A stretch of 49,618 bases of DNA, taken from positions 1 to 49,618 of the forward strand of contig NZ_JAOAKP010000008.1 in assembly GCF_026419855.1 (NCBI RefSeq), written 5' to 3'. The notes beneath the pieces were generated by a model that made no database searches, was not told the DNA's origin, and saw only the letters and a list, made by a program, of their open reading frames with translations. The stretch comes from Methanothrix sp. (lineage in GTDB: Archaea > Halobacteriota > Methanosarcinia > Methanotrichales > Methanotrichaceae). Made by a program: the position numbers and the translations under genes. Shown in pieces: positions 1-49,618 of this stretch; positions within the stretch are counted from its first letter, which is position 1, and each line of letters starts with the position of its first letter.

Positions 1-1336
1 TGCTGTACCAGTGGTTGGCATTGTTAGGACTCAATCTAGTTGCCTCATCGTAGCATTTCAGGGCGTCTTCATACCTGCCAAGCTTGCAGAGGGCAAGTCC
101 TTTGTTATTCCATACCTCAGTATTGTTTGGGTCCAGTCCGATGGCCTCATCGTAACATTTTATGGCTTCGTCATATCTCCGTAGGCAATAGAGGGCATCG
201 CCTTTGTATTTACATGCCGCTGCCGATTTTGGATCGTGCCTTATGGCCTCATCACAGCATTTCATAGCGTCATCGTACCTCTCGAGTTTATAAAGAGCAA
301 GACCTTTATTGTTCCACATCTCTGCATTCTTCGGATCCAGCCTGATCGCTTTCTCGTAGCATTTTATGGCTTCATCGTACCTGCCGAGATTGTAGAGAGC
401 GAGGCCTCTTTTGTTCCATATCTCAGCATTGTTAGAATCCAATTCTATGGCCTTATCGTAGTATTCTATGGCTTCCTGGTACCTGCGCAGCTCATAGCGA
501 GCATCGCCTTTTTCTTTCCATGCCATCGCCTGCTTTGAATCAGGTCTTATGGGCTCATCGCACCTACCAAGCGCACGGAGGAGCTCGCTTCTGCTTTTCC
601 TGGCTAAACCAAAGGTTGGATCGAGCCTTATTGCCATATAATAGCACTTTATGGCATCTTCAGCCCTGCCAAGAGCACGAAGAGCATTGCCCTTGTTGTA
701 CCATGCCAAAACAAATTTTGGTTTCAATTTTAAGGCTGCATCATAGCATTTTATGGCCTCATTATACCTGCCACGTGCCGCGAGACCTTTATTGTACCAG
801 GCTTCAGCAAACTTTGGGTTCAGATCGATGGCCTTATCGTAGCACTTTATGGCATCATCATAGCAACCAAGCTCAGCGAGAGCAAGACCTCTGCTGTACC
901 AGCACTTGGCGTGGTTGGGATTCAGATCGATGGCCTTATCGTAGCACTTTATGGCATCATCATAGCAGCCCAGCTCTGCAAGAGCAAGACCTTTGCTGTA
1001 CCAGTACTTGGCATGGTTAGGAGTCAGCTTTATTGCCTCGTCGTAGCATTTTATCGCGTCTTCAAACCTGCCGAGCTTAATGAGAAGATTGCCCTTTTTG
1101 TACACATAAGTAGCATTGTTAGGATACCGTTTGATTACCTCATCGTAGCATTTTATCGCGTCTTCAAACCTGCCGAGCTTAATGAGAAGATTGCCCTTGT
1201 TGTACCAGTACATGACATGGTTGGGATCCAGCTCGATGGCCTTATCGTAGCACTTTAGGGCCTCATCATACATCCCCCGGTTATAGAGAGCAAGGCCCTT
1301 GTCGTTCCATGCAGCGGCATCCGTCAAATCCATCAT
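1..1336 (-). CDS. Tetratricopeptide-repeat protein, 3' end outside the window
   Basis: The minus strand stays open from ATG at 1336 to the window edge (445 codons, no stop reached). It encodes about 13 TPR units of 34 residues with the pattern AWYNKG-LAL-LGRYDEAIKCYDEAI-LDPN. TPR solenoids are protein-interaction scaffolds; the partner cannot be read from the sequence. The DNA has a clear 102-bp period, and neighbouring units starting near 821, 923 and 1025 are nearly identical, so the array expanded recently. One unit (about 520-620) lacks roughly seven residues yet stays in frame. GAGG lies five bases before the ATG. The frame upstream still reads like the tail of a TPR unit before a TAA at 1352-1354, so the 5' end may be truncated. 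Plus-strand reading frames over this region are shadows. Confidence 0.85.
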   Translation of the reverse strand, partial: MMDLTDAAAWNDKGLALYNRGMYDEALKCYDKAIELDPNHVMYWYNKGNLLIKLGRFEDAIKCYDEVIKRYPNNATYVYKKGNLLIKLGRFEDAIKCYDEAIKLTPNHAKYWYSKGLALAELGCYDDAIKCYDKAIDLNPNHAKCWYSRGLALAELGCYDDAIKCYDKAIDLNPKFAEAWYNKGLAARGRYNEAIKCYDAALKLKPKFVLAWYNKGNALRALGRAEDAIKCYYMAIRLDPTFGLARKSRSELLRALGRCDEPIRPDSKQAMAWKEKGDARYELRRYQEAIEYYDKAIELDSNNAEIWNKRGLALYNLGRYDEAIKCYEKAIRLDPKNAEMWNNKGLALYKLERYDDAMKCCDEAIRHDPKSAAACKYKGDALYCLRRYDEAIKCYDEAIGLDPNNTEVWNNKGLALCKLGRYEDALKCYDEATRLSPNNANHWYS

Positions 1337-1505
1337 GATCGCCTCGGTGCAGCGTTAAGGACATTTATTTGCCAATATCATCGAGAGTCAGATCTTGTCT
1401 GTAGAACATGCTTAATATCTTGATGGTACATGAATTACTGATCAAATGAAATCGCTATCATCCGTATCGGTCATTCATCAGATACTCTGAAGAATGCGAT
1501 TTACC

Positions 1506-1583
1506 TCAACGTATTGAGCATGTTCCCGGCAGCACTCCGCGCAGTTCGATACCCGGGCGGATCTCCTCCAGCCTCAGCCCAGC
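1506..1583 (-). pseudogene. Possible relic of a helicase gene N-terminus
   Basis: Overlapping the 3' end of xseA in another frame, the minus strand reads RLEEIRPGIELRGVLPG and stops at 1506. From memory, this resembles the extreme N-terminus of long SNF2/DEAD-type helicases, which often begin LEDIRPG-x-RVRGILP. Nothing downstream continues the similarity and no start codon is evident. It could be what is left after a deletion removed a helicase gene beside xseA. The segment is short, so chance resemblance is possible. Confidence 0.3.
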
Positions 1584-2788
1584 CCACCTCTCCCGGATTT
1601 CCTGAGCTCGATTCCATTCACTCTGCAGCACGCCTCGCCATCTGAGAATACAAGCCTGATATCATCTCCAGTAGATAGATCTGCTGCGCGGCACACAACC
1701 CCCTCGGGACCCACAACCATGGTGTAGCCCCTTGATAGCACGGCGAGCGGGCTTGCAGAATCCAGTCTTGCCCTGGAGATCTCGAGCCGTCTCACCCTCG
1801 AATCGACGATCGATCCCGCGGCATCGAGGAGCCTTCTCGAGAGATCCCGGAGCCTCGTCTCTCTCCTCTCCAGGAGAGCATACATCCTGCGGGCCTCGAT
1901 GCCCCTGCTGAGGTAATCCAGTCTTGATCTGATGCGCTCCAGATGCGAGTCGATTGCCCATGTCATGCGATCCTCCAGGTTCCGGAGGCGCAGCCTGATC
2001 TCCTCAACATCAGGCACCGCGAGCTTCGCGGCCGCTGTCGGCGTCGATGCCCTCACGTCCGCGACCAGATCGGCAACTGTGATATCAACCTCGTGACCCA
2101 CCGCTGATATGACAGGAGCATCGCTTTCTGCTATCGCCCGCGCGAGGTGCTCGTCGTTGAACGGGGAGAGATCCTCCGCAGAGCCGCCGCCTCTGCAGAG
2201 TATTATGACGTCCGCCTTACCTCGCAGCGCTCTCAAAGCGAAGATCATGCTCTGCGCAGCAGTATCTCCCTGCACGGTTGCCGGCGAGAGTATGATCCTC
2301 GCAGGATATCTCCCAAGAGAGCGAATAACATCGCGGAGCGCTGCGCCGTCCAGGGATGTGACGATCCCTATCCTCTCCGGATACCTGGGGAGAGGCCTCT
2401 TTCTCTCAGGAGCGAACAACCCCTCAGCTGCAAGTCTTCTGCGGAGAAACTCTAGCTCCATAGCGCTCCTTCCGATGCCAGTGTCTGGAGAGATCGATCG
2501 TACCTGGAGCTGGACATTCCCTCTCGCCTTGTAGAACCCCACATCACCGAAGACCCTGACGTTCATTCCGTCCCTGAGAACAAAATCGAGATCTGCTGCA
2601 TGGCTTCTGAACATAACGCATGAGATCTGGGCCTCAGAGTCCTTGAGTGTGAAGTACCTGTGGCCTGAACTGTGGTTCACAACATTCGAGAGTTCGCCAC
2701 GCGCCCAGACATCATGAAGCCTCACATCGCCGGCGATCCTGTCCTGGATCCTGGTGCACAGCTCGGAAACTGAGTATGTGTATACCAT
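1574..2788 (-). CDS. xseA: Exonuclease VII large subunit (XseA), without XseB nearby
   Basis: The 404-residue protein has the XseA architecture: an N-terminal OB-fold (about residues 1-100), then the catalytic domain with ERIGIVTSLDGAA (138-150), the hallmark RGGGSAEDL-x2-FN (199-211) and GHEVD (231-235), then a charged helical tail (about 255-365). In bacteria XseA and the small subunit XseB degrade single-stranded DNA from both ends. No XseB-like small gene lies on either side, so this is either an orphan large subunit or XseB is elsewhere. The gene is monocistronic, with a TATA box 28 bases before the ATG, implying an almost leaderless transcript. The family is mainly bacterial, so ancestral transfer is likely, although codon use looks like the neighbours. 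Confidence 0.93.
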   Translation of the reverse strand: MVYTYSVSELCTRIQDRIAGDVRLHDVWARGELSNVVNHSSGHRYFTLKDSEAQISCVMFRSHAADLDFVLRDGMNVRVFGDVGFYKARGNVQLQVRSISPDTGIGRSAMELEFLRRRLAAEGLFAPERKRPLPRYPERIGIVTSLDGAALRDVIRSLGRYPARIILSPATVQGDTAAQSMIFALRALRGKADVIILCRGGGSAEDLSPFNDEHLARAIAESDAPVISAVGHEVDITVADLVADVRASTPTAAAKLAVPDVEEIRLRLRNLEDRMTWAIDSHLERIRSRLDYLSRGIEARRMYALLERRETRLRDLSRRLLDAAGSIVDSRVRRLEISRARLDSASPLAVLSRGYTMVVGPEGVVCRAADLSTGDDIRLVFSDGEACCRVNGIELRKSGRGGLG

Positions 2789-2811
2789 CTGCAGGTAGCA
2801 GTTCCAGCAAT

Positions 2812-2821
2812 CTTATATAAT
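2812..2821 (-). promoter_or_regulatory. TATA box of xseA
   Basis: Read on the minus strand this is ATTATATAAG, preceded by an A-rich stretch. It is centred about 28 bases upstream of the xseA ATG at 2788, the usual archaeal TATA-to-start distance for a leaderless or very short-leader mRNA. Confidence 0.6.
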
Positions 2822-2867
2822 TTTTTTGTGATGCATATGAGCCAAAAGATATGCAAGAGCACACATG

Positions 2868-2921
2868 GGCCCAGTTAATGCAGCTGGGCTCCACGGGTGC
2901 TCTACGTATGCAGCGAGCACC
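2868..2921. other. Two adjacent hairpins downstream of the aminotransferase gene
   Basis: GCCCAG (2869-2874) pairs with CTGGGC (2884-2889), and GGTGCTC (2896-2902) pairs with GAGCACC (2915-2921). They lie just after the minus-strand aminotransferase stop and before the xseA promoter. They could be a transcript-end structure or a palindromic repeat remnant; no T-run follows that would prove termination. Confidence 0.35.
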
Positions 2922-2952
2922 ATCAGCGGCGCTGCCAAGAGCTGCTGGTTGG

Positions 2953-4092
2953 TTAGCTACTCAGCATTCTCTCCATGCGCTCCAGCGCCTCTCTCAGACG
3001 CTCCCGTGATGTCGCATACGAGATCCTCACGTAATCCTCCCCGCCAGGGCCGAATGCAGATCCAGGGGTGACAGCGATCTTCGCCTCCTTCAGGAGACGC
3101 TCAGCGAATGCATCTCCTCCACCGAGGTGAGAGACATCCGGGAATGTGTAGAAAGCCCCACCAGGAAGCGCGCATCTTATCCCAAGAGACCTCAACCCCT
3201 CCACCAGCAGATCCCTTCTTGCCCTGAACTCTTCTGTCATCCTCCTCACATCATCCTGGGGGCCCTCGAGAGCTGCGATGCCTGCCCACTGGACGAATGT
3301 GGTCGGATGGGACACAGAGTGGGAGAGAAGCCTGCTGACCCACTTCAGCACATCCTTCGGACCTGTGAGGTAGCCGAGCCTCCAGCCGGTCATTGCGTAT
3401 GATTTCGAGAAGCCGTTGATGGTGATGGTCCTGTCAGCCATATCAGGGAGCGAGGCGATGCTGATGTGCTCATGCCCGTAGATTATCTTCTCGTAGACCT
3501 CATCGGATACGACATAGATATCGTGGTCGATAGCGAGATCCCTGATCTCATTCATCACCTCATGCCCGAAGACCGCGCCGGTCGGGTTGCATGGGGAGTT
3601 CACGAGTATCGCCTTTGTCCTGTCTGTTATCGCATCAGGAAGATCTATCGGCATGAAATCCTGATCGACATCCGCCCATACAGGCCTGCCGCCAGCGAAC
3701 TTTATGCATGGCTCGTAGCTCACCCATGACGGGCCAATGAGCACCATCTCATCCCCCTCATCGAGAAGCGCCTGGATTGCTGCGAAGACCGCCATCTTCG
3801 CGCCGGGGGTGACCACAACGTCATCAGGCACCGCTGGAATCCTGTTCTCCTCGCGGAGCTTCTTCGCGATCGCCCTTCTGAGCTCGGGTATCCCGTTCGT
3901 CGGCGTGTACCTCGTCTTCCCCTCCATCATGTACCTGCACGCAGCATCACATATGTGTCTGGGAGTATCGAAATCCGGCTCTCCAACCCCGAGATCTATG
4001 ATGTCGAAACCCTCAGAGTTCAGGCGCTTTGCCTCCGCAGAGATCCTCATGGTTGCAGATTCCTCTATAGAGGCAAGCCTCTTTGATACCAT
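2953..4092 (-). CDS. Class I/II pyridoxal-phosphate aminotransferase, aspartate aminotransferase type
   Basis: This 379-residue fold-type I aminotransferase transfers an amino group between an amino acid (probably aspartate/glutamate) and a 2-oxo acid. Visible marks are SPCNPTGAV (166-174), SDEVYEKI (196-203) and the PLP-binding lysine K230 in NGFSKSYAMTGWRLGY. Length is typical of archaeal AspC-like enzymes; exact substrate preference within the group (Asp, Tyr, Ala) cannot be fixed from motifs. It starts one base after the ribH stop, and its ribosome-binding site (GGGGGGTG) lies inside the last ribH codons, so the two are co-transcribed. Confidence 0.9.
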   Translation of the reverse strand: MVSKRLASIEESATMRISAEAKRLNSEGFDIIDLGVGEPDFDTPRHICDAACRYMMEGKTRYTPTNGIPELRRAIAKKLREENRIPAVPDDVVVTPGAKMAVFAAIQALLDEGDEMVLIGPSWVSYEPCIKFAGGRPVWADVDQDFMPIDLPDAITDRTKAILVNSPCNPTGAVFGHEVMNEIRDLAIDHDIYVVSDEVYEKIIYGHEHISIASLPDMADRTITINGFSKSYAMTGWRLGYLTGPKDVLKWVSRLLSHSVSHPTTFVQWAGIAALEGPQDDVRRMTEEFRARRDLLVEGLRSLGIRCALPGGAFYTFPDVSHLGGGDAFAERLLKEAKIAVTPGSAFGPGGEDYVRISYATSRERLREALERMERMLSS

Positions 4093-4093
4093 C

Positions 4094-4504
4094 TCACACC
4101 CCCCTCAGGCGCATGACCATCTTGACCGCTGCCTCAACCGCGCGCTTGCCGTAATCGACGCGCTTGTGAGCGTCCGGCCTGGACATCCTCGGGCCGCTTA
4201 TGCCGAGTGTGACAGGCTTGTCAAACTCCAGCGAGAGATCCATGAGCTTTCTTGCAGCATGCTGTGCGACGATCTCATCATGCGCGGTCTCGCCTTGGAT
4301 CACGCATCCGATCGCCACAACCGCATCTATCTCATCGCTCCTCAGGAGCTTTCTGACAGCCAGCGGCATGTCGTAGACCCCAGGAACCATTATCGTCTGC
4401 ACAACCTCAGCGCCGAGAAATCGCGCATGCTCCCTCCCCAGGAGCTCCATCTGGTATGTTATATCCCTATTGAACTCTGAAACCACGAAACCAAGTCGTA
4501 CCAT
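4094..4504 (-). CDS. ribH: 6,7-dimethyl-8-ribityllumazine synthase
   Basis: RibH condenses 5-amino-6-ribitylaminouracil with 3,4-dihydroxybutanone phosphate in riboflavin (hence F420/FAD precursor) synthesis. The 136-residue chain has the short archaeal form: VSEFNRDIT near the N-terminus, VPGVYDMPLAV, and AIGCVIQGETAHDEIV with the substrate-site histidine. I chose the ATG at 4504, which begins MVRLGFVVSEF as homologues do; an in-frame ATG at 4534 would add ten poorly conserved residues (SSS-rich). Neither has a clear Shine-Dalgarno sequence. A shared AT-rich stretch at 4549-4560 separates it from divergent ilvE. First gene of a two-gene operon with the aminotransferase. Confidence 0.93.
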   Translation of the reverse strand: MVRLGFVVSEFNRDITYQMELLGREHARFLGAEVVQTIMVPGVYDMPLAVRKLLRSDEIDAVVAIGCVIQGETAHDEIVAQHAARKLMDLSLEFDKPVTLGISGPRMSRPDAHKRVDYGKRAVEAAVKMVMRLRGV

Positions 4505-4615
4505 AACATCAACATCCGATGAAGATGTAACCATCTAGGTTAATGCATTCTTTAATAAATCCATCGATACCACGCATCAAAACCCATTTATCCTAAGCAA
4601 ATTGGGAGGACATCC

Positions 4616-5515
4616 ATGAGCATCGTTTACGTCAACGGCAGCTTCGTCCCGAGAGAGCAGGCTGTGGTCTCCGTCTTCGACCACGGTCTTCTTTATGGAG
4701 ATGGGGTCTTCGAGGGCATTCGCGCATACGGAGGCAGGGTCTTCAGGCTCGAGGCGCATGTCAGGCGCCTCTACGATTCAGCGCAGGCCATAATGCTCGA
4801 TATACCGATGACGCAGGAGGAGATGTGCGAGGCGATACTTGAGACCCTGCGGAGAAACAACCTGAGGGACGCGTACATCAGGCCGGTGGTCACCAGGGGC
4901 GTCGGCGACCTGGGCCTTGATCCGAGAAAGTGCTCAAAGCCCACTGTCATCATAATAGCAGTCAAATGGGACGCGATGTACGGCAACCTCTACGAGGTCG
5001 GGCTTAACGCGATTACGGTCACCGTGAGGAGAAACTCGCCCGCCGCACTCCCACCGAACATAAAGTCTCTGAACTACCTGAACAACATCCTTGCGAAGAT
5101 AGAGGCCAACATAAAGGGAGGGGATGAGGCGATATTTCTGGACGCTGAGGGCACGATCTCAGAGGGCAGCGGCGACAACATATTCGTTGTGAGGGATGGC
5201 AGGATCTACACACCCCCGACCCTGAACAACCTGAAGGGCATAACGAGGGAGGTCGTGCTGGAACTCGCGAGCAGGAACGGCATACCGGTTCATGAGACCA
5301 GGCTCGGCCTGTTCGATCTCTACACCGCAGAAGAGGTCTTCGTTACGGGAACCGCAGCCGAGATAGCACCTGTCTCCAGGATCGACGGCCGGGTTATAGG
5401 AAACGGGAAGCCCGGACCTGTGACAAAGCTCCTGATGAAGCTCTTCAGGGAGTGCACAGAGAGAGAGGGCACGCCGATATATGGTGAGAACGTTGAGGTC
5501 GCCGCTCAGAAATGA
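4616..5515 (+). CDS. ilvE: Branched-chain amino acid aminotransferase
   Basis: This 299-residue fold-type IV PLP enzyme performs the last step of Val, Leu and Ile synthesis. It shows [12 protein letters not shown] and [17 protein letters not shown] (22-38), the PLP lysine K150 in [10 protein letters not shown], and the phosphate-binding [10 protein letters not shown] near residue 183. D-amino-acid transaminase and aminodeoxychorismate lyase share the fold, but the [15 protein letters not shown] pattern favours the branched-chain enzyme. A strong GGGAGG (4604-4609) precedes the ATG, with an AT-rich TATA candidate at 4551-4560. The pyrE-like gene follows 41 bases after the stop. Confidence 0.92.
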
Positions 5516-5556
5516 TGTTGCCCAGGCGGTTACGCCTGCAGCAATCAGAGGTCAGA

Positions 5557-6120
5557 ATGTCAGAACTCAGAGAGCAGCTTCTCAACCTGATAAAGGAGAT
5601 GGCGCTCGAGATCGGCACGGTGGTCCTGTCATCGGGCCGCACCAGCGACTACTACGTTGATCTCAGAAGGATGGTTCTCACCCCTAAGGGGGCTTACCTG
5701 ACAGCGAAGCTCCTCCTGGATATCGTGAGGCCAGAAGTCAGTGCAATCGGAGGAATGACGCTCGGAGCGGATCCGATCGTATCCTCCATGATCGTTGTCG
5801 GCCATATGGAGGGCAGGGACCTGTGCGGCCTGATTGTAAGAAAGGAGCCGAAGAAGCACGGCAAGAGGAGGTTCATCGAGGGGCCCGTGCTGGATGAGGG
5901 TACGAAGGTCGCGGTCGTAGATGATGTCGTGACGACAGGAAACTCACTCCTCATATCGATCGAGCGCATCGAGGAGGCGGGTTACAGGCCCGTCCAGGCC
6001 CTGGCAGTCCTGGACAGAATGGAGGGAGGAAGAGAGGCCTTGAAGGATGCGGGATTCGAGCTCGAGTCGCTCTTCACGAGAGACGATCTCGGGCTCGCTC
6101 AGCGCGGTCACTCCATGTAG
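5557..6120 (+). CDS. pyrE: Orotate phosphoribosyltransferase
   Basis: PyrE makes orotidine 5'-phosphate from orotate and PRPP in pyrimidine synthesis. The 187-residue protein contains SSGRTSDYYVDLRRM (25-39), the flexible catalytic loop KEPKKHGKRR (97-105) and the PRPP motif VAVVDDVVTTGNS (118-130). I chose the ATG at 5557 because AGAGGT lies seven bases upstream and homologues begin here; an earlier ATG at 5512 overlapping the ilvE stop would add an unrelated Arg/Leu/Gln-rich stretch. It is in an apparent operon with ilvE. Its 3' end overlaps the convergent purA gene by 13 bases. Confidence 0.93.
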   Translation: MSELREQLLNLIKEMALEIGTVVLSSGRTSDYYVDLRRMVLTPKGAYLTAKLLLDIVRPEVSAIGGMTLGADPIVSSMIVVGHMEGRDLCGLIVRKEPKKHGKRRFIEGPVLDEGTKVAVVDDVVTTGNSLLISIERIEEAGYRPVQALAVLDRMEGGREALKDAGFELESLFTRDDLGLAQRGHSM

Positions 6121-7373
6121 ATGGTCTGCTCCCTCGCAGGCCCAACAGATATCGCAGCTATATCCACATCCATGAGCTCCTGGATCCTCTCCACATAAGC
6201 CCTCGCGTTCTGGGGCAGATCGCTGTAATCCAGAGCATCGCTTATGCTCTCAGACCATCCCTCCATCTCCTCATACACAGGGACGCATCTCTCCAGATCA
6301 GATGTGCTCTCCGGCGGGTAATCTATGATCTCCCCGTCGAGCTCGTATGCAACGCAGATCTTTATCCGCCTGAGGCCTGTGAGCACATCCAGCTTCGTCA
6401 GAGCGAGCTCTGTGTATCCGTTCAGATATACCGCCTTTTTTCCCAGGACCGCATCGAACCAGCCGCAGCGCCTAGGCCTTCCGGTCGTTGTACCGTACTC
6501 CCCACCAGCCTCCCTGAGCCTGTCTCCGGTCTCATCCCTGAGCTCGGTGGGCAGGGGCCCCTCTCCCACTCGGGTGATGTATGCCTTCACAACTCCCACA
6601 ACATTGTCGACACGCACAGGACCAACGCCCAGGTTTGCACACGCGCTGCCTGCTGTTGTGAAGCTCGATGTGACGAACTTCTGTGTGCCATGGATCACAT
6701 CCAGGAACGACCCCTGCGCGCCCTCTGCAAGCACCATCCTGTCCTCATCGAGCGCCCTGTTTATCTCAAACGAGACGTCTGTGAGGTTGTTCTTCAGAGC
6801 CCTTCCGATCTCCAGGTACTCGTTCAGCTGCGCCTCATCCCTCACAACAGATGGATCCCCACCCATCTCCCTTATCGCGGCTTCCTTGGCCGGCGCTATC
6901 TCCTCGAGCTTCTTTCTCAGCATCTCCGGATCTGTTATATCGGCCATCTGCACCTCCTCACGCGCTATCTTATCGATATACGCATACCCTATACCGCGCT
7001 TGGTGGTGCCGATCTTTGCTGTCCTGGCCTTCTCCCTCAATGCATCCATCTCTATGTGGTAGGGCATTATTATGCTCGTCTTCGGGTCTATGCCGAGATC
7101 GACCTTCATGCCCTCTCCCCAGAGAGCCTGGAGCTCTCCCCACAGTATCTTCGGGTTGAGCACCACGCCCGGGCCTATCAGAAGTCTTTTGTTGAAAAGA
7201 ACGCCACTGGGCACCAGATGGAGCTTGTATGTTTTATCCCCCACCTTCACCGTGTGCCCCGCATTATCTCCTCCCTGAAAGCGCACTATGATATCATACT
7301 TTTCAGCAAGCAGATCCACAATCTTGCCCTTCCCCTCATCACCAAACTGTGCACCCGTGATTATCGTGAACAT
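6108..7373 (-). CDS. purA: Adenylosuccinate synthetase
   Basis: PurA uses GTP to join IMP and aspartate, the first committed step to AMP. The 421-residue protein begins MFTIITGAQFGDEGKGK, holding the conserved GDEGKGK loop, followed by GGDNAGHTV and the product-site stretch VEYGTTTGRPRRCGW. The ATG at 7373 is preferred to one 54 bases upstream because the family starts directly before this loop; GGAG lies just ahead, and GTTTATCT near 7405 is a plausible TATA element. A palindrome-rich leader extends beyond. The stop codon lies inside the last pyrE codons, so the transcripts converge and overlap. Confidence 0.95.
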   Translation of the reverse strand: MFTIITGAQFGDEGKGKIVDLLAEKYDIIVRFQGGDNAGHTVKVGDKTYKLHLVPSGVLFNKRLLIGPGVVLNPKILWGELQALWGEGMKVDLGIDPKTSIIMPYHIEMDALREKARTAKIGTTKRGIGYAYIDKIAREEVQMADITDPEMLRKKLEEIAPAKEAAIREMGGDPSVVRDEAQLNEYLEIGRALKNNLTDVSFEINRALDEDRMVLAEGAQGSFLDVIHGTQKFVTSSFTTAGSACANLGVGPVRVDNVVGVVKAYITRVGEGPLPTELRDETGDRLREAGGEYGTTTGRPRRCGWFDAVLGKKAVYLNGYTELALTKLDVLTGLRRIKICVAYELDGEIIDYPPESTSDLERCVPVYEEMEGWSESISDALDYSDLPQNARAYVERIQELMDVDIAAISVGPAREQTIYME

Positions 7374-7595
7374 GCTCCGTGGGTTGGGTGCATGGTAGAT
7401 AAACCATTTCCCACAAGCTTGATTCACTCAGAAATCGCATCGGCAGCGGTGCCGGTCGCTACTGTAGCGGTCGATTGGTATATGTAAATATATAGAGTAT
7501 TTTCATCTATTTAGTTAATTTGTGACAACTATAAAGCGGTGGACTGGATGCACTGTTGCTTGTAGGAGGCTTGGGCGTAGAAGCGGTGGGTCTGA

Positions 7596-8033
7596 ATGAT
7601 GAGATCAAACATCTGCAACAAACTTCTGGGCATAGCAGATTACTATGAGGCGGTCTTCACTGGGCCGAGGACGATGGAGCATGGCGAGTTCAGAAGCAGT
7701 GTGCTGGGGATGATCATCGAGATGCTGGATGCTCTGAGGATCAACGAGGATCTCAGGATGGAGCTGATAAGGTCAATAACAGAAGGCTGGAGGATGGAGA
7801 TGGTTGGCGATGATGCCGCGGAATCAGAGATGGTCCTGGAGAAGCTCGAGAGCGTGAGATGTGCAGCGATGCGTGATGATATCAGCTACGGCCTGGAGTT
7901 GAGCGTGCTCATGTCGCTTCCAATCCGGGAGATGGATCTCAAAGAGGATCATGTCTTTCATGTCTATGACGTGATGAACAGAATCATGGACCACCTGAGC
8001 AGCAGAAAAACAGGCGAGCGTCTGGTCGCATGA
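7596..8033 (+). CDS. Uncharacterised 145-residue helical protein
   Basis: I do not recognise a family. The product is acidic, Met/Leu/Glu-rich and predicted almost entirely alpha-helical, with no transmembrane segment, signal peptide or cysteine-pair motif. Codon use is like the neighbours. It starts with two consecutive ATGs (7596, 7599) after GGTGGGT, and a TATA-like CTATAAAG lies near 7528. It stands alone between the divergent purA leader and a family 1 mobile repeat. A regulatory or scaffold role is possible but not shown. Confidence 0.6.
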   Translation: MMRSNICNKLLGIADYYEAVFTGPRTMEHGEFRSSVLGMIIEMLDALRINEDLRMELIRSITEGWRMEMVGDDAAESEMVLEKLESVRCAAMRDDISYGLELSVLMSLPIREMDLKEDHVFHVYDVMNRIMDHLSSRKTGERLVA

Positions 8034-8259
8034 TGTAAGGCACTCCGCCAGCAATCGGAAAGCACTGGGATCTCGCATTTCTGCTGTCAATTGCGTTATC
8101 GGCCATTTCATCGGCCATTGAGTCCCTGTGGGTATCTCGATCATACCGCTCTCCTGTATTCGCATGAGAGCACGGTATGCGTCCCCGCAGAGCGATGAGT
8201 TGCGCCAAATTGCATCGATTCCTTACCGCACATTCTTATTAGAGGCCATAATCTGAGAG

Positions 8260-8383
8260 CGCTCTTACCCATTTGATGACTTGCTTTTAGAGGCACTGTT
8301 CCCGCTATGTGCTCCTGGCGAATGAATGAGTGCATCCAGCAACCAGTATGCGTACCCTCTAAGTCGCTGAACACACAAGAGCG
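8260..8383 (+). repeat. Family 1 MITE-like element, copy A, with near-perfect target duplication
   Basis: A 124-bp element begins CGCTCTTACCCATTTGATGA and ends CTAAGTCGCTGAACACACAAGAGCG, so CGCTCTT/AAGAGCG are terminal inverted repeats. The flanks are TCTGAGAG (8252-8259) and TCTGGGAG (8384-8391), an 8-bp target duplication with one mismatch. It sits one base beyond the infB stop codon. The rest of the gap, 8034-8251, shows no gene or RNA I can support. Confidence 0.85.
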
Positions 8384-8392
8384 TCTGGGAGA

Positions 8393-10201
8393 TCACCTTC
8401 CCCAGAATATGTCCTTCTTCCTCTTGATCTCAAGGAACTTCTCGAAGACCTCTATCTCATCCTGAGACATCTTCTGCTTGAGCTCCTGCTCTATGATCCT
8501 GGCGTGCTTCTCAGGTATGTTGACGTATAGGAGATCCCCCTCGTGGATCTGACGCCCAACAGTCGGACCATCGATCGATATCGCGACCTCCTGGCCGACC
8601 GTTGCCATGGGGATGTTCTCGTTCCTCTGCTGGATTCCGCGTATGGTGCCAACCACAGCCCCGTCCTCGCGGATCAGTGGCACGTTGTGCGTTATTGTCC
8701 CTCCAACAACCTGCACGCCGACTATCGCGGGCTTGGACTGCCTGAAGACGCAGTCGGGCAGGATGCGAACGCATCCGGGCTTGACTATCGCCTCAAGCCG
8801 CTCCTGCTCCATCTGCATCTTCTTCTCCTCCATCCATGCCTCGTAGCTCTCGAGAAGTGTGTAGATGACATCGCTCTGGAATACAGGAACGTCCAGCTTC
8901 TGTATCTCCGCGAGCGCATCCGGAAGTATCTCGACATTGAACCCCAGAATGACCGAGAGCAGCGGGTCCTTGAGGGCCGCGGCCCTTATGACGTCCCTGC
9001 GCGTTATCGGGCCGACATCAGCTACATGAATGGGTATGTTCTTGGCGCGAAGCTCGCCGACGAGCCCCTCCAGAGATCCGATGGTGTCCGCCTTCAGTAT
9101 CACACCAACTGTGTCTGTATCGATTCTCACAGCCTCGATCTCGGACCTTATCTCCCTGGCTATCGCCTCCGGATCCTCCCCCTCTCCCACAACGCGTATG
9201 GTGGATCCTGCAAGCGCGGTCTCGAGCTTCGGGGCTGATATCTTTATGCCGGAAGCAGCGACGACATGCTTCACCGGAGTGAACCTCTCCTCGCTCCGTA
9301 TCTCCTTGAGCGGCCTCGGCTTGAGGAGAGCCCTAACCTTTGTTATTATCGGCTCGCGTGGCGTCCCGACCACGATCGTGTCCCCTACACTGATCATGCC
9401 ATCATAAAGTATGACGTCCAGTGTCGTCCCGAGGCCCCTCTCCTCCTTCACCTCGAGTATCGTTCCCACACCCGGACGGCTCGACTCTATCTCAAGGCTC
9501 TGCTTCAGGAACCTCTGTGCGAGGCCAACCAGGACGAGAAGAAGATCTGGGATTCCCTCTCCGGTTATGGCGCTGACAGGGATTATGCCCACAGTCTTCG
9601 TGAAGTCCGCTATCCTGTCGTAGCGGTTGGAGTCGAAGCCGTATTTGTATAGCTCTCCAACAAGCTCGTATATCTTCGTCTCCAGCGCCTCAACCACTCG
9701 CTCAGTCTGGCCCGCGAGGCTCTTCGCCATCGGGGCGTTCTCAACAGGCCGCCATCCCGGGATCCTGTCGATCTTGTTCGCAGCGACTACGAATGGTGTC
9801 CTGAACCTCTTCAGGATGTTGATCGACTCGATTGTCTGTGGCTGGAACCCTTCGTTTATGTCAACTATGAGTATTGCCAGATCTGCGAGAGACCCACCAC
9901 GGCTTCTGAGCGATGTGAACGCATGGTGGCCCGGGGTGTCTATGAATAAAAGCCCGGGAACCATGAGATTCACCTTGAATCCGGAACCGCAGAACTGCTG
10001 TATGACGCTCAGGGGGATCTCGGTAGCACCTATGTGCTGCGTTATGGCTCCGGCCTCGTACTGTGCGACTGTTGTGCCCCGTATCCTATCAAGCAGCGTT
10101 GTCTTCCCGTGATCGACATGCCCCATAACACAGACTATGGGGGTTCTCAGCTGAGAGACCTCCTCCTTCGAACGCGTACCCTTTTTAGATCTCTGACGCA
10201 T
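8393..10201 (-). CDS. infB: Translation initiation factor aIF5B (IF-2 family GTPase)
   Basis: aIF5B promotes subunit joining and Met-tRNAi placement. In the 602-residue protein the GTPase motifs are G1 GHVDHGKT (27-34), G3 DTPGHHAF (88-95) and G4 NKID (142-145), followed by the beta-barrel domain II, the alpha/beta domain III and the C-terminal domain IV typical of the archaeal/eukaryal form. No intein is present, unlike some archaeal homologues. GGGAGG lies seven bases before the ATG. A TATA candidate at 10311-10318 would give an unusually long leader of about 85 bases. A family 1 element lies immediately after the stop. Confidence 0.96.
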   Translation of the reverse strand: MRQRSKKGTRSKEEVSQLRTPIVCVMGHVDHGKTTLLDRIRGTTVAQYEAGAITQHIGATEIPLSVIQQFCGSGFKVNLMVPGLLFIDTPGHHAFTSLRSRGGSLADLAILIVDINEGFQPQTIESINILKRFRTPFVVAANKIDRIPGWRPVENAPMAKSLAGQTERVVEALETKIYELVGELYKYGFDSNRYDRIADFTKTVGIIPVSAITGEGIPDLLLVLVGLAQRFLKQSLEIESSRPGVGTILEVKEERGLGTTLDVILYDGMISVGDTIVVGTPREPIITKVRALLKPRPLKEIRSEERFTPVKHVVAASGIKISAPKLETALAGSTIRVVGEGEDPEAIAREIRSEIEAVRIDTDTVGVILKADTIGSLEGLVGELRAKNIPIHVADVGPITRRDVIRAAALKDPLLSVILGFNVEILPDALAEIQKLDVPVFQSDVIYTLLESYEAWMEEKKMQMEQERLEAIVKPGCVRILPDCVFRQSKPAIVGVQVVGGTITHNVPLIREDGAVVGTIRGIQQRNENIPMATVGQEVAISIDGPTVGRQIHEGDLLYVNIPEKHARIIEQELKQKMSQDEIEVFEKFLEIKRKKDIFWGR

Positions 10202-10310
10202 GGTGGATCCTCCCTAAAAATACCGCAGGCAATGAGACTGCGATTCCAGGCAACACCTCACGGTGCTCAGAAACTCTCCGATGCAGCTCTTTATCTCTCG
10301 ATCTCAACAA

Positions 10311-10318
10311 ATATAAAT
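10311..10318 (-). promoter_or_regulatory. Candidate TATA box of infB
   Basis: Minus-strand ATTTATAT lies about 110 bases upstream of the infB ATG, the best TATA match in the leader. The implied 5' leader contains no recognised riboswitch. The remainder of the 10202-10723 gap is occupied by a family 4 element and a family 1 element. Confidence 0.45.
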
Positions 10319-10372
10319 CCTCTGCATCCAGCGGGCACGCCTGGGTGACCCCCCAGATGCAGTCTGATGCTT

Positions 10373-10487
10373 TATAGTCCTTTGCGTCACTTCATATACG
10401 CTAATTTAAAATTTGCTGGACATGTCACACTTCATACACTATTTTATGTAATATACAATATTATATAAACTTATGCGGAACACTATA
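10373..10487 (+). repeat. Family 4 AT-rich element, copy 1
   Basis: This 115-bp AT-rich element runs from TATAGTCCTTTGCGTCACTT to TTATGCGGAACACTATA. The ends form imperfect inverted repeats of about 26 bp. A second copy lies in reverse orientation at 48595-48711, about 90% identical by eye. No open frame and no clear target duplication are visible. Confidence 0.75.
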
Positions 10488-10538
10488 ATGGCCCCATGCA
10501 GCAGACCGCGGGAATCCGAATCCAGGGGCTCATTCATT

Positions 10539-10662
10539 CGCTCTTATCCGTTTGATGACTCGCCTGGAGAGGCACTGTTTCCGCTATGTGCTCCTGGCGA
10601 ATGAATGAGTGCATCCACCAACCAGTATGCTTGACATCTAAGTTGCTGAACGCACAAGAGCG
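10539..10662 (+). repeat. Family 1 MITE-like element, copy B, with perfect 8-bp target duplication
   Basis: This 124-bp copy has ends CGCTCTT and AAGAGCG and is closest to copies A and E. It is flanked by exact CATTCATT at 10531-10538 and 10663-10670. It lies 53 bases downstream of the rhomboid stop (minus strand). The small reading frame inside (SKLLNAQER-like) is a by-product of the repeat, not a gene. Confidence 0.92.
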
Positions 10663-10723
10663 CATTCATTATAGCCTCAAGGGCTGTATGCTTCAGATCC
10701 CGCTGATGCATCAGCGCGCGGCA

Positions 10724-11332
10724 TCAGTGGTACCTTCTTCTCCTCCCAAAGCTCTGGCCGAAGAAGATGCCGGCAAGAAGGCCTGCGAGATGTGCCATGT
10801 GCCCTATGCCATCCGCTCCCCTAAGACTTATCTGGTAATACAGATCCAGGAATGCGAGGAGGGCTATCGCCAGAGGTATCCCCAGAGGTATCGGTATGGG
10901 GAATATTATCACTCTTATCTCAGGCGCAATTATCGCCAGGGCGCCCATGACCCCCATGATAGCCCCGCTGGCGCCCATCATGTATCCTGTGGTCACAAGC
11001 ATCTCTATGATGCCGCCGAATATTCCTGATGCGAAGAACACCAGGAGGAAATTCCTCTCACCAACCCTCCTCTCGAGCTCCGTCCCGAAGAAGAAGAGGG
11101 CCAGCATATTCCAGAAGAGGTGGCCTATGTCAGCATGAACGAATATGTGCGTTACCAGGGTCCAGGGCCTGGACTCGACAAGTGCCGGATTCAGAGAGAG
11201 ATATCCCCTAACAGCCCAGGGGTTCACGGCCATTGCGATCGATACCAGGATGCACAAAGCGATTATAGCAAGAGATGCTGGGATGCTGGAGCCTCTGGGC
11301 CTGATATCATCCCAGATCTGATCGGAGACCAT
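10724..11332 (-). CDS. Rhomboid-family intramembrane serine protease
   Basis: Rhomboids cleave membrane proteins within or near their transmembrane segments. The 202-residue six-helix protein carries the catalytic serine S122 in GASGA (120-124), the catalytic histidine H181 in AHLAG, and the oxyanion-helix HADIGHLFWNM (66-76). Length matches a minimal GlpG-like core with no extra domain. It follows the NYN-protein gene by 49 bases on the same strand, so the two are probably co-transcribed. The substrate is unknown; the large surface protein at 17417 is one in-window secreted candidate, but nothing links them directly. Confidence 0.92.
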   Translation of the reverse strand: MVSDQIWDDIRPRGSSIPASLAIIALCILVSIAMAVNPWAVRGYLSLNPALVESRPWTLVTHIFVHADIGHLFWNMLALFFFGTELERRVGERNFLLVFFASGIFGGIIEMLVTTGYMMGASGAIMGVMGALAIIAPEIRVIIFPIPIPLGIPLAIALLAFLDLYYQISLRGADGIGHMAHLAGLLAGIFFGQSFGRRRRYH

Positions 11333-11381
11333 GCCAGATGATAGTAATCCTCTGATGATTCTTATGTTACCACTTCCGGTT

Positions 11382-11870
11382 TCAGGACTCTGTGACGTAC
11401 TCGCCGTTTCTGAGCACTATGACATAATCTGCGGAGTTCCTCAGCGCAACAGAAAAGCCGGGCTCTGCCCCGAATATGATCGTCTCCTTGCCATGCTCCA
11501 TGGCCTTCATGAGCACTGGCTTCAGATCCGCATCTCTTGTGACTAGAGCGATGGTGTCTATGACAGGGTTGTAGATCATGTCGACGCCCTCCACGGCCAT
11601 CCTCACATCGACGTCGCTGGTGCATATCACCGGCTCAAACCCCTGGTTCTCGACAGCCTCCACAAGCTTCTCGGAGGCGTACTGGTTCAGGAAGACCTTC
11701 CCCACCTTTATGTCGCCATAGTCCCTGAGTATGTTCCGGATCTCCTCCAGGTCCATCTGGAACTCCTTGCGCAGCATGTTGGGACCATCTACCAGGAGAC
11801 CGATCTTCTTCCTTCCCTTTTCCTTCTTGGATCCAAGGTACTTCAGGATGTGCTCGAAGTGTATAGCCAT
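11382..11870 (-). CDS. NYN (PIN-like) domain protein, LabA/DUF88-related archaeal family
   Basis: The 162-residue protein begins with a basic segment then LLVDGPNMLR, the acidic first strand of NYN domains (D28, N31). Further acidic positions D86/D88 (TSDVDVRMAV) and TRDAD (111-115) complete a PIN-like metal site. The family (TIGR00288-like in my recollection) is conserved in methanogens and other euryarchaea and is presumed to be an RNase acting on structured RNA, without proven substrate. AGAGGAT serves as ribosome-binding site and a TATA candidate lies near 11911-11921. Probably in an operon with the rhomboid gene. Confidence 0.82.
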   Translation of the reverse strand: MAIHFEHILKYLGSKKEKGRKKIGLLVDGPNMLRKEFQMDLEEIRNILRDYGDIKVGKVFLNQYASEKLVEAVENQGFEPVICTSDVDVRMAVEGVDMIYNPVIDTIALVTRDADLKPVLMKAMEHGKETIIFGAEPGFSVALRNSADYVIVLRNGEYVTES

Positions 11871-12194
11871 GATCGCTAATCCTCTATTTCAGAACCCTAA
11901 TCTTTATTATGTCCACAGGTCGATTCATATAATTTTCTATCGCAGGCGGTGGATGTGAGTCCTGAAAGTCTTTACCATATACCCGATCATCCTGGGTGAG
12001 AAACCAGGTCATCTACTAGAATAGCGGAACATGCTGTCAGGAACCAGCGCTCACCGGTGCAATGCCGCATGAACCCCAGTAGGGCGCATACCTCTTAACT
12101 CAGTGAGAGTACACAACCATATGTTGAAACCCCGGTCAAAATGCCAAGCATATAAAGGTAAAATGGCTCTGGACTCCACAACAGCACGCTCTAG
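11871..12194. other. Divergent intergenic region, NYN gene / thermosome
   Basis: The left part holds the NYN promoter. From about 12049 to 12120 there are short complementary stretches (CACCGGTG; CTCTTAACTCAGTGAGAG), but I cannot assign a known RNA. No open frame with archaeal coding character and no copy of the repeat families was seen. Confidence 0.4.
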
Positions 12195-12210
12195 CGAAAT
12201 CTTTATATAG
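12195..12210 (+). promoter_or_regulatory. BRE and TATA box of the thermosome gene
   Basis: CGAAAT (12195-12200) followed by CTTTATATAG (12201-12210) is a strong archaeal BRE/TATA combination. Transcription would start near 12230, giving a leader of about 25 bases that contains the ribosome-binding site GGAGAGGTG before the ATG at 12255. A strong promoter fits a highly expressed chaperonin. Confidence 0.75.
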
Positions 12211-12254
12211 AACTTCAAAACACTTACATCCCCGCTGTAAGGAGAGGTGTCGGA

Positions 12255-13886
12255 ATGGCTGGACTAGGTGGAACACCTGTACTGATACTCAAAGAGGGAA
12301 GCCAGCGGACTGCTGGCCGGGAGGCGCAGAGGTCGAACATAATGGCGGCCAAGGCAGTGGCCAGCGCCGTCAGAACCACGCTGGGACCCAAGGGCATGGA
12401 CAAGATGCTTGTGGACACCCTTGGAGATGTGGTCATAACAAACGACGGCGTTACAATTCTCAAGGAGATGGATATCGAGCATCCGGCCGCCAAGATGATG
12501 GTGGAGATCGCCAAGACTCAGGATGAGGAGGTAGGCGACGGCACCACAACGGCTGTTGTCCTGGCTGGCGAGCTTCTGAAGCAGGCCGAGCTGCTTCTCG
12601 AGCAGGAGATCCACCCGACCGTCATAGCCACCGGCTACAGGGATGCCGCGACGAAGGCAATCGAGATCCTGAAGGATCTCGCGGTGAAGGTATCGCCTGA
12701 TGATGAGGAGCTCCTGAAGAAGATCGCAATCACAGCGATGACCGGCAAGGGCAGCGGCAACGCCAGGGGAGAGCTCGCAGAGCTCGCGGTCAAGGCTGTG
12801 AAGGCGATCGTTGATGAGGATGGCTCTGTGGACATCGACAACATCACGGTGGAGAAGAAGGTGGGCGGCAGCATCACCGACTCCCAGCTGATCCATGGCA
12901 TGGTGATCGACAAGGAGCGCCTGCATCCCAACATGCCGAAGAAGGTGAAGGATGCCAGGATTGCGCTGCTCAACGCGCCGATAGAGATTGAGAAGACCGA
13001 GGTCGATGCGAAGATCGAGATCACCTCGCCTGATCAGCTCCAGGCCTTCCTGGATCAGGAGGAGGCGATGCTCAAGGAGATGGTCAACAAGATCGTCTCC
13101 ACAGGCGCAAACGTCGTCTTCTGCCAGAAGGGCATAGATGATCTGGCGCAGCACTTCCTGGCGAAGGCAGGCATCTACACGCTCCGCAGGGTGAAGAAGA
13201 GCGACATGGAGAAGCTGGCCCGCGCGACCGGCGCCAGGATCGTGACAAGCCTGCACGAGCTCACTCCGAACGATCTCGGCAAGGCCGGGCTCGTTGAGGA
13301 GAGGAAGATCGCCGGAGACGACATGACCTTCGTCGAGGAGTGCGAGAATCCGAAGTCCGTGTCCATAATCCTCCGCGGCGGCACCGAGCATGTTGTCGAT
13401 GAGCTCTACAGGGCCATGGAGGATGCTCTCCGCGTCGTGGGCGTGGTCGTCGAGGATGGACTGCTTGTGCCCGGCGGTGGAGCGCCCGAGGTGGAGCTTG
13501 CTCTCAGGCTCAGGGAGTACGCTGCCACCGTTGGCGGAAGGGAGCAGCTCGCCATAGAGGCGTTCGCCGAGGCGATGGAGATCATCCCGAAGACGCTCGC
13601 TGAGAACGCCGGTCTCGACCAGATCGACACGCTCGTCGCTCTGAGGAGCAAGCACGAGAAGGGCATGAAGGCTGCTGGTCTCGATATGGAGACAGGTGAG
13701 GCAGTCGACATGCTCGAGCGCGGCGTCGTCGAGCCTCTCAGGGTCAAGACACAGGCGATCAGCTCAGCTGCAGAGGCAGCTGTGATGATTCTGAGAATAG
13801 ATGACGTGATCGCCTCCAAGGCGACCGGCGCTGGCAAGGAGGGCAAGGAGAAGGAGCCCAGCGAGATGGGCGAGGACTTCGACTGA
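12255..13886 (+). CDS. thsA: Thermosome subunit (group II chaperonin)
   Basis: Thermosomes are double-ring ATP-driven folding machines with a built-in lid. The 543-residue sequence shows the family blocks [16 protein letters not shown] (39-54), [10 protein letters not shown] (63-72), the catalytic GDGTTT (94-99) and [13 protein letters not shown] near residue 410. The tail is acidic ([10 protein letters not shown]) rather than the GGM-rich tail of some paralogues. Only one subunit gene lies here; which alpha/beta class it belongs to cannot be told, so the symbol is a family label. After the stop a T-rich CTATATTTTT (about 13899-13907) could end transcription, and a family 1 element follows. 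Confidence 0.96.
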
Positions 13887-13912
13887 ATTCCTCCTTCCTA
13901 TATTTTTGCGCA

Positions 13913-14036
13913 CGCTCTTGTGTGTTCAGCAACTTAGAGGTCGAGCAAGCAGGTTGCTGGGAGCATACATTCATTTTCTAAGAACTCATGGAATGGCCAG
14001 TTCCTCTTCTGGCAAGTCATCATATGGATAAGAGCG
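13913..14036 (-). repeat. Family 1 MITE-like element, copy C (second subtype)
   Basis: This 124-bp copy is in the opposite orientation to copies A and B. Read on the minus strand it begins CGCTCTTATCCATATGATGA and ends GCTGAACACACAAGAGCG. Its middle matches copy D better than A/B/E, defining a second subtype. The flanks (TTTGCGCA and TATCAGTT) do not match, so the target duplication has decayed or been rearranged. It lies between thermosome and DUF447 genes. Confidence 0.85.
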
Positions 14037-14079
14037 TATCAGTTCTCCCTAGGATATTGAGCAAGTACTGCCTTCCCAC

Positions 14080-14661
14080 TCACGGAAAAGAGGCATCCAG
14101 ATGCTCCTCGAGCCGCTTCATGGCCGCGATCTCTCTCGGTCCTCCACATCTCTGTACTATTCTCTTGAGCTTTCTTATCTCCTCAAGATAGGAATCGACG
14201 CGGAGCGCGTTGTACCTAGTCGCTGCGATTGCAGCCTCGATCACGCATGATACACCACGGTTAATGGCACGGAACTCCTTTCTGATGACCTCCCCCCGGA
14301 CGAACTCGAGCTCTGGAATGAGTATGTCAGTTCTGTATGGGCTGCACCGGAAGAGCGCCCAGGACTCGGCGTCCTTTAAAGTCAGCACCCCATCTCTTCT
14401 GAGAAAGCACTCCTCTCCGAGATCAGACATCGCCGCCTCCACAAAGATCATCGGATCATGGGTGACGTTTGCCACAAGCTGGCCGGTGGCGAGGACGTTA
14501 TCATATGTGTGTGTGCCCAGAAAGAGACGGACTGTTATGCTATCTCCTCTTATTATACCGATGGGTGCTGCATTCGGCACGCCATCACGCTCAGTTGTGA
14601 CTATGACCTCATTTATGCCTGGAAGTATGCCAAGCTCATCAAGAATACTGTCTTCATCCAT
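14080..14661 (-). CDS. DUF447 family protein (flavin-reductase-like split barrel)
   Basis: The 193-residue protein begins GINEVIVTTERDGVPNAAPIG, the DUF447 signature with a split-barrel FMN-binding type fold, followed by a C-terminal helical part (KEFRAINRGVSCVIEAAIAATRY). The family occurs in methanogens and, as I recall, among the tetrahydromethanopterin (H4MPT)-linked genes of methylotrophic bacteria, so a role in H4MPT synthesis is suspected but not shown here. It is the last gene of an operon, 13 bases after the CitG-like gene, which shares that distribution and strengthens the inference. Confidence 0.82.
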   Translation of the reverse strand: MDEDSILDELGILPGINEVIVTTERDGVPNAAPIGIIRGDSITVRLFLGTHTYDNVLATGQLVANVTHDPMIFVEAAMSDLGEECFLRRDGVLTLKDAESWALFRCSPYRTDILIPELEFVRGEVIRKEFRAINRGVSCVIEAAIAATRYNALRVDSYLEEIRKLKRIVQRCGGPREIAAMKRLEEHLDASFP

Positions 14662-14674
14662 TTGATGTATCTCC

Positions 14675-15541
14675 TCAGAACCTCAGGCCCCTCATCAGCG
14701 CGATAAATAAAGATGATGCTATCAGGTCAGCTGTGGAGCCCGGGTTGATGTCCCTCGAGATCAGCACCCTGTCCATCTCCATGGCGCTCGATATGACATC
14801 CTGGGCCCTCAGAGCAGCGCCTGCCATCCTGGAGACCTCTAGAGCGACATCGATCCCGAATTTGGAAGCCACAAGGCTGTCCGGCTCTTCTGAGAGCGCA
14901 GTCATATATGTGAGAACGACCCCTCTGTTCAGCCCGTGCCTCGGAACCATCTCGCAGAGAGCATCCGCGAGCTCGAAGCTCCTCGAGAAGCCTGTGGCCC
15001 ACTCCCTCGCTATCAGATCGTGCTCCCGAGAGATCCTCATGAGATCTATAAGCCGCATGCCTCTAGCTGCGATCTCATCAACTGCATTCGGATCCTTCAG
15101 GCTCATCTCGTTCACATCAGCCGCCCTGGCACCTGCTAGCTCGAACGCTCTGTAAAAGCAGATCGAATCCTCCACTGTGGTCGATTCCACAACTCTGAGT
15201 ATCTCAGATCTGAGCGGTCCGGGCCTGGATGCCGCGGATGCGAGCGGTATGAGCAGGACGATCTCACCGAAGTGCGTGTTTCCCTTCAGCCCCCACTCAC
15301 GCCATGTGGAGACGGCATCCAAAATAAGCTTGCCTATATCCGATTCGCCAGATGCAGCTCTTCTGAACGAAGGGTATGATAACACGGCGCTCGCAACAAA
15401 GTGGCTGAAGCTTACGTCCTCGTAATCGTGGCACCTGTCAACATTTCCGGGCTTTGGGCTCGAGGAGAGCTCCAGCAGCATGGCCATCTGGGCCATCTGG
15501 GCGATCCTGTCCGGATCCATGACATCCATCTCAGCTTTCAT
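14675..15541 (-). CDS. Triphosphoribosyl-dephospho-CoA synthase-like protein (CitG family)
   Basis: The 288-residue helical protein shows CitG/MdcB-type elements: ALLELSSSPKPGNVDR near residue 25 (conserved pocket with the PGNVDR loop), LKGNTHFGEIVLLIPLA near 95-108, and a C-terminal DINPGSTADLIASSLF. CitG enzymes transfer a triphosphoribosyl group onto dephospho-CoA, but archaea lack the citrate-lyase partner, and the neighbours (DUF447 protein, marker 9) point to a cofactor pathway, possibly H4MPT. The exact reaction is unknown. ATG at 15541; 45 bases separate it from the marker 9 gene. Confidence 0.82.
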   Translation of the reverse strand: MKAEMDVMDPDRIAQMAQMAMLLELSSSPKPGNVDRCHDYEDVSFSHFVASAVLSYPSFRRAASGESDIGKLILDAVSTWREWGLKGNTHFGEIVLLIPLASAASRPGPLRSEILRVVESTTVEDSICFYRAFELAGARAADVNEMSLKDPNAVDEIAARGMRLIDLMRISREHDLIAREWATGFSRSFELADALCEMVPRHGLNRGVVLTYMTALSEEPDSLVASKFGIDVALEVSRMAGAALRAQDVISSAMEMDRVLISRDINPGSTADLIASSLFIALMRGLRF

Positions 15542-15586
15542 ATCAGTGATTTAACAGGAGCTGAAGGGCAGCAACCCGCGTGTCCA

Positions 15587-16540
15587 TCACCGCAGCAAAC
15601 CCTCAGCAACTCCTCTCTTCAGAATCATGTACTCCTTCGGCGTCAGACCTGCTCTCCTAAGGGCCGCATCCCTCATGTAGCACGGTTTTGTTATCTTGCA
15701 GCACCATATGAGGCTGCCGAAGCATGTCCCCTCACCCTTTTCGAGGGGGGTCCCCTTTGCAAGCTCCAGCTTCCTTCGCACGAACTCCTCTGGTGTTATT
15801 CCAAGCCTTTTCAGGGCGCCGTGAACCGGGCATGGCTTGACCGGAGGGCAGCAGAATGCAAGTCCTCGAAGGTCACCGCCGGCGCATATGTGCTTCGGGG
15901 CGTTGTACCACCCTGTGATATCATCAAACTTCCTGAGGGCAGAGGATAGCCATACCGCAAAATCCTCGTCTGTGTTTTTGCTGAGCGAGATAACATCCGC
16001 GCCCATGGAGAGGAGGCGCTTAGCTTCCTCGAATGATCTCACCTCAGAGAGCGCCATTATTCCTGGACCTCTGGCATCTGAGATGCTCCTAAGAATCGAT
16101 GTTGCATATCCATCACAGCCTCTCAGATCGAGGTGTATCAGATCCAGCCCTGCAGATCTCAGGCTCTTAATCGCAGCCGGGTTCGATTTCGGGCTCACAG
16201 CCGCCGGAGAGACGCGAAGAGAGGTTGCGGCGCCAGCGGATTTGATCAGCCTCAGCAGGCCGCATGTTCTTATGAGATCTATGGAATCCCGATCGGAGAG
16301 ATCGATCTCCAGAAGGGCATGCATCCTGGCCGCGATCCTTGAGGCCTCCATGAGCCCCTCAGAGGATGCTGATCTGAATGACAGCACAGCCGGCACACCC
16401 GCATCTCTGACGAGCGCCTCGATATCGTCTCTCTCCTCTACACCCTCAAGGACTACAAGCCCCACATCCTGCAGGCACGCATTTCCAGGGCATATCATGG
16501 CCACAGGGCTCTTCAGAGATGCATACCCTATTTTCAGCAT
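15587..16540 (-). CDS. Methanogenesis marker protein 9 (TIM-barrel plus Cys-rich domain)
   Basis: The 317-residue protein has an N-terminal TIM-barrel-like region related to dihydroorotate-dehydrogenase/dihydropteroate-like barrels (beginning KIGYASLKSPVAMICPGNA), then a C-terminal Cys-rich module. That module contains HICAGGDLRGLAFCCPP-x3-CPVHGALKRLG and then CFGSLIWCCKITKPCYMRDAALRRAG, two related Cys clusters each followed by an LxxxGLTPxEY/F-type helix. This matches methanogenesis marker 9 as I recall it. The cysteines could bind an Fe-S cluster. Function is unproven. It is first of an operon with the CitG-like and DUF447 genes. Confidence 0.85.
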   Translation of the reverse strand: MLKIGYASLKSPVAMICPGNACLQDVGLVVLEGVEERDDIEALVRDAGVPAVLSFRSASSEGLMEASRIAARMHALLEIDLSDRDSIDLIRTCGLLRLIKSAGAATSLRVSPAAVSPKSNPAAIKSLRSAGLDLIHLDLRGCDGYATSILRSISDARGPGIMALSEVRSFEEAKRLLSMGADVISLSKNTDEDFAVWLSSALRKFDDITGWYNAPKHICAGGDLRGLAFCCPPVKPCPVHGALKRLGITPEEFVRRKLELAKGTPLEKGEGTCFGSLIWCCKITKPCYMRDAALRRAGLTPKEYMILKRGVAEGLLR

Positions 16541-16669
16541 CGATATCCTCGACCATGACCAGGGATATCAGCCTTTCGATGGGCTTATCGATGAACCCTA
16601 ATAATCCGATGCGCATCTCGCGGGCTCCATATAGATCGTTCGTGGCCCAGGGCACCAAATGGGAAATCA

Positions 16670-16801
16670 GATCGTGTGCTCGAATAACTGAATGGTTCTG
16701 CTAGCTGAATGATTCTGCTGTATTCGAGAGCTATGTGCGAGATCTCTCATGCGCCCGGCTGGACTGAGTGCTGCGGATTTCGATGATGCGAGTACATGAC
16801 C
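16670..16801 (+). repeat. Family 2 element, long variant with internal duplication
   Basis: The element starts GATCGTGTGCTCGAATAACT and ends GATGCGAGTACATGACC, with the ends inversely related. It is 132 bp instead of about 113 because a 19-bp stretch around CTGAATGNTTCTGCT is duplicated in tandem. The right half (GGACTGAGTGCTGCGGATTTCG) closely matches the copy at 44442. Family 1 copy D inserted beside its right end, and the target duplication overlaps the last bases of this element. Confidence 0.75.
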
Positions 16802-16805
16802 CAGA

Positions 16806-16928
16806 CGCTCTTATCCATATGATGACTTACCAGAAGAAGCACGGGTCCTCCGATGCGTTCTTGAAAATAAATGTGCGATTCCAGCAACCTGCTTGCTAGA
16901 CCTCTAAGTTGCTAAACACACAAGAGCC
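16806..16928 (+). repeat. Family 1 MITE-like element, copy D, with perfect 8-bp target duplication
   Basis: This 123-bp copy (terminal AAGAGCG changed to AAGAGCC) is flanked by exact GACCCAGA at 16798-16805 and 16929-16936. It belongs to the same subtype as copy C. The left duplication contains the last four bases of the family 2 element, so family 1 jumped here after family 2 was in place. Confidence 0.92.
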
Positions 16929-16936
16929 GACCCAGA

Positions 16937-17368
16937 AATCTTAGTATAAGATCACGGCTCCTGTGGTATCGCATGCTATAGACTCAACGATACAGATACT
17001 ACAATCCTTCAGCGCATCTGCGAGCCAGCGGATCCGTGGAGAGCCCAGAGCGCAAACGACCTCGCGAACCACTTGAGTCCAGCGGTTCGCCTGGTTCCCA
17101 CAGGCGCCATTTGGGTGATCGATGTCTGGTGATCCTCCAGGCATTACGCCCAGACAACAAAATTCCCTCCAGATGGGGATCCTAAACGTGCACCGAACAT
17201 GACAATATTTTGTATCTTGAGCATCATTTGTCGGATAACATTATAAAAATTATCTGTCAATATTTACATAGTTCAGAAAGGGTTAAATGCTGATCATTGT
17301 CAGTTCTCCTCGCAGGGGGATGTAATTTCATAATGTTTGTATGATATAATTATCTAAAAACGATAAAT
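16937..17368. other. AT-rich upstream region of the surface-protein gene
   Basis: From 16941 to 17144 the minus strand is open for 67 codons without recognisable similarity; I treat it as non-coding or a relic. From about 17200 the base composition turns sharply AT-rich, with TATA candidates ATTATAAAAA (about 17239) and ATATAATTA (about 17340), the second placed correctly for the 17417 start. No repeat-family copy is present. Confidence 0.45.
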
Positions 17369-17416
17369 TTGCCTGTGACATGGCAGACGATACAACTCAG
17401 GAGGTGGGGAAACAAC

Positions 17417-20400
17417 ATGTGTGTGTACAGGACCAGACCTGAAAATAAAACATTATTTAAAAGATTAATTTTTGATAGTTCTTGTCTTTATCTTTATGCA
17501 TGGCTTAAGGCCATTCATATAATTACTATCATCATAGTCGCATGTCTCTGTATCGCATTATATGTAGCTGAAGGATCATCAGCCGCAAATACCCCATCTG
17601 TTTATACAGTTGACAGTATATCTCAGGATTTATACGAACCTCTCGGAAGCAGCGAAGAGCTCACGGTCTGTGTGGAGCCGGAATCTAAAAGAACCATAGG
17701 CGATGTGGTCATCTTCTCCGTGAGGCTTGAGCTGTCCGTGGATGTCCATGAACTGACGATCAGAGATCTCCTTCCTTCAGGTCTCGATTACCTAAAATGC
17801 GAGGGGGACCTTCCCACGCCATTCCGTCCGGACAGCAGGACTCTTGTGTGGAATCTTGGGGATGAAAATAGGAATGAGATCGTCTTTAGGGTCCATGCTG
17901 TTGTTCGGAACACCATGACAAACCAGAACGGCACGGTGCTTCTGAACAGAGTTGAGGCCACATGGAAGAACTCGACGGGGACGCTCTGCTCAGCAAGCAC
18001 CACAACGCCAGTCACCATCACAGAGCCGGACATAAAGATCTCCATCAGCTCGAACAGGACGACAGTTCATGCAGGGTACATCGTCGAGCAGGTCGTGACC
18101 CTGAGCAACAGCGGATCAAGTGATGCATGTGATGTCAACCTGGCAGTGACGATTGCTGATGGGCTTGAGTTGCTGAGCGCGGATCCTGGGCATGGTGTAA
18201 ACGGGAGAAGCATAGCATGCACCTACGACAGAATTCCCGCCGGAGCTGCTGAAACCATGCGACTTGTTCTCAGGGTGAGAAACACGGTGGTATCCGGGGA
18301 GAGCCTGAGCACCGCAGCCTCTGTGACATGGACGAGCCTGCCAGGGAAGGATCCCGGTGAGCGGTGGGGTGGCGGAACAAGCCTAAACAATTATGACGAA
18401 GCTGCATCTGCGAAGGTCACGGTATCAGGAGATGTGAGCATCTCCAAGACGCCCGATACGAGCAAAAGCTGTGCCATTGGAGACTCTGTGACGTACAAGA
18501 TTCACCTGAACCTCCCGAGAGCCACTCTCAGGGATGTGGTCGTCACGGATATACTGCCATCCGGCACAACCTACGATCCATCGAGCCTTAGGACCAGTGG
18601 ATTCACTCCGAATGATATCCAGCCGCCATCTCATGATAACAGTACGCTTGTTCTCTCCTTCGGCGATCTGAACAACACAGAAGATACCGATATGGACATC
18701 TGGTACAGCGTGATCGTCGCGAACCGGAGGGAGAACAAAAACGGTGTTACCCTCTCCCCAGGATCAGCCAGGATTACATGGAAGAGCTACGATGGCTCCT
18801 CGAGGCAGAGAACTGACAGCAAGGCGGGAAGCATAGAGGTGGTGGAACCCTTGCTCGCCGTGGAGAAGCACGCTCCATCATATGCGGTTGTGGGGGATGC
18901 AGTGACGTTCACGCTGTCGATCTCTCACGATACAACGAGCAGATCTGATGCGTATGATCTCATCCTAGTGGATACCATACCCGAGGGTTCGAGACTCGCC
19001 GGTACCAATACAAGCCGGCCGATGGGCTTCGAGCAGGTAGGCAGCGATTTGGTGTGGTCCATTCAGAGGCTCGGGAGAGGGGAATCCCTCACAGTGACAT
19101 ACACGATTCTTGTGGGCAAAACAGGCAGTGTGGGAGGTGCTGCAAGGCTGTACTGGTCGAGCCGGGAGGGGGTCGACCCGAACGAGAGATCAGGACGCTG
19201 GAACGATATCGATTCATATAACAGAACCGCAGAGGCTTATGTCACTGTGGAGAACATGAGCATAAGATGTGAGCCTGATGGGCCTGTGAGGAGGAGCTTT
19301 GGGGAGGAACTCGCGATTCGCTTTTATGGTGAGCTTCCCTCTCTCAGGGATGCATGGGTTAACCTGAGTCTTCATGGCCTGGAATACAATGCATCTGGCA
19401 TCAGGCTGAGTTTCAATCCTATGGAGGGGATCTTCCGTGGGGATCAAATCTGCTGGTATCTTGGTGATATCCAGGCCATGCCTGTCGATATCTTCTTGAA
19501 AGCGATCGTCGAGGATCATGCGCCCGGGGCGATCCTGGAGCTGAGCTGGCTCTCGAATGGTGCTAGGAGATCTCTCTCGGCGGTGGCAGGCCCTGTGGAG
19601 ATCGCTGAGCCATTGCTGATCTTAACGAAAACACCTGCTCTGAGGAGTCTTGCAAGTGGTGAGACGTTGAAGTGCACTCTGAGGATCAACCACTCGCCTG
19701 AGAGCAGATACGAGGCGTGGAATGTTGTTCTGATGGAGAAAGTTCCTCCGGGCGTCGGGATACTGCCGGAGAGCGTGAGAATCTCCCCAGAGAGAGGGGA
19801 TGTTGATGTCGGAGGGGGCACAATTCTGTGGCGGATCGGCAGGCTCGGGCTCGACGAGAGCGCTTCGCTTGAGTATGATATGGTGGCACTCTCAGACGGT
19901 CGATCCGTCTCGGAGTCCACACTCACCTGGTCGAGCGCTGAGAGCGGAGGGCATAACTACACCTCATCTGCAGCATCCGAGATCATCGTCGGATCATCAT
20001 ACCTCACCGTGGATGCTCCAGAGATCGCCTGCGGCTTCGTGAACTACACAGTTCGCTACAGGAACATAGGTGATAGGGAGATACGGGGTGCTGTTCTCAG
20101 GGCAAGATACGATCCGCATCTCGTGTTCGTGTCATCAAGCCCGATGCCATGTGCCCCGGAGGGAAACATCTGGTCAGGATGTGCGCTGCCGGATGTGCTT
20201 CATCCCGGAGATGGGGGAACCATAAGAATCGTCACCAAAGCTGGAAGAGCTGCGAACGGGACAGCCGTGGAGACCTCATTTACAATGTCGTTCGAGGGGC
20301 ATGATGAGAATGTATCCGCCAGAACGCTGCTGATCTCCCCAGAGCTCTCCATCAATGCAACTGGATCTCCTCAGCGCGTTAAGAGCGGTGAAACTGTAAT

Positions 20401-22282
20401 CTACACCGTCAGATACAGAAATACGGGAACTACGAGGGTGACAAATGTAACTCTCAGAGCTCTCTTCCACTCTGACGTGCGCATCATCAGCGCGAACCCC
20501 ATTCAAGGTATACCCAATGGCGATGAGATCGTCTGGTCGGATGGCTCTCTGATGCCTGGGGATGAGAGAACCATAAGCATAAGCGCTATCGTGGAAGGGG
20601 AGGATGTGGTCAGGGTAACATTCACCCTGGAGAGCTCAGAGTCCCTGCCGGTGGTCGCAGAGGTCTCCACATATGTTCATGCTCCCAAAAAAGAGATCGC
20701 GGTCACAAAGCGGCCATCATGCACAGAGTGCAGGCGCGGCGAGACTGTGGAGTACGAGATTCGGGTTTGCAACCCGTCTGATGCAGATCTCAGTGACATC
20801 ACTGTGAAGGAGATCCCGGATCCGGCATTCGTAATCCAGAATGCAGATCCTGCACCCGGACCTGACGGCATGTGGCATATCGACCGTCTTCGCGCTGGTG
20901 AGTGCACTGCTATAAGAATCAGCGGGATTCTTCCGAGAAGCGAGATGTACTTCGATATGGCAGGGAGTGTTATGGGAAGGGGTTTCACCAGTACATACAG
21001 GGAGTGCACGTCTGGCTTCGAGGGAGCCGTGCTGCGCAACTGCGTACAGGCATTCTCCGGTAATCTCTCTGCAGGTGACTGTGTCACTGTTAGGATACAA
21101 TCTGAGAGCGGTGCAGAGCTTCGAATGAGGGGGCATGGCAGTGGATCCATCCGCTCGCAGGATGGGATGTCCATAAGCACAGAAAATCGATCCATCAGGA
21201 TCTCGAGATCCCAGGCATCAGAGAGCAGCATGTACAAAGGCGAGGTTTACAGGAGGGATGTTGTGCTGGTGTCCCCGTGGAGCGATTACTTCGAGATCTC
21301 GAACAGGGCCACTCATGGGGGCATGAAGTCGTTCGCCAGAGCTGAGAGGGATATAAGCAGCATAGCTGCCATTGCAGATTCCAACGGCACTGTGGTCTCT
21401 CTTGAGAGGAGTCTCACCGGATCCGGCAGCACTCTGACGGAGAAGATCTCGAACATCACAGGAGCGCTGAGTGCGTATGATCATCACTCCGGCACATCGA
21501 AGATATCAGTGCGGTTTGAGGAAGACGGGGAATACGGGAGCTACGTTCATTCCCATCTCGGAAACGGCACGCTTGTATCAGCCCGGAGTTATGGAGCGCT
21601 GCAGCTCCACACCTCCGGCTCCGGAAGATACATCTCAGAGGGAGTGATGAAACACGGATCCATCAAAGAGATCTTCAGAGCTGAAGGGGGCTGCTCTGGA
21701 TGGCGCTCTGGTGCCTGGATCCGAGGTGCGCAGAGCATACATGAGGAATATTCCGGATCGAGGATCGAGAAGGAGACTGTGCTCACATCCAGAGGGCTTA
21801 AGACTAACGTGAACTTCTCCGGAATGGCATTCACCGATACACACCTCATGGATTCACATCTGAGCGATACCTACATCGGAAACTACACCATCCGGAGAAG
21901 CATCAGCCTGCCTGTCTCGTACAGATACGGAATGCCTCACATCAGCATCTCCACGGACACACACATGGAGAGATCTGACGTCATGCACATCACTGTGAAA
22001 ATACAGAACGACGGGATAAGGGATCTCGCTCCTGTGCACATCACAGCTGCGGTTCCGAATGGAACGAGGGTTCTGGGCGTGTATCCGGAGCCCGAGATCA
22101 GAAACAATTTGATAGTATGGAGGCTGGATGTCCTGGAAGCCGGTGACTCTCTCGTGATAACCCTGCGGCTTGATGTGCAGGATGCCCTGCGCCGAGACAT
22201 TCTTGTCAGAGCTGCAGGTCGATTCGATAAGCAATGGGTGTATGCGATGAACAGAACATCCCCGCAGTGCTGCAGCGGCTAG
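17417..22282 (+). CDS. Giant secreted DUF11-repeat surface protein
   Basis: This 1621-residue protein starts at the ATG after the strong GGAGGTG at 17400-17406; an earlier in-frame ATG (17369) lacks such a site. A basic N-terminus and a hydrophobic stretch (about residues 32-53, HIITIIIVACLCIALYV) form a signal peptide or anchor ending near EGSSAA. About nine DUF11-type immunoglobulin-like units follow, each with G-[DE]-x-V-x-Y/F-x(5-15)-LPSG/IPEG patterns and frequently preceded by KTP or VEK. A roughly 400-residue unique Ser/Gly-rich beta region (21050-21900) precedes a last unit. Many NxS/T sites suggest glycosylation. There is no C-terminal transmembrane anchor; the end is Cys-containing (SPQCCSG). 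It probably belongs to the cell envelope, sheath or adhesion layer. Confidence 0.85.
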   Translation: MCVYRTRPENKTLFKRLIFDSSCLYLYAWLKAIHIITIIIVACLCIALYVAEGSSAANTPSVYTVDSISQDLYEPLGSSEELTVCVEPESKRTIGDVVIFSVRLELSVDVHELTIRDLLPSGLDYLKCEGDLPTPFRPDSRTLVWNLGDENRNEIVFRVHAVVRNTMTNQNGTVLLNRVEATWKNSTGTLCSASTTTPVTITEPDIKISISSNRTTVHAGYIVEQVVTLSNSGSSDACDVNLAVTIADGLELLSADPGHGVNGRSIACTYDRIPAGAAETMRLVLRVRNTVVSGESLSTAASVTWTSLPGKDPGERWGGGTSLNNYDEAASAKVTVSGDVSISKTPDTSKSCAIGDSVTYKIHLNLPRATLRDVVVTDILPSGTTYDPSSLRTSGFTPNDIQPPSHDNSTLVLSFGDLNNTEDTDMDIWYSVIVANRRENKNGVTLSPGSARITWKSYDGSSRQRTDSKAGSIEVVEPLLAVEKHAPSYAVVGDAVTFTLSISHDTTSRSDAYDLILVDTIPEGSRLAGTNTSRPMGFEQVGSDLVWSIQRLGRGESLTVTYTILVGKTGSVGGAARLYWSSREGVDPNERSGRWNDIDSYNRTAEAYVTVENMSIRCEPDGPVRRSFGEELAIRFYGELPSLRDAWVNLSLHGLEYNASGIRLSFNPMEGIFRGDQICWYLGDIQAMPVDIFLKAIVEDHAPGAILELSWLSNGARRSLSAVAGPVEIAEPLLILTKTPALRSLASGETLKCTLRINHSPESRYEAWNVVLMEKVPPGVGILPESVRISPERGDVDVGGGTILWRIGRLGLDESASLEYDMVALSDGRSVSESTLTWSSAESGGHNYTSSAASEIIVGSSYLTVDAPEIACGFVNYTVRYRNIGDREIRGAVLRARYDPHLVFVSSSPMPCAPEGNIWSGCALPDVLHPGDGGTIRIVTKAGRAANGTAVETSFTMSFEGHDENVSARTLLISPELSINATGSPQRVKSGETVIYTVRYRNTGTTRVTNVTLRALFHSDVRIISANPIQGIPNGDEIVWSDGSLMPGDERTISISAIVEGEDVVRVTFTLESSESLPVVAEVSTYVHAPKKEIAVTKRPSCTECRRGETVEYEIRVCNPSDADLSDITVKEIPDPAFVIQNADPAPGPDGMWHIDRLRAGECTAIRISGILPRSEMYFDMAGSVMGRGFTSTYRECTSGFEGAVLRNCVQAFSGNLSAGDCVTVRIQSESGAELRMRGHGSGSIRSQDGMSISTENRSIRISRSQASESSMYKGEVYRRDVVLVSPWSDYFEISNRATHGGMKSFARAERDISSIAAIADSNGTVVSLERSLTGSGSTLTEKISNITGALSAYDHHSGTSKISVRFEEDGEYGSYVHSHLGNGTLVSARSYGALQLHTSGSGRYISEGVMKHGSIKEIFRAEGGCSGWRSGAWIRGAQSIHEEYSGSRIEKETVLTSRGLKTNVNFSGMAFTDTHLMDSHLSDTYIGNYTIRRSISLPVSYRYGMPHISISTDTHMERSDVMHITVKIQNDGIRDLAPVHITAAVPNGTRVLGVYPEPEIRNNLIVWRLDVLEAGDSLVITLRLDVQDALRRDILVRAAGRFDKQWVYAMNRTSPQCCSG

Positions 22283-22283
22283 A

Positions 22284-22503
22284 AGGGTAGCGCATCAAAT
22301 TTGCTGTAAATTCAAAACAGATCTGCTGTGTTGGATAAGTCTTTAAAATCCGCAAGCAGAAGACGATTCCAGGAATGCGTGGAGAGTAGATCAGAATCAA
22401 TAGCTAGAGACATTATCACAAAAGGTTATCCAACACAGCAAAACAGATCGGTATCCATCAAAGCAGCTTGAGAGAAATATTACAGCAAATTCTGCACACT
22501 GCC
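22284..22503. repeat. Palindromic repeat split by a family 3 insertion
   Basis: The arms GGGTAGCGCATCAAATTTGCTGTAA (from 22285) and TTACAGCAAATTCTGC...GCC (to 22503) are inverted repeats sharing AATTTGCTGTAA. Removing the 117-bp family 3 element and one duplication leaves an approximately 94-bp palindrome between the surface-protein and endoQ genes, possibly a bidirectional terminator or an older mobile repeat. The 19-mer GCGCATCAAATTTGCTGTA recurs at 48579-48597 next to a family 4 element. Confidence 0.6.
22324..22440 (+). repeat. Family 3 MITE-like element, copy 1, with 9-bp target duplication
   Basis: This 117-bp element has perfect 15-bp terminal inverted repeats (TGCTGTGTTGGATAA...TTATCCAACACAGCA). 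It is flanked by exact AAACAGATC at 22315-22323 and 22441-22449. It is about 92% identical by eye to the copy at 42146-42262. It is nested in an older palindrome. No coding capacity. Confidence 0.92.
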
Positions 22504-22504
22504 G

Positions 22505-23710
22505 CTAGAAGTCCAGAAGAGATCTCTGAGATGGTGTCTTAGATCGGACTCCAGGCGGGGGAAGGGAAATCCTCCCGTACCTTCCGCCCCCACCTGGCGT
22601 CACCACAACATCTCCTGATCTGAACGCCCTTATTGCCCTTACAACCCTCTCATCCGTGTTCAGCTCAGATATCTCAGTGTGCAGGAGCACCTCTATCTCG
22701 GTCCTCTCAGATACAAGCTCGCTCCATATCTTTCTCACGCCTGCTGTGAATACACTCTTGTGGCCGAGGGCCATCGCGATTATCTCAGCCAGCGGGATTA
22801 TGTGGATGTACGGTGGCCTGTGATCCGGATGCACCGGCTGCGGCAGATCAGCCAGAAGCTCCACCCTGTCTCTTACACCGAGCTTGATCGATCCGCCGCA
22901 TCCACAACGTCCCAGCTGCTCGTCCATCTCTTCCATCGTGTACTGCCTGTAGCATCTCGTGCATGCGGTTCTGTTGTACTTCCCCTCCTCGGGGTAGAAT
23001 CCGACGTTGAGAAGGGGTCTGCGTCCGGATCTGCGCTCTATCGCGAGCCTGATATCTTTAAAGGTGATCTCCCTGAGATCAAACTGGTTGAACTCCCTTC
23101 CGAGCTTGTTAGACCATGGGGAGTGGCCGTCTGAATTCGATAAAAAAGTCTTATCCCTCAGCTCGCTTATTCGATCCGCGTAGTCTGAGTCAGCGCTGAG
23201 GCCGAGCTCTATGAAAGAAACATCATCAGCTCGATCTCCGTAACATTCTTTAAGGGACCTGTAATGGGCAAAGATCCCTGTCCAGGGCGTGAACGCATGG
23301 CTCGGCCCTATAATGCAATCCGCCTCGATGCACGCATCCGCGATCTCAACTCCATTCAAGAGTACTCTTGGCCTGCCGTCAGTGTCCATGTTGCTCGAGC
23401 TCTTCAGAAAGATCTCCCTCAGCTCCTCAGCCTTTGAGAGCTCCGGAATGAGAATCAAATGGTGAACGCCCTTCGAATCCTCAACCTCGGCTGTCACGAC
23501 GAATCCGGTCGTGCCGTTATGCCAGAGAATCCCGTCCCTTTCCGGAAGCCTTCTGAGATTCTCAAGCCATTCCGGGTGGAAAGCGTCGCCCGTGCCAACG
23601 ATGTGTATGCCCTTTTTGCGCGCCTCAGCCGCGATGGTGTCCAGATCCATCATCTCAGATGTGGCAGCTGAGTACTTTGAGTGGATGTGGAGATCAGCAT
23701 TCACATTCAT
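22505..23710 (-). CDS. Endonuclease Q, PHP-domain DNA repair nuclease
   Basis: EndoQ nicks DNA 5' of deaminated bases (uracil, hypoxanthine, xanthine) and abasic sites, a repair route of some archaea. The 401-residue protein opens with the PHP metal motif DLHIHSKYS (6-14), then GTGDAFHPEW (39-48), GPSHAFTPW (135-143) and SNSDGHSPW (191-199), supplying His/Asp metal ligands. A zinc ribbon with C250, C253, C269 and C271 follows, as in the characterised family. It is the only gene in its unit; AT-rich CTTAAAATATAAAT upstream of the ATG suggests a nearly leaderless transcript. A repair nuclease for heat-driven deamination would fit a thermophile. Confidence 0.88.
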   Translation of the reverse strand: MNVNADLHIHSKYSAATSEMMDLDTIAAEARKKGIHIVGTGDAFHPEWLENLRRLPERDGILWHNGTTGFVVTAEVEDSKGVHHLILIPELSKAEELREIFLKSSSNMDTDGRPRVLLNGVEIADACIEADCIIGPSHAFTPWTGIFAHYRSLKECYGDRADDVSFIELGLSADSDYADRISELRDKTFLSNSDGHSPWSNKLGREFNQFDLREITFKDIRLAIERRSGRRPLLNVGFYPEEGKYNRTACTRCYRQYTMEEMDEQLGRCGCGGSIKLGVRDRVELLADLPQPVHPDHRPPYIHIIPLAEIIAMALGHKSVFTAGVRKIWSELVSERTEIEVLLHTEISELNTDERVVRAIRAFRSGDVVVTPGGGGRYGRISLPPPGVRSKTPSQRSLLDF

Positions 23711-23808
23711 TTATTTTTAATTTATATTTTAAGCCTGTATTGCGCATCTCAAGCGTCCTGCTTTCCAGATTGCATTGAATTCTGATGGATCTCATTCTGC
23801 GCCAGTAC

Positions 23809-24366
23809 TCAGAGTGAGTTCGTTGATCCATCTGGCATGCCCATCTGCGGCAGCCTCTGCATATCTATCTCTATCTTTATCACATCCTGATCTGCCTCGA
23901 GGGATCTTACAATCACATGAAATATGTATCGCTGTGTCCGTCTCCCCTCAGGGATCACGATCCTGTGCACCTTTCGCAGCTTGCTCACACTCGCAGCGTA
24001 TACCGCCGGGCCGCTCTGCAGAAATAGCAGCCCTGGCAGGTTCAGGGAATCATGCCCGAACGAAGGATACCGCTCCTTGACCCGCTCCTCAAGCATCGTG
24101 CGTGGTATCTCCACAGCGCCGATCTCGCTCTCTACCCTTATACCGTTCTCATCTGCCCGTATCGATCTTATATGGTATCTGAGGGCGCTGATCAGATAGC
24201 TGGTCCCCCTTCCCTGCTGATCTGCCGGAACTATCGACTCGAGCATCTCCATGAAAGGTCGTATGAGAGGGCTTGTGCCCGCAAAGAATGCGCCTGCCAG
24301 GTTGGAGACCTCGGTTTTGGCATCCCTCAGGTCATTCTTATCTATTGTGAGTGTTACCATAGGCAT
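23809..24366 (-). CDS. Uncharacterised 185-residue archaeal protein
   Basis: I do not recognise a named family. The sequence alternates predicted beta strands and helices, begins with MVTLTIDKNDLRDAKTEV (ATG at 24360 is an alternative start two codons in), has a PGLLFLQSGPAVYAASVSKLRKV core, and ends in a low-complexity tail QMGMPDGSTNSL. No transmembrane segments or metal motifs are seen. It is transcribed away from the marker 2 gene, with a 355-bp divergent region between them, and lies about 100 bases upstream of endoQ on the same strand. Confidence 0.65.
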   Translation of the reverse strand: MPMVTLTIDKNDLRDAKTEVSNLAGAFFAGTSPLIRPFMEMLESIVPADQQGRGTSYLISALRYHIRSIRADENGIRVESEIGAVEIPRTMLEERVKERYPSFGHDSLNLPGLLFLQSGPAVYAASVSKLRKVHRIVIPEGRRTQRYIFHVIVRSLEADQDVIKIEIDMQRLPQMGMPDGSTNSL

Positions 24367-24721
24367 TCATCTGCTATCCTACAAGATATAACCACCGTAT
24401 CCTTGATAAACACCAATGCCATCATGCATATCCGAGTCCAGAAGGTCGCACCGCATGTTCCACATTCGTCTGCCGCTTCCGGAGATATTTTAATACACTT
24501 ACCCCTTTGCTTCCAGTGTGAACGTGAACTTGCGTCATCTTGTTAATTGCAAAAAACAAAATTAGATAATACACTTATATTTACAGAGTTCCAAATTTTC
24601 GATATCTGTAGATCACATACATATTTCAGATACCACTGCTTCCTGTGGAGCTTGTGATATGGAAAATCTGACCTTGGGGAGCAGCTGACCACCGGCATCT
24701 ATTTTTGATAGGAGCGATTCT
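24367..24721. other. Divergent regulatory region upstream of the marker 2 operon
   Basis: No gene is visible. An A-rich block at about 24545-24590 (AAATTAGATAATACACTTATAT) contains TATA-like elements for the plus-strand operon, and ATATTTTAATACAC near 24485 is another. AGGAG at 24710-24714 is the ribosome-binding site for the GTG at 24722. No repeat copy is present. Confidence 0.45.
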
Positions 24722-25687
24722 GTGGTAACAATGACACTGGAGTCTCTGGTATCGGAGCTCAGGAGCTTCGTGGGCATAACCAGGAAGCGAAGCATTGGCG
24801 ATATGCTCAGGTACTTTCCATCCATTTCTGATAAGGTGATAGCGGATTTCGGCGAGGATGCTGCTGTCATAGACAATGACGATGAGGTCCTTCTCCTTGC
24901 AGCAGACGGGATATGGTCAGTGCTGATGGATGCAGATCCCGAATGGGCCGGATACTGCGCCGTTCTCGTGAACGTCCACGACATAGCTGCCATGGGAGGC
25001 ACACCGATCGCCATGGTGGATGTTTTATCCGTTAACTCTCCTAAGGTCGCGGATGCTGTCCTGCGTGGGGTCGAGAAGGGGATCGAGAAGTTTGGTGTAC
25101 CGATAGTTGGGGGCCATCTTCATCCGGACACGCCCTACAGCGCACTCGATGTGGCCATCCTCGGAAAGGCCAGGAAGGACGGGGTGATATTCAGCAGCAC
25201 CGCAGAGCCTGGCGACTCTGTGGTGGTAGGGGTTGATCTCGACGGGACAGTTCACCCGAGCTTCAGGATCAACTTCGACTCAACCAGCCACAAGGACAGG
25301 GAGATTCTGACGCGCCAGATCTCTTCCATGCGTGTGCTTGGAGAGAGAAGACTTGTCACGGCTGGCAAGGACATCAGCAATCCGGGGATGCTCGGGACCC
25401 TTGGAATGCTGCTCGAGACCAGCGGGGTCGGCGCGGAGGTTGATATCGATGCGATACCGGTGCCTGGATCGCTGAACCTCGCGGACTGGCTGAAGATGTA
25501 TCCTGGCATGGGTTTTGTCGTGACGACCGGAGATCCGTCTGAGGTTATGGATGTATTCAGGAGACACGGGCTGAGCGCTGCTACGATCGGCAGGGTGATC
25601 GAGGAGAGGAGGCTTGAGGTCGTCCGTGGGGAGGGAAGAGCAGTTCTCTTCGACTTCGAGAGGGATCGCGTTACAGGCATAAACTGA
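24722..25687 (+). CDS. Methanogenesis marker protein 2 (AIR synthase/ThiL-like)
   Basis: The 321-residue protein has the PurM/HypE/ThiL-type ATP-binding fold: GEDAAVID near residue 43, LLAADGIWSVLMDADPEWAGYCAVLVNVHDIAAMGG (the dimer/ATP-site block), and a C-terminal domain starting around DISNPGMLGTLGMLLE. It matches methanogenesis marker 2, a methanogen-restricted member of unproven function, presumably phosphorylating or activating a carboxylate or amide substrate. I chose the GTG at 24722 because AGGAG lies seven bases upstream; an ATG at 24731 would shorten it by three residues. It is directly followed by the marker 4 gene (8-base gap), a pairing recurrent in methanogens. Confidence 0.88.
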   Translation: MVTMTLESLVSELRSFVGITRKRSIGDMLRYFPSISDKVIADFGEDAAVIDNDDEVLLLAADGIWSVLMDADPEWAGYCAVLVNVHDIAAMGGTPIAMVDVLSVNSPKVADAVLRGVEKGIEKFGVPIVGGHLHPDTPYSALDVAILGKARKDGVIFSSTAEPGDSVVVGVDLDGTVHPSFRINFDSTSHKDREILTRQISSMRVLGERRLVTAGKDISNPGMLGTLGMLLETSGVGAEVDIDAIPVPGSLNLADWLKMYPGMGFVVTTGDPSEVMDVFRRHGLSAATIGRVIEERRLEVVRGEGRAVLFDFERDRVTGIN

Positions 25688-25695
25688 GGTGTGGC

Positions 25696-26493
25696 ATGGA
25701 TCGCGGGTTCATCGATCTGCTGAGGGAAGCAGCGCGCAGCAGCAGGGCCAGGATCGGGATAGGCCTTGTGAACCCCGGCAGGGATGTTCTCGATAGCCTC
25801 GTTTCGGCGGGGGAATATGCTGAGATCGTGGCTGTGGGCGATGCTGCTCCTGAGGGCATCGAGCTGATACGCTCGGACTCGCCTGAGGAGGAGCTGATCC
25901 GGCTTCTGATGAGCTCAGAGATCGACGGTGCTGTGAGGGGCAACATATCCGCCACAAGGACTATGAGGGCACTCTCAAGGCTCGGGATAGATGTAATGAG
26001 GATGGCCCTGCTGGAGCTCGGTGGATGGGCGTTCTTCCTGGCTCCGGTTGGCATCGATGAGGGCGATACGCTGCAGGATAAGCTGGAGCTTGCCATGCGC
26101 GGGGCATCTTTTCTTAAATTGATGGGTGTGGAGCCGAAGGTCTCGGTTCTCTCAGGCGGCAGGCTGGAGGATGTCGGCAGGAGCAGCAAAGTGGATACAA
26201 GCCTGGCGCACGGAGAGTTCGTGGCTGCGAGGCTGAGGGAAAAAGGATTCAACGCAGCCCACCGGGGCATACTGATAGAGTCAGCGCGCGGAGATGATCT
26301 GGTGATGGCGCCTGATGGCATATCAGGCAACCTTCTCTTTAGAACAATGCTGCTGGTGTGCGGCGCAAACGCCCTGGGCGCGCCAGTGCTCACAGATGAG
26401 ATCGTCTTCGTCGACTCCACGAGGGCCAGATCCGATTTCACAGGGCCGGTGGTCCTGGCAAGCGCCCTGGTATCGATGAGAGGCAAGCGATGA
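25696..26493 (+). CDS. mtxX: Methanogenesis marker protein 4 / MtxX, phosphotransacetylase-like
   Basis: The 265-residue product resembles MtxX, first noted beside methyltransferase genes in Methanosarcina, with a phosphate acetyl/butyryltransferase-like Rossmann-type fold. Visible blocks are RIGIGLVNPGRD, DGAVRGNISATRTM, GVEPKVSVLSGGRLEDVGR and the C-terminal DEIVFVDSTRARSDFTGPVVLA. Function is unproven; occurrence is largely restricted to methanogens. GAGGTG precedes the ATG, and the gene is transcriptionally coupled to marker 2, so the two may act on one substrate. Confidence 0.87.
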   Translation: MDRGFIDLLREAARSSRARIGIGLVNPGRDVLDSLVSAGEYAEIVAVGDAAPEGIELIRSDSPEEELIRLLMSSEIDGAVRGNISATRTMRALSRLGIDVMRMALLELGGWAFFLAPVGIDEGDTLQDKLELAMRGASFLKLMGVEPKVSVLSGGRLEDVGRSSKVDTSLAHGEFVAARLREKGFNAAHRGILIESARGDDLVMAPDGISGNLLFRTMLLVCGANALGAPVLTDEIVFVDSTRARSDFTGPVVLASALVSMRGKR

Positions 26494-26646
26494 GGGCCTG
26501 AGTGCGCCTTCCAGAGCTTGTGTTTGTTGAGTGATATGGCATTTTGATATCAACACCGTGCGAACCTGAATGAGAAAGTACTCTGCCACTGGACGCCATG
26601 ATGGGGATCCAGCGGCTCAACTCAAAAGCATAAAAACCGGCGCTTA

Positions 26647-26949
26647 TCACGCCTTTGATCTCGCCCAGGATTCGATGTTATCGATGAGGTTGAACTCAAC
26701 GACCTTCCTCGCGTCAAGCAGCATCTTTGCGATCTCCTTGAGCGAGAATCGCCTCTCCCTTCCGTCCCTGTCTCTGATGCTGATCTCCTCGCCCGGAGAC
26801 TGCGAGTCTATATGTATGAGCATCTCTCCGAGACGGGAGCATGCTTTCTTCAGATAGCGCACGGTGTAATCCATCAGCGGCTCTCTATCTGAAAGGTTCT
26901 TGTTCACCTCTTTTATTGACCAGCACATCGTGAGAATATCCGCGTACAT
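26647..26949 (-). CDS. Uncharacterised 100-residue protein beside the tRNA genes
   Basis: I start this at the ATG at 26949 after GGTGGTG; the longer open frame to 27060 would run into the tRNA-Trp gene. The product is helical and charged (MYADILTMCWSIKEVNKNL at the N-terminus; SLKEIAKMLLDARKVVEFNL near the C-terminus), with a short RDRDGRERR strand-turn in the middle. No family recognised, no membrane segment. It ends opposite the mtxX end, leaving 153 bases with no feature between them. Confidence 0.6.
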   Translation of the reverse strand: MYADILTMCWSIKEVNKNLSDREPLMDYTVRYLKKACSRLGEMLIHIDSQSPGEEISIRDRDGRERRFSLKEIAKMLLDARKVVEFNLIDNIESWARSKA

Positions 26950-27004
26950 CTCAGCACCACCTGGAGAATGTGCAGCATTGTATTTAACAGTGCCGTCAGA
27001 AAGG

Positions 27005-27186
27005 TGGGGCTGGTGCGATTCGAACGCACGATCGACGGGTCTCTCCGATTCTGGGAACACATGATCATCTCAGTGCTCCAACGGATCATCAACGCCATCC
27101 CCGTCGGGATGGCTCAGCAGACCCGTTGCTCATCATCCAATCATACCGCTGGAGCCCGTCGCCCTACCTGGCTAGGCCACAGCCCC
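27005..27186 (-). tRNA. tRNA-Trp (CCA) with a 108-base bulge-helix-bulge intron
   Basis: The exons are 27149-27186 and 27005-27040 (mature length 74). The acceptor stem is GGGGCTG/CAGCCCC, the T arm GTGCG-TTCGAAT-CGCAC, and the anticodon stem ACGGG/CCCGT with loop CTCCAGA, anticodon CCA. The splice region folds as a canonical BHB: the four-base central helix CTCC/GGAG is flanked by three-base bulges AGC and AGA, cut after AG in each. The intron lies between positions 37 and 38, as in other archaeal pre-tRNA-Trp. CCA is not encoded. It is four bases downstream of tRNA-Lys and transcribed with it. Confidence 0.96.
27041..27148 (-). ncRNA. Intron-encoded box C/D guide RNA of pre-tRNA-Trp
   Basis: The intron contains box C (GGATGATGA), D' (CTGA after GGGTCTG), C' (TTGATGA) and D (CTGA after TTGGAGCA). 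The D' guide ACGGGTCTG pairs with CAGACCCGT of the mature tRNA and, by the fifth-base rule, targets C39. The D guide TTGGAGC pairs with GCTCCAG (one G-U) and targets C34. This is the arrangement established in Haloferax pre-tRNA-Trp, where C34 and U39 are methylated; here residue 39 is C and the guide base is G, a compensated change. Confidence 0.93.
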
Positions 27187-27190
27187 TTAG

Positions 27191-27264
27191 CGGGCCGAGA
27201 GGGATTTGAACCCCCGACCTAAAGGTTAAGAGCCTTTCGCTCTACCTGACTAAGCTACCGGCCC
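27191..27264 (-). tRNA. tRNA-Lys (CTT)
   Basis: The 74-base gene has acceptor GGGCCGG/TCGGCCC with discriminator G, anticodon stem AAAGG/CCTTT with loop CTCTTAA (anticodon CTT), and T arm GGGGG-TTCAAAT-CCCTC. It is intronless and CCA is not encoded. It is the first gene of a two-tRNA unit with tRNA-Trp, four bases apart. Confidence 0.96.
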
Positions 27265-27287
27265 GCGTCGGTAATATGACAAAGCTG

Positions 27288-27295
27288 TTTATAAG
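27288..27295 (-). promoter_or_regulatory. TATA box of the tRNA-Lys/tRNA-Trp unit
   Basis: Minus-strand CTTATAAA, preceded by a BRE-like CGAAACG, is centred about 28 bases upstream of the tRNA-Lys 5' end, the standard spacing for an archaeal tRNA promoter. Confidence 0.75.
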
Positions 27296-27385
27296 CGTTT
27301 CGATGCCTCAGGCATGAACGATCGCATCCGGGCGGGCTTCAAGGATGCTGATCCTCAGAGATCTCATTCTAAGAGGTCGTGGGTT

Positions 27386-27500
27386 GGTTACGTGCTCTGA
27401 TCGTTGAACCCGGCAGCATGTGACATCGGGGGATTTGTGATCTGCTGTGCATGAGATTGCCGATTCCTGAATTTCCATTCATAGATTCGAGTACAAGACC
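27386..27500 (+). repeat. Family 2 element, diverged copy
   Basis: The 115-bp element has ends GGTTACGTGCTCTGATCGTTGAA and TTCATAGATTCGAGTACAAGACC, which are imperfect inverted repeats matching family 2 termini; the interior is largely diverged. The outside 8-mers, CGTGGGTT and CATGAGCT, agree at five positions and differ only by transitions, possibly a decayed target duplication. It lies eight bases from the next family 2 copy. The gap 27265-27756 holds only the tRNA promoter and these two elements. Confidence 0.6.
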
Positions 27501-27508
27501 CATGAGCT

Positions 27509-27621
27509 GGTTGTGTACGCGTATTGCTGAAACGCTGCATGCAACCTTGTGGATTCATGCAGTTATTATGCCGGTACACGCTGGTCACTTATAGCCTGTT
27601 CAGCTATTCGAGCACACGACC
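27509..27621 (+). repeat. Family 2 element, diverged copy
   Basis: The 113-bp element has ends GGTTGTGTACGCGTATTGCTGAA and TTCAGCTATTCGAGCACACGACC, matching as inverted repeats at 18 of 23 positions. It is the same length as the copy at 44442 but with a different interior. No target duplication is visible. Two family 2 elements in the same orientation eight bases apart suggest a preferred or reused target. Confidence 0.65.
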
Positions 27622-27756
27622 AAACCCGCAGCTATCACCAAGGCCCATGGGGTATCTCGTCCGTGGCAGTTGATTCCGTGAAGTCGCCCGGTGATCCATA
27701 CGCTGCCCTCAACTCCTGAATGACCACAAGATCTATGTCCACGCCCGGAAGAACTC

Positions 27757-30375
27757 ATGCGGATGGATCGCTCAGACGATGAGATACTCGCACTGTTCGA
27801 TGATACGGTTCGAGAATGGTGGATCAGAAGCTTTGGTGGCAGAGAGAAGCTGTTCACACCGCCCCAGAGGCTCGCAGTGCCCCTTATCCACGCGGGAAGG
27901 AGCGTGCTCATAAGCTCACCAACCGGATCGGGGAAGACGCTGTCCGCCTTCATCTCCATAATAAACAGCCTGTTCATACTTTCCAGAACAGACGGGCTCG
28001 AGAACAGCGTGTACTGCCTATACATATCGCCGCTTAGATCGCTGGCCAACGACATACACAGAAACCTGGAGCGACCGCTGGCTGAGATACAGGAGATCGC
28101 TGCAGAGCGCGGGATAGAGGCGGTGGAGATCAGGCACGCCATCAGGCATGGAGACGTATCCTCATCAGAGAGGGCGAAGATGCTCAGAAAGACCCCGCAC
28201 ATCCTGAACACAACGCCTGAGAGCCTGGCGCTGCTACTGAACTCCCCACGCTTCAGGGAGAAGCTCAGGACAGTCAGGTGGGTCATCGTCGATGAGATAC
28301 ACTCGCTTGCAGGCTCCAAGAGAGGCGTTCACCTCTCGCTCAGCCTGGAGCGCCTGGAGGAGCTTAAAAGAGAGACTGGCGGGGAGAGCTTTGTGAGGAT
28401 CGGCTGCTCCGCGACCATCGAGCCGCTTCAGGAGGTCGCGGCATTTCTCGGCGGCGCTGACAGGGATGTGGAGATCATCGACACCAGATTCTCCAGAAGG
28501 TTCGATCTCAGGCTGATCTGCCCGGTGCCCGATCTCATCTCCACGACTCCGGGAGAGCTCAGCCGCGCGCTGTACGAGACGCTGGATGAGCAGATACAGG
28601 AGCACAAAAACACGCTTGTATTCACAAACACCAGGAACGGAGCGGAGAGAATCCTATACAACCTCAGGGCGAGGTATCCGGATCGCTACAACGAGAGCAA
28701 CTCCGGATGCCACCACGGCTCGATGGGGAAGACGAGCAGGCTGGATGTGGAGGAGAGGCTGAAATCAGGGGATCTGAAGGTTGTGACATCCTCGACGTCG
28801 CTGGAGCTGGGGATAGACATGCCCCATCTCGATCTCGTCCTCCAGATAGGATCGCCGAAGTCGGTGGCTGCTCTGCTCCAGAGGATAGGAAGAGCGGGCC
28901 ACAGCCTGGACCAGGTTGTCAAGGGAAGGGTCGTTGTCCTCGACAGGGATGAGCTCATAGAGTGTGCGGTGATGCTCGGATGCGCAAGGGAGGGGTTCGT
29001 CGACAGGATACACATACCAAGAAACTGCCTCGATGTTCTGTGCCAGCATATCCTTGGCATGGCGCTGGAGCGGAGATGGCATGTAAACGATGCGCTTAGG
29101 ATCGTAAGAAGATCGTACTGTTACAGGGATCTGAGAGAGGACGATTTGAGATCTGTGATAACATACCTCTCCGGAGCCTATGCCGATCTGGAGGATAGGA
29201 ACATCTATGCGAAGATCTGGTACGATCCCGGGACGGGAGAGTTCGGCAAACGCGGCAGGAACTCCAGGATGATATACATGCTCAACCTGGGGACGATACC
29301 GGATGAGTTCTCCTGCGATGTTGTCACAAGGGATGGCAGATGGGTCGGTAACCTCGATGAGAAGTACCTGGAGCGGCTCTCGAAGGGCGACGTGTTCGTC
29401 CTCGGCGGCAGATCGTATGCATTCAGGTACAGGCGCGGCGGAAAGATCTATGTCGATCCCACAGGAGAGCGCCCCACGATACCGAGCTGGTTCTCTGAGA
29501 AACTACCCCTGTCATTTGATCTGGGCCTGAGGGTTCTTCAGTTCAAAGCGCGCATGCTTGATCTTATGAGGAGAGCTGATGAGGAGACGGTCGTTCAGCA
29601 TCTCCTAGAGATGCTCCCGATAGATGAGAACAGCGCCAGGAGCATCTACCAGATATTCGAGCAGCAGATCAGGTATCTCGGGGAGGACTCGGTCTCAACA
29701 GATAAACGCATCGTTGTGGAGGAAACCAGGGACGCCAAGGGGAGAAGCGTATACTACTTCATGACCAACTACGGGCTGAGGTTCAATGATGGGTTCAGCA
29801 GGATGGTCGCTTATATCCTTTCAAGGGACGGTAAGAGCAATGTTCTGGTCTCGATCGCGGACACAGGCTTCATGCTATCTCTCCCTTTGAGATCGAAGGC
29901 TGATCCCGTTGCAGCTCTGAAATCCATCAGGCCCGATATGTGTGAGGATCTGCTCAGGAGGGCGGTCGAGAACACGAACCTGCTGAAGAGGATATTCAGG
30001 ATCAACGCCACCAGGTTCTTCATGATCCTGAGAAACTACATGGGGCACAGAAAGAGCGCGAGGAGGCAGCAGGTATCTGCAGACATGCTCATAGGTCTCG
30101 CAAAGCAGCTAGACGACTTCGCGGTCCTGAAGGAGAGCTACCGCGAGATCATCGAGGACAAGTTCGAGCTCGATAACATAAAGAGCGTTGTGGAAGCGAT
30201 AAGCACAGGGGATATAGAGATCGTGAGAAAGAGAAGCCCGTCGCCAGGCCCGATGGCATTCGGAATAGCATCCATTGGCGCTCCCGATGTCGTTCTGGCG
30301 CAGGACAGGCTCGCGATTCTGAAGGAGTTCCAGAGAAGGGTTATGGAGAGGATCGCCGGAGAGAGTGCAGCGTGA
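27757..30375 (+). CDS. lhr: Lhr-type superfamily 2 ATP-dependent helicase
   Basis: The 872-residue protein has Walker A SPTGSGKT (54-61), TTPESL (152-157), DEIH box (179-182), SAT motif (GCSATIEPL), TSSTSLELGIDMPHLDLV and the motif VI QRIGRAGHS, followed by the Lhr winged-helix and core extension, but not the long bacterial C-terminal region. Length fits archaeal Lhr (aLhr) proteins, which unwind DNA and DNA-RNA hybrids at replication forks or during repair. ATG at 27757 is used; a second ATG two codons later is possible. The downstream phosphoesterase start overlaps its stop (GTGA), indicating translational coupling. Confidence 0.93.
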   Translation: MRMDRSDDEILALFDDTVREWWIRSFGGREKLFTPPQRLAVPLIHAGRSVLISSPTGSGKTLSAFISIINSLFILSRTDGLENSVYCLYISPLRSLANDIHRNLERPLAEIQEIAAERGIEAVEIRHAIRHGDVSSSERAKMLRKTPHILNTTPESLALLLNSPRFREKLRTVRWVIVDEIHSLAGSKRGVHLSLSLERLEELKRETGGESFVRIGCSATIEPLQEVAAFLGGADRDVEIIDTRFSRRFDLRLICPVPDLISTTPGELSRALYETLDEQIQEHKNTLVFTNTRNGAERILYNLRARYPDRYNESNSGCHHGSMGKTSRLDVEERLKSGDLKVVTSSTSLELGIDMPHLDLVLQIGSPKSVAALLQRIGRAGHSLDQVVKGRVVVLDRDELIECAVMLGCAREGFVDRIHIPRNCLDVLCQHILGMALERRWHVNDALRIVRRSYCYRDLREDDLRSVITYLSGAYADLEDRNIYAKIWYDPGTGEFGKRGRNSRMIYMLNLGTIPDEFSCDVVTRDGRWVGNLDEKYLERLSKGDVFVLGGRSYAFRYRRGGKIYVDPTGERPTIPSWFSEKLPLSFDLGLRVLQFKARMLDLMRRADEETVVQHLLEMLPIDENSARSIYQIFEQQIRYLGEDSVSTDKRIVVEETRDAKGRSVYYFMTNYGLRFNDGFSRMVAYILSRDGKSNVLVSIADTGFMLSLPLRSKADPVAALKSIRPDMCEDLLRRAVENTNLLKRIFRINATRFFMILRNYMGHRKSARRQQVSADMLIGLAKQLDDFAVLKESYREIIEDKFELDNIKSVVEAISTGDIEIVRKRSPSPGPMAFGIASIGAPDVVLAQDRLAILKEFQRRVMERIAGESAA

Positions 30376-31079
30376 ACATCGAAGATCTGCGAGAGCATCT
30401 GATAAAAAGGTTCGATTTTCTTCTCGGATCAATCTATATTAAAGAGACGGGGACATGTGTGCTCTCAGATGTTCACATAGGCCTAGAGGATGAACTCTTC
30501 GCCCAGGGGCTTGTATTTCCGTTGAGAGAAAAGGAGGAGCTGCTGCGAAGGATCGAGATCGTACTCGAGAGCTTCAATCCTCGGAAGTTCATCCTTGCCG
30601 GCGATGTGGTGCACTCATTCGGACGGGCTGATCGTAGAATACGCAGGAAGCTTGAGCTAATATTAAACAGAATCCGGCCGAGATGTGAGCTGATTCTCGT
30701 TTCAGGCACGCACGACGGTATGCTGCCCTACATGGGCTTCACAGCTCAGAGGAGGTACGATGAGGGAGGATACACAGTATCTCACGGGGACGAGGACCTG
30801 AGGGAGCACGGCCATCTGATAATGGGTCATGAGCATCCGGTGCTGGATGTCGAGATGATGCGCATTCCATGCTACCTCTTCGGCAGGGGCATCATGGACA
30901 GCATGGATATCATCGTCCTGCCTGCATTCAATCCACTCTGCCAGGGTGTGGCTGTGAACCATCTGGAGAGCTCCGATCTGCTGTCGCCTGTGCTCAGGAG
31001 GCTCGACATCGGAAAGCTCCATCCCGTGGTCGAGGTGGATGGGGAGTTGATGGTGTTCCCGGAGATCAGGCGGCTATGA
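30372..31079 (+). CDS. Lhr-linked metallophosphoesterase
   Basis: The 235-residue calcineurin-like phosphoesterase shows all five metal blocks: SDVHIG (32-37), LAGDVVH (75-81), SGTHDG, SHGDEDL and MGHEHP. It belongs to the archaeal family often encoded next to Lhr helicases (TIGR00024-like in my recollection), which resembles the Mre11/SbcD nuclease core and the bacterial Lhr-associated phosphoesterases acting on DNA or RNA ends. It starts at a GTG whose last two bases overlap the helicase stop. A DNA-processing partnership is the likely role; nuclease or phosphatase activity is unproven here. Confidence 0.88.
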   Translation: MNIEDLREHLIKRFDFLLGSIYIKETGTCVLSDVHIGLEDELFAQGLVFPLREKEELLRRIEIVLESFNPRKFILAGDVVHSFGRADRRIRRKLELILNRIRPRCELILVSGTHDGMLPYMGFTAQRRYDEGGYTVSHGDEDLREHGHLIMGHEHPVLDVEMMRIPCYLFGRGIMDSMDIIVLPAFNPLCQGVAVNHLESSDLLSPVLRRLDIGKLHPVVEVDGELMVFPEIRRL

Positions 31080-31087
31080 GACGCCTC

Positions 31088-32299
31088 TCATGATCCTCCG
31101 TGCAGCTCCTGAAGCTGCGTTATCCTCCTCAGCTCCTCCCTGAGGGACTCCGGCAGGCCCTTTATCTCAACGTCCAGGAACCCTCTGACTATGACGCCGG
31201 TCGCCTGATCCTTTGTCAGGCCCCTTGCCATGAGGTACTCAAGCTCCAGCTCTGAGATCTTGCCTACAGCAGCCTCATGTGACATGTCCAGGCCGCCGCA
31301 TCTTCCATCAAGCTCTGGTATGGAGTCTATCCTCCCCTTCTCAGAGAGTATCAGCCCGACGCACTCGAGATGCGCCTTGACATCAGGTACCTCGCCGATC
31401 ATCCTTCCCCGGGTTATTATCTCCCCGCCGACCGAGACCGCTCTTGTTATTGAGTCAGCGCTGCATCCGGGCGCCCTGAGCACGACCTCGCTTCCGGTGT
31501 CGAGATGCCCCTCCTTCGCATAGAGCACGGTGTTGAAGCTCGCCACCGCTCCTTTTCCGTCCAGTATCGCCTTCGGATAGGTCTGCAGGGTCTTCGCGGG
31601 CGTCAGGCATATGTAGTTGTTCGAGAGCGTGGCGCCCTCCTCCATGTATATCGCTGTCCTTGGCCTGACATCGACCTCACGCCCCCAGTTGTGGATCATG
31701 GTGAAGCTGACGTGTGCGCCCTTCTTGATGAAGAACTCGGACACCCCGATATGCAGGCCCCTCTGGACATGGCTGGGCGTCGTGCATCCTGTGATGACGT
31801 GAAGCTCGCTTCCCTCTTCTGCTATGATTATGTTGTGCACTCTTTGATTCAGGTTCGTCTGACCGAGGTACAGACAGCTCTTCAGTGGGAATACAGTCTT
31901 CGCGCCACTCTTCGCCCTCAGGAAGTATCCTGCAGGAGGGTGGAGAGCAACATCTGCCGTGTACTTGTCCTGGTCAACAGGCACAAGCTTCCACCAGTAG
32001 TCCTTCAGCCCATCATACTTCTTCAGGGCGGTGGCTATATCCAGCACCTCGATCCCCTCTGTGGAGGATTTTGCAACGACAGGTGTCTGATCCATCTGGA
32101 TGTATGCGCCGCCGACCTCTTTATCCAGAGCCACGCCAACGCCCAGAGCTGCCTTTTTGACGTCCTCCGGTACCTCCTCGAGGCTCTGAATCTCTTCATG
32201 CGGCTTAGCTTCAACATCGTACTTCTCGAGATCCACATCCGGGCCGTAGGTTGCCTTCTTGCCCAGAGCCTTCCTCGCCCTCTCAGCTATGTCGGACAT
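31088..32299 (-). CDS. sufB: SufB/SufD-type Fe-S cluster scaffold protein
   Basis: The 403-residue protein shows the SufB/SufD beta-helix: VHNIIIAEEGSELHVITGCT, FTMIHNWGREVDVRPRTAIYMEEGATLSNNYI and a C-terminal helical tail with GLDMSHEAAVGKISELELEYLMARGL. Together with SufC it assembles and transfers Fe-S clusters; methanogens commonly have only these two components. I start at the ATG at 32299 with AGGTG just upstream; an alternative at 32314 lies inside sufC with a poorer site. The start overlaps the sufC end by 13 bases. A separate SufD, SufS or SufU is not present. Confidence 0.92.
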   Translation of the reverse strand: MSDIAERARKALGKKATYGPDVDLEKYDVEAKPHEEIQSLEEVPEDVKKAALGVGVALDKEVGGAYIQMDQTPVVAKSSTEGIEVLDIATALKKYDGLKDYWWKLVPVDQDKYTADVALHPPAGYFLRAKSGAKTVFPLKSCLYLGQTNLNQRVHNIIIAEEGSELHVITGCTTPSHVQRGLHIGVSEFFIKKGAHVSFTMIHNWGREVDVRPRTAIYMEEGATLSNNYICLTPAKTLQTYPKAILDGKGAVASFNTVLYAKEGHLDTGSEVVLRAPGCSADSITRAVSVGGEIITRGRMIGEVPDVKAHLECVGLILSEKGRIDSIPELDGRCGGLDMSHEAAVGKISELELEYLMARGLTKDQATGVIVRGFLDVEIKGLPESLREELRRITQLQELHGGS

Positions 32300-33024
32300 A
32301 GGCACCTGACACACCCCTCGTATCCTCTTGTCTTGATCTGCTCCAGTATCTCCCTCGGGCTGCCTGTGCAGACTATCGTGCCCTCGAGCATCACATGGGC
32401 TTTGTCTACTGAGATGTAATCTAGTATATGACCGAAGTGTGTTATTATGATGCCAGAGCGCGTCCTCTTGCTTGGCTTCGCGTCCTTCTCTGTGAGCTTG
32501 TTTATCGCCTTACCGATGAGCTTTATGTTTTCCAGATCCACTCCTGAATCAGGCTCGTCCAGCATCACAAGCTCCGGCCTCTGCGCAAGCAGCTGTGCCA
32601 TCTCGGATCTCTTGATCTCCCCTCCGGAGAAGCCGCGGTTGACCTCACGATCCGCGAACTCCAGGAAGTTCATCTCCCTCAGCACCTTCTCCGGGTTCGC
32701 CTGGGGGTTGCACAGCTTTATGAGATCCTTCAGCTTCAGCCCCCTTATTGCAGGAGGGCTCTGAAACGCGATCCCTATCCCCATCCTGGCCCGCTCATCC
32801 ATTGGCAGATTGGTTATATCCTTTCCTTTGAACAGTATCCTCCCGCTTTCCACAACATATCTGGGCACGCCTGCTATCGTATTCAGCAGCGTGGTCTTGC
32901 CGCAGCCGTTCGGCCCGAAGAGGGCATGGTTCTCTCCCCGATCGATCTTGAGATTTATGCCCTTCAGAACCATCCGGCCGCCAATGCTGACATGCAGATC
33001 CTCTATCTCAAGCAGCCCGAACAC
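32287..33024 (-). CDS. sufC: SufC Fe-S assembly ABC ATPase
   Basis: The 245-residue cytosolic ATPase has Walker A GPNGCGKTT (about 39-47), the signature FSGGEIKRSE, Walker B VMLDEPDSGVD and a switch histidine in IITHFG. It forms the SufBC complex with the downstream gene. The start is unclear: the frame opens with GTG at 33024, but GGAGG overlaps that codon, while the family-typical N-terminus (LLEIEDLHV) could begin at a CTG at 33015 six bases after the site. I keep GTG as the conventional choice. Confidence 0.93.
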   Translation of the reverse strand: MFGLLEIEDLHVSIGGRMVLKGINLKIDRGENHALFGPNGCGKTTLLNTIAGVPRYVVESGRILFKGKDITNLPMDERARMGIGIAFQSPPAIRGLKLKDLIKLCNPQANPEKVLREMNFLEFADREVNRGFSGGEIKRSEMAQLLAQRPELVMLDEPDSGVDLENIKLIGKAINKLTEKDAKPSKRTRSGIIITHFGHILDYISVDKAHVMLEGTIVCTGSPREILEQIKTRGYEGCVRCLCPT

Positions 33025-33136
33025 CTCCAGAGGTTAGTAGGGTTCTGTTGAGATCTCAGTTTATTTACACTTTCGCATCAGACCTCGAGGCCTCTGAAGG
33101 GATTTGCAGGCGTATGCAGCAGGTACTCGGGGGACT

Positions 33137-33484
33137 CTAGATCACATTCACGATGACGCTCCCCTGAACAGATTTCCCTGTCGAGTCGCGGACCTTCACG
33201 ACGATGAGATGCTCTCCCTCCTTCAGCCTGCTCGAATCAACTGTTATTTTACTTCCCGACCCCAGGTACCTGTCCATGCTCGACCACCATTCGTAAGTGT
33301 ACGGGCCGCTTCCGCCGCTCGCACTGGCCTCCATGACCACATGGCCCCCAGACAGAACAGCTCCCGCCTTCGGGGAGTGTATCTTCGCGGTCAGCTCGGA
33401 GGAGCCCGGCGCTTTGGAATCATCCTGCTCGAGACAGCCGGCTGTGAGAAGAATCAGTACAGAAATTATCGCTGTAATCCTCAT
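33137..33484 (-). CDS. Small lipoprotein with a PKD/Ig-like domain
   Basis: The ATG at 33484 gives a 115-residue chain starting MRITAIISVLILLTAGCLEQ, a lipoprotein signal with lipobox LTAGC. The mature part carries one beta-sandwich domain resembling PKD/Ig-like modules (SGPYTYEWWSSMDRYLGSG, then EGEHLIVVKVRDSTGKSV). It would be lipid-anchored on the outer face of the membrane. An upstream in-frame ATG (33565) would hide the signal peptide and is unlikely. Only weak GGTG precedes the start. Ligand unknown. Confidence 0.78.
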   Translation of the reverse strand: MRITAIISVLILLTAGCLEQDDSKAPGSSELTAKIHSPKAGAVLSGGHVVMEASASGGSGPYTYEWWSSMDRYLGSGSKITVDSSRLKEGEHLIVVKVRDSTGKSVQGSVIVNVI

Positions 33485-33589
33485 GTTTGAACACCAAGCA
33501 GAGCTTTTAGATTGTCCTGCACAAACCTTCAAAGCTGCCCGAAGATACCTCTGGCATGATATCAAACTGTTGGCTTCACCTTTATGAAG

Positions 33590-33737
33590 CAGGGAGCTTG
33601 GGCCTTCAGGCCTGAGAGAAGCCCGCCGTGGTCTGGACCGCTGAGCGGAGCGTGAGGGAACAGAGACCCCTACAGGATGAATGAAGCCTGAGGGTCAGAT
33701 CCCGGGAGTCGGTGGCGATTCGATGTGCGAGGAGATC
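33590..33737. other. Unassigned stem-loop-rich segment
   Basis: GGCCT-TC-AGGCC (about 33603-33614) and CCGC-TGA-GCGG (about 33640-33650) form tight hairpins, followed by GATGAATGA and CCTGA, which resemble box C/D motifs but without demonstrable targets. I cannot name an RNA; it may be a leader, a small RNA or simply terminator structures between the lipoprotein and mtnA genes. Confidence 0.3.
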
Positions 33738-33738
33738 G

Positions 33739-33846
33739 GTCGTTTGCTTGCATCACTGAATGATTCCGCTGGAATCGATAGCAACAGTGAACCCATAAAT
33801 CCGGATGTGTTGAACGCTGCAGGATTCGATGATGGGGTACACAACC
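33739..33846 (+). repeat. Family 2 element with 8-bp target duplication
   Basis: The element starts GTCGTTTGCTTGCATCACTG and ends GATGGGGTACACAACC, sharing TGAATGATTCCGCTGGA with the copy at 44442. It is flanked by exact GGAGATCG at 33731-33738 and 33847-33854. This is the best evidence that family 2 also transposes. It lies 16 bases beyond the mtnA stop (minus strand). Confidence 0.82.
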
Positions 33847-33862
33847 GGAGATCGTTCGTATC

Positions 33863-34879
33863 CTAAATCCCGGGAGGCATCAGCGGCGGCCTGAAGACCC
33901 CCTTCTCAGTTATTATGGCGCTGACAAGCTCAACCGGCGTGGCGTCGAACGCTGGATTATACACCTTCACACCCTCAGGTGCGAGCCTCGTCTCGCCGAG
34001 GCGCCTGAGCTCGTCCCCACTCCTCTCCTCGATCACTATCTCGCTCTCATCATGTGATGCATCGAAGGTCGATAGCGGCGCTGCCACATAGAATGGAACT
34101 CCATGTGCTTTGGCGAGAACAGCATGCGTGTAGGTTCCTATCTTGTTGAAGACCGCGTCCTTAGTGATCCTGTCGGCTCCCACTATCACCCTGTCGATCA
34201 TGCCCCTGCGCATCAGGATTCCAGATGTGCTGTCACACACCAGGGTCACATCTATGCCATCCTCCATAAGCTCCCAGGCTGTAAGCCTGGATCCCTGGTT
34301 CAGAGGCCTGGTCTCGCAGGCGTAAACATGAATATCCTTTCCATCAATCACGGCCTGTCGTATCACGCCAAGCGCGGTGCCCCAGCCGACGCAGGCGAGT
34401 CTGCCGGCGTTGCAGTGCGTCAGAACCCTGTCGCCATCATTCAGGAGCTTCGCGCCATGTTTGCCGATCATTTTATTGATGATCAGATCCTCCTCGGCGA
34501 TCCTCTCAGCCTCGCGAAGCGCGATCTCTCGAACCTCATCAGCGATCTCCCCGGCCTGCGCTGCTCTCAGAACCCTGTCCACACCCCATGAGAGGTTGAT
34601 CGCTGTCGGCCTGGAGCTTTTGATCATATTCGCGGCGATCTCCATCTCGTGGAGAACGCCCTCCCTGTCAGGAAACCTCGACCTCATAGCTGCCAGGGCG
34701 ATGCCGTACCCTCCGGCGGCGCCGAGCGCGGGCGCGCCGCGTATCTTGAGGGAGGTGATCGCGTTTACGAGCTCCCTCACGCTTCTTATTGTGATCACGA
34801 CAAGCTCCGCGGGAAGCCTGGTCTGGTCGATGGTCTTTATCCCATCATCCCACCAGATTGTCCTGGACTCAGAGATCAT
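33863..34879 (-). CDS. mtnA: S-methyl-5-thioribose-1-phosphate isomerase family (aIF2B-like)
   Basis: The 338-residue protein shows MtnA blocks [37 protein letters not shown] (with the conserved cysteine), [23 protein letters not shown] and PLSTFD. It isomerises methylthioribose-1-phosphate; in methanogens homologues also handle 5-deoxyribose-1-phosphate from 5'-deoxyadenosine salvage, which I infer as an option. Ribose-1,5-bisphosphate isomerase is related but differs in these blocks. ATG at 34879 overlaps the rpiA end by 11 bases; last gene of a long minus-strand string. Confidence 0.9.
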
Positions 34880-35543
34880 CCCTGCTGATCACCTCCACCA
34901 CACCATCGCGCGCGAGGTGGAGCTCATCTATTTTCGTGAATATCCCGTGCTCGACAACGCCCGGTATCTGCGATATCTTCTGCGAAAGGCCTGCAGGGTC
35001 AAGGATCTCCCCGAATGATACGTCCATCACAAAGTTCCCGTTGTCGGTGATCACCGGTCCATCTTTCATAAGGGCCTGGCGGATCACAGGAGACCCACCG
35101 ATCCTGATGAGCTCGCGCTCGACGACCCTTGCGGCAAACGGCAGGACCTCCACAGGAACGGGTCTGTTCAGCACCTCCACGCGCTTCGATCCATCTGCCA
35201 CAACCACGAAGCGCCTGGCAGCGATCGATACCACCTTCTCCCTGGTATGCGCCGCCCCTCCGCCCTTGATGGCATTCATCCTGGTATCGATCTGATCGAC
35301 GCCATCTATGGCCAGGTCCAGCAGTGGGTTTTGCGATAGTGTTGTCAGTGGGATCCCGCACTCTATCGCCAGCGCCTCCGACTGATAGGATGTTGGAACG
35401 CCAAGGATATCAAGCCCGTCAGCCACCATTCGTCCAATCGCCCTGATCGTCCATGCGACCGTGGAGCCTGTGCCGAGGCCCACTACCATGCCATCCCTGA
35501 CAAGCGATGCAGCAGACTCGCCGGCAAGCCGCTTCTCATCCAC
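34869..35543 (-). CDS. rpiA: Ribose-5-phosphate isomerase A
   Basis: RpiA interconverts ribose 5-phosphate and ribulose 5-phosphate. The 224-residue protein has [13 protein letters not shown] (substrate loop), the catalytic stretch [11 protein letters not shown] and [13 protein letters not shown], and [11 protein letters not shown]. It starts at GTG 35543 with the site GGAGAGAAGG inside the end of sepS, and the gap to the sepS stop is seven bases. In archaea RpiA with the ribulose monophosphate route supplies pentoses. It sits between the aminoacyl-tRNA synthetase gene and mtnA, both sharing pentose or translation context. Confidence 0.94.
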
Positions 35544-35550
35544 ATTGATT

Positions 35551-37188
35551 TCATGCCTTCTCTCCGTTTTGATCCCCCTGCAGAAGCTTTGAGCGCACGG
35601 TTGTGAACACCGGCCCGCGGATATCTATGCGTTTCTTGTAGCTCGTGATGTACCTCTCGAGCGCAGGATCGATTCTCACATTTATCTCGCCCGCGGTTCT
35701 CACAATCCTGACCCTGGTCTCGCTATCCCTGCCCTCGATAGTGGCGATCTCGATCTCATGCGCCGCCAGCTCGGCGAACGCATCTATGAATCTTATGCCG
35801 GTCTGGACGCCCTCCTCGAATGCAGCCTCCCACTTCGGCGTTCTCGGTATCCCGAGTATCTCATTCTTGTACACAACAATCTCATTGAGATACGCAGGAC
35901 CGCATAGCTTTGTGTTCTCCTCAGGCTCGACCACAGAGACCCTGACCCTCCGGCCGAAGAGCTCGCCCTCCCAGGCGTCGAACTCGCAAGGCGATGGGGT
36001 ATTTCCATACTTCACACACGTCTCAACGATCGATCTCGCGATCTCTTTCCCAACACCGGTCATGGGGCTCTTGTCCACATGTATCATCCTGGCGATCTCA
36101 ATCGGCTTCAGGCTCCAGTCTGGCTGGAGCTGCGGATACGAGAGCGCACGCAGGTCCTTCGATCCGTAGAGTATCATCGCCAGGCGCTCGACGCCGAGCC
36201 CGAGGTTCAGGACAGGGTATGGGATATCGTACTGAGCCAGCGCTGTCGGTGAGTACACGCCGAATGTCGCAATCTCGACCCAGCCGCTCCCGTACTTTGT
36301 CTCCGATCCCACAAGGCCCGGATGGTATGCATAGACCTCTATCTGCGTCCCTGGGACGTAGTACTTGGAGCGCTTCTCGTCCGGCCTGAACCTGAAGTTC
36401 TCGAAGCCGAACTGGCTAAGGAGTCCCTCCGAGATGGCCTTTCCCTCATCCACAGACATCTCCTCGTCCATCACGACACAGCTCGCTGAGTGGTAGGTCA
36501 TAAGACGGGCTGCGTCCTCAGACTGCTCCCTTCTGAAGCACCTGTCAATTGAGAACAAACGCACGGGCAGTGGCGTCCTGTACCAGAGGTTCGAGAGCGA
36601 TATGAACCATCCGGAGGTCATGTGGCTCCTCAGAGTCCTGCTCGTCGGCTCTGGTTTGAGCTCCCTGAACTCCGGAAATACACTCTCGAGCATCATCGAG
36701 ACCTGAGTGTCTGAGGCGTTGATCGCTTTGGATATCTCTTGAACCAGGTCGTCCCCTTCCACAGCGCCCTTCTTGTAACTGTGCAGGATCTCTCTCAGAG
36801 CCTCGATCTCCTCAGCGGTGATCTCTCTCCCCACTATGGATCTTATCGCTGAGATCCTGCCCTCTGAGATGCCAACATCCGGCCTTGGGAGGCCTGCAAG
36901 GTAAAAGCATCTGTCAAGAACAGCAAGCGCCTCGGATCCGAACTGTCTGTAGACCTCCTGCGCATCCACTATGACGGGATTCATCATCTCCGTGAACCCC
37001 ATCCGCAGGTACGCTTCCCTTAGCCTCTGAATGGTCTCGAAAACGGGATGCGGTCTTCCATGCGGATAGCTTCTCCTCGGATAGGTCCTCTCCAGCGATG
37101 GCCTCTCAAGATAGTCAACGCCACGCTTCCAGGCGCTATCAAAGTCCTTTTCAGCAGCCTCTCTGATCTCGGCCGGGTCGAACTTCAT
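35551..37188 (-). CDS. sepS: O-phosphoserine--tRNA(Cys) ligase (SepRS)
   Basis: SepRS charges tRNA-Cys with phosphoserine, later converted to cysteine by SepCysS, a route restricted to methanogens and close relatives. The 545-residue class II synthetase shows the motif 2 [20 protein letters not shown] and the [13 protein letters not shown] motif 3, plus the N-terminal [20 protein letters not shown] typical of SepRS. The genes for SepCysS or SepCysE are not in the window. It lies three bases after the translin gene and seven before rpiA, so all are one transcript. The ATG at 37188 has only a weak ribosome-binding site, in keeping with coupling. Confidence 0.95.
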
Positions 37189-37191
37189 GGT

Positions 37192-37860
37192 CTAGAGATC
37201 TGAGTACGTGCCTTTAAGCTTATCCTCCAGAAGGGTGATGTGCTTCTCGAGGGACTGTATCTGGAGAGCATTTGTTATATCTCCTCGAGTCCTCTCAATC
37301 ATCGACCTTGCCAGATCTGTCTTCCTGCGTAGCCCGCGCATGATTGCATCAGGGTAATCGAACCTCATGAGCATGTGGTAGATCTCCTCCATTATCTCGA
37401 GAAGAACCTCCCCGTCCTCTGGCCTGCCGCTTCTTATTAGTTCCAGTATGCTCCGTCTGAGCTCGCCCGTGAGATCTCCAAGGCCGCCGAGGTAGCTCAC
37501 CGGATCGACACCGAGATCCTCGTGCGTGGGCATTCTGCCCTCGAATATCAGAGAGAAGAGAACGCTCGCCTCGACGAACTCCTGCTCCGCATCATCCACA
37601 AATCCCGAGTACCTCACGTCCTGGTGTGTGGCCAGAAGGCTCTTTATCGCTGTGAGATGCTCACGCGCATCCTTAAGAAGACTCTCTGCCTCGCTCCGCT
37701 CCCTTCTATGCGTGGCGCGTATGGCTGTTGATGACAATCGTATCACGATCCTGGACAGCCTCAGCGATTCCTCCCTAGCTGCGTCCTTCTCATCAAAGTG
37801 CTTCAGAAGCGTATCGATGAGGTCGTCCAGATCGCTCCTGTGGGATTCTTCTGGGATCAT
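37192..37860 (-). CDS. Translin-family protein
   Basis: The 222-residue, entirely helical protein matches the translin fold, with DLDDLIDTLLKHFDEKDAAREESLRLSR at the N-terminus and the translin block ASVLFSLIFEGR, YLGGLGDLTGELRRSILELI and FDYPDAIMRGLRRKTDLARSMIE. Translin and its archaeal relatives bind RNA or ssDNA as octamers; some, with TRAX-like residues, cleave pre-tRNA fragments. I see no TRAX acidic triad that I could assign with confidence. Its position upstream of sepS hints at a tRNA-related role. ATG at 37860 with 52 bases after the previous gene. Confidence 0.85.
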   Translation of the reverse strand: MIPEESHRSDLDDLIDTLLKHFDEKDAAREESLRLSRIVIRLSSTAIRATHRRERSEAESLLKDAREHLTAIKSLLATHQDVRYSGFVDDAEQEFVEASVLFSLIFEGRMPTHEDLGVDPVSYLGGLGDLTGELRRSILELIRSGRPEDGEVLLEIMEEIYHMLMRFDYPDAIMRGLRRKTDLARSMIERTRGDITNALQIQSLEKHITLLEDKLKGTYSDL

Positions 37861-37912
37861 TCGTGGATCGGCGGTTGGAATAAAACCACCGGACTCTGGA
37901 ATGAGCTGCGCG

Positions 37913-38674
37913 TTACATAAACCTTCTTATCCTGTTCAGGCTCGTCTGGCCCTGTACGAGGGATCTCGCCTCTGTGACGTATCTGCCTCTGTATCCGTTG
38001 AGCGAGGAGAAGACCAGCTGCCAGTCGACAGTCCCTGAGCCAACAGGCAGGTGCTCGTCCCTCTCCCCGTGGTTATCATGTATGTGGATGTGTGTTATTC
38101 TCTCCCTCAGCTGCAGAAACTCCTTCAGGTTTCCGTTTGTATTCGCATGACCCACATCGAGCGTGAATCCGAGGTTCTCCCTGTCGACTGTGTCCATGAT
38201 TCCGACGATCTCGAACGGCGCCCTTCCTAGAAGTGTGGGTATGTTGACCATGTTCTCGACAGCAATTGTGATTCCTAGATCTTCTGCATGATCACATATG
38301 CTCCTTATCCCGAGAATGTTCTGCTCCCACGCGCGGTCCGGCACCTGCGTCCCTAGAGGGGAGAGGTGGCCCGGATGAACGACCGCGAGCTCTGCGAAAT
38401 CTGCTGCCAGGGACAGGCAGCTCTTCATCTGCCTGACGCTCTCCTCCCATATCGGCTGGTTCACAGATGCTAGGTTCAGATCCGAGTAGGGCAGATGCAG
38501 TGTTATCACCAGATCTGTGGTCTCCGCTATCTTTCTCGCCTCATCCACATTCTCCTCGGTGAGCCGCTGCATGCCCTCGCAGACGATCTCCCAGCCGCTG
38601 TATCCTAAATCCTCAAGCTGGTATGCCCAGTCGAATGGCCTGTCCACCAGCGCGCTTGAGGAGAAACTTATCAT
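37913..38674 (-). CDS. Sugar phosphate isomerase/epimerase-like TIM barrel
   Basis: The 253-residue protein belongs to the xylose isomerase-like/AP endonuclease family 2 barrel group: LHLPYSDLNLASVN, VVHPGHLSPLG, IAVENMVNIPTLL, LDVGHANTNGN and HIHIHDNHGERDEHLPVGSGTVDW provide the metal-binding His, Glu and Asp positions. It may act on a sugar phosphate or be a nuclease; sugar metabolism seems more likely from the neighbours rpiA and mtnA, but the substrate is unknown. The ATG overlaps the UPF0201 stop (ATGA). Confidence 0.82.
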   Translation of the reverse strand: MISFSSSALVDRPFDWAYQLEDLGYSGWEIVCEGMQRLTEENVDEARKIAETTDLVITLHLPYSDLNLASVNQPIWEESVRQMKSCLSLAADFAELAVVHPGHLSPLGTQVPDRAWEQNILGIRSICDHAEDLGITIAVENMVNIPTLLGRAPFEIVGIMDTVDRENLGFTLDVGHANTNGNLKEFLQLRERITHIHIHDNHGERDEHLPVGSGTVDWQLVFSSLNGYRGRYVTEARSLVQGQTSLNRIRRFM

Positions 38675-39084
38675 GCCTCCACCTCATCAAGCTCTATCTC
38701 CATCACGGGCTTCCCATCGACGGTTCGGGGCGCGAGCCAGTCGATGAGCTTCTCACTGCCGGAAATCTCGACGTGAATCGATCCGAGCGGCTCCTCCTCT
38801 GGCGGGAAGCCCACACGCCCCATGAACGCTCCCGGCTTGCTGATCCTGAACTGATATGAATCTCCGATCCTTCCAGCAAGCATCACAGACCTCGCTGTAT
38901 CAAGTATCCGCTCGTCTCTTAATATCTTGCGGAAAACCCCGAGAGAGGATATCCCCCCGTAACCCTGTACCATATCATCTCTTATGTCGAGCGTCAGGCC
39001 TGGGAATATGCGCTCTATGGCCATCACAACCCTTTCCACCCTCTCGGTGGGCTTCACTAGGGCGCGAACTCTGATCTCGATCAT
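38671..39084 (-). CDS. UPF0201 family RNA-binding-like protein
   Basis: The 137-residue protein begins MIEIRVRALVKPTERVERV and contains AIERIFPGLTL, ILDTARSVMLAG and KPGAFMGRVGFPPEEEPLGSI, typical of UPF0201, a ribosomal-L5/exosome-associated-like fold in archaea. I start at the ATG at 39084 after GGAGAGA; the upstream ATG at 39102 adds MESGEN, which overlaps that site. It is 67 bases after the release-factor gene and overlaps the following gene by four bases. Function is unproven, probably RNA-linked. Confidence 0.83.
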   Translation of the reverse strand: MIEIRVRALVKPTERVERVVMAIERIFPGLTLDIRDDMVQGYGGISSLGVFRKILRDERILDTARSVMLAGRIGDSYQFRISKPGAFMGRVGFPPEEEPLGSIHVEISGSEKLIDWLAPRTVDGKPVMEIELDEVEA

Positions 39085-39151
39085 ATTCTCTCCACTTTCC
39101 ATACTGTATTTCCATCCTCAGTGCATGATCCCCGGGCCACAAGAAGTTCTA

Positions 39152-40393
39152 TCAGCGATGAGATGTCTTGTACCTCAGCACAGCCGCGATCCCGCCAAAG
39201 GCATGCAGGAGCTGCGCGCCCTCCTCGAAGTCTGTGGATATGATCTTCACAGCTGCTCCGCTCTGTTCCGCCAGCTGTGAGAGCTCTGTTATCAGATCCA
39301 CCTCCTCCGTTATCGTGAGGGGCGAGCCGCACTTGGGGCATGTCCCTATCGCCGGGGACGATGGTGTTCTTGTCCTTTCATCAGAGTAATCACAGCTCTG
39401 GTTCTGACATCTGACCTTGGCCCTGGTCTTCCTGAGCTCCTCAGAGAGGAGAAGGAGATCCACTGCGCCGAGAGCGAGGTTCTGGCGCACCTCTTTCTCC
39501 CCATACGATGCAAGACCCCTGTCGCTTACGAGCTCTCTCATGAATCGTCGCATGGCCAGCTTCTCCTGGGTGAGCTCAAGATCCAGAAGCCTCTCCTGCG
39601 CAGCCTCGACGAGCTCCGAGAGGCCTGCCTCATCTGTGTATGATACATCGAACGCATCCAGTATCTTCTTCTGGAGCTCGTGATGCAGGAAGTTGCCGGC
39701 GACGAACTCCTCCTTTGTCGGGGATGGGCCGCCTATGAGTATGCCCTGAAGCTCCTTCGGATCGATGCTCAGGAACGCATCGTTCGCCGCCTCCCCGATC
39801 CTCTTGTAGAAGTCGTGGATCGCTATGAGCCTCAGCTGCTGGAACCTGTGAGAAGACTGCCCCCCCTTCCTCTGCTTTCCAGGAACTGTGGATGTGAGAT
39901 GCTTCAGAGGCTCGATCCTCTTCCCCTTGAGTATGCCTATGGTCGCCTCTCTCCTGTCAAGGACTATCAGACCAAATGTCTTCTTCTCAGATAGCATGTC
40001 CTCAAGCGGCGTCAAAAGAAAAGAGGAATCGCAGTGGTAGCGATAAGTGGTGATCGGCTCCGGCGGCTCTATGACCTTTGTGTACATGTCTGTCCTGTTC
40101 CCGCCGATGTCCACTGCGCCTATGAAGAGTACGACGCCGTTCTCGGGAGCTCTCGGGATGAGCCTGAGCCTGGCCATCGCTGACTCAAGTGCGCTCTGGA
40201 CATTGGTCCTCGTGAGCTTCGACTTTATGTTGGCAGCTTGGCCATGCTCCTCCCTGAGCTGGGCCATCACATCCGATATCTGCTTGTCCGGGGGTATGTA
40301 CAGGGAGATGAGCTCCGTGCCTCTTCCCGATTTTGATCTGAGCTCATCCAGCAGACGCTTGAACTCATACTTTTCCTGTGCAGAGATATCCAT
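39152..40393 (-). CDS. prf1: Peptide chain release factor aRF1
   Basis: aRF1 reads all three stop codons and triggers peptide release. The 413-residue protein has NIKS (55-58) and the YHCDSSF cavity motif (119-125) for stop-codon reading, GGQ (177-179) for hydrolysis, and a C-terminal mini-domain with a Cys cluster (CQNQSC, then CPKCG). GAGGAGAG lies just before the ATG. It opens the minus-strand gene string that continues to mtnA, so release, tRNA charging and pentose genes could be co-regulated. Confidence 0.96.
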   Translation of the reverse strand: MDISAQEKYEFKRLLDELRSKSGRGTELISLYIPPDKQISDVMAQLREEHGQAANIKSKLTRTNVQSALESAMARLRLIPRAPENGVVLFIGAVDIGGNRTDMYTKVIEPPEPITTYRYHCDSSFLLTPLEDMLSEKKTFGLIVLDRREATIGILKGKRIEPLKHLTSTVPGKQRKGGQSSHRFQQLRLIAIHDFYKRIGEAANDAFLSIDPKELQGILIGGPSPTKEEFVAGNFLHHELQKKILDAFDVSYTDEAGLSELVEAAQERLLDLELTQEKLAMRRFMRELVSDRGLASYGEKEVRQNLALGAVDLLLLSEELRKTRAKVRCQNQSCDYSDERTRTPSSPAIGTCPKCGSPLTITEEVDLITELSQLAEQSGAAVKIISTDFEEGAQLLHAFGGIAAVLRYKTSHR

Positions 40394-40478
40394 CTTCTCT
40401 CCTCAGATTGATACTGGCTGAAGTAGCCACAGACCTAAATAAAATCCTTTGCGTAGCTCGATGCAGGGAGATCCATCA

Positions 40479-40571
40479 TGCAAATCGGTTGCTGAAGGCA
40501 CGAATTCACCCGCCAGGTGCCACTAGCCAGACCAATGTCTCTGTAAGCAAGTTATCATATGGACAAGAGCG
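40479..40571 (-). repeat. Family 1 MITE-like element, end-truncated copy F
   Basis: Only about 93 bp remain: the CACACAAGAGCG-side end is lost, while the end CGCTCTTGTCCATATGATAAC (minus strand) is kept. The remnant is still flanked by exact ATCCATCA at 40471-40478 and 40572-40579. It either inserted as a shortened element or lost its end without losing the duplication. The gap 40394-40762 otherwise holds an AT-rich promoter region (TATATATCAATTAATA, 40700-40715). Confidence 0.75.
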
Positions 40572-40762
40572 ATCCATCAAATGCGAAACGCTGGGCAGCT
40601 CAACCTCTTCGAGTCCGTATGTCATGTTAGTATCAACATTTATAGATATGTATATTCTATTCAGCTTTATGAAATCATCAAATTTGCTTCGAGTAATGTT
40701 TATATATCAATTAATATCGATACGTTCTGGGTGGCAGCTTGCTGGACAAGGTCTTTGGAAGG

Positions 40763-41017
40763 ATGAGCGGTGGCTGCTGCGGGCGTGTTGTCAGCCTTCA
40801 GCAGATAAACATCGGTGGGCGCCTCATAGGCATCATGGGCATGAACGAGGTATTCCAGGAATACTTCAAGAATGGAAAAACGCCTGATGACGCGACCGGT
40901 GATGAGCTTGTAAAAGACCTCAGAAAAATCAATCACATCGTTGAGGGAGCGGAACAGCTGTACAAAGAGGCCTTCTTGAGGGAATACAGGCGGTATTACG
41001 AGGCCAGAACCAAGTAG
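40763..41017 (+). CDS. Small protein with N-terminal Cys-Cys motif
   Basis: The 84-residue product begins MSGGCCGRVVSLQQINIGG, then a compact strand-helix part (GRLIGIMGMNEVFQEYF) and a charged helical C-terminus (EQLYKEAFLREYRRYYEA). It recalls small CC-containing proteins found near thioredoxin-like or arsenic/redox genes in methanogens, but I cannot confirm a family. The Cys pair could bind metal or take part in redox. An in-frame TTG at 40739 after GGGTGG is a possible alternative start; TATATA at about 40701 fits either. It stands alone between family 1 copies F and E. Confidence 0.65.
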   Translation: MSGGCCGRVVSLQQINIGGRLIGIMGMNEVFQEYFKNGKTPDDATGDELVKDLRKINHIVEGAEQLYKEAFLREYRRYYEARTK

Positions 41018-41036
41018 AGCGGGCCATCCGCTCATA

Positions 41037-41160
41037 CGCTCTTGTGTGTTCAGCAACTTAGAGGGCAAGCGTACTGGTTGCTGGATGCGCTCACTCATTC
41101 GCCAGGAGCACATAGCGGGAACAGTGCCTCTCCAAGCAAATCATCAAATGGATAAGAGCG
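41037..41160 (-). repeat. Family 1 MITE-like element, copy E
   Basis: The 124-bp copy is inverted relative to A and B but very close to them in sequence (shared GAGGCACTGTTCCCGCTATG). The ends are intact; the flanks CGCTCATA and CCTCTGTT do not match. It lies between the small Cys-Cys gene and the TIR gene. Confidence 0.85.
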
Positions 41161-41253
41161 CCTCTGTTTTTCATAGCAAGGTGTTAAGCGGTCGTAAGAG
41201 TGCACCTGTGGTAGCGTCCTCTTCGGATCATGCATCGAGCTCAACCTACGCGC

Positions 41254-41817
41254 TCAATCTGCGATGGGCGAGAACGTCCTGGGGTCGAGCGAGATCGCAG
41301 CCTCACAGAAAGAGCATACAGTCTCCAGGTACCTGTTCTCGCTTATCGCGCGGTCCACATTCTCCTGAGGTGTGAGGTACTGTGTCATCTCCTCTCCACA
41401 CATCGGGCACCTGACCCTGAGCCACTCCAGCCTGGTGAGGGATCTGACGATCCTCATCAGATCTGCCACAGCGTTCGCGAACCCTCCAGATGAAAATGTG
41501 ATCGGGACAATATCCTCTATGAAGAATGGCATCTCCACTCCATTCTCTGCGATCGGGATTATGAGATGATCTATCGCCCTGGCAAACCCGATCTCCATGT
41601 TGACCGTCCTGGAGAATATCGAGTTAGATGTCACGATGGGCACAAAGCATTCCGATGACCTTATGCCAAAGGATGCCCGCTCTGCCCTGGAGATGCCACG
41701 ATGGTATCTGAATTGGGACGTGAGCGTATCGATACATATGCGATACAGCGCAGAGCTGAGAGCTCCTGCGAGATCAGCATCAGACTGGCTGTGAGATATG
41801 TATATTTTGGATATCAT
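41254..41817 (-). CDS. TIR-domain protein with C-terminal zinc ribbon
   Basis: The 187-residue protein begins MISKIYISHSQSDADLAGAL, a TIR-type first strand and helix. FVPIVTSNSIFSRTVNMEIGFARA follows, where E75 sits at the position of the TIR catalytic glutamate, then LIIPIAENGVEMPFFI. After residue 130 a separate module has C137-x2-C140 and C168-x2-C171, a probable zinc ribbon. TIR enzymes consume NAD+ or make signalling nucleotides in Thoeris and related anti-phage systems; I see no partner effector beside it. Start at ATG 41817, ten codons inside a longer frame, because the TIR strand begins there. It lies between mobile repeats, which suits an accessory defence gene. Confidence 0.75.
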   Translation of the reverse strand: MISKIYISHSQSDADLAGALSSALYRICIDTLTSQFRYHRGISRAERASFGIRSSECFVPIVTSNSIFSRTVNMEIGFARAIDHLIIPIAENGVEMPFFIEDIVPITFSSGGFANAVADLMRIVRSLTRLEWLRVRCPMCGEEMTQYLTPQENVDRAISENRYLETVCSFCEAAISLDPRTFSPIAD

Positions 41818-41890
41818 ACTCCATCCAACCCTCGAAAGAGGGCGCATAACTGAATGCAGCTTGCATCATCAGAGCTGCCCCCTCTCCCCA

Positions 41891-42145
41891 TCATGCATGC
41901 TCTAATTTGAACAGCTTTCTGGCGTCCGCAGATATGTGGACGCCCTCAGACATTTCATGCAAACATGCATCATGAAGAGTTATAAGCCTTGTGAAATCTG
42001 AGAAAGCGTAACTCTCGGCACTTTTAATGCTCTGGTTTGCGACCTCTTCTGCCTGAAGACCGGAGCTCGCGCCCTGCCACTCTCTGCCAGGCGCTCTCAA
42101 CACGATCAAAGTGATCTGAAGCCCGTACAAAAAGCAGTCGATGGC
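41891..42145 (-). pseudogene. Doubtful open frame fused to a family 3 element
   Basis: An open frame extends from 41891 and continues into the family 3 element at 42146-42175, which supplies its only ATG. With the insertion removed, the upstream host sequence has a TAG in this frame and no start. It is either a gene fragment or a chance frame; no similarity is recognised. Apart from this and the family 3 element, the gap 41818-42407 holds only a TATA candidate (GTTAATATAC, about 42306) for the next gene. Confidence 0.2.
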
Positions 42146-42262
42146 CGCTGTGTTGGATAAGTCTTTAAAATCCACAAGCAGAAGACGATTCCAGGAATGC
42201 GTGGAGAGTAGATCGGAATCGATATCTTGAGGCGTTATCTCAAAAGGTTATCCAACACAGCA
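42146..42262 (+). repeat. Family 3 MITE-like element, copy 2, with perfect 8-bp target duplication
   Basis: The 117-bp copy has ends CGCTGTGTTGGATAA/TTATCCAACACAGCA and is flanked by exact TCGATGGC at 42138-42145 and 42263-42270. It has the same length as copy 1 and about 92% identity by eye, most differences near the right end. It lies upstream of the dehydroquinate synthase gene. Confidence 0.93.
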
Positions 42263-42407
42263 TCGATGGCATGAAATATCCGGTACTATTCCACCAGGTC
42301 CGAGGGTTAATATACAGGTATGTGTCTTAGTAGCATACCAGCACCAATGAGGCCTCATGCCAGTTTGGCTTGAAGACCAAGGTCCATCCCTGAACAGGGG
42401 AGGTTAT

Positions 42408-43496
42408 ATGAAAGAGAAATGGCTCATGGCGCTTGCACCTGAATGGGATGACGTAAAGCCTCTAATAACCACAGCGCTCGAATCCGGCTTCGACTCCGTG
42501 GTTGTGAGCAGAGATCACGCTGATCTTGTTAGAGAGCTCGGCAGCATAAAGATTGCATGCTTCGGCCGCGATCGTGGCTCCGAGGATCTTCTGATACTCG
42601 ATACATCCGTGCCCAGAGAGAGTCAGATCGAGATCGTCGAGAAGATAGGCAGGCCAATAGGAGGTTACGTTGAGATTCGCTCCAAGGATGATGAGCTCTT
42701 TGCCACAGAGCTCGGCAAACACGTTGATTATCTCCTTGTTGTCGGAACTGACTGGAAGGTCATACCTCTGGAGAACATGATCGCAGCGCTCCAGGGCTAC
42801 GATTGCAGGATAATCAGCTGTGTCCGCTCCTCAGAGGAGGCCGAGGTCGCCCTCTCCACGCTCGAGCACGGTGCTGATGGCGTTCTTCTTGATACCAGAG
42901 ACCCCTCTGAGATCAAGCGTGTGCAGGCAGCTGCAGAGCGCCTCGGGATGGGCAGGATAGATCTGAAGGCCGCGACAGTGGTCGCAGTCAGGCCTGTAGG
43001 CATGGGCGATAGGGTGTGTGTCGATACCTGCAGCCTCATGCGGAGAGGCGAGGGGATGCTTGTGGGCTCACAGTCGAGAGCGTTCTTCCTGGTCCAGAGT
43101 GAGGCTGAGGAGAGCCCATATGTTGCAGCAAGGCCGTTCCGCGTGAACGCCGGAGCGGTCCATGCGTACATCCGGGTTGGAGAGAAAACCAGGTACCTCT
43201 CCGAGCTCAAGAGCGGTGATGAGGTCACGATCGTGGATAAGGACGGTATGACGAGAAGCGCGGTTGTCGGCAGGGTCAAGATCGAGCGGAGGCCGATGAT
43301 ACTTGTCGAGGCGGAGGTCGATGGCGACAGGGTGAGCACACTCCTTCAGAACGCGGAGACGATAAAGCTCATCTCTCATGACGGAACCCCAATATCGGTG
43401 GCAGAGCTTAAGCCTGGCGACAAGGTTCTGGTGCATCTGGAGAGCAGCGCGCGACACTTCGGCATGAGCATCGAGGAGACGATAATCGAGAGGTGA
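42408..43496 (+). CDS. aroB': 3-dehydroquinate synthase type II
   Basis: The archaeal type II enzyme makes 3-dehydroquinate from 2-amino-3,7-dideoxyheptulosonate (ADH), replacing bacterial AroB. The 362-residue protein begins [17 protein letters not shown] and shows [49 protein letters not shown] and [15 protein letters not shown] chose ATG 42408 (GGGGAGG just upstream) over an earlier ATG at 42357. The usual partner AroA' (ADH synthase) is not in the window; the next pathway gene, aroD, follows after 46 bases. Confidence 0.93.
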
Positions 43497-43542
43497 GCAT
43501 TCGCCGCGGAAGTCGTTCCACCAGTGGAGATGTGCGTGAGAA

Positions 43543-44223
43543 ATGCACAGCAGAACTCTTGATCTTAACGGTTTGAGGATCAAAACCCCTGCGATCGTCG
43601 CATCGCTCGGGGCAGATGCGGAGCGCGCAGCTAGGAGCGCCGAGGCGCAGGGGGCGGACATCATAGAGGTGCGTCTCGATCTTCTCGAGGATCCTTATGT
43701 GATCAAAGACATAAGGTCCACAGTCTCACTGCCGCTGATGGCCACGAACCGCATCTCATCCGAGGGCGGCTCCTTCAGGGGGCCGGAGGAGCGGAGGATA
43801 GGCATTCTCATGGATGCATCGCGCTTCTCGGATATCATAGATATCGAGCTGATGGCGCCGGGGAGGGATAAGCTGCTTGAGAATATCTCATGCCCTGCTC
43901 TGGTATCATACCACGACTTCAATGGCGTGCCAGACAACGTGCGCTCCATAATAGAGAGAGCGAGGTGCGCGGGCGCCGATGTGGTGAAGATCGCCGTCAC
44001 CCCACGCACTTTGCTGGAGGCTCTGGATCTCCTGAGGATCCTTCTGGATGATCCTCACCCCCTGTGCGTGATCGGTATGGGCGCTGTTGGGAGACATCTG
44101 AGGGCTGTGGCCCCACTCTACGGATCTCTACTGACCTACGGCTATGTGACAGAGCCCACCGCTCCAGGTCAGATGAGCGTCAGGGAGCTGAATACTGCTC
44201 TCAGATGCCTGGGTGCAAGATGA
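43543..44223 (+). CDS. aroD: 3-dehydroquinate dehydratase type I
   Basis: AroD converts 3-dehydroquinate to 3-dehydroshikimate through a Schiff base. The 226-residue TIM barrel has EVRLDLLED at the N-terminal third, SYHDFNG with the catalytic histidine, and GADVVKIAVTP with the Schiff-base lysine, plus VIGMGAVGRHLR and a C-terminal TAPGQMSV. Placement right after the type II dehydroquinate synthase puts two consecutive steps in one unit. Confidence 0.94.
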   Translation: MHSRTLDLNGLRIKTPAIVASLGADAERAARSAEAQGADIIEVRLDLLEDPYVIKDIRSTVSLPLMATNRISSEGGSFRGPEERRIGILMDASRFSDIIDIELMAPGRDKLLENISCPALVSYHDFNGVPDNVRSIIERARCAGADVVKIAVTPRTLLEALDLLRILLDDPHPLCVIGMGAVGRHLRAVAPLYGSLLTYGYVTEPTAPGQMSVRELNTALRCLGAR

Positions 44224-44272
44224 GGCTGAAGCGCATCTGTAAAGTAATAAAAGGCGAAAATGAAAGGAGGGA

Positions 44273-44321
44273 GCAAAAGTCGTTTGGGATGTAGGAGGGA
44301 GGAAAATGGTACGACTTTTGC
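44273..44321. other. 11-bp perfect inverted repeat after aroD
   Basis: GCAAAAGTCGT (44273-44283) and ACGACTTTTGC (44311-44321) can pair around a 27-base loop containing two copies of a GGAGGGAG-like stretch. It may be a transcript-end structure for the aro unit or an operator; there is no T-run. Confidence 0.4.
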
Positions 44322-44441
44322 CACATCCGTTTACGTCTATAGTCGAATATAAATCTTTCGGTCGCAGTGAGGGCTGTGTGGATTTGGGCTGCTCGCCTCG
44401 AGATTGAACCTCCTGGGTAGCATGAGCTCCCTCAGGAAGGG

Positions 44442-44554
44442 GGTAGTGTACTCGAATAACCGAGTGATTCCGCTGGACTCAAGAGCCTTGCAGGATCTCT
44501 CATGAGTCCAGCCGGACTGAATGCTGCGGATTTCAATGATGTGAGTGCACGACC
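44442..44554 (+). repeat. Family 2 element, reference copy
   Basis: The 113-bp element starts GGTAGTGTACTCGAATAACC and ends ATGTGAGTGCACGACC; the ends are inverted repeats, and an internal hairpin pairs CCGCTGGACTCA with TGAGTCCAGCCGG. The right half closely matches 16670-16801. No clear target duplication is seen. Confidence 0.75.
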
Positions 44555-45008
44555 CGGACAGGATCAGCTGACCCATTACCATGCATGCGTCATCGGTTCA
44601 GGATCTCTTAAAACAGTGTGCTTGGGTTTGGCTCATGCCGTTGAATCACCAGAGAGGCTCTGGCAACCACAACCAGCGGCCTCCGGCTTTGCCTCTTTCT
44701 GATATCCGATCCGCCGAATCGTGGGGATGAGCCTGCTGATTTTGCAGGGATCGAGCCTAAGCTCCCCATAATTTAGGCATATGATCCGCTGTATACTGAT
44801 TATTTGTGGTTATTGGCACATTTATCTTCTAAGAAAAGCAGCATCATTCGCCGCATTTCCGTCTAACCTTGCCTAAATGATGAGGAGCTCAGGATCGAGA
44901 GCTATTGGGCTCGAACGCCTGCAAATACAGGTTGTGTGCTGCGGATTTCCTGACACACGCTCACAGCGCACATGGACCGCAATGGAAAGGTCTTAAATAT
45001 CGGCAAAT
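44555..45008. other. Long leader/intergenic region upstream of terC
   Basis: No coding frame is supported. A hairpin GGGGATGAGC...GCTCCCC with inner CTGC/GCAG lies at about 44723-44767, and AGAGGC/GCCTCT pairs around 44653-44697. The BRE/TATA candidate GAAAGGTCTTAAATAT (44985-45000) lies immediately before terC. I compared the hairpin with the Mn-sensing yybP-ykoY motif that often precedes terC genes and did not find its conserved core. Confidence 0.4.
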
Positions 45009-45056
45009 ATGTATTGTGGTTTCGTCAAATCGCAAAATTTCGACGGATGTGTCCCC

Positions 45057-46013
45057 TTGACATCGAACCAGGTTGTGCTTTGGATCGGCTTTGGCATTCT
45101 CGTTGTACTGCTTCTTGCAGTTGATCTGGGAGTCTTCCACAGAAGATCGAGCGTTATATCGGTTAAAGAATCGCTGATCTGGAGCGGGATCTGGACAGCA
45201 ATCGCGCTCATATTCAACATAATAATATTCTTCTGGCACGGCCAGGACAGGGCCATAGAGTTCCTGGCGGGCTATCTCATAGAGAGGTCGCTGAGCGTCG
45301 ACAACCTTTTTGTCTTCCTGATGATATTCAGCTACTTCCAGGTACCCGAGACGCATCAGTACAAGGTCCTCTTCTGGGGAATCGTCGTTGCGCTTCTCAT
45401 GAGAGCATTATTCATAGCGACCGGTCTGGCGCTCATAGAGCACTTCGACTGGATCGTCTACCTCTTCGGTGCGTTTCTCATAGTGACAGGGATCAAGATG
45501 GCCATCCAGAGAGAGTCCAAAGTGGAGCCGGACAGGAACCCTGTCGTGAGGATGTTCAGAAGCGTGATACCTGCGACAGGCAACTACGATGGCGGGAGGT
45601 TCATAACCAGAGCCTATGGCAGAACAATGGCCACGCCGCTCCTGATCGTCCTGATCGCGGTTGAGATGACTGACCTGGTATTTGCTGTCGACTCAATTCC
45701 GGCGGTCTTTGCCGTCACGGTCGATCCGTTTGTGGTATACACGTCGAATGTCTTTGCGGTGCTAGGGCTGAGAGCTCTCTACTTCGCCCTCGCCGCCTGC
45801 GCACACATGTTCCACTACCTCAACCACGGTGTGATACTGATACTGATATTTGTGGGCATCAAGATGCTTCTCTCAGATCTGTACGAGATACCGGTCACCT
45901 TTGCCCTTGGAGTTGTCGCACTGGTTCTATTGGTCTCGATACTCGCATCTCTGGCGAGGACCTCTGACAGAGAGAGGGTCCTGAGCTGCCTTAAAAGCTA
46001 CTCTGGCAAGTGA
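45057..46013 (+). CDS. TerC-family integral membrane protein
   Basis: TerC/Alx proteins are multi-pass membrane proteins tied to manganese (or calcium) export and metal loading of secreted enzymes. The sequence has about nine hydrophobic segments and the family blocks AVDLGVFHRR, ERSLSVDNLFVFLMIF, MRALFI and TDLVFAVDSIPAVFAVT with conserved acidic residues. I start at the TTG at 45057 (318 residues) because the TATA box at 44991-45000 would put the RNA start after the in-frame ATG at 45009, and homologues begin MTxxxxLW; the ATG form would be 334 residues. The P-type ATPase gene begins within five bases of the stop, so the two are one unit. Confidence 0.88.
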   Translation: MTSNQVVLWIGFGILVVLLLAVDLGVFHRRSSVISVKESLIWSGIWTAIALIFNIIIFFWHGQDRAIEFLAGYLIERSLSVDNLFVFLMIFSYFQVPETHQYKVLFWGIVVALLMRALFIATGLALIEHFDWIVYLFGAFLIVTGIKMAIQRESKVEPDRNPVVRMFRSVIPATGNYDGGRFITRAYGRTMATPLLIVLIAVEMTDLVFAVDSIPAVFAVTVDPFVVYTSNVFAVLGLRALYFALAACAHMFHYLNHGVILILIFVGIKMLLSDLYEIPVTFALGVVALVLLVSILASLARTSDRERVLSCLKSYSGK

Positions 46014-46018
46014 TTTGC

Positions 46019-48541
46019 ATGCAGGTCGAAGCTGCTGGCCTCTCAGGCGCTGATGCGCAGAGGAGGCTCAGGGAGGAGGGTTACAACGAGCTCCCATCCG
46101 AGATGGGTCGCGGGCTGCTATCCATCGCCATTGAGGTTCTCAAGGAGCCGATGATCGCACTCCTCATGGCCTGCGGAGGCATTTACCTTCTCCTCGGAGA
46201 CCGCCGAGAGGCGCTGGTTCTGATATTCTTCGTGCTTGTGGTGATCTCCATAACACTCTACCAGGAGAGGAGAGCCGAGGGCGCCCTTGATGCTCTCAGG
46301 GCTCTCTCGAGCCCGAGGGCTCTCGTGATCAGAGATGGAGTGCCAGTGAGAATCCCCGGGCGGGAGGTCGTCCGTGGAGATCTCATAGTCCTCGAGGAGG
46401 GGGACAGGGTGCCGGCGGATGCCGCAGTGATCTCCTGCACCAGTCTCATGGTGGACGAGTCGATTCTGACTGGTGAGTCTGTGCCTGTCAGGAAGGTATC
46501 CTGCGAAGATAAGGAGTACCTGGAGGTCACACCTCCTGGTGGAGATGGCCTGCCCTTCGTCTACTCCGGCACGCTTGTCGTTCAGGGAAGAGGCCTGGCA
46601 AGAGTTATCGCCACCGGCTCCAGGACGCTGATGGGAAGGATAGGGGCATCTCTCAAGAGCATAGAGCTGGAGGAGAGCAGGCTCAAGAGCGAGACCCGAT
46701 CAATCGTTCGCAGGCTCACAATTTTCGGGCTCGCCCTGAGCACGGTCCTCCTGATAGCATACGCGCTCGAGACCGGCGATCTTCTCGGCGGTCTCCTGGC
46801 AGGGATAACGCTCACCATGGCGATACTTCCTGAGGAGTTTCCTGTTGTTCTCACGATCTTTCTGGCCCTCGGCGCCTGGAGGCTATCCAGGATAAATGTG
46901 CTGGCCAGAAACCTCTCTGCCATAGAGACACTCGGATCTGTAACCGTTCTATGCACCGATAAAACCGGCACCGTTACCCTGAACAGGATGCGTGTCAGGA
47001 AGATATTCGCCAGAGGCAGGATATACGACGTGGATGAGGTGCTTCCTGAGGAGGTTCACGATGTCGTTGAGTTCGGGATCCTAGCTGGGAGAAAGGACCC
47101 GTTCAATCCGATGGAGATCGCGCTCCGTGAGCTGGGGAGGAGAGAGCTCGATGGGACAGAGCACATCCACGACGACTGGGTATTCGTGCAGGAGTATCCG
47201 CTCACAGATGACATTCTCGCGATGTCGATGGTCTGGATGCGCGGGGAGGAGTATGTCATAGCTGCAAAGGGCGCGCCCGAATCGATATTCGATCTCTGCC
47301 ATCTAGAGGGCGAAGAACTCAAGAGGCTCAGCGAAGTTGTGGAGAGGATGGCAGAGGACGGTCTGCGCGTTCTGGGTGTTGCCAGGGCCGCGATCCCAGA
47401 ATCAGAGCTGCCGGATGGTCAGCACGGATTCGACTTTCAGTTTCTGGGATTGCTCGGCTTCTCAGATACCATCAGGCCAGGTGTGCCCGATGCAGTAAAT
47501 GAGTGCCAGAGAGCAGGCGTGAGGGTGATGCTGATCACAGGCGACCACCCGATCACTGCAGCCTCGATCGCATCCGCGATCAATCTCCATCCCGGATCAG
47601 TGCTGACAGGCCCCGAGATCGAATCCATGAACGACGAAGAGATCTCAAAACGCCTGAGAGAAACGAACGTCTTCGCCAGGATGGTTCCCGAGCAGAAGCT
47701 CAGGCTCGTCGAGCTTCTGAAGAGAGAGGGGGAGATAGTTGCGATGACCGGAGACGGTGTCAATGACGCTCCCGCTCTTAAATCAGCACACATAGGCATC
47801 GCCATGGGCTCAAGGGGCACAGATGTCGCTCGAGAGTCCGCGGACATTGTGCTTCTGGACGATGACTTCTCCTCAATAGTCAGGGCTGTACGTCTGGGGA
47901 GGAGGATCTTTGACAACATAAGAAAGGCGACTGCGTACATACTGGCAATTCATGTTCCGATCGCGGGCATGTCCATACTGCCTGTGGCTCTCGGCCAGCC
48001 ACTGCTGCTCCTGCCTGTGCATATAGCCTTCCTGGAGCTCATAATAGATCCTGCGTGCTCGATAGCATTCGAGGCCGAGGCTGAGGAGAGAGACATAATG
48101 TCCAGGCCCCCGATGGATCCAAAGGCTTCGCTCTTCAGCAGCAGTGTGATCGGTCTGGGAGCTCTTCAGGGGACAAGCATTCTCGCAGTACTCTCCGCTG
48201 TTTACATTACAAGCATTGGCAGGAATATGAATGAGGCCAGAGCCCTGATATTCACCACGCTTGTTCTTGCAAACCTCTTTCTCATACTCACAAACAGATC
48301 CTGGTCCCAGACGATACTCCAGAGCATGAGGATAAGAAACCCCGCACTGTGGATGATCTTCGGAGGGACAATTCTTCTGCTCTCGGTGATACTCTACGTA
48401 CCATCACTCAGGGAGATGTTCCATTTCGGATACCTGCACCCAAACGACATAGTAACATGCATCGCCCTGGCCTCCGCGAGCGTGCTGTGGTTTGAGGCGT
48501 GGAAGCTGATAATCCGAAGAGGGCGAGCCGGCGTGGCATGA
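46019..48541 (+). CDS. Cation-transporting P-type ATPase (P2-like)
   Basis: The 840-residue pump has TGES (151-154), the phosphorylation site DKTGT (314-318), KGAPESIFD in the nucleotide domain, TGDHPITA and TGDGVNDAP, and about ten membrane helices. Membrane segment M4 reads PEEFPVV (271-277) rather than the PEGLP of Ca2+-pumps, a variant known in a bacterial/archaeal subgroup with unsettled ion choice. Linkage to TerC suggests Mn2+ or Ca2+ export across the membrane. ATG at 46019 is used; a GTG at 46010 overlapping the terC stop is an alternative. An N-terminal GLSGADAQRRLREEGYNELP matches the family cation-ATPase N domain. Confidence 0.92.
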   Translation: MQVEAAGLSGADAQRRLREEGYNELPSEMGRGLLSIAIEVLKEPMIALLMACGGIYLLLGDRREALVLIFFVLVVISITLYQERRAEGALDALRALSSPRALVIRDGVPVRIPGREVVRGDLIVLEEGDRVPADAAVISCTSLMVDESILTGESVPVRKVSCEDKEYLEVTPPGGDGLPFVYSGTLVVQGRGLARVIATGSRTLMGRIGASLKSIELEESRLKSETRSIVRRLTIFGLALSTVLLIAYALETGDLLGGLLAGITLTMAILPEEFPVVLTIFLALGAWRLSRINVLARNLSAIETLGSVTVLCTDKTGTVTLNRMRVRKIFARGRIYDVDEVLPEEVHDVVEFGILAGRKDPFNPMEIALRELGRRELDGTEHIHDDWVFVQEYPLTDDILAMSMVWMRGEEYVIAAKGAPESIFDLCHLEGEELKRLSEVVERMAEDGLRVLGVARAAIPESELPDGQHGFDFQFLGLLGFSDTIRPGVPDAVNECQRAGVRVMLITGDHPITAASIASAINLHPGSVLTGPEIESMNDEEISKRLRETNVFARMVPEQKLRLVELLKREGEIVAMTGDGVNDAPALKSAHIGIAMGSRGTDVARESADIVLLDDDFSSIVRAVRLGRRIFDNIRKATAYILAIHVPIAGMSILPVALGQPLLLLPVHIAFLELIIDPACSIAFEAEAEERDIMSRPPMDPKASLFSSSVIGLGALQGTSILAVLSAVYITSIGRNMNEARALIFTTLVLANLFLILTNRSWSQTILQSMRIRNPALWMIFGGTILLLSVILYVPSLREMFHFGYLHPNDIVTCIALASASVLWFEAWKLIIRRGRAGVA

Positions 48542-48594
48542 AGAGCGATGGCTTCAAGCCCGAGACTCTCGCGGGCAGCGCATCAAATTTGCTG

Positions 48595-48711
48595 TATAGT
48601 ATTCCGCATAAGTTGATATAATATCGTATATTACATAAAATCGTGTATGAAGTGCGATATGTCCAGCAAATTTTAAATTAGCTTATATGAAGTGACGCAA
48701 AGGACTGTATA
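48595..48711 (-). repeat. Family 4 AT-rich element, copy 2
   Basis: The 117-bp element, inverted relative to 10373-10487, is about 90% identical by eye, with imperfect terminal inverted repeats beginning TATA. It is preceded by GCGCATCAAATTTGCTGTA (48579-48597), the same 19-mer found at the palindrome near 22289. No clear target duplication is visible. Confidence 0.75.
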
Positions 48712-48742
48712 CACACGTCATAGGTAGACTACTGCCTGTTTA

Positions 48743-49474
48743 TCAGAGCATTTGATCCATCAGCTCCTCTATGTGGCACATCTCGGAGATATCGGTGAGC
48801 CCTGATATGGACTCTGTCTCGATATCAAGCCCAAGCTCGACCGCGGCTGCGGCAGGGTTTGTGCCCCCGACAAGCGCCATGCCGAGATGATCGCGCTCAA
48901 CCGGCATTCCAAGAACCTCCATGTTCGGCTCGCCAAGCTCTATCACACCCATGATCCCTGCATCCCGCAACTCATCGAGCAGATCCTCTATCGTATCGTG
49001 GGATATCATCGGAGCCTCATGCAGATTTCCAAGTATTCTTCCTGTCCCGGTGCGCATCATATCGCATATGCCGGTCAGCTCCTGTGCTATGAGAAGGTCG
49101 AGAGGGTCTATGGTCGTGGCCCAGTACATTATCATGTCTGTGAAGCGCACAGTCTCTCTGTCGATCACCTCTATGAGCCCGCCGCCCTTGGGGCGAACAG
49201 GTATTCCGTGCTTTATTAGATATCCGTCTATGGTCATGCTGCAGACCGTGTAGATCCTGAATCCCTCCCCTGCATCCTCCAGTCTGACCAGGGGAGATAC
49301 CGCGAGATCGCTGTCTATCGCATCTTTGAATATCTCAAGCGTCTCCTGAATGTCCTCCCTGGCCACGAGGGACCTGTTTGTTATAACCCTACCAGCCCCC
49401 TTATCCGGGTCGAGACTCACCTGATGGATCAGATTCTCTATCCTGCCCAGGGCAAAGACCAGCGGTTCCTGCAT
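48743..49474 (-). CDS. NrpR-like (DUF128) nitrogen regulator, single domain
   Basis: The 243-residue protein is one NrpR regulatory domain (DUF128), with NLIHQVSLDPDKGAGRVITNRSLV, GTGRILGNLHEAPMIS and GMALVGGTNPAAAAVELGLDIE, the 2-oxoglutarate-sensing fold of the methanogen nitrogen repressor. There is no N-terminal winged helix, so it resembles NrpRII of Methanosarcina, which acts with the DNA-binding NrpRI; that partner is not in the window. I choose the ATG at 49474, which the TATA box at 49496-49505 makes leaderless; the frame extends to a TTG at 49492. Confidence 0.87.
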   Translation of the reverse strand: MQEPLVFALGRIENLIHQVSLDPDKGAGRVITNRSLVAREDIQETLEIFKDAIDSDLAVSPLVRLEDAGEGFRIYTVCSMTIDGYLIKHGIPVRPKGGGLIEVIDRETVRFTDMIMYWATTIDPLDLLIAQELTGICDMMRTGTGRILGNLHEAPMISHDTIEDLLDELRDAGIMGVIELGEPNMEVLGMPVERDHLGMALVGGTNPAAAAVELGLDIETESISGLTDISEMCHIEELMDQML

Positions 49475-49495
49475 TATGGTAGGGATCTGCAACGG

Positions 49496-49505
49496 TTGAT
49501 AAATA
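49496..49505 (-). promoter_or_regulatory. TATA box of the NrpR-like gene
   Basis: Minus-strand TATTTATCAA is centred about 26 bases before the ATG at 49474, predicting a leaderless mRNA. The remaining bases to 49618 show no gene or repeat copy. Confidence 0.6.
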
Positions 49506-49618
49506 CATACGCATCCGCTTGAGGGGAGGTCTACCTTCTTTGAGTTGATCTTGATGGACCGGCTCCCTGAGATGTGTTTATTTTGACGCTGTCAGCATGA
49601 AAATCGATATCATGGACC

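Follow-up and report, generated by a model that had tools for sequence, protein, structure and literature searches.

In a contig of the archaeon Methanothrix sp., a short repeat designated family 3 lies within what appears to be an older palindrome between two convergent genes, and this arrangement raises the question of how one repeat came to be lodged inside the other. The window considered here is the whole stretch of 49,618 nucleotides (contig C136) of a 1.9-Mb draft assembly in 147 contigs (the own genome, G000), which was compared with five other genomes of the genus (G001 to G005); of these, G005 is complete, and G004 is the nearest relative as judged by the neighboring gene (92% identity). 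Contigs of the own genome carry C labels, and individual loci carry L labels. As read from the sequence, the nested unit very probably records two successive transpositions by unrelated non-autonomous elements, a MITE inside a MITE. In window coordinates, the features are:

17369 to 22282, plus strand: upstream gene, whose large product contains DUF11 repeats; it converges on the downstream gene.
22278 to 22285, no strand: GCTAGAAG, the 8-bp target duplication of the palindromic MITE, in its left copy, including the stop codon of the upstream gene (22280 to 22282).
22286 to 22323, plus strand: left part of the palindromic MITE, with terminal repeat GGTAGCGCATCAAATTTGCTGTAAATT, ending with one copy of the 9-bp duplication AAACAGATC (22315 to 22323).
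22324 to 22440, plus strand: family 3 MITE, 117 bp, with perfect 15-bp inverted ends TGCTGTGTTGGATAA.
22441 to 22503, plus strand: right copy of the 9-bp duplication (22441 to 22449), bordering family 3, followed by the right-hand remainder of the palindromic MITE (22450 to 22503).
22504 to 22511, no strand: GCTAGAAG again, as the right copy of that 8-bp duplication, including the stop codon of the convergent downstream gene (complement of 22505 to 22507).
22505 to 23710, minus strand: downstream gene for a TIGR00375 family protein.
42146 to 42262, plus strand: second window copy of family 3, outside any palindrome, with the 8-bp duplication TCGATGGC.
48573 to 48596, plus strand: second copy of the palindrome, left arm only, truncated where a family 4 element begins.
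48597 to 48707, plus strand: family 4 element of about 111 bp, with TA on either flank.

The outer palindrome, 92 bp in length, is split by the family 3 element, and the insert is flanked by the 9-bp duplication. The outer element occupies 22286 to 22503, and the whole unit, with its 8-bp duplications, 22278 to 22511. The first-pass annotation had rightly set the palindrome between two convergent genes, while the extent that it gave, 22284 to 22503, is corrected here at its left boundary.

That annotation had also held that removal of family 3 and one copy of the 9-bp duplication restores a palindrome, and that the pairing of the arms would be coincidental if no uninterrupted palindrome existed anywhere. 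The arms consist of AATTTGCTGTAA at 22298 to 22309 and its exact complement at 22480 to 22491, and the rejoined sequence matches nine other places in the own genome: eight uninterrupted copies of nearly full length (85-94% identity) and one further copy at a contig start (92% identity). With up to two mismatches allowed, the arm core has 36 matches in the own genome, as against none for a reversed-pattern control. Since full-length copies stand at other loci and the control is empty, a chance match between the arms, for which no supporting point was found, is rejected as practically negligible. Matches to the palindrome occur in five of the six genus genomes, including the own genome and four of the five relatives, with none in G001. 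A phage search with the whole nested unit returned no match.

The same gene pair was located in all five relatives. In each of them the insert is absent, and its place is taken by a single GCTAGAAG (in G002) or by a close variant of it (in G001, G003, G004 and G005). The outer palindrome has thus itself transposed, as its 8-bp duplication and these empty sites demonstrate, a step that the first-pass annotation had missed. The stop codons of the two convergent genes overlap in all five relatives, as CTAG in four and as TTAG in G004, and the 8-bp duplication in the window holds the entire overlap; therefore, both window genes retain their own stop.

The locus was very probably formed in two steps. 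In the first, the palindromic MITE of 92 bp, whose ends make it a candidate substrate of an IS256-family transposase, inserted into the 4-bp stop-codon overlap, and the resulting 8-bp target duplication copied the overlap, so that the stop codon was kept by both genes. In the second, the 117-bp family 3 MITE, by its ends a candidate substrate of an IS5-family transposase, inserted into the palindrome with duplication of 9 bp. Both layers are dated by their duplications, and the outer layer also by the empty sites; the nesting, the order of events and the 9-bp duplication, as originally annotated, are borne out by these duplications together with the uninterrupted copies. A target duplication can in this manner let an element enter a site without a spare base while neither gene is damaged.

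Mobility of the palindrome is not confined to this locus. Among 24 palindrome copies (not all) submitted to the duplication test, seven carry an exact 8-bp duplication, while 2000 re-pairings of the flanks averaged 0.09 duplications and never exceeded 2 with one mismatch allowed; the other 17 copies show no duplication at up to one mismatch under the rule used. The palindrome also has the remaining characteristics of a MITE, namely terminal inverted repeats, many copies, short length and the lack of a transposase of its own, in addition to its target-site duplication and empty sites.

A quite different origin would be that the palindrome serves the convergent genes as a REP-like or terminator-like repeat, with family 3 alone being mobile. 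For four copies of the palindrome, folding does give a strong hairpin (between -24.4 and -27.5 kcal/mol, without a shuffle control), and six of 14 own-genome loci were found by a crude ORF test to lie between convergent ORFs. However, the same test places four loci in divergent and two in tandem settings, the remaining two being without a call, and ORFs of 90 codons or more overlap the palindrome at three of the 14. The suggestion that the repeats accumulate in the same kind of site consequently holds only loosely. REP and REPIN sequences are not known to be flanked by a target duplication and are mobilized by a RAYT transposase; for the palindrome, 8-bp duplications were found. Moreover, the site is cleanly empty in all five relatives, which do without the palindrome at this locus, and the ends of the palindrome are common to IS256-family elements. 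A REP or terminator function is largely ruled out by the empty sites, and we regard it as very unlikely.

The link to the IS256 family comes from two relatives. In G003, an element of 1474 bp has the same 24-bp sequence at both of its ends, and a palindrome copy of that genome (L065) ends in exactly this sequence. The IS256-type transposase of the element is broken: it is split, a further small repeat interrupts it, and neither piece (144.9 and 100.7 bits) reaches the cut-off of 150 set for the whole protein (profiles NF033543 and PF00872). G004 contains a 1313-bp element with an open transposase frame of 389 amino acids that scores 316.8 bits against the IS256 cut-off of 150. The same ends and an IS256-type transposase therefore occur together in both genomes, in G003 in broken form. 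The right end of the window palindrome agrees with the G003 and G004 ends at 22 and 21 of 24 positions, and its left end at 17 and 18; for an own-genome copy, L031, the figures are 23 and 22 of 24 on the right and 18 and 17-19 of 24 on the left. By comparison, at other places in about 47 kb of the window the right-end forms reach 15-17 of 24 at most, so that the left end of the window copy, taken alone, hardly exceeds the best chance match.

No clear 8-bp duplication was seen by eye around the IS256-type elements of G003 and G004, and a search of the 147 contigs of G000 gave no PF00872 match. Two other transposase families were considered as partners and rejected: IS1595 (PF12762) has no match in the own genome, and IS6 (PF13610) has one G000 match (C65), with palindrome ends on both sides at none of the nine loci L096 to L104. 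An exact pattern search of GTDB contigs, a collection that may omit near kin of the own genome, found the palindrome's end in one record, from Methanosarcina sp. Ant1 (L095:6751-6777), as a single end with no partner end nearby, which suggests that the IS256-type element has kin beyond the genus. The small inverted-repeat element that interrupts the G003 transposase gene (L190:1250-1373) begins with CGCTCTTATCC and has TAAGGGTA on both flanks, as judged by eye.

For family 3, the corresponding partner was found in G005. Family 3 has 40 strong matches in the own genome, the window copy included, and is present in five of the six genus genomes, with none in G003. Among 35 own-genome copies with both ends, one of which sits at a contig start without a left flank, the duplication is exact over 8 bp in 18 and over 9 bp in six. 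G005 carries nine identical copies of a 988-bp IS whose ends are identical to the 15 bp of family 3; six copies are bordered by an exact 8-bp duplication and one by an exact 9-bp duplication, while two have exchanged flanks. Its transposase belongs to the IS5 family (NF033579, transpos_IS5_2, 250.8 bits against a cut-off of 140; PF13737 and PF01609), so that IS5 transposase, shared ends and matching duplication length are combined in one element. The likeness stops at the ends, the interior of family 3 showing no resemblance to the G005 IS.

No PF01609 match was found in the 147 contigs of G000. Among the matches listed, 30 PF01609 loci include seven with paired family-3-like ends (up to three mismatches each, only L158 being exact) and none with the ends of the palindrome; a plasmid search with the IS5 transposase found, among the matches listed, only kin below 60% identity. 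From the elements of the relatives, we infer that IS256- and IS5-family transposases would have mobilized the two MITEs, in the own genome as well.

Two further observations concern these repeats in their genomes. The two G005 copies with exchanged flanks (L186 and L188, G005:C1:1052500-1054400 and 1272400-1274300) are identical IS5-type elements, and the 9 bp to the left of each are reverse complements of one another; this pattern marks the roughly 220 kb between the copies as inverted. In the own genome, contigs C55, C56, C73, C86, C94, C98 and C138 each start 55-99 bases away from a family 3 end, and the repeat seems to have broken the assembly there.

The window palindrome is one of several to have been interrupted. 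Of 16 own-genome loci at which both arms were located, seven contain an insert, of four kinds: family 3 in C136 (the window), C59, C85 and C125; family 4 in C63:17074; and two other inserts, of 137 bp in C103 and about 190 bp in C22, with duplications of 7 and 10 bp, respectively, as judged by eye. This count leaves out C73 (a fused mini-copy), C70 (a contig-start fragment), C63:16995 (a fragment), the half copy at 48573 of the window, and C91 and C103:10542 (74-75% identity), while C94, where a contig start adjoins an end of family 3, is entered among the uninterrupted loci and may be a further nested case.

It is conceivable that the nested unit formed once and then moved as a composite, in which case the interrupted palindromes would represent a single event. 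C85 and C125 indeed have family 3 at exactly the same insertion site, with C59 one base away, and the closest family 3 relative of the C125 copy is that of C85 (98.3%), although for the C85 copy the C125 copy ties as closest with one at another place, L025. Yet the family 3 copies of C85 and C125 are in opposite orientations, those of C59 and C125, which share an orientation and lie one base apart, are merely 91.5% identical, and the window copy is at a different site, about ten bases off. Given these orientations and this divergence, the four insertions are separate events, and common descent of the interrupted palindromes from one composite appears highly improbable.

Layering extends to family 4. 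All eight copies of this element found in the DNA examined have TA on both sides, and three of them lie inside palindromes (in C63, at the window copy at 48573, and at L083 in G002). The first-pass annotation had observed that an arm sequence recurs beside family 4 and took this as layered accumulation; the recurrence is longer than claimed (24 nucleotides, 23 of them identical, at 48573 to 48596), family 4 starts at a TA directly after the arm, and the layering is borne out. The right arm of this palindrome copy was not found after family 4. At L063 in G003 (reverse-complement 1280-1390), family 4 sits at a TA adjoining sequence like the end of family 3, and the layering may therefore run the other way too.

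Why palindromes are struck repeatedly may be explained by the target preference of family 3, which has T four bases before the 8-bp target and A at the mirrored place. A target matrix was built from 29 sites at which family 3 lies outside palindromes, in the own genome and in G004; by this matrix, three of the four insertions into palindromes rank among the best 0.3, 0.7 and 1.7% of positions in the window, and a matrix from 14 nine-bp sites places the window site in the top 0.13%. The rule is nevertheless loose, since some of the 29 training sites rank poorly on leave-one-out (median top 2.2% of positions). We propose that insertions recur because an AT-rich, non-coding palindrome fits this preference and because hits there are harmless.

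Alternatively, family 3 and other elements might actively recognize the palindrome, for example as a cruciform, in the way that some bacterial IS recognize REPs. The seven interruptions by four kinds of insert at 16 loci speak for such recognition, as does the excess of family 3 hits: four were observed against 0.26 expected (P 1.5e-4) from 40 copies and 16 palindromes of 92 bp, with 12% of the genome taken as available, the non-coding share in the expectation (12 or 20%) being an assumed value. Weighting by the target matrix, however, raises the expectation to 1.2 and P to 0.036, and the attraction of the palindrome under the matrix is not clearly higher than that of dinucleotide shuffles of the same sequence (P 0.15 and 0.18). 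Furthermore, family 3 sits in other dispersed repeats too: at least five clear and two weak cases among 34 own copies, besides the four palindromes, and at least two clear and one weak among 20 copies in G004. These counts are lower bounds, with flanks compared only with the loci examined and the window, and they omit matches of L024, L025 and L027 (orthologous, uncertain or self).

Most of the excess is covered by AT-rich, harmless DNA and the target rule, given the assumed available share, and the remainder may be chance or structure. Active recognition therefore seems unlikely, and we infer that tolerance and target preference lie behind the recurrence. Equally doubtful is the wider proposition that the palindromic MITEs of the genus are specific landing pads whose inverted-repeat structure, beyond composition and harmlessness, attracts several unrelated transposases; were it true, the spread of one family would build targets for the next.

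Both layers resemble known kinds of element. As in IS256-derived MITEs, the palindrome shares 24-bp ends with transposase elements of two genus genomes (24 of 24 within G003), has 8-bp target duplications and shows no coding capacity; unlike them, it consists mostly of inverted repeat over its 92 bp, and its partner was not found in the own assembly. Family 3 is similarly comparable to IS5-derived MITEs in its 15-bp ends, identical to those of the G005 IS, and in the 8- or 9-bp duplications of both, but differs in its unrelated interior and in a partner not found in the own assembly. Archaeal MITEs recovered by de novo searches are likewise short and have little beyond their ends in common with IS, and the accessible portion of that work, which lists families, does not describe nesting of the present kind (PMC3852290). 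Another study, in its accessible text, reports insertions into bacterial REPs by IS elements that belong to five families, including IS5 and IS256 (PMC1525189); there, as here, mobile elements repeatedly enter dispersed intergenic palindromes, whereas in the present archaeon host and guest are both MITEs, and preference and tolerance account for most of the insertions. A general account of MITEs (PMC3072357, in part) and a list of archaeal MITE reports, in whose accessible text the word "nested" is absent (PMC10969869), complete this background. Among titles and abstract openings on Methanothrix or Methanosaeta and on nested or IS256-linked MITEs, a sample outside which most subscription journals lie, this case was not found (PMC2246112 was examined in part).

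The nesting is thus real and of an ordinary kind, a well-dated example and not a new mechanism. It is an unusually complete case: intact copies and the empty sites of five relatives are available, the duplications are nested, and each layer has a likely partner transposon. The window also contains, at 17 to 1309, tandem repeats spaced mostly 102 bases apart, with nine overlapping copies of a 198-nucleotide reference, of which the other eight are 60-77% identical to the reference.
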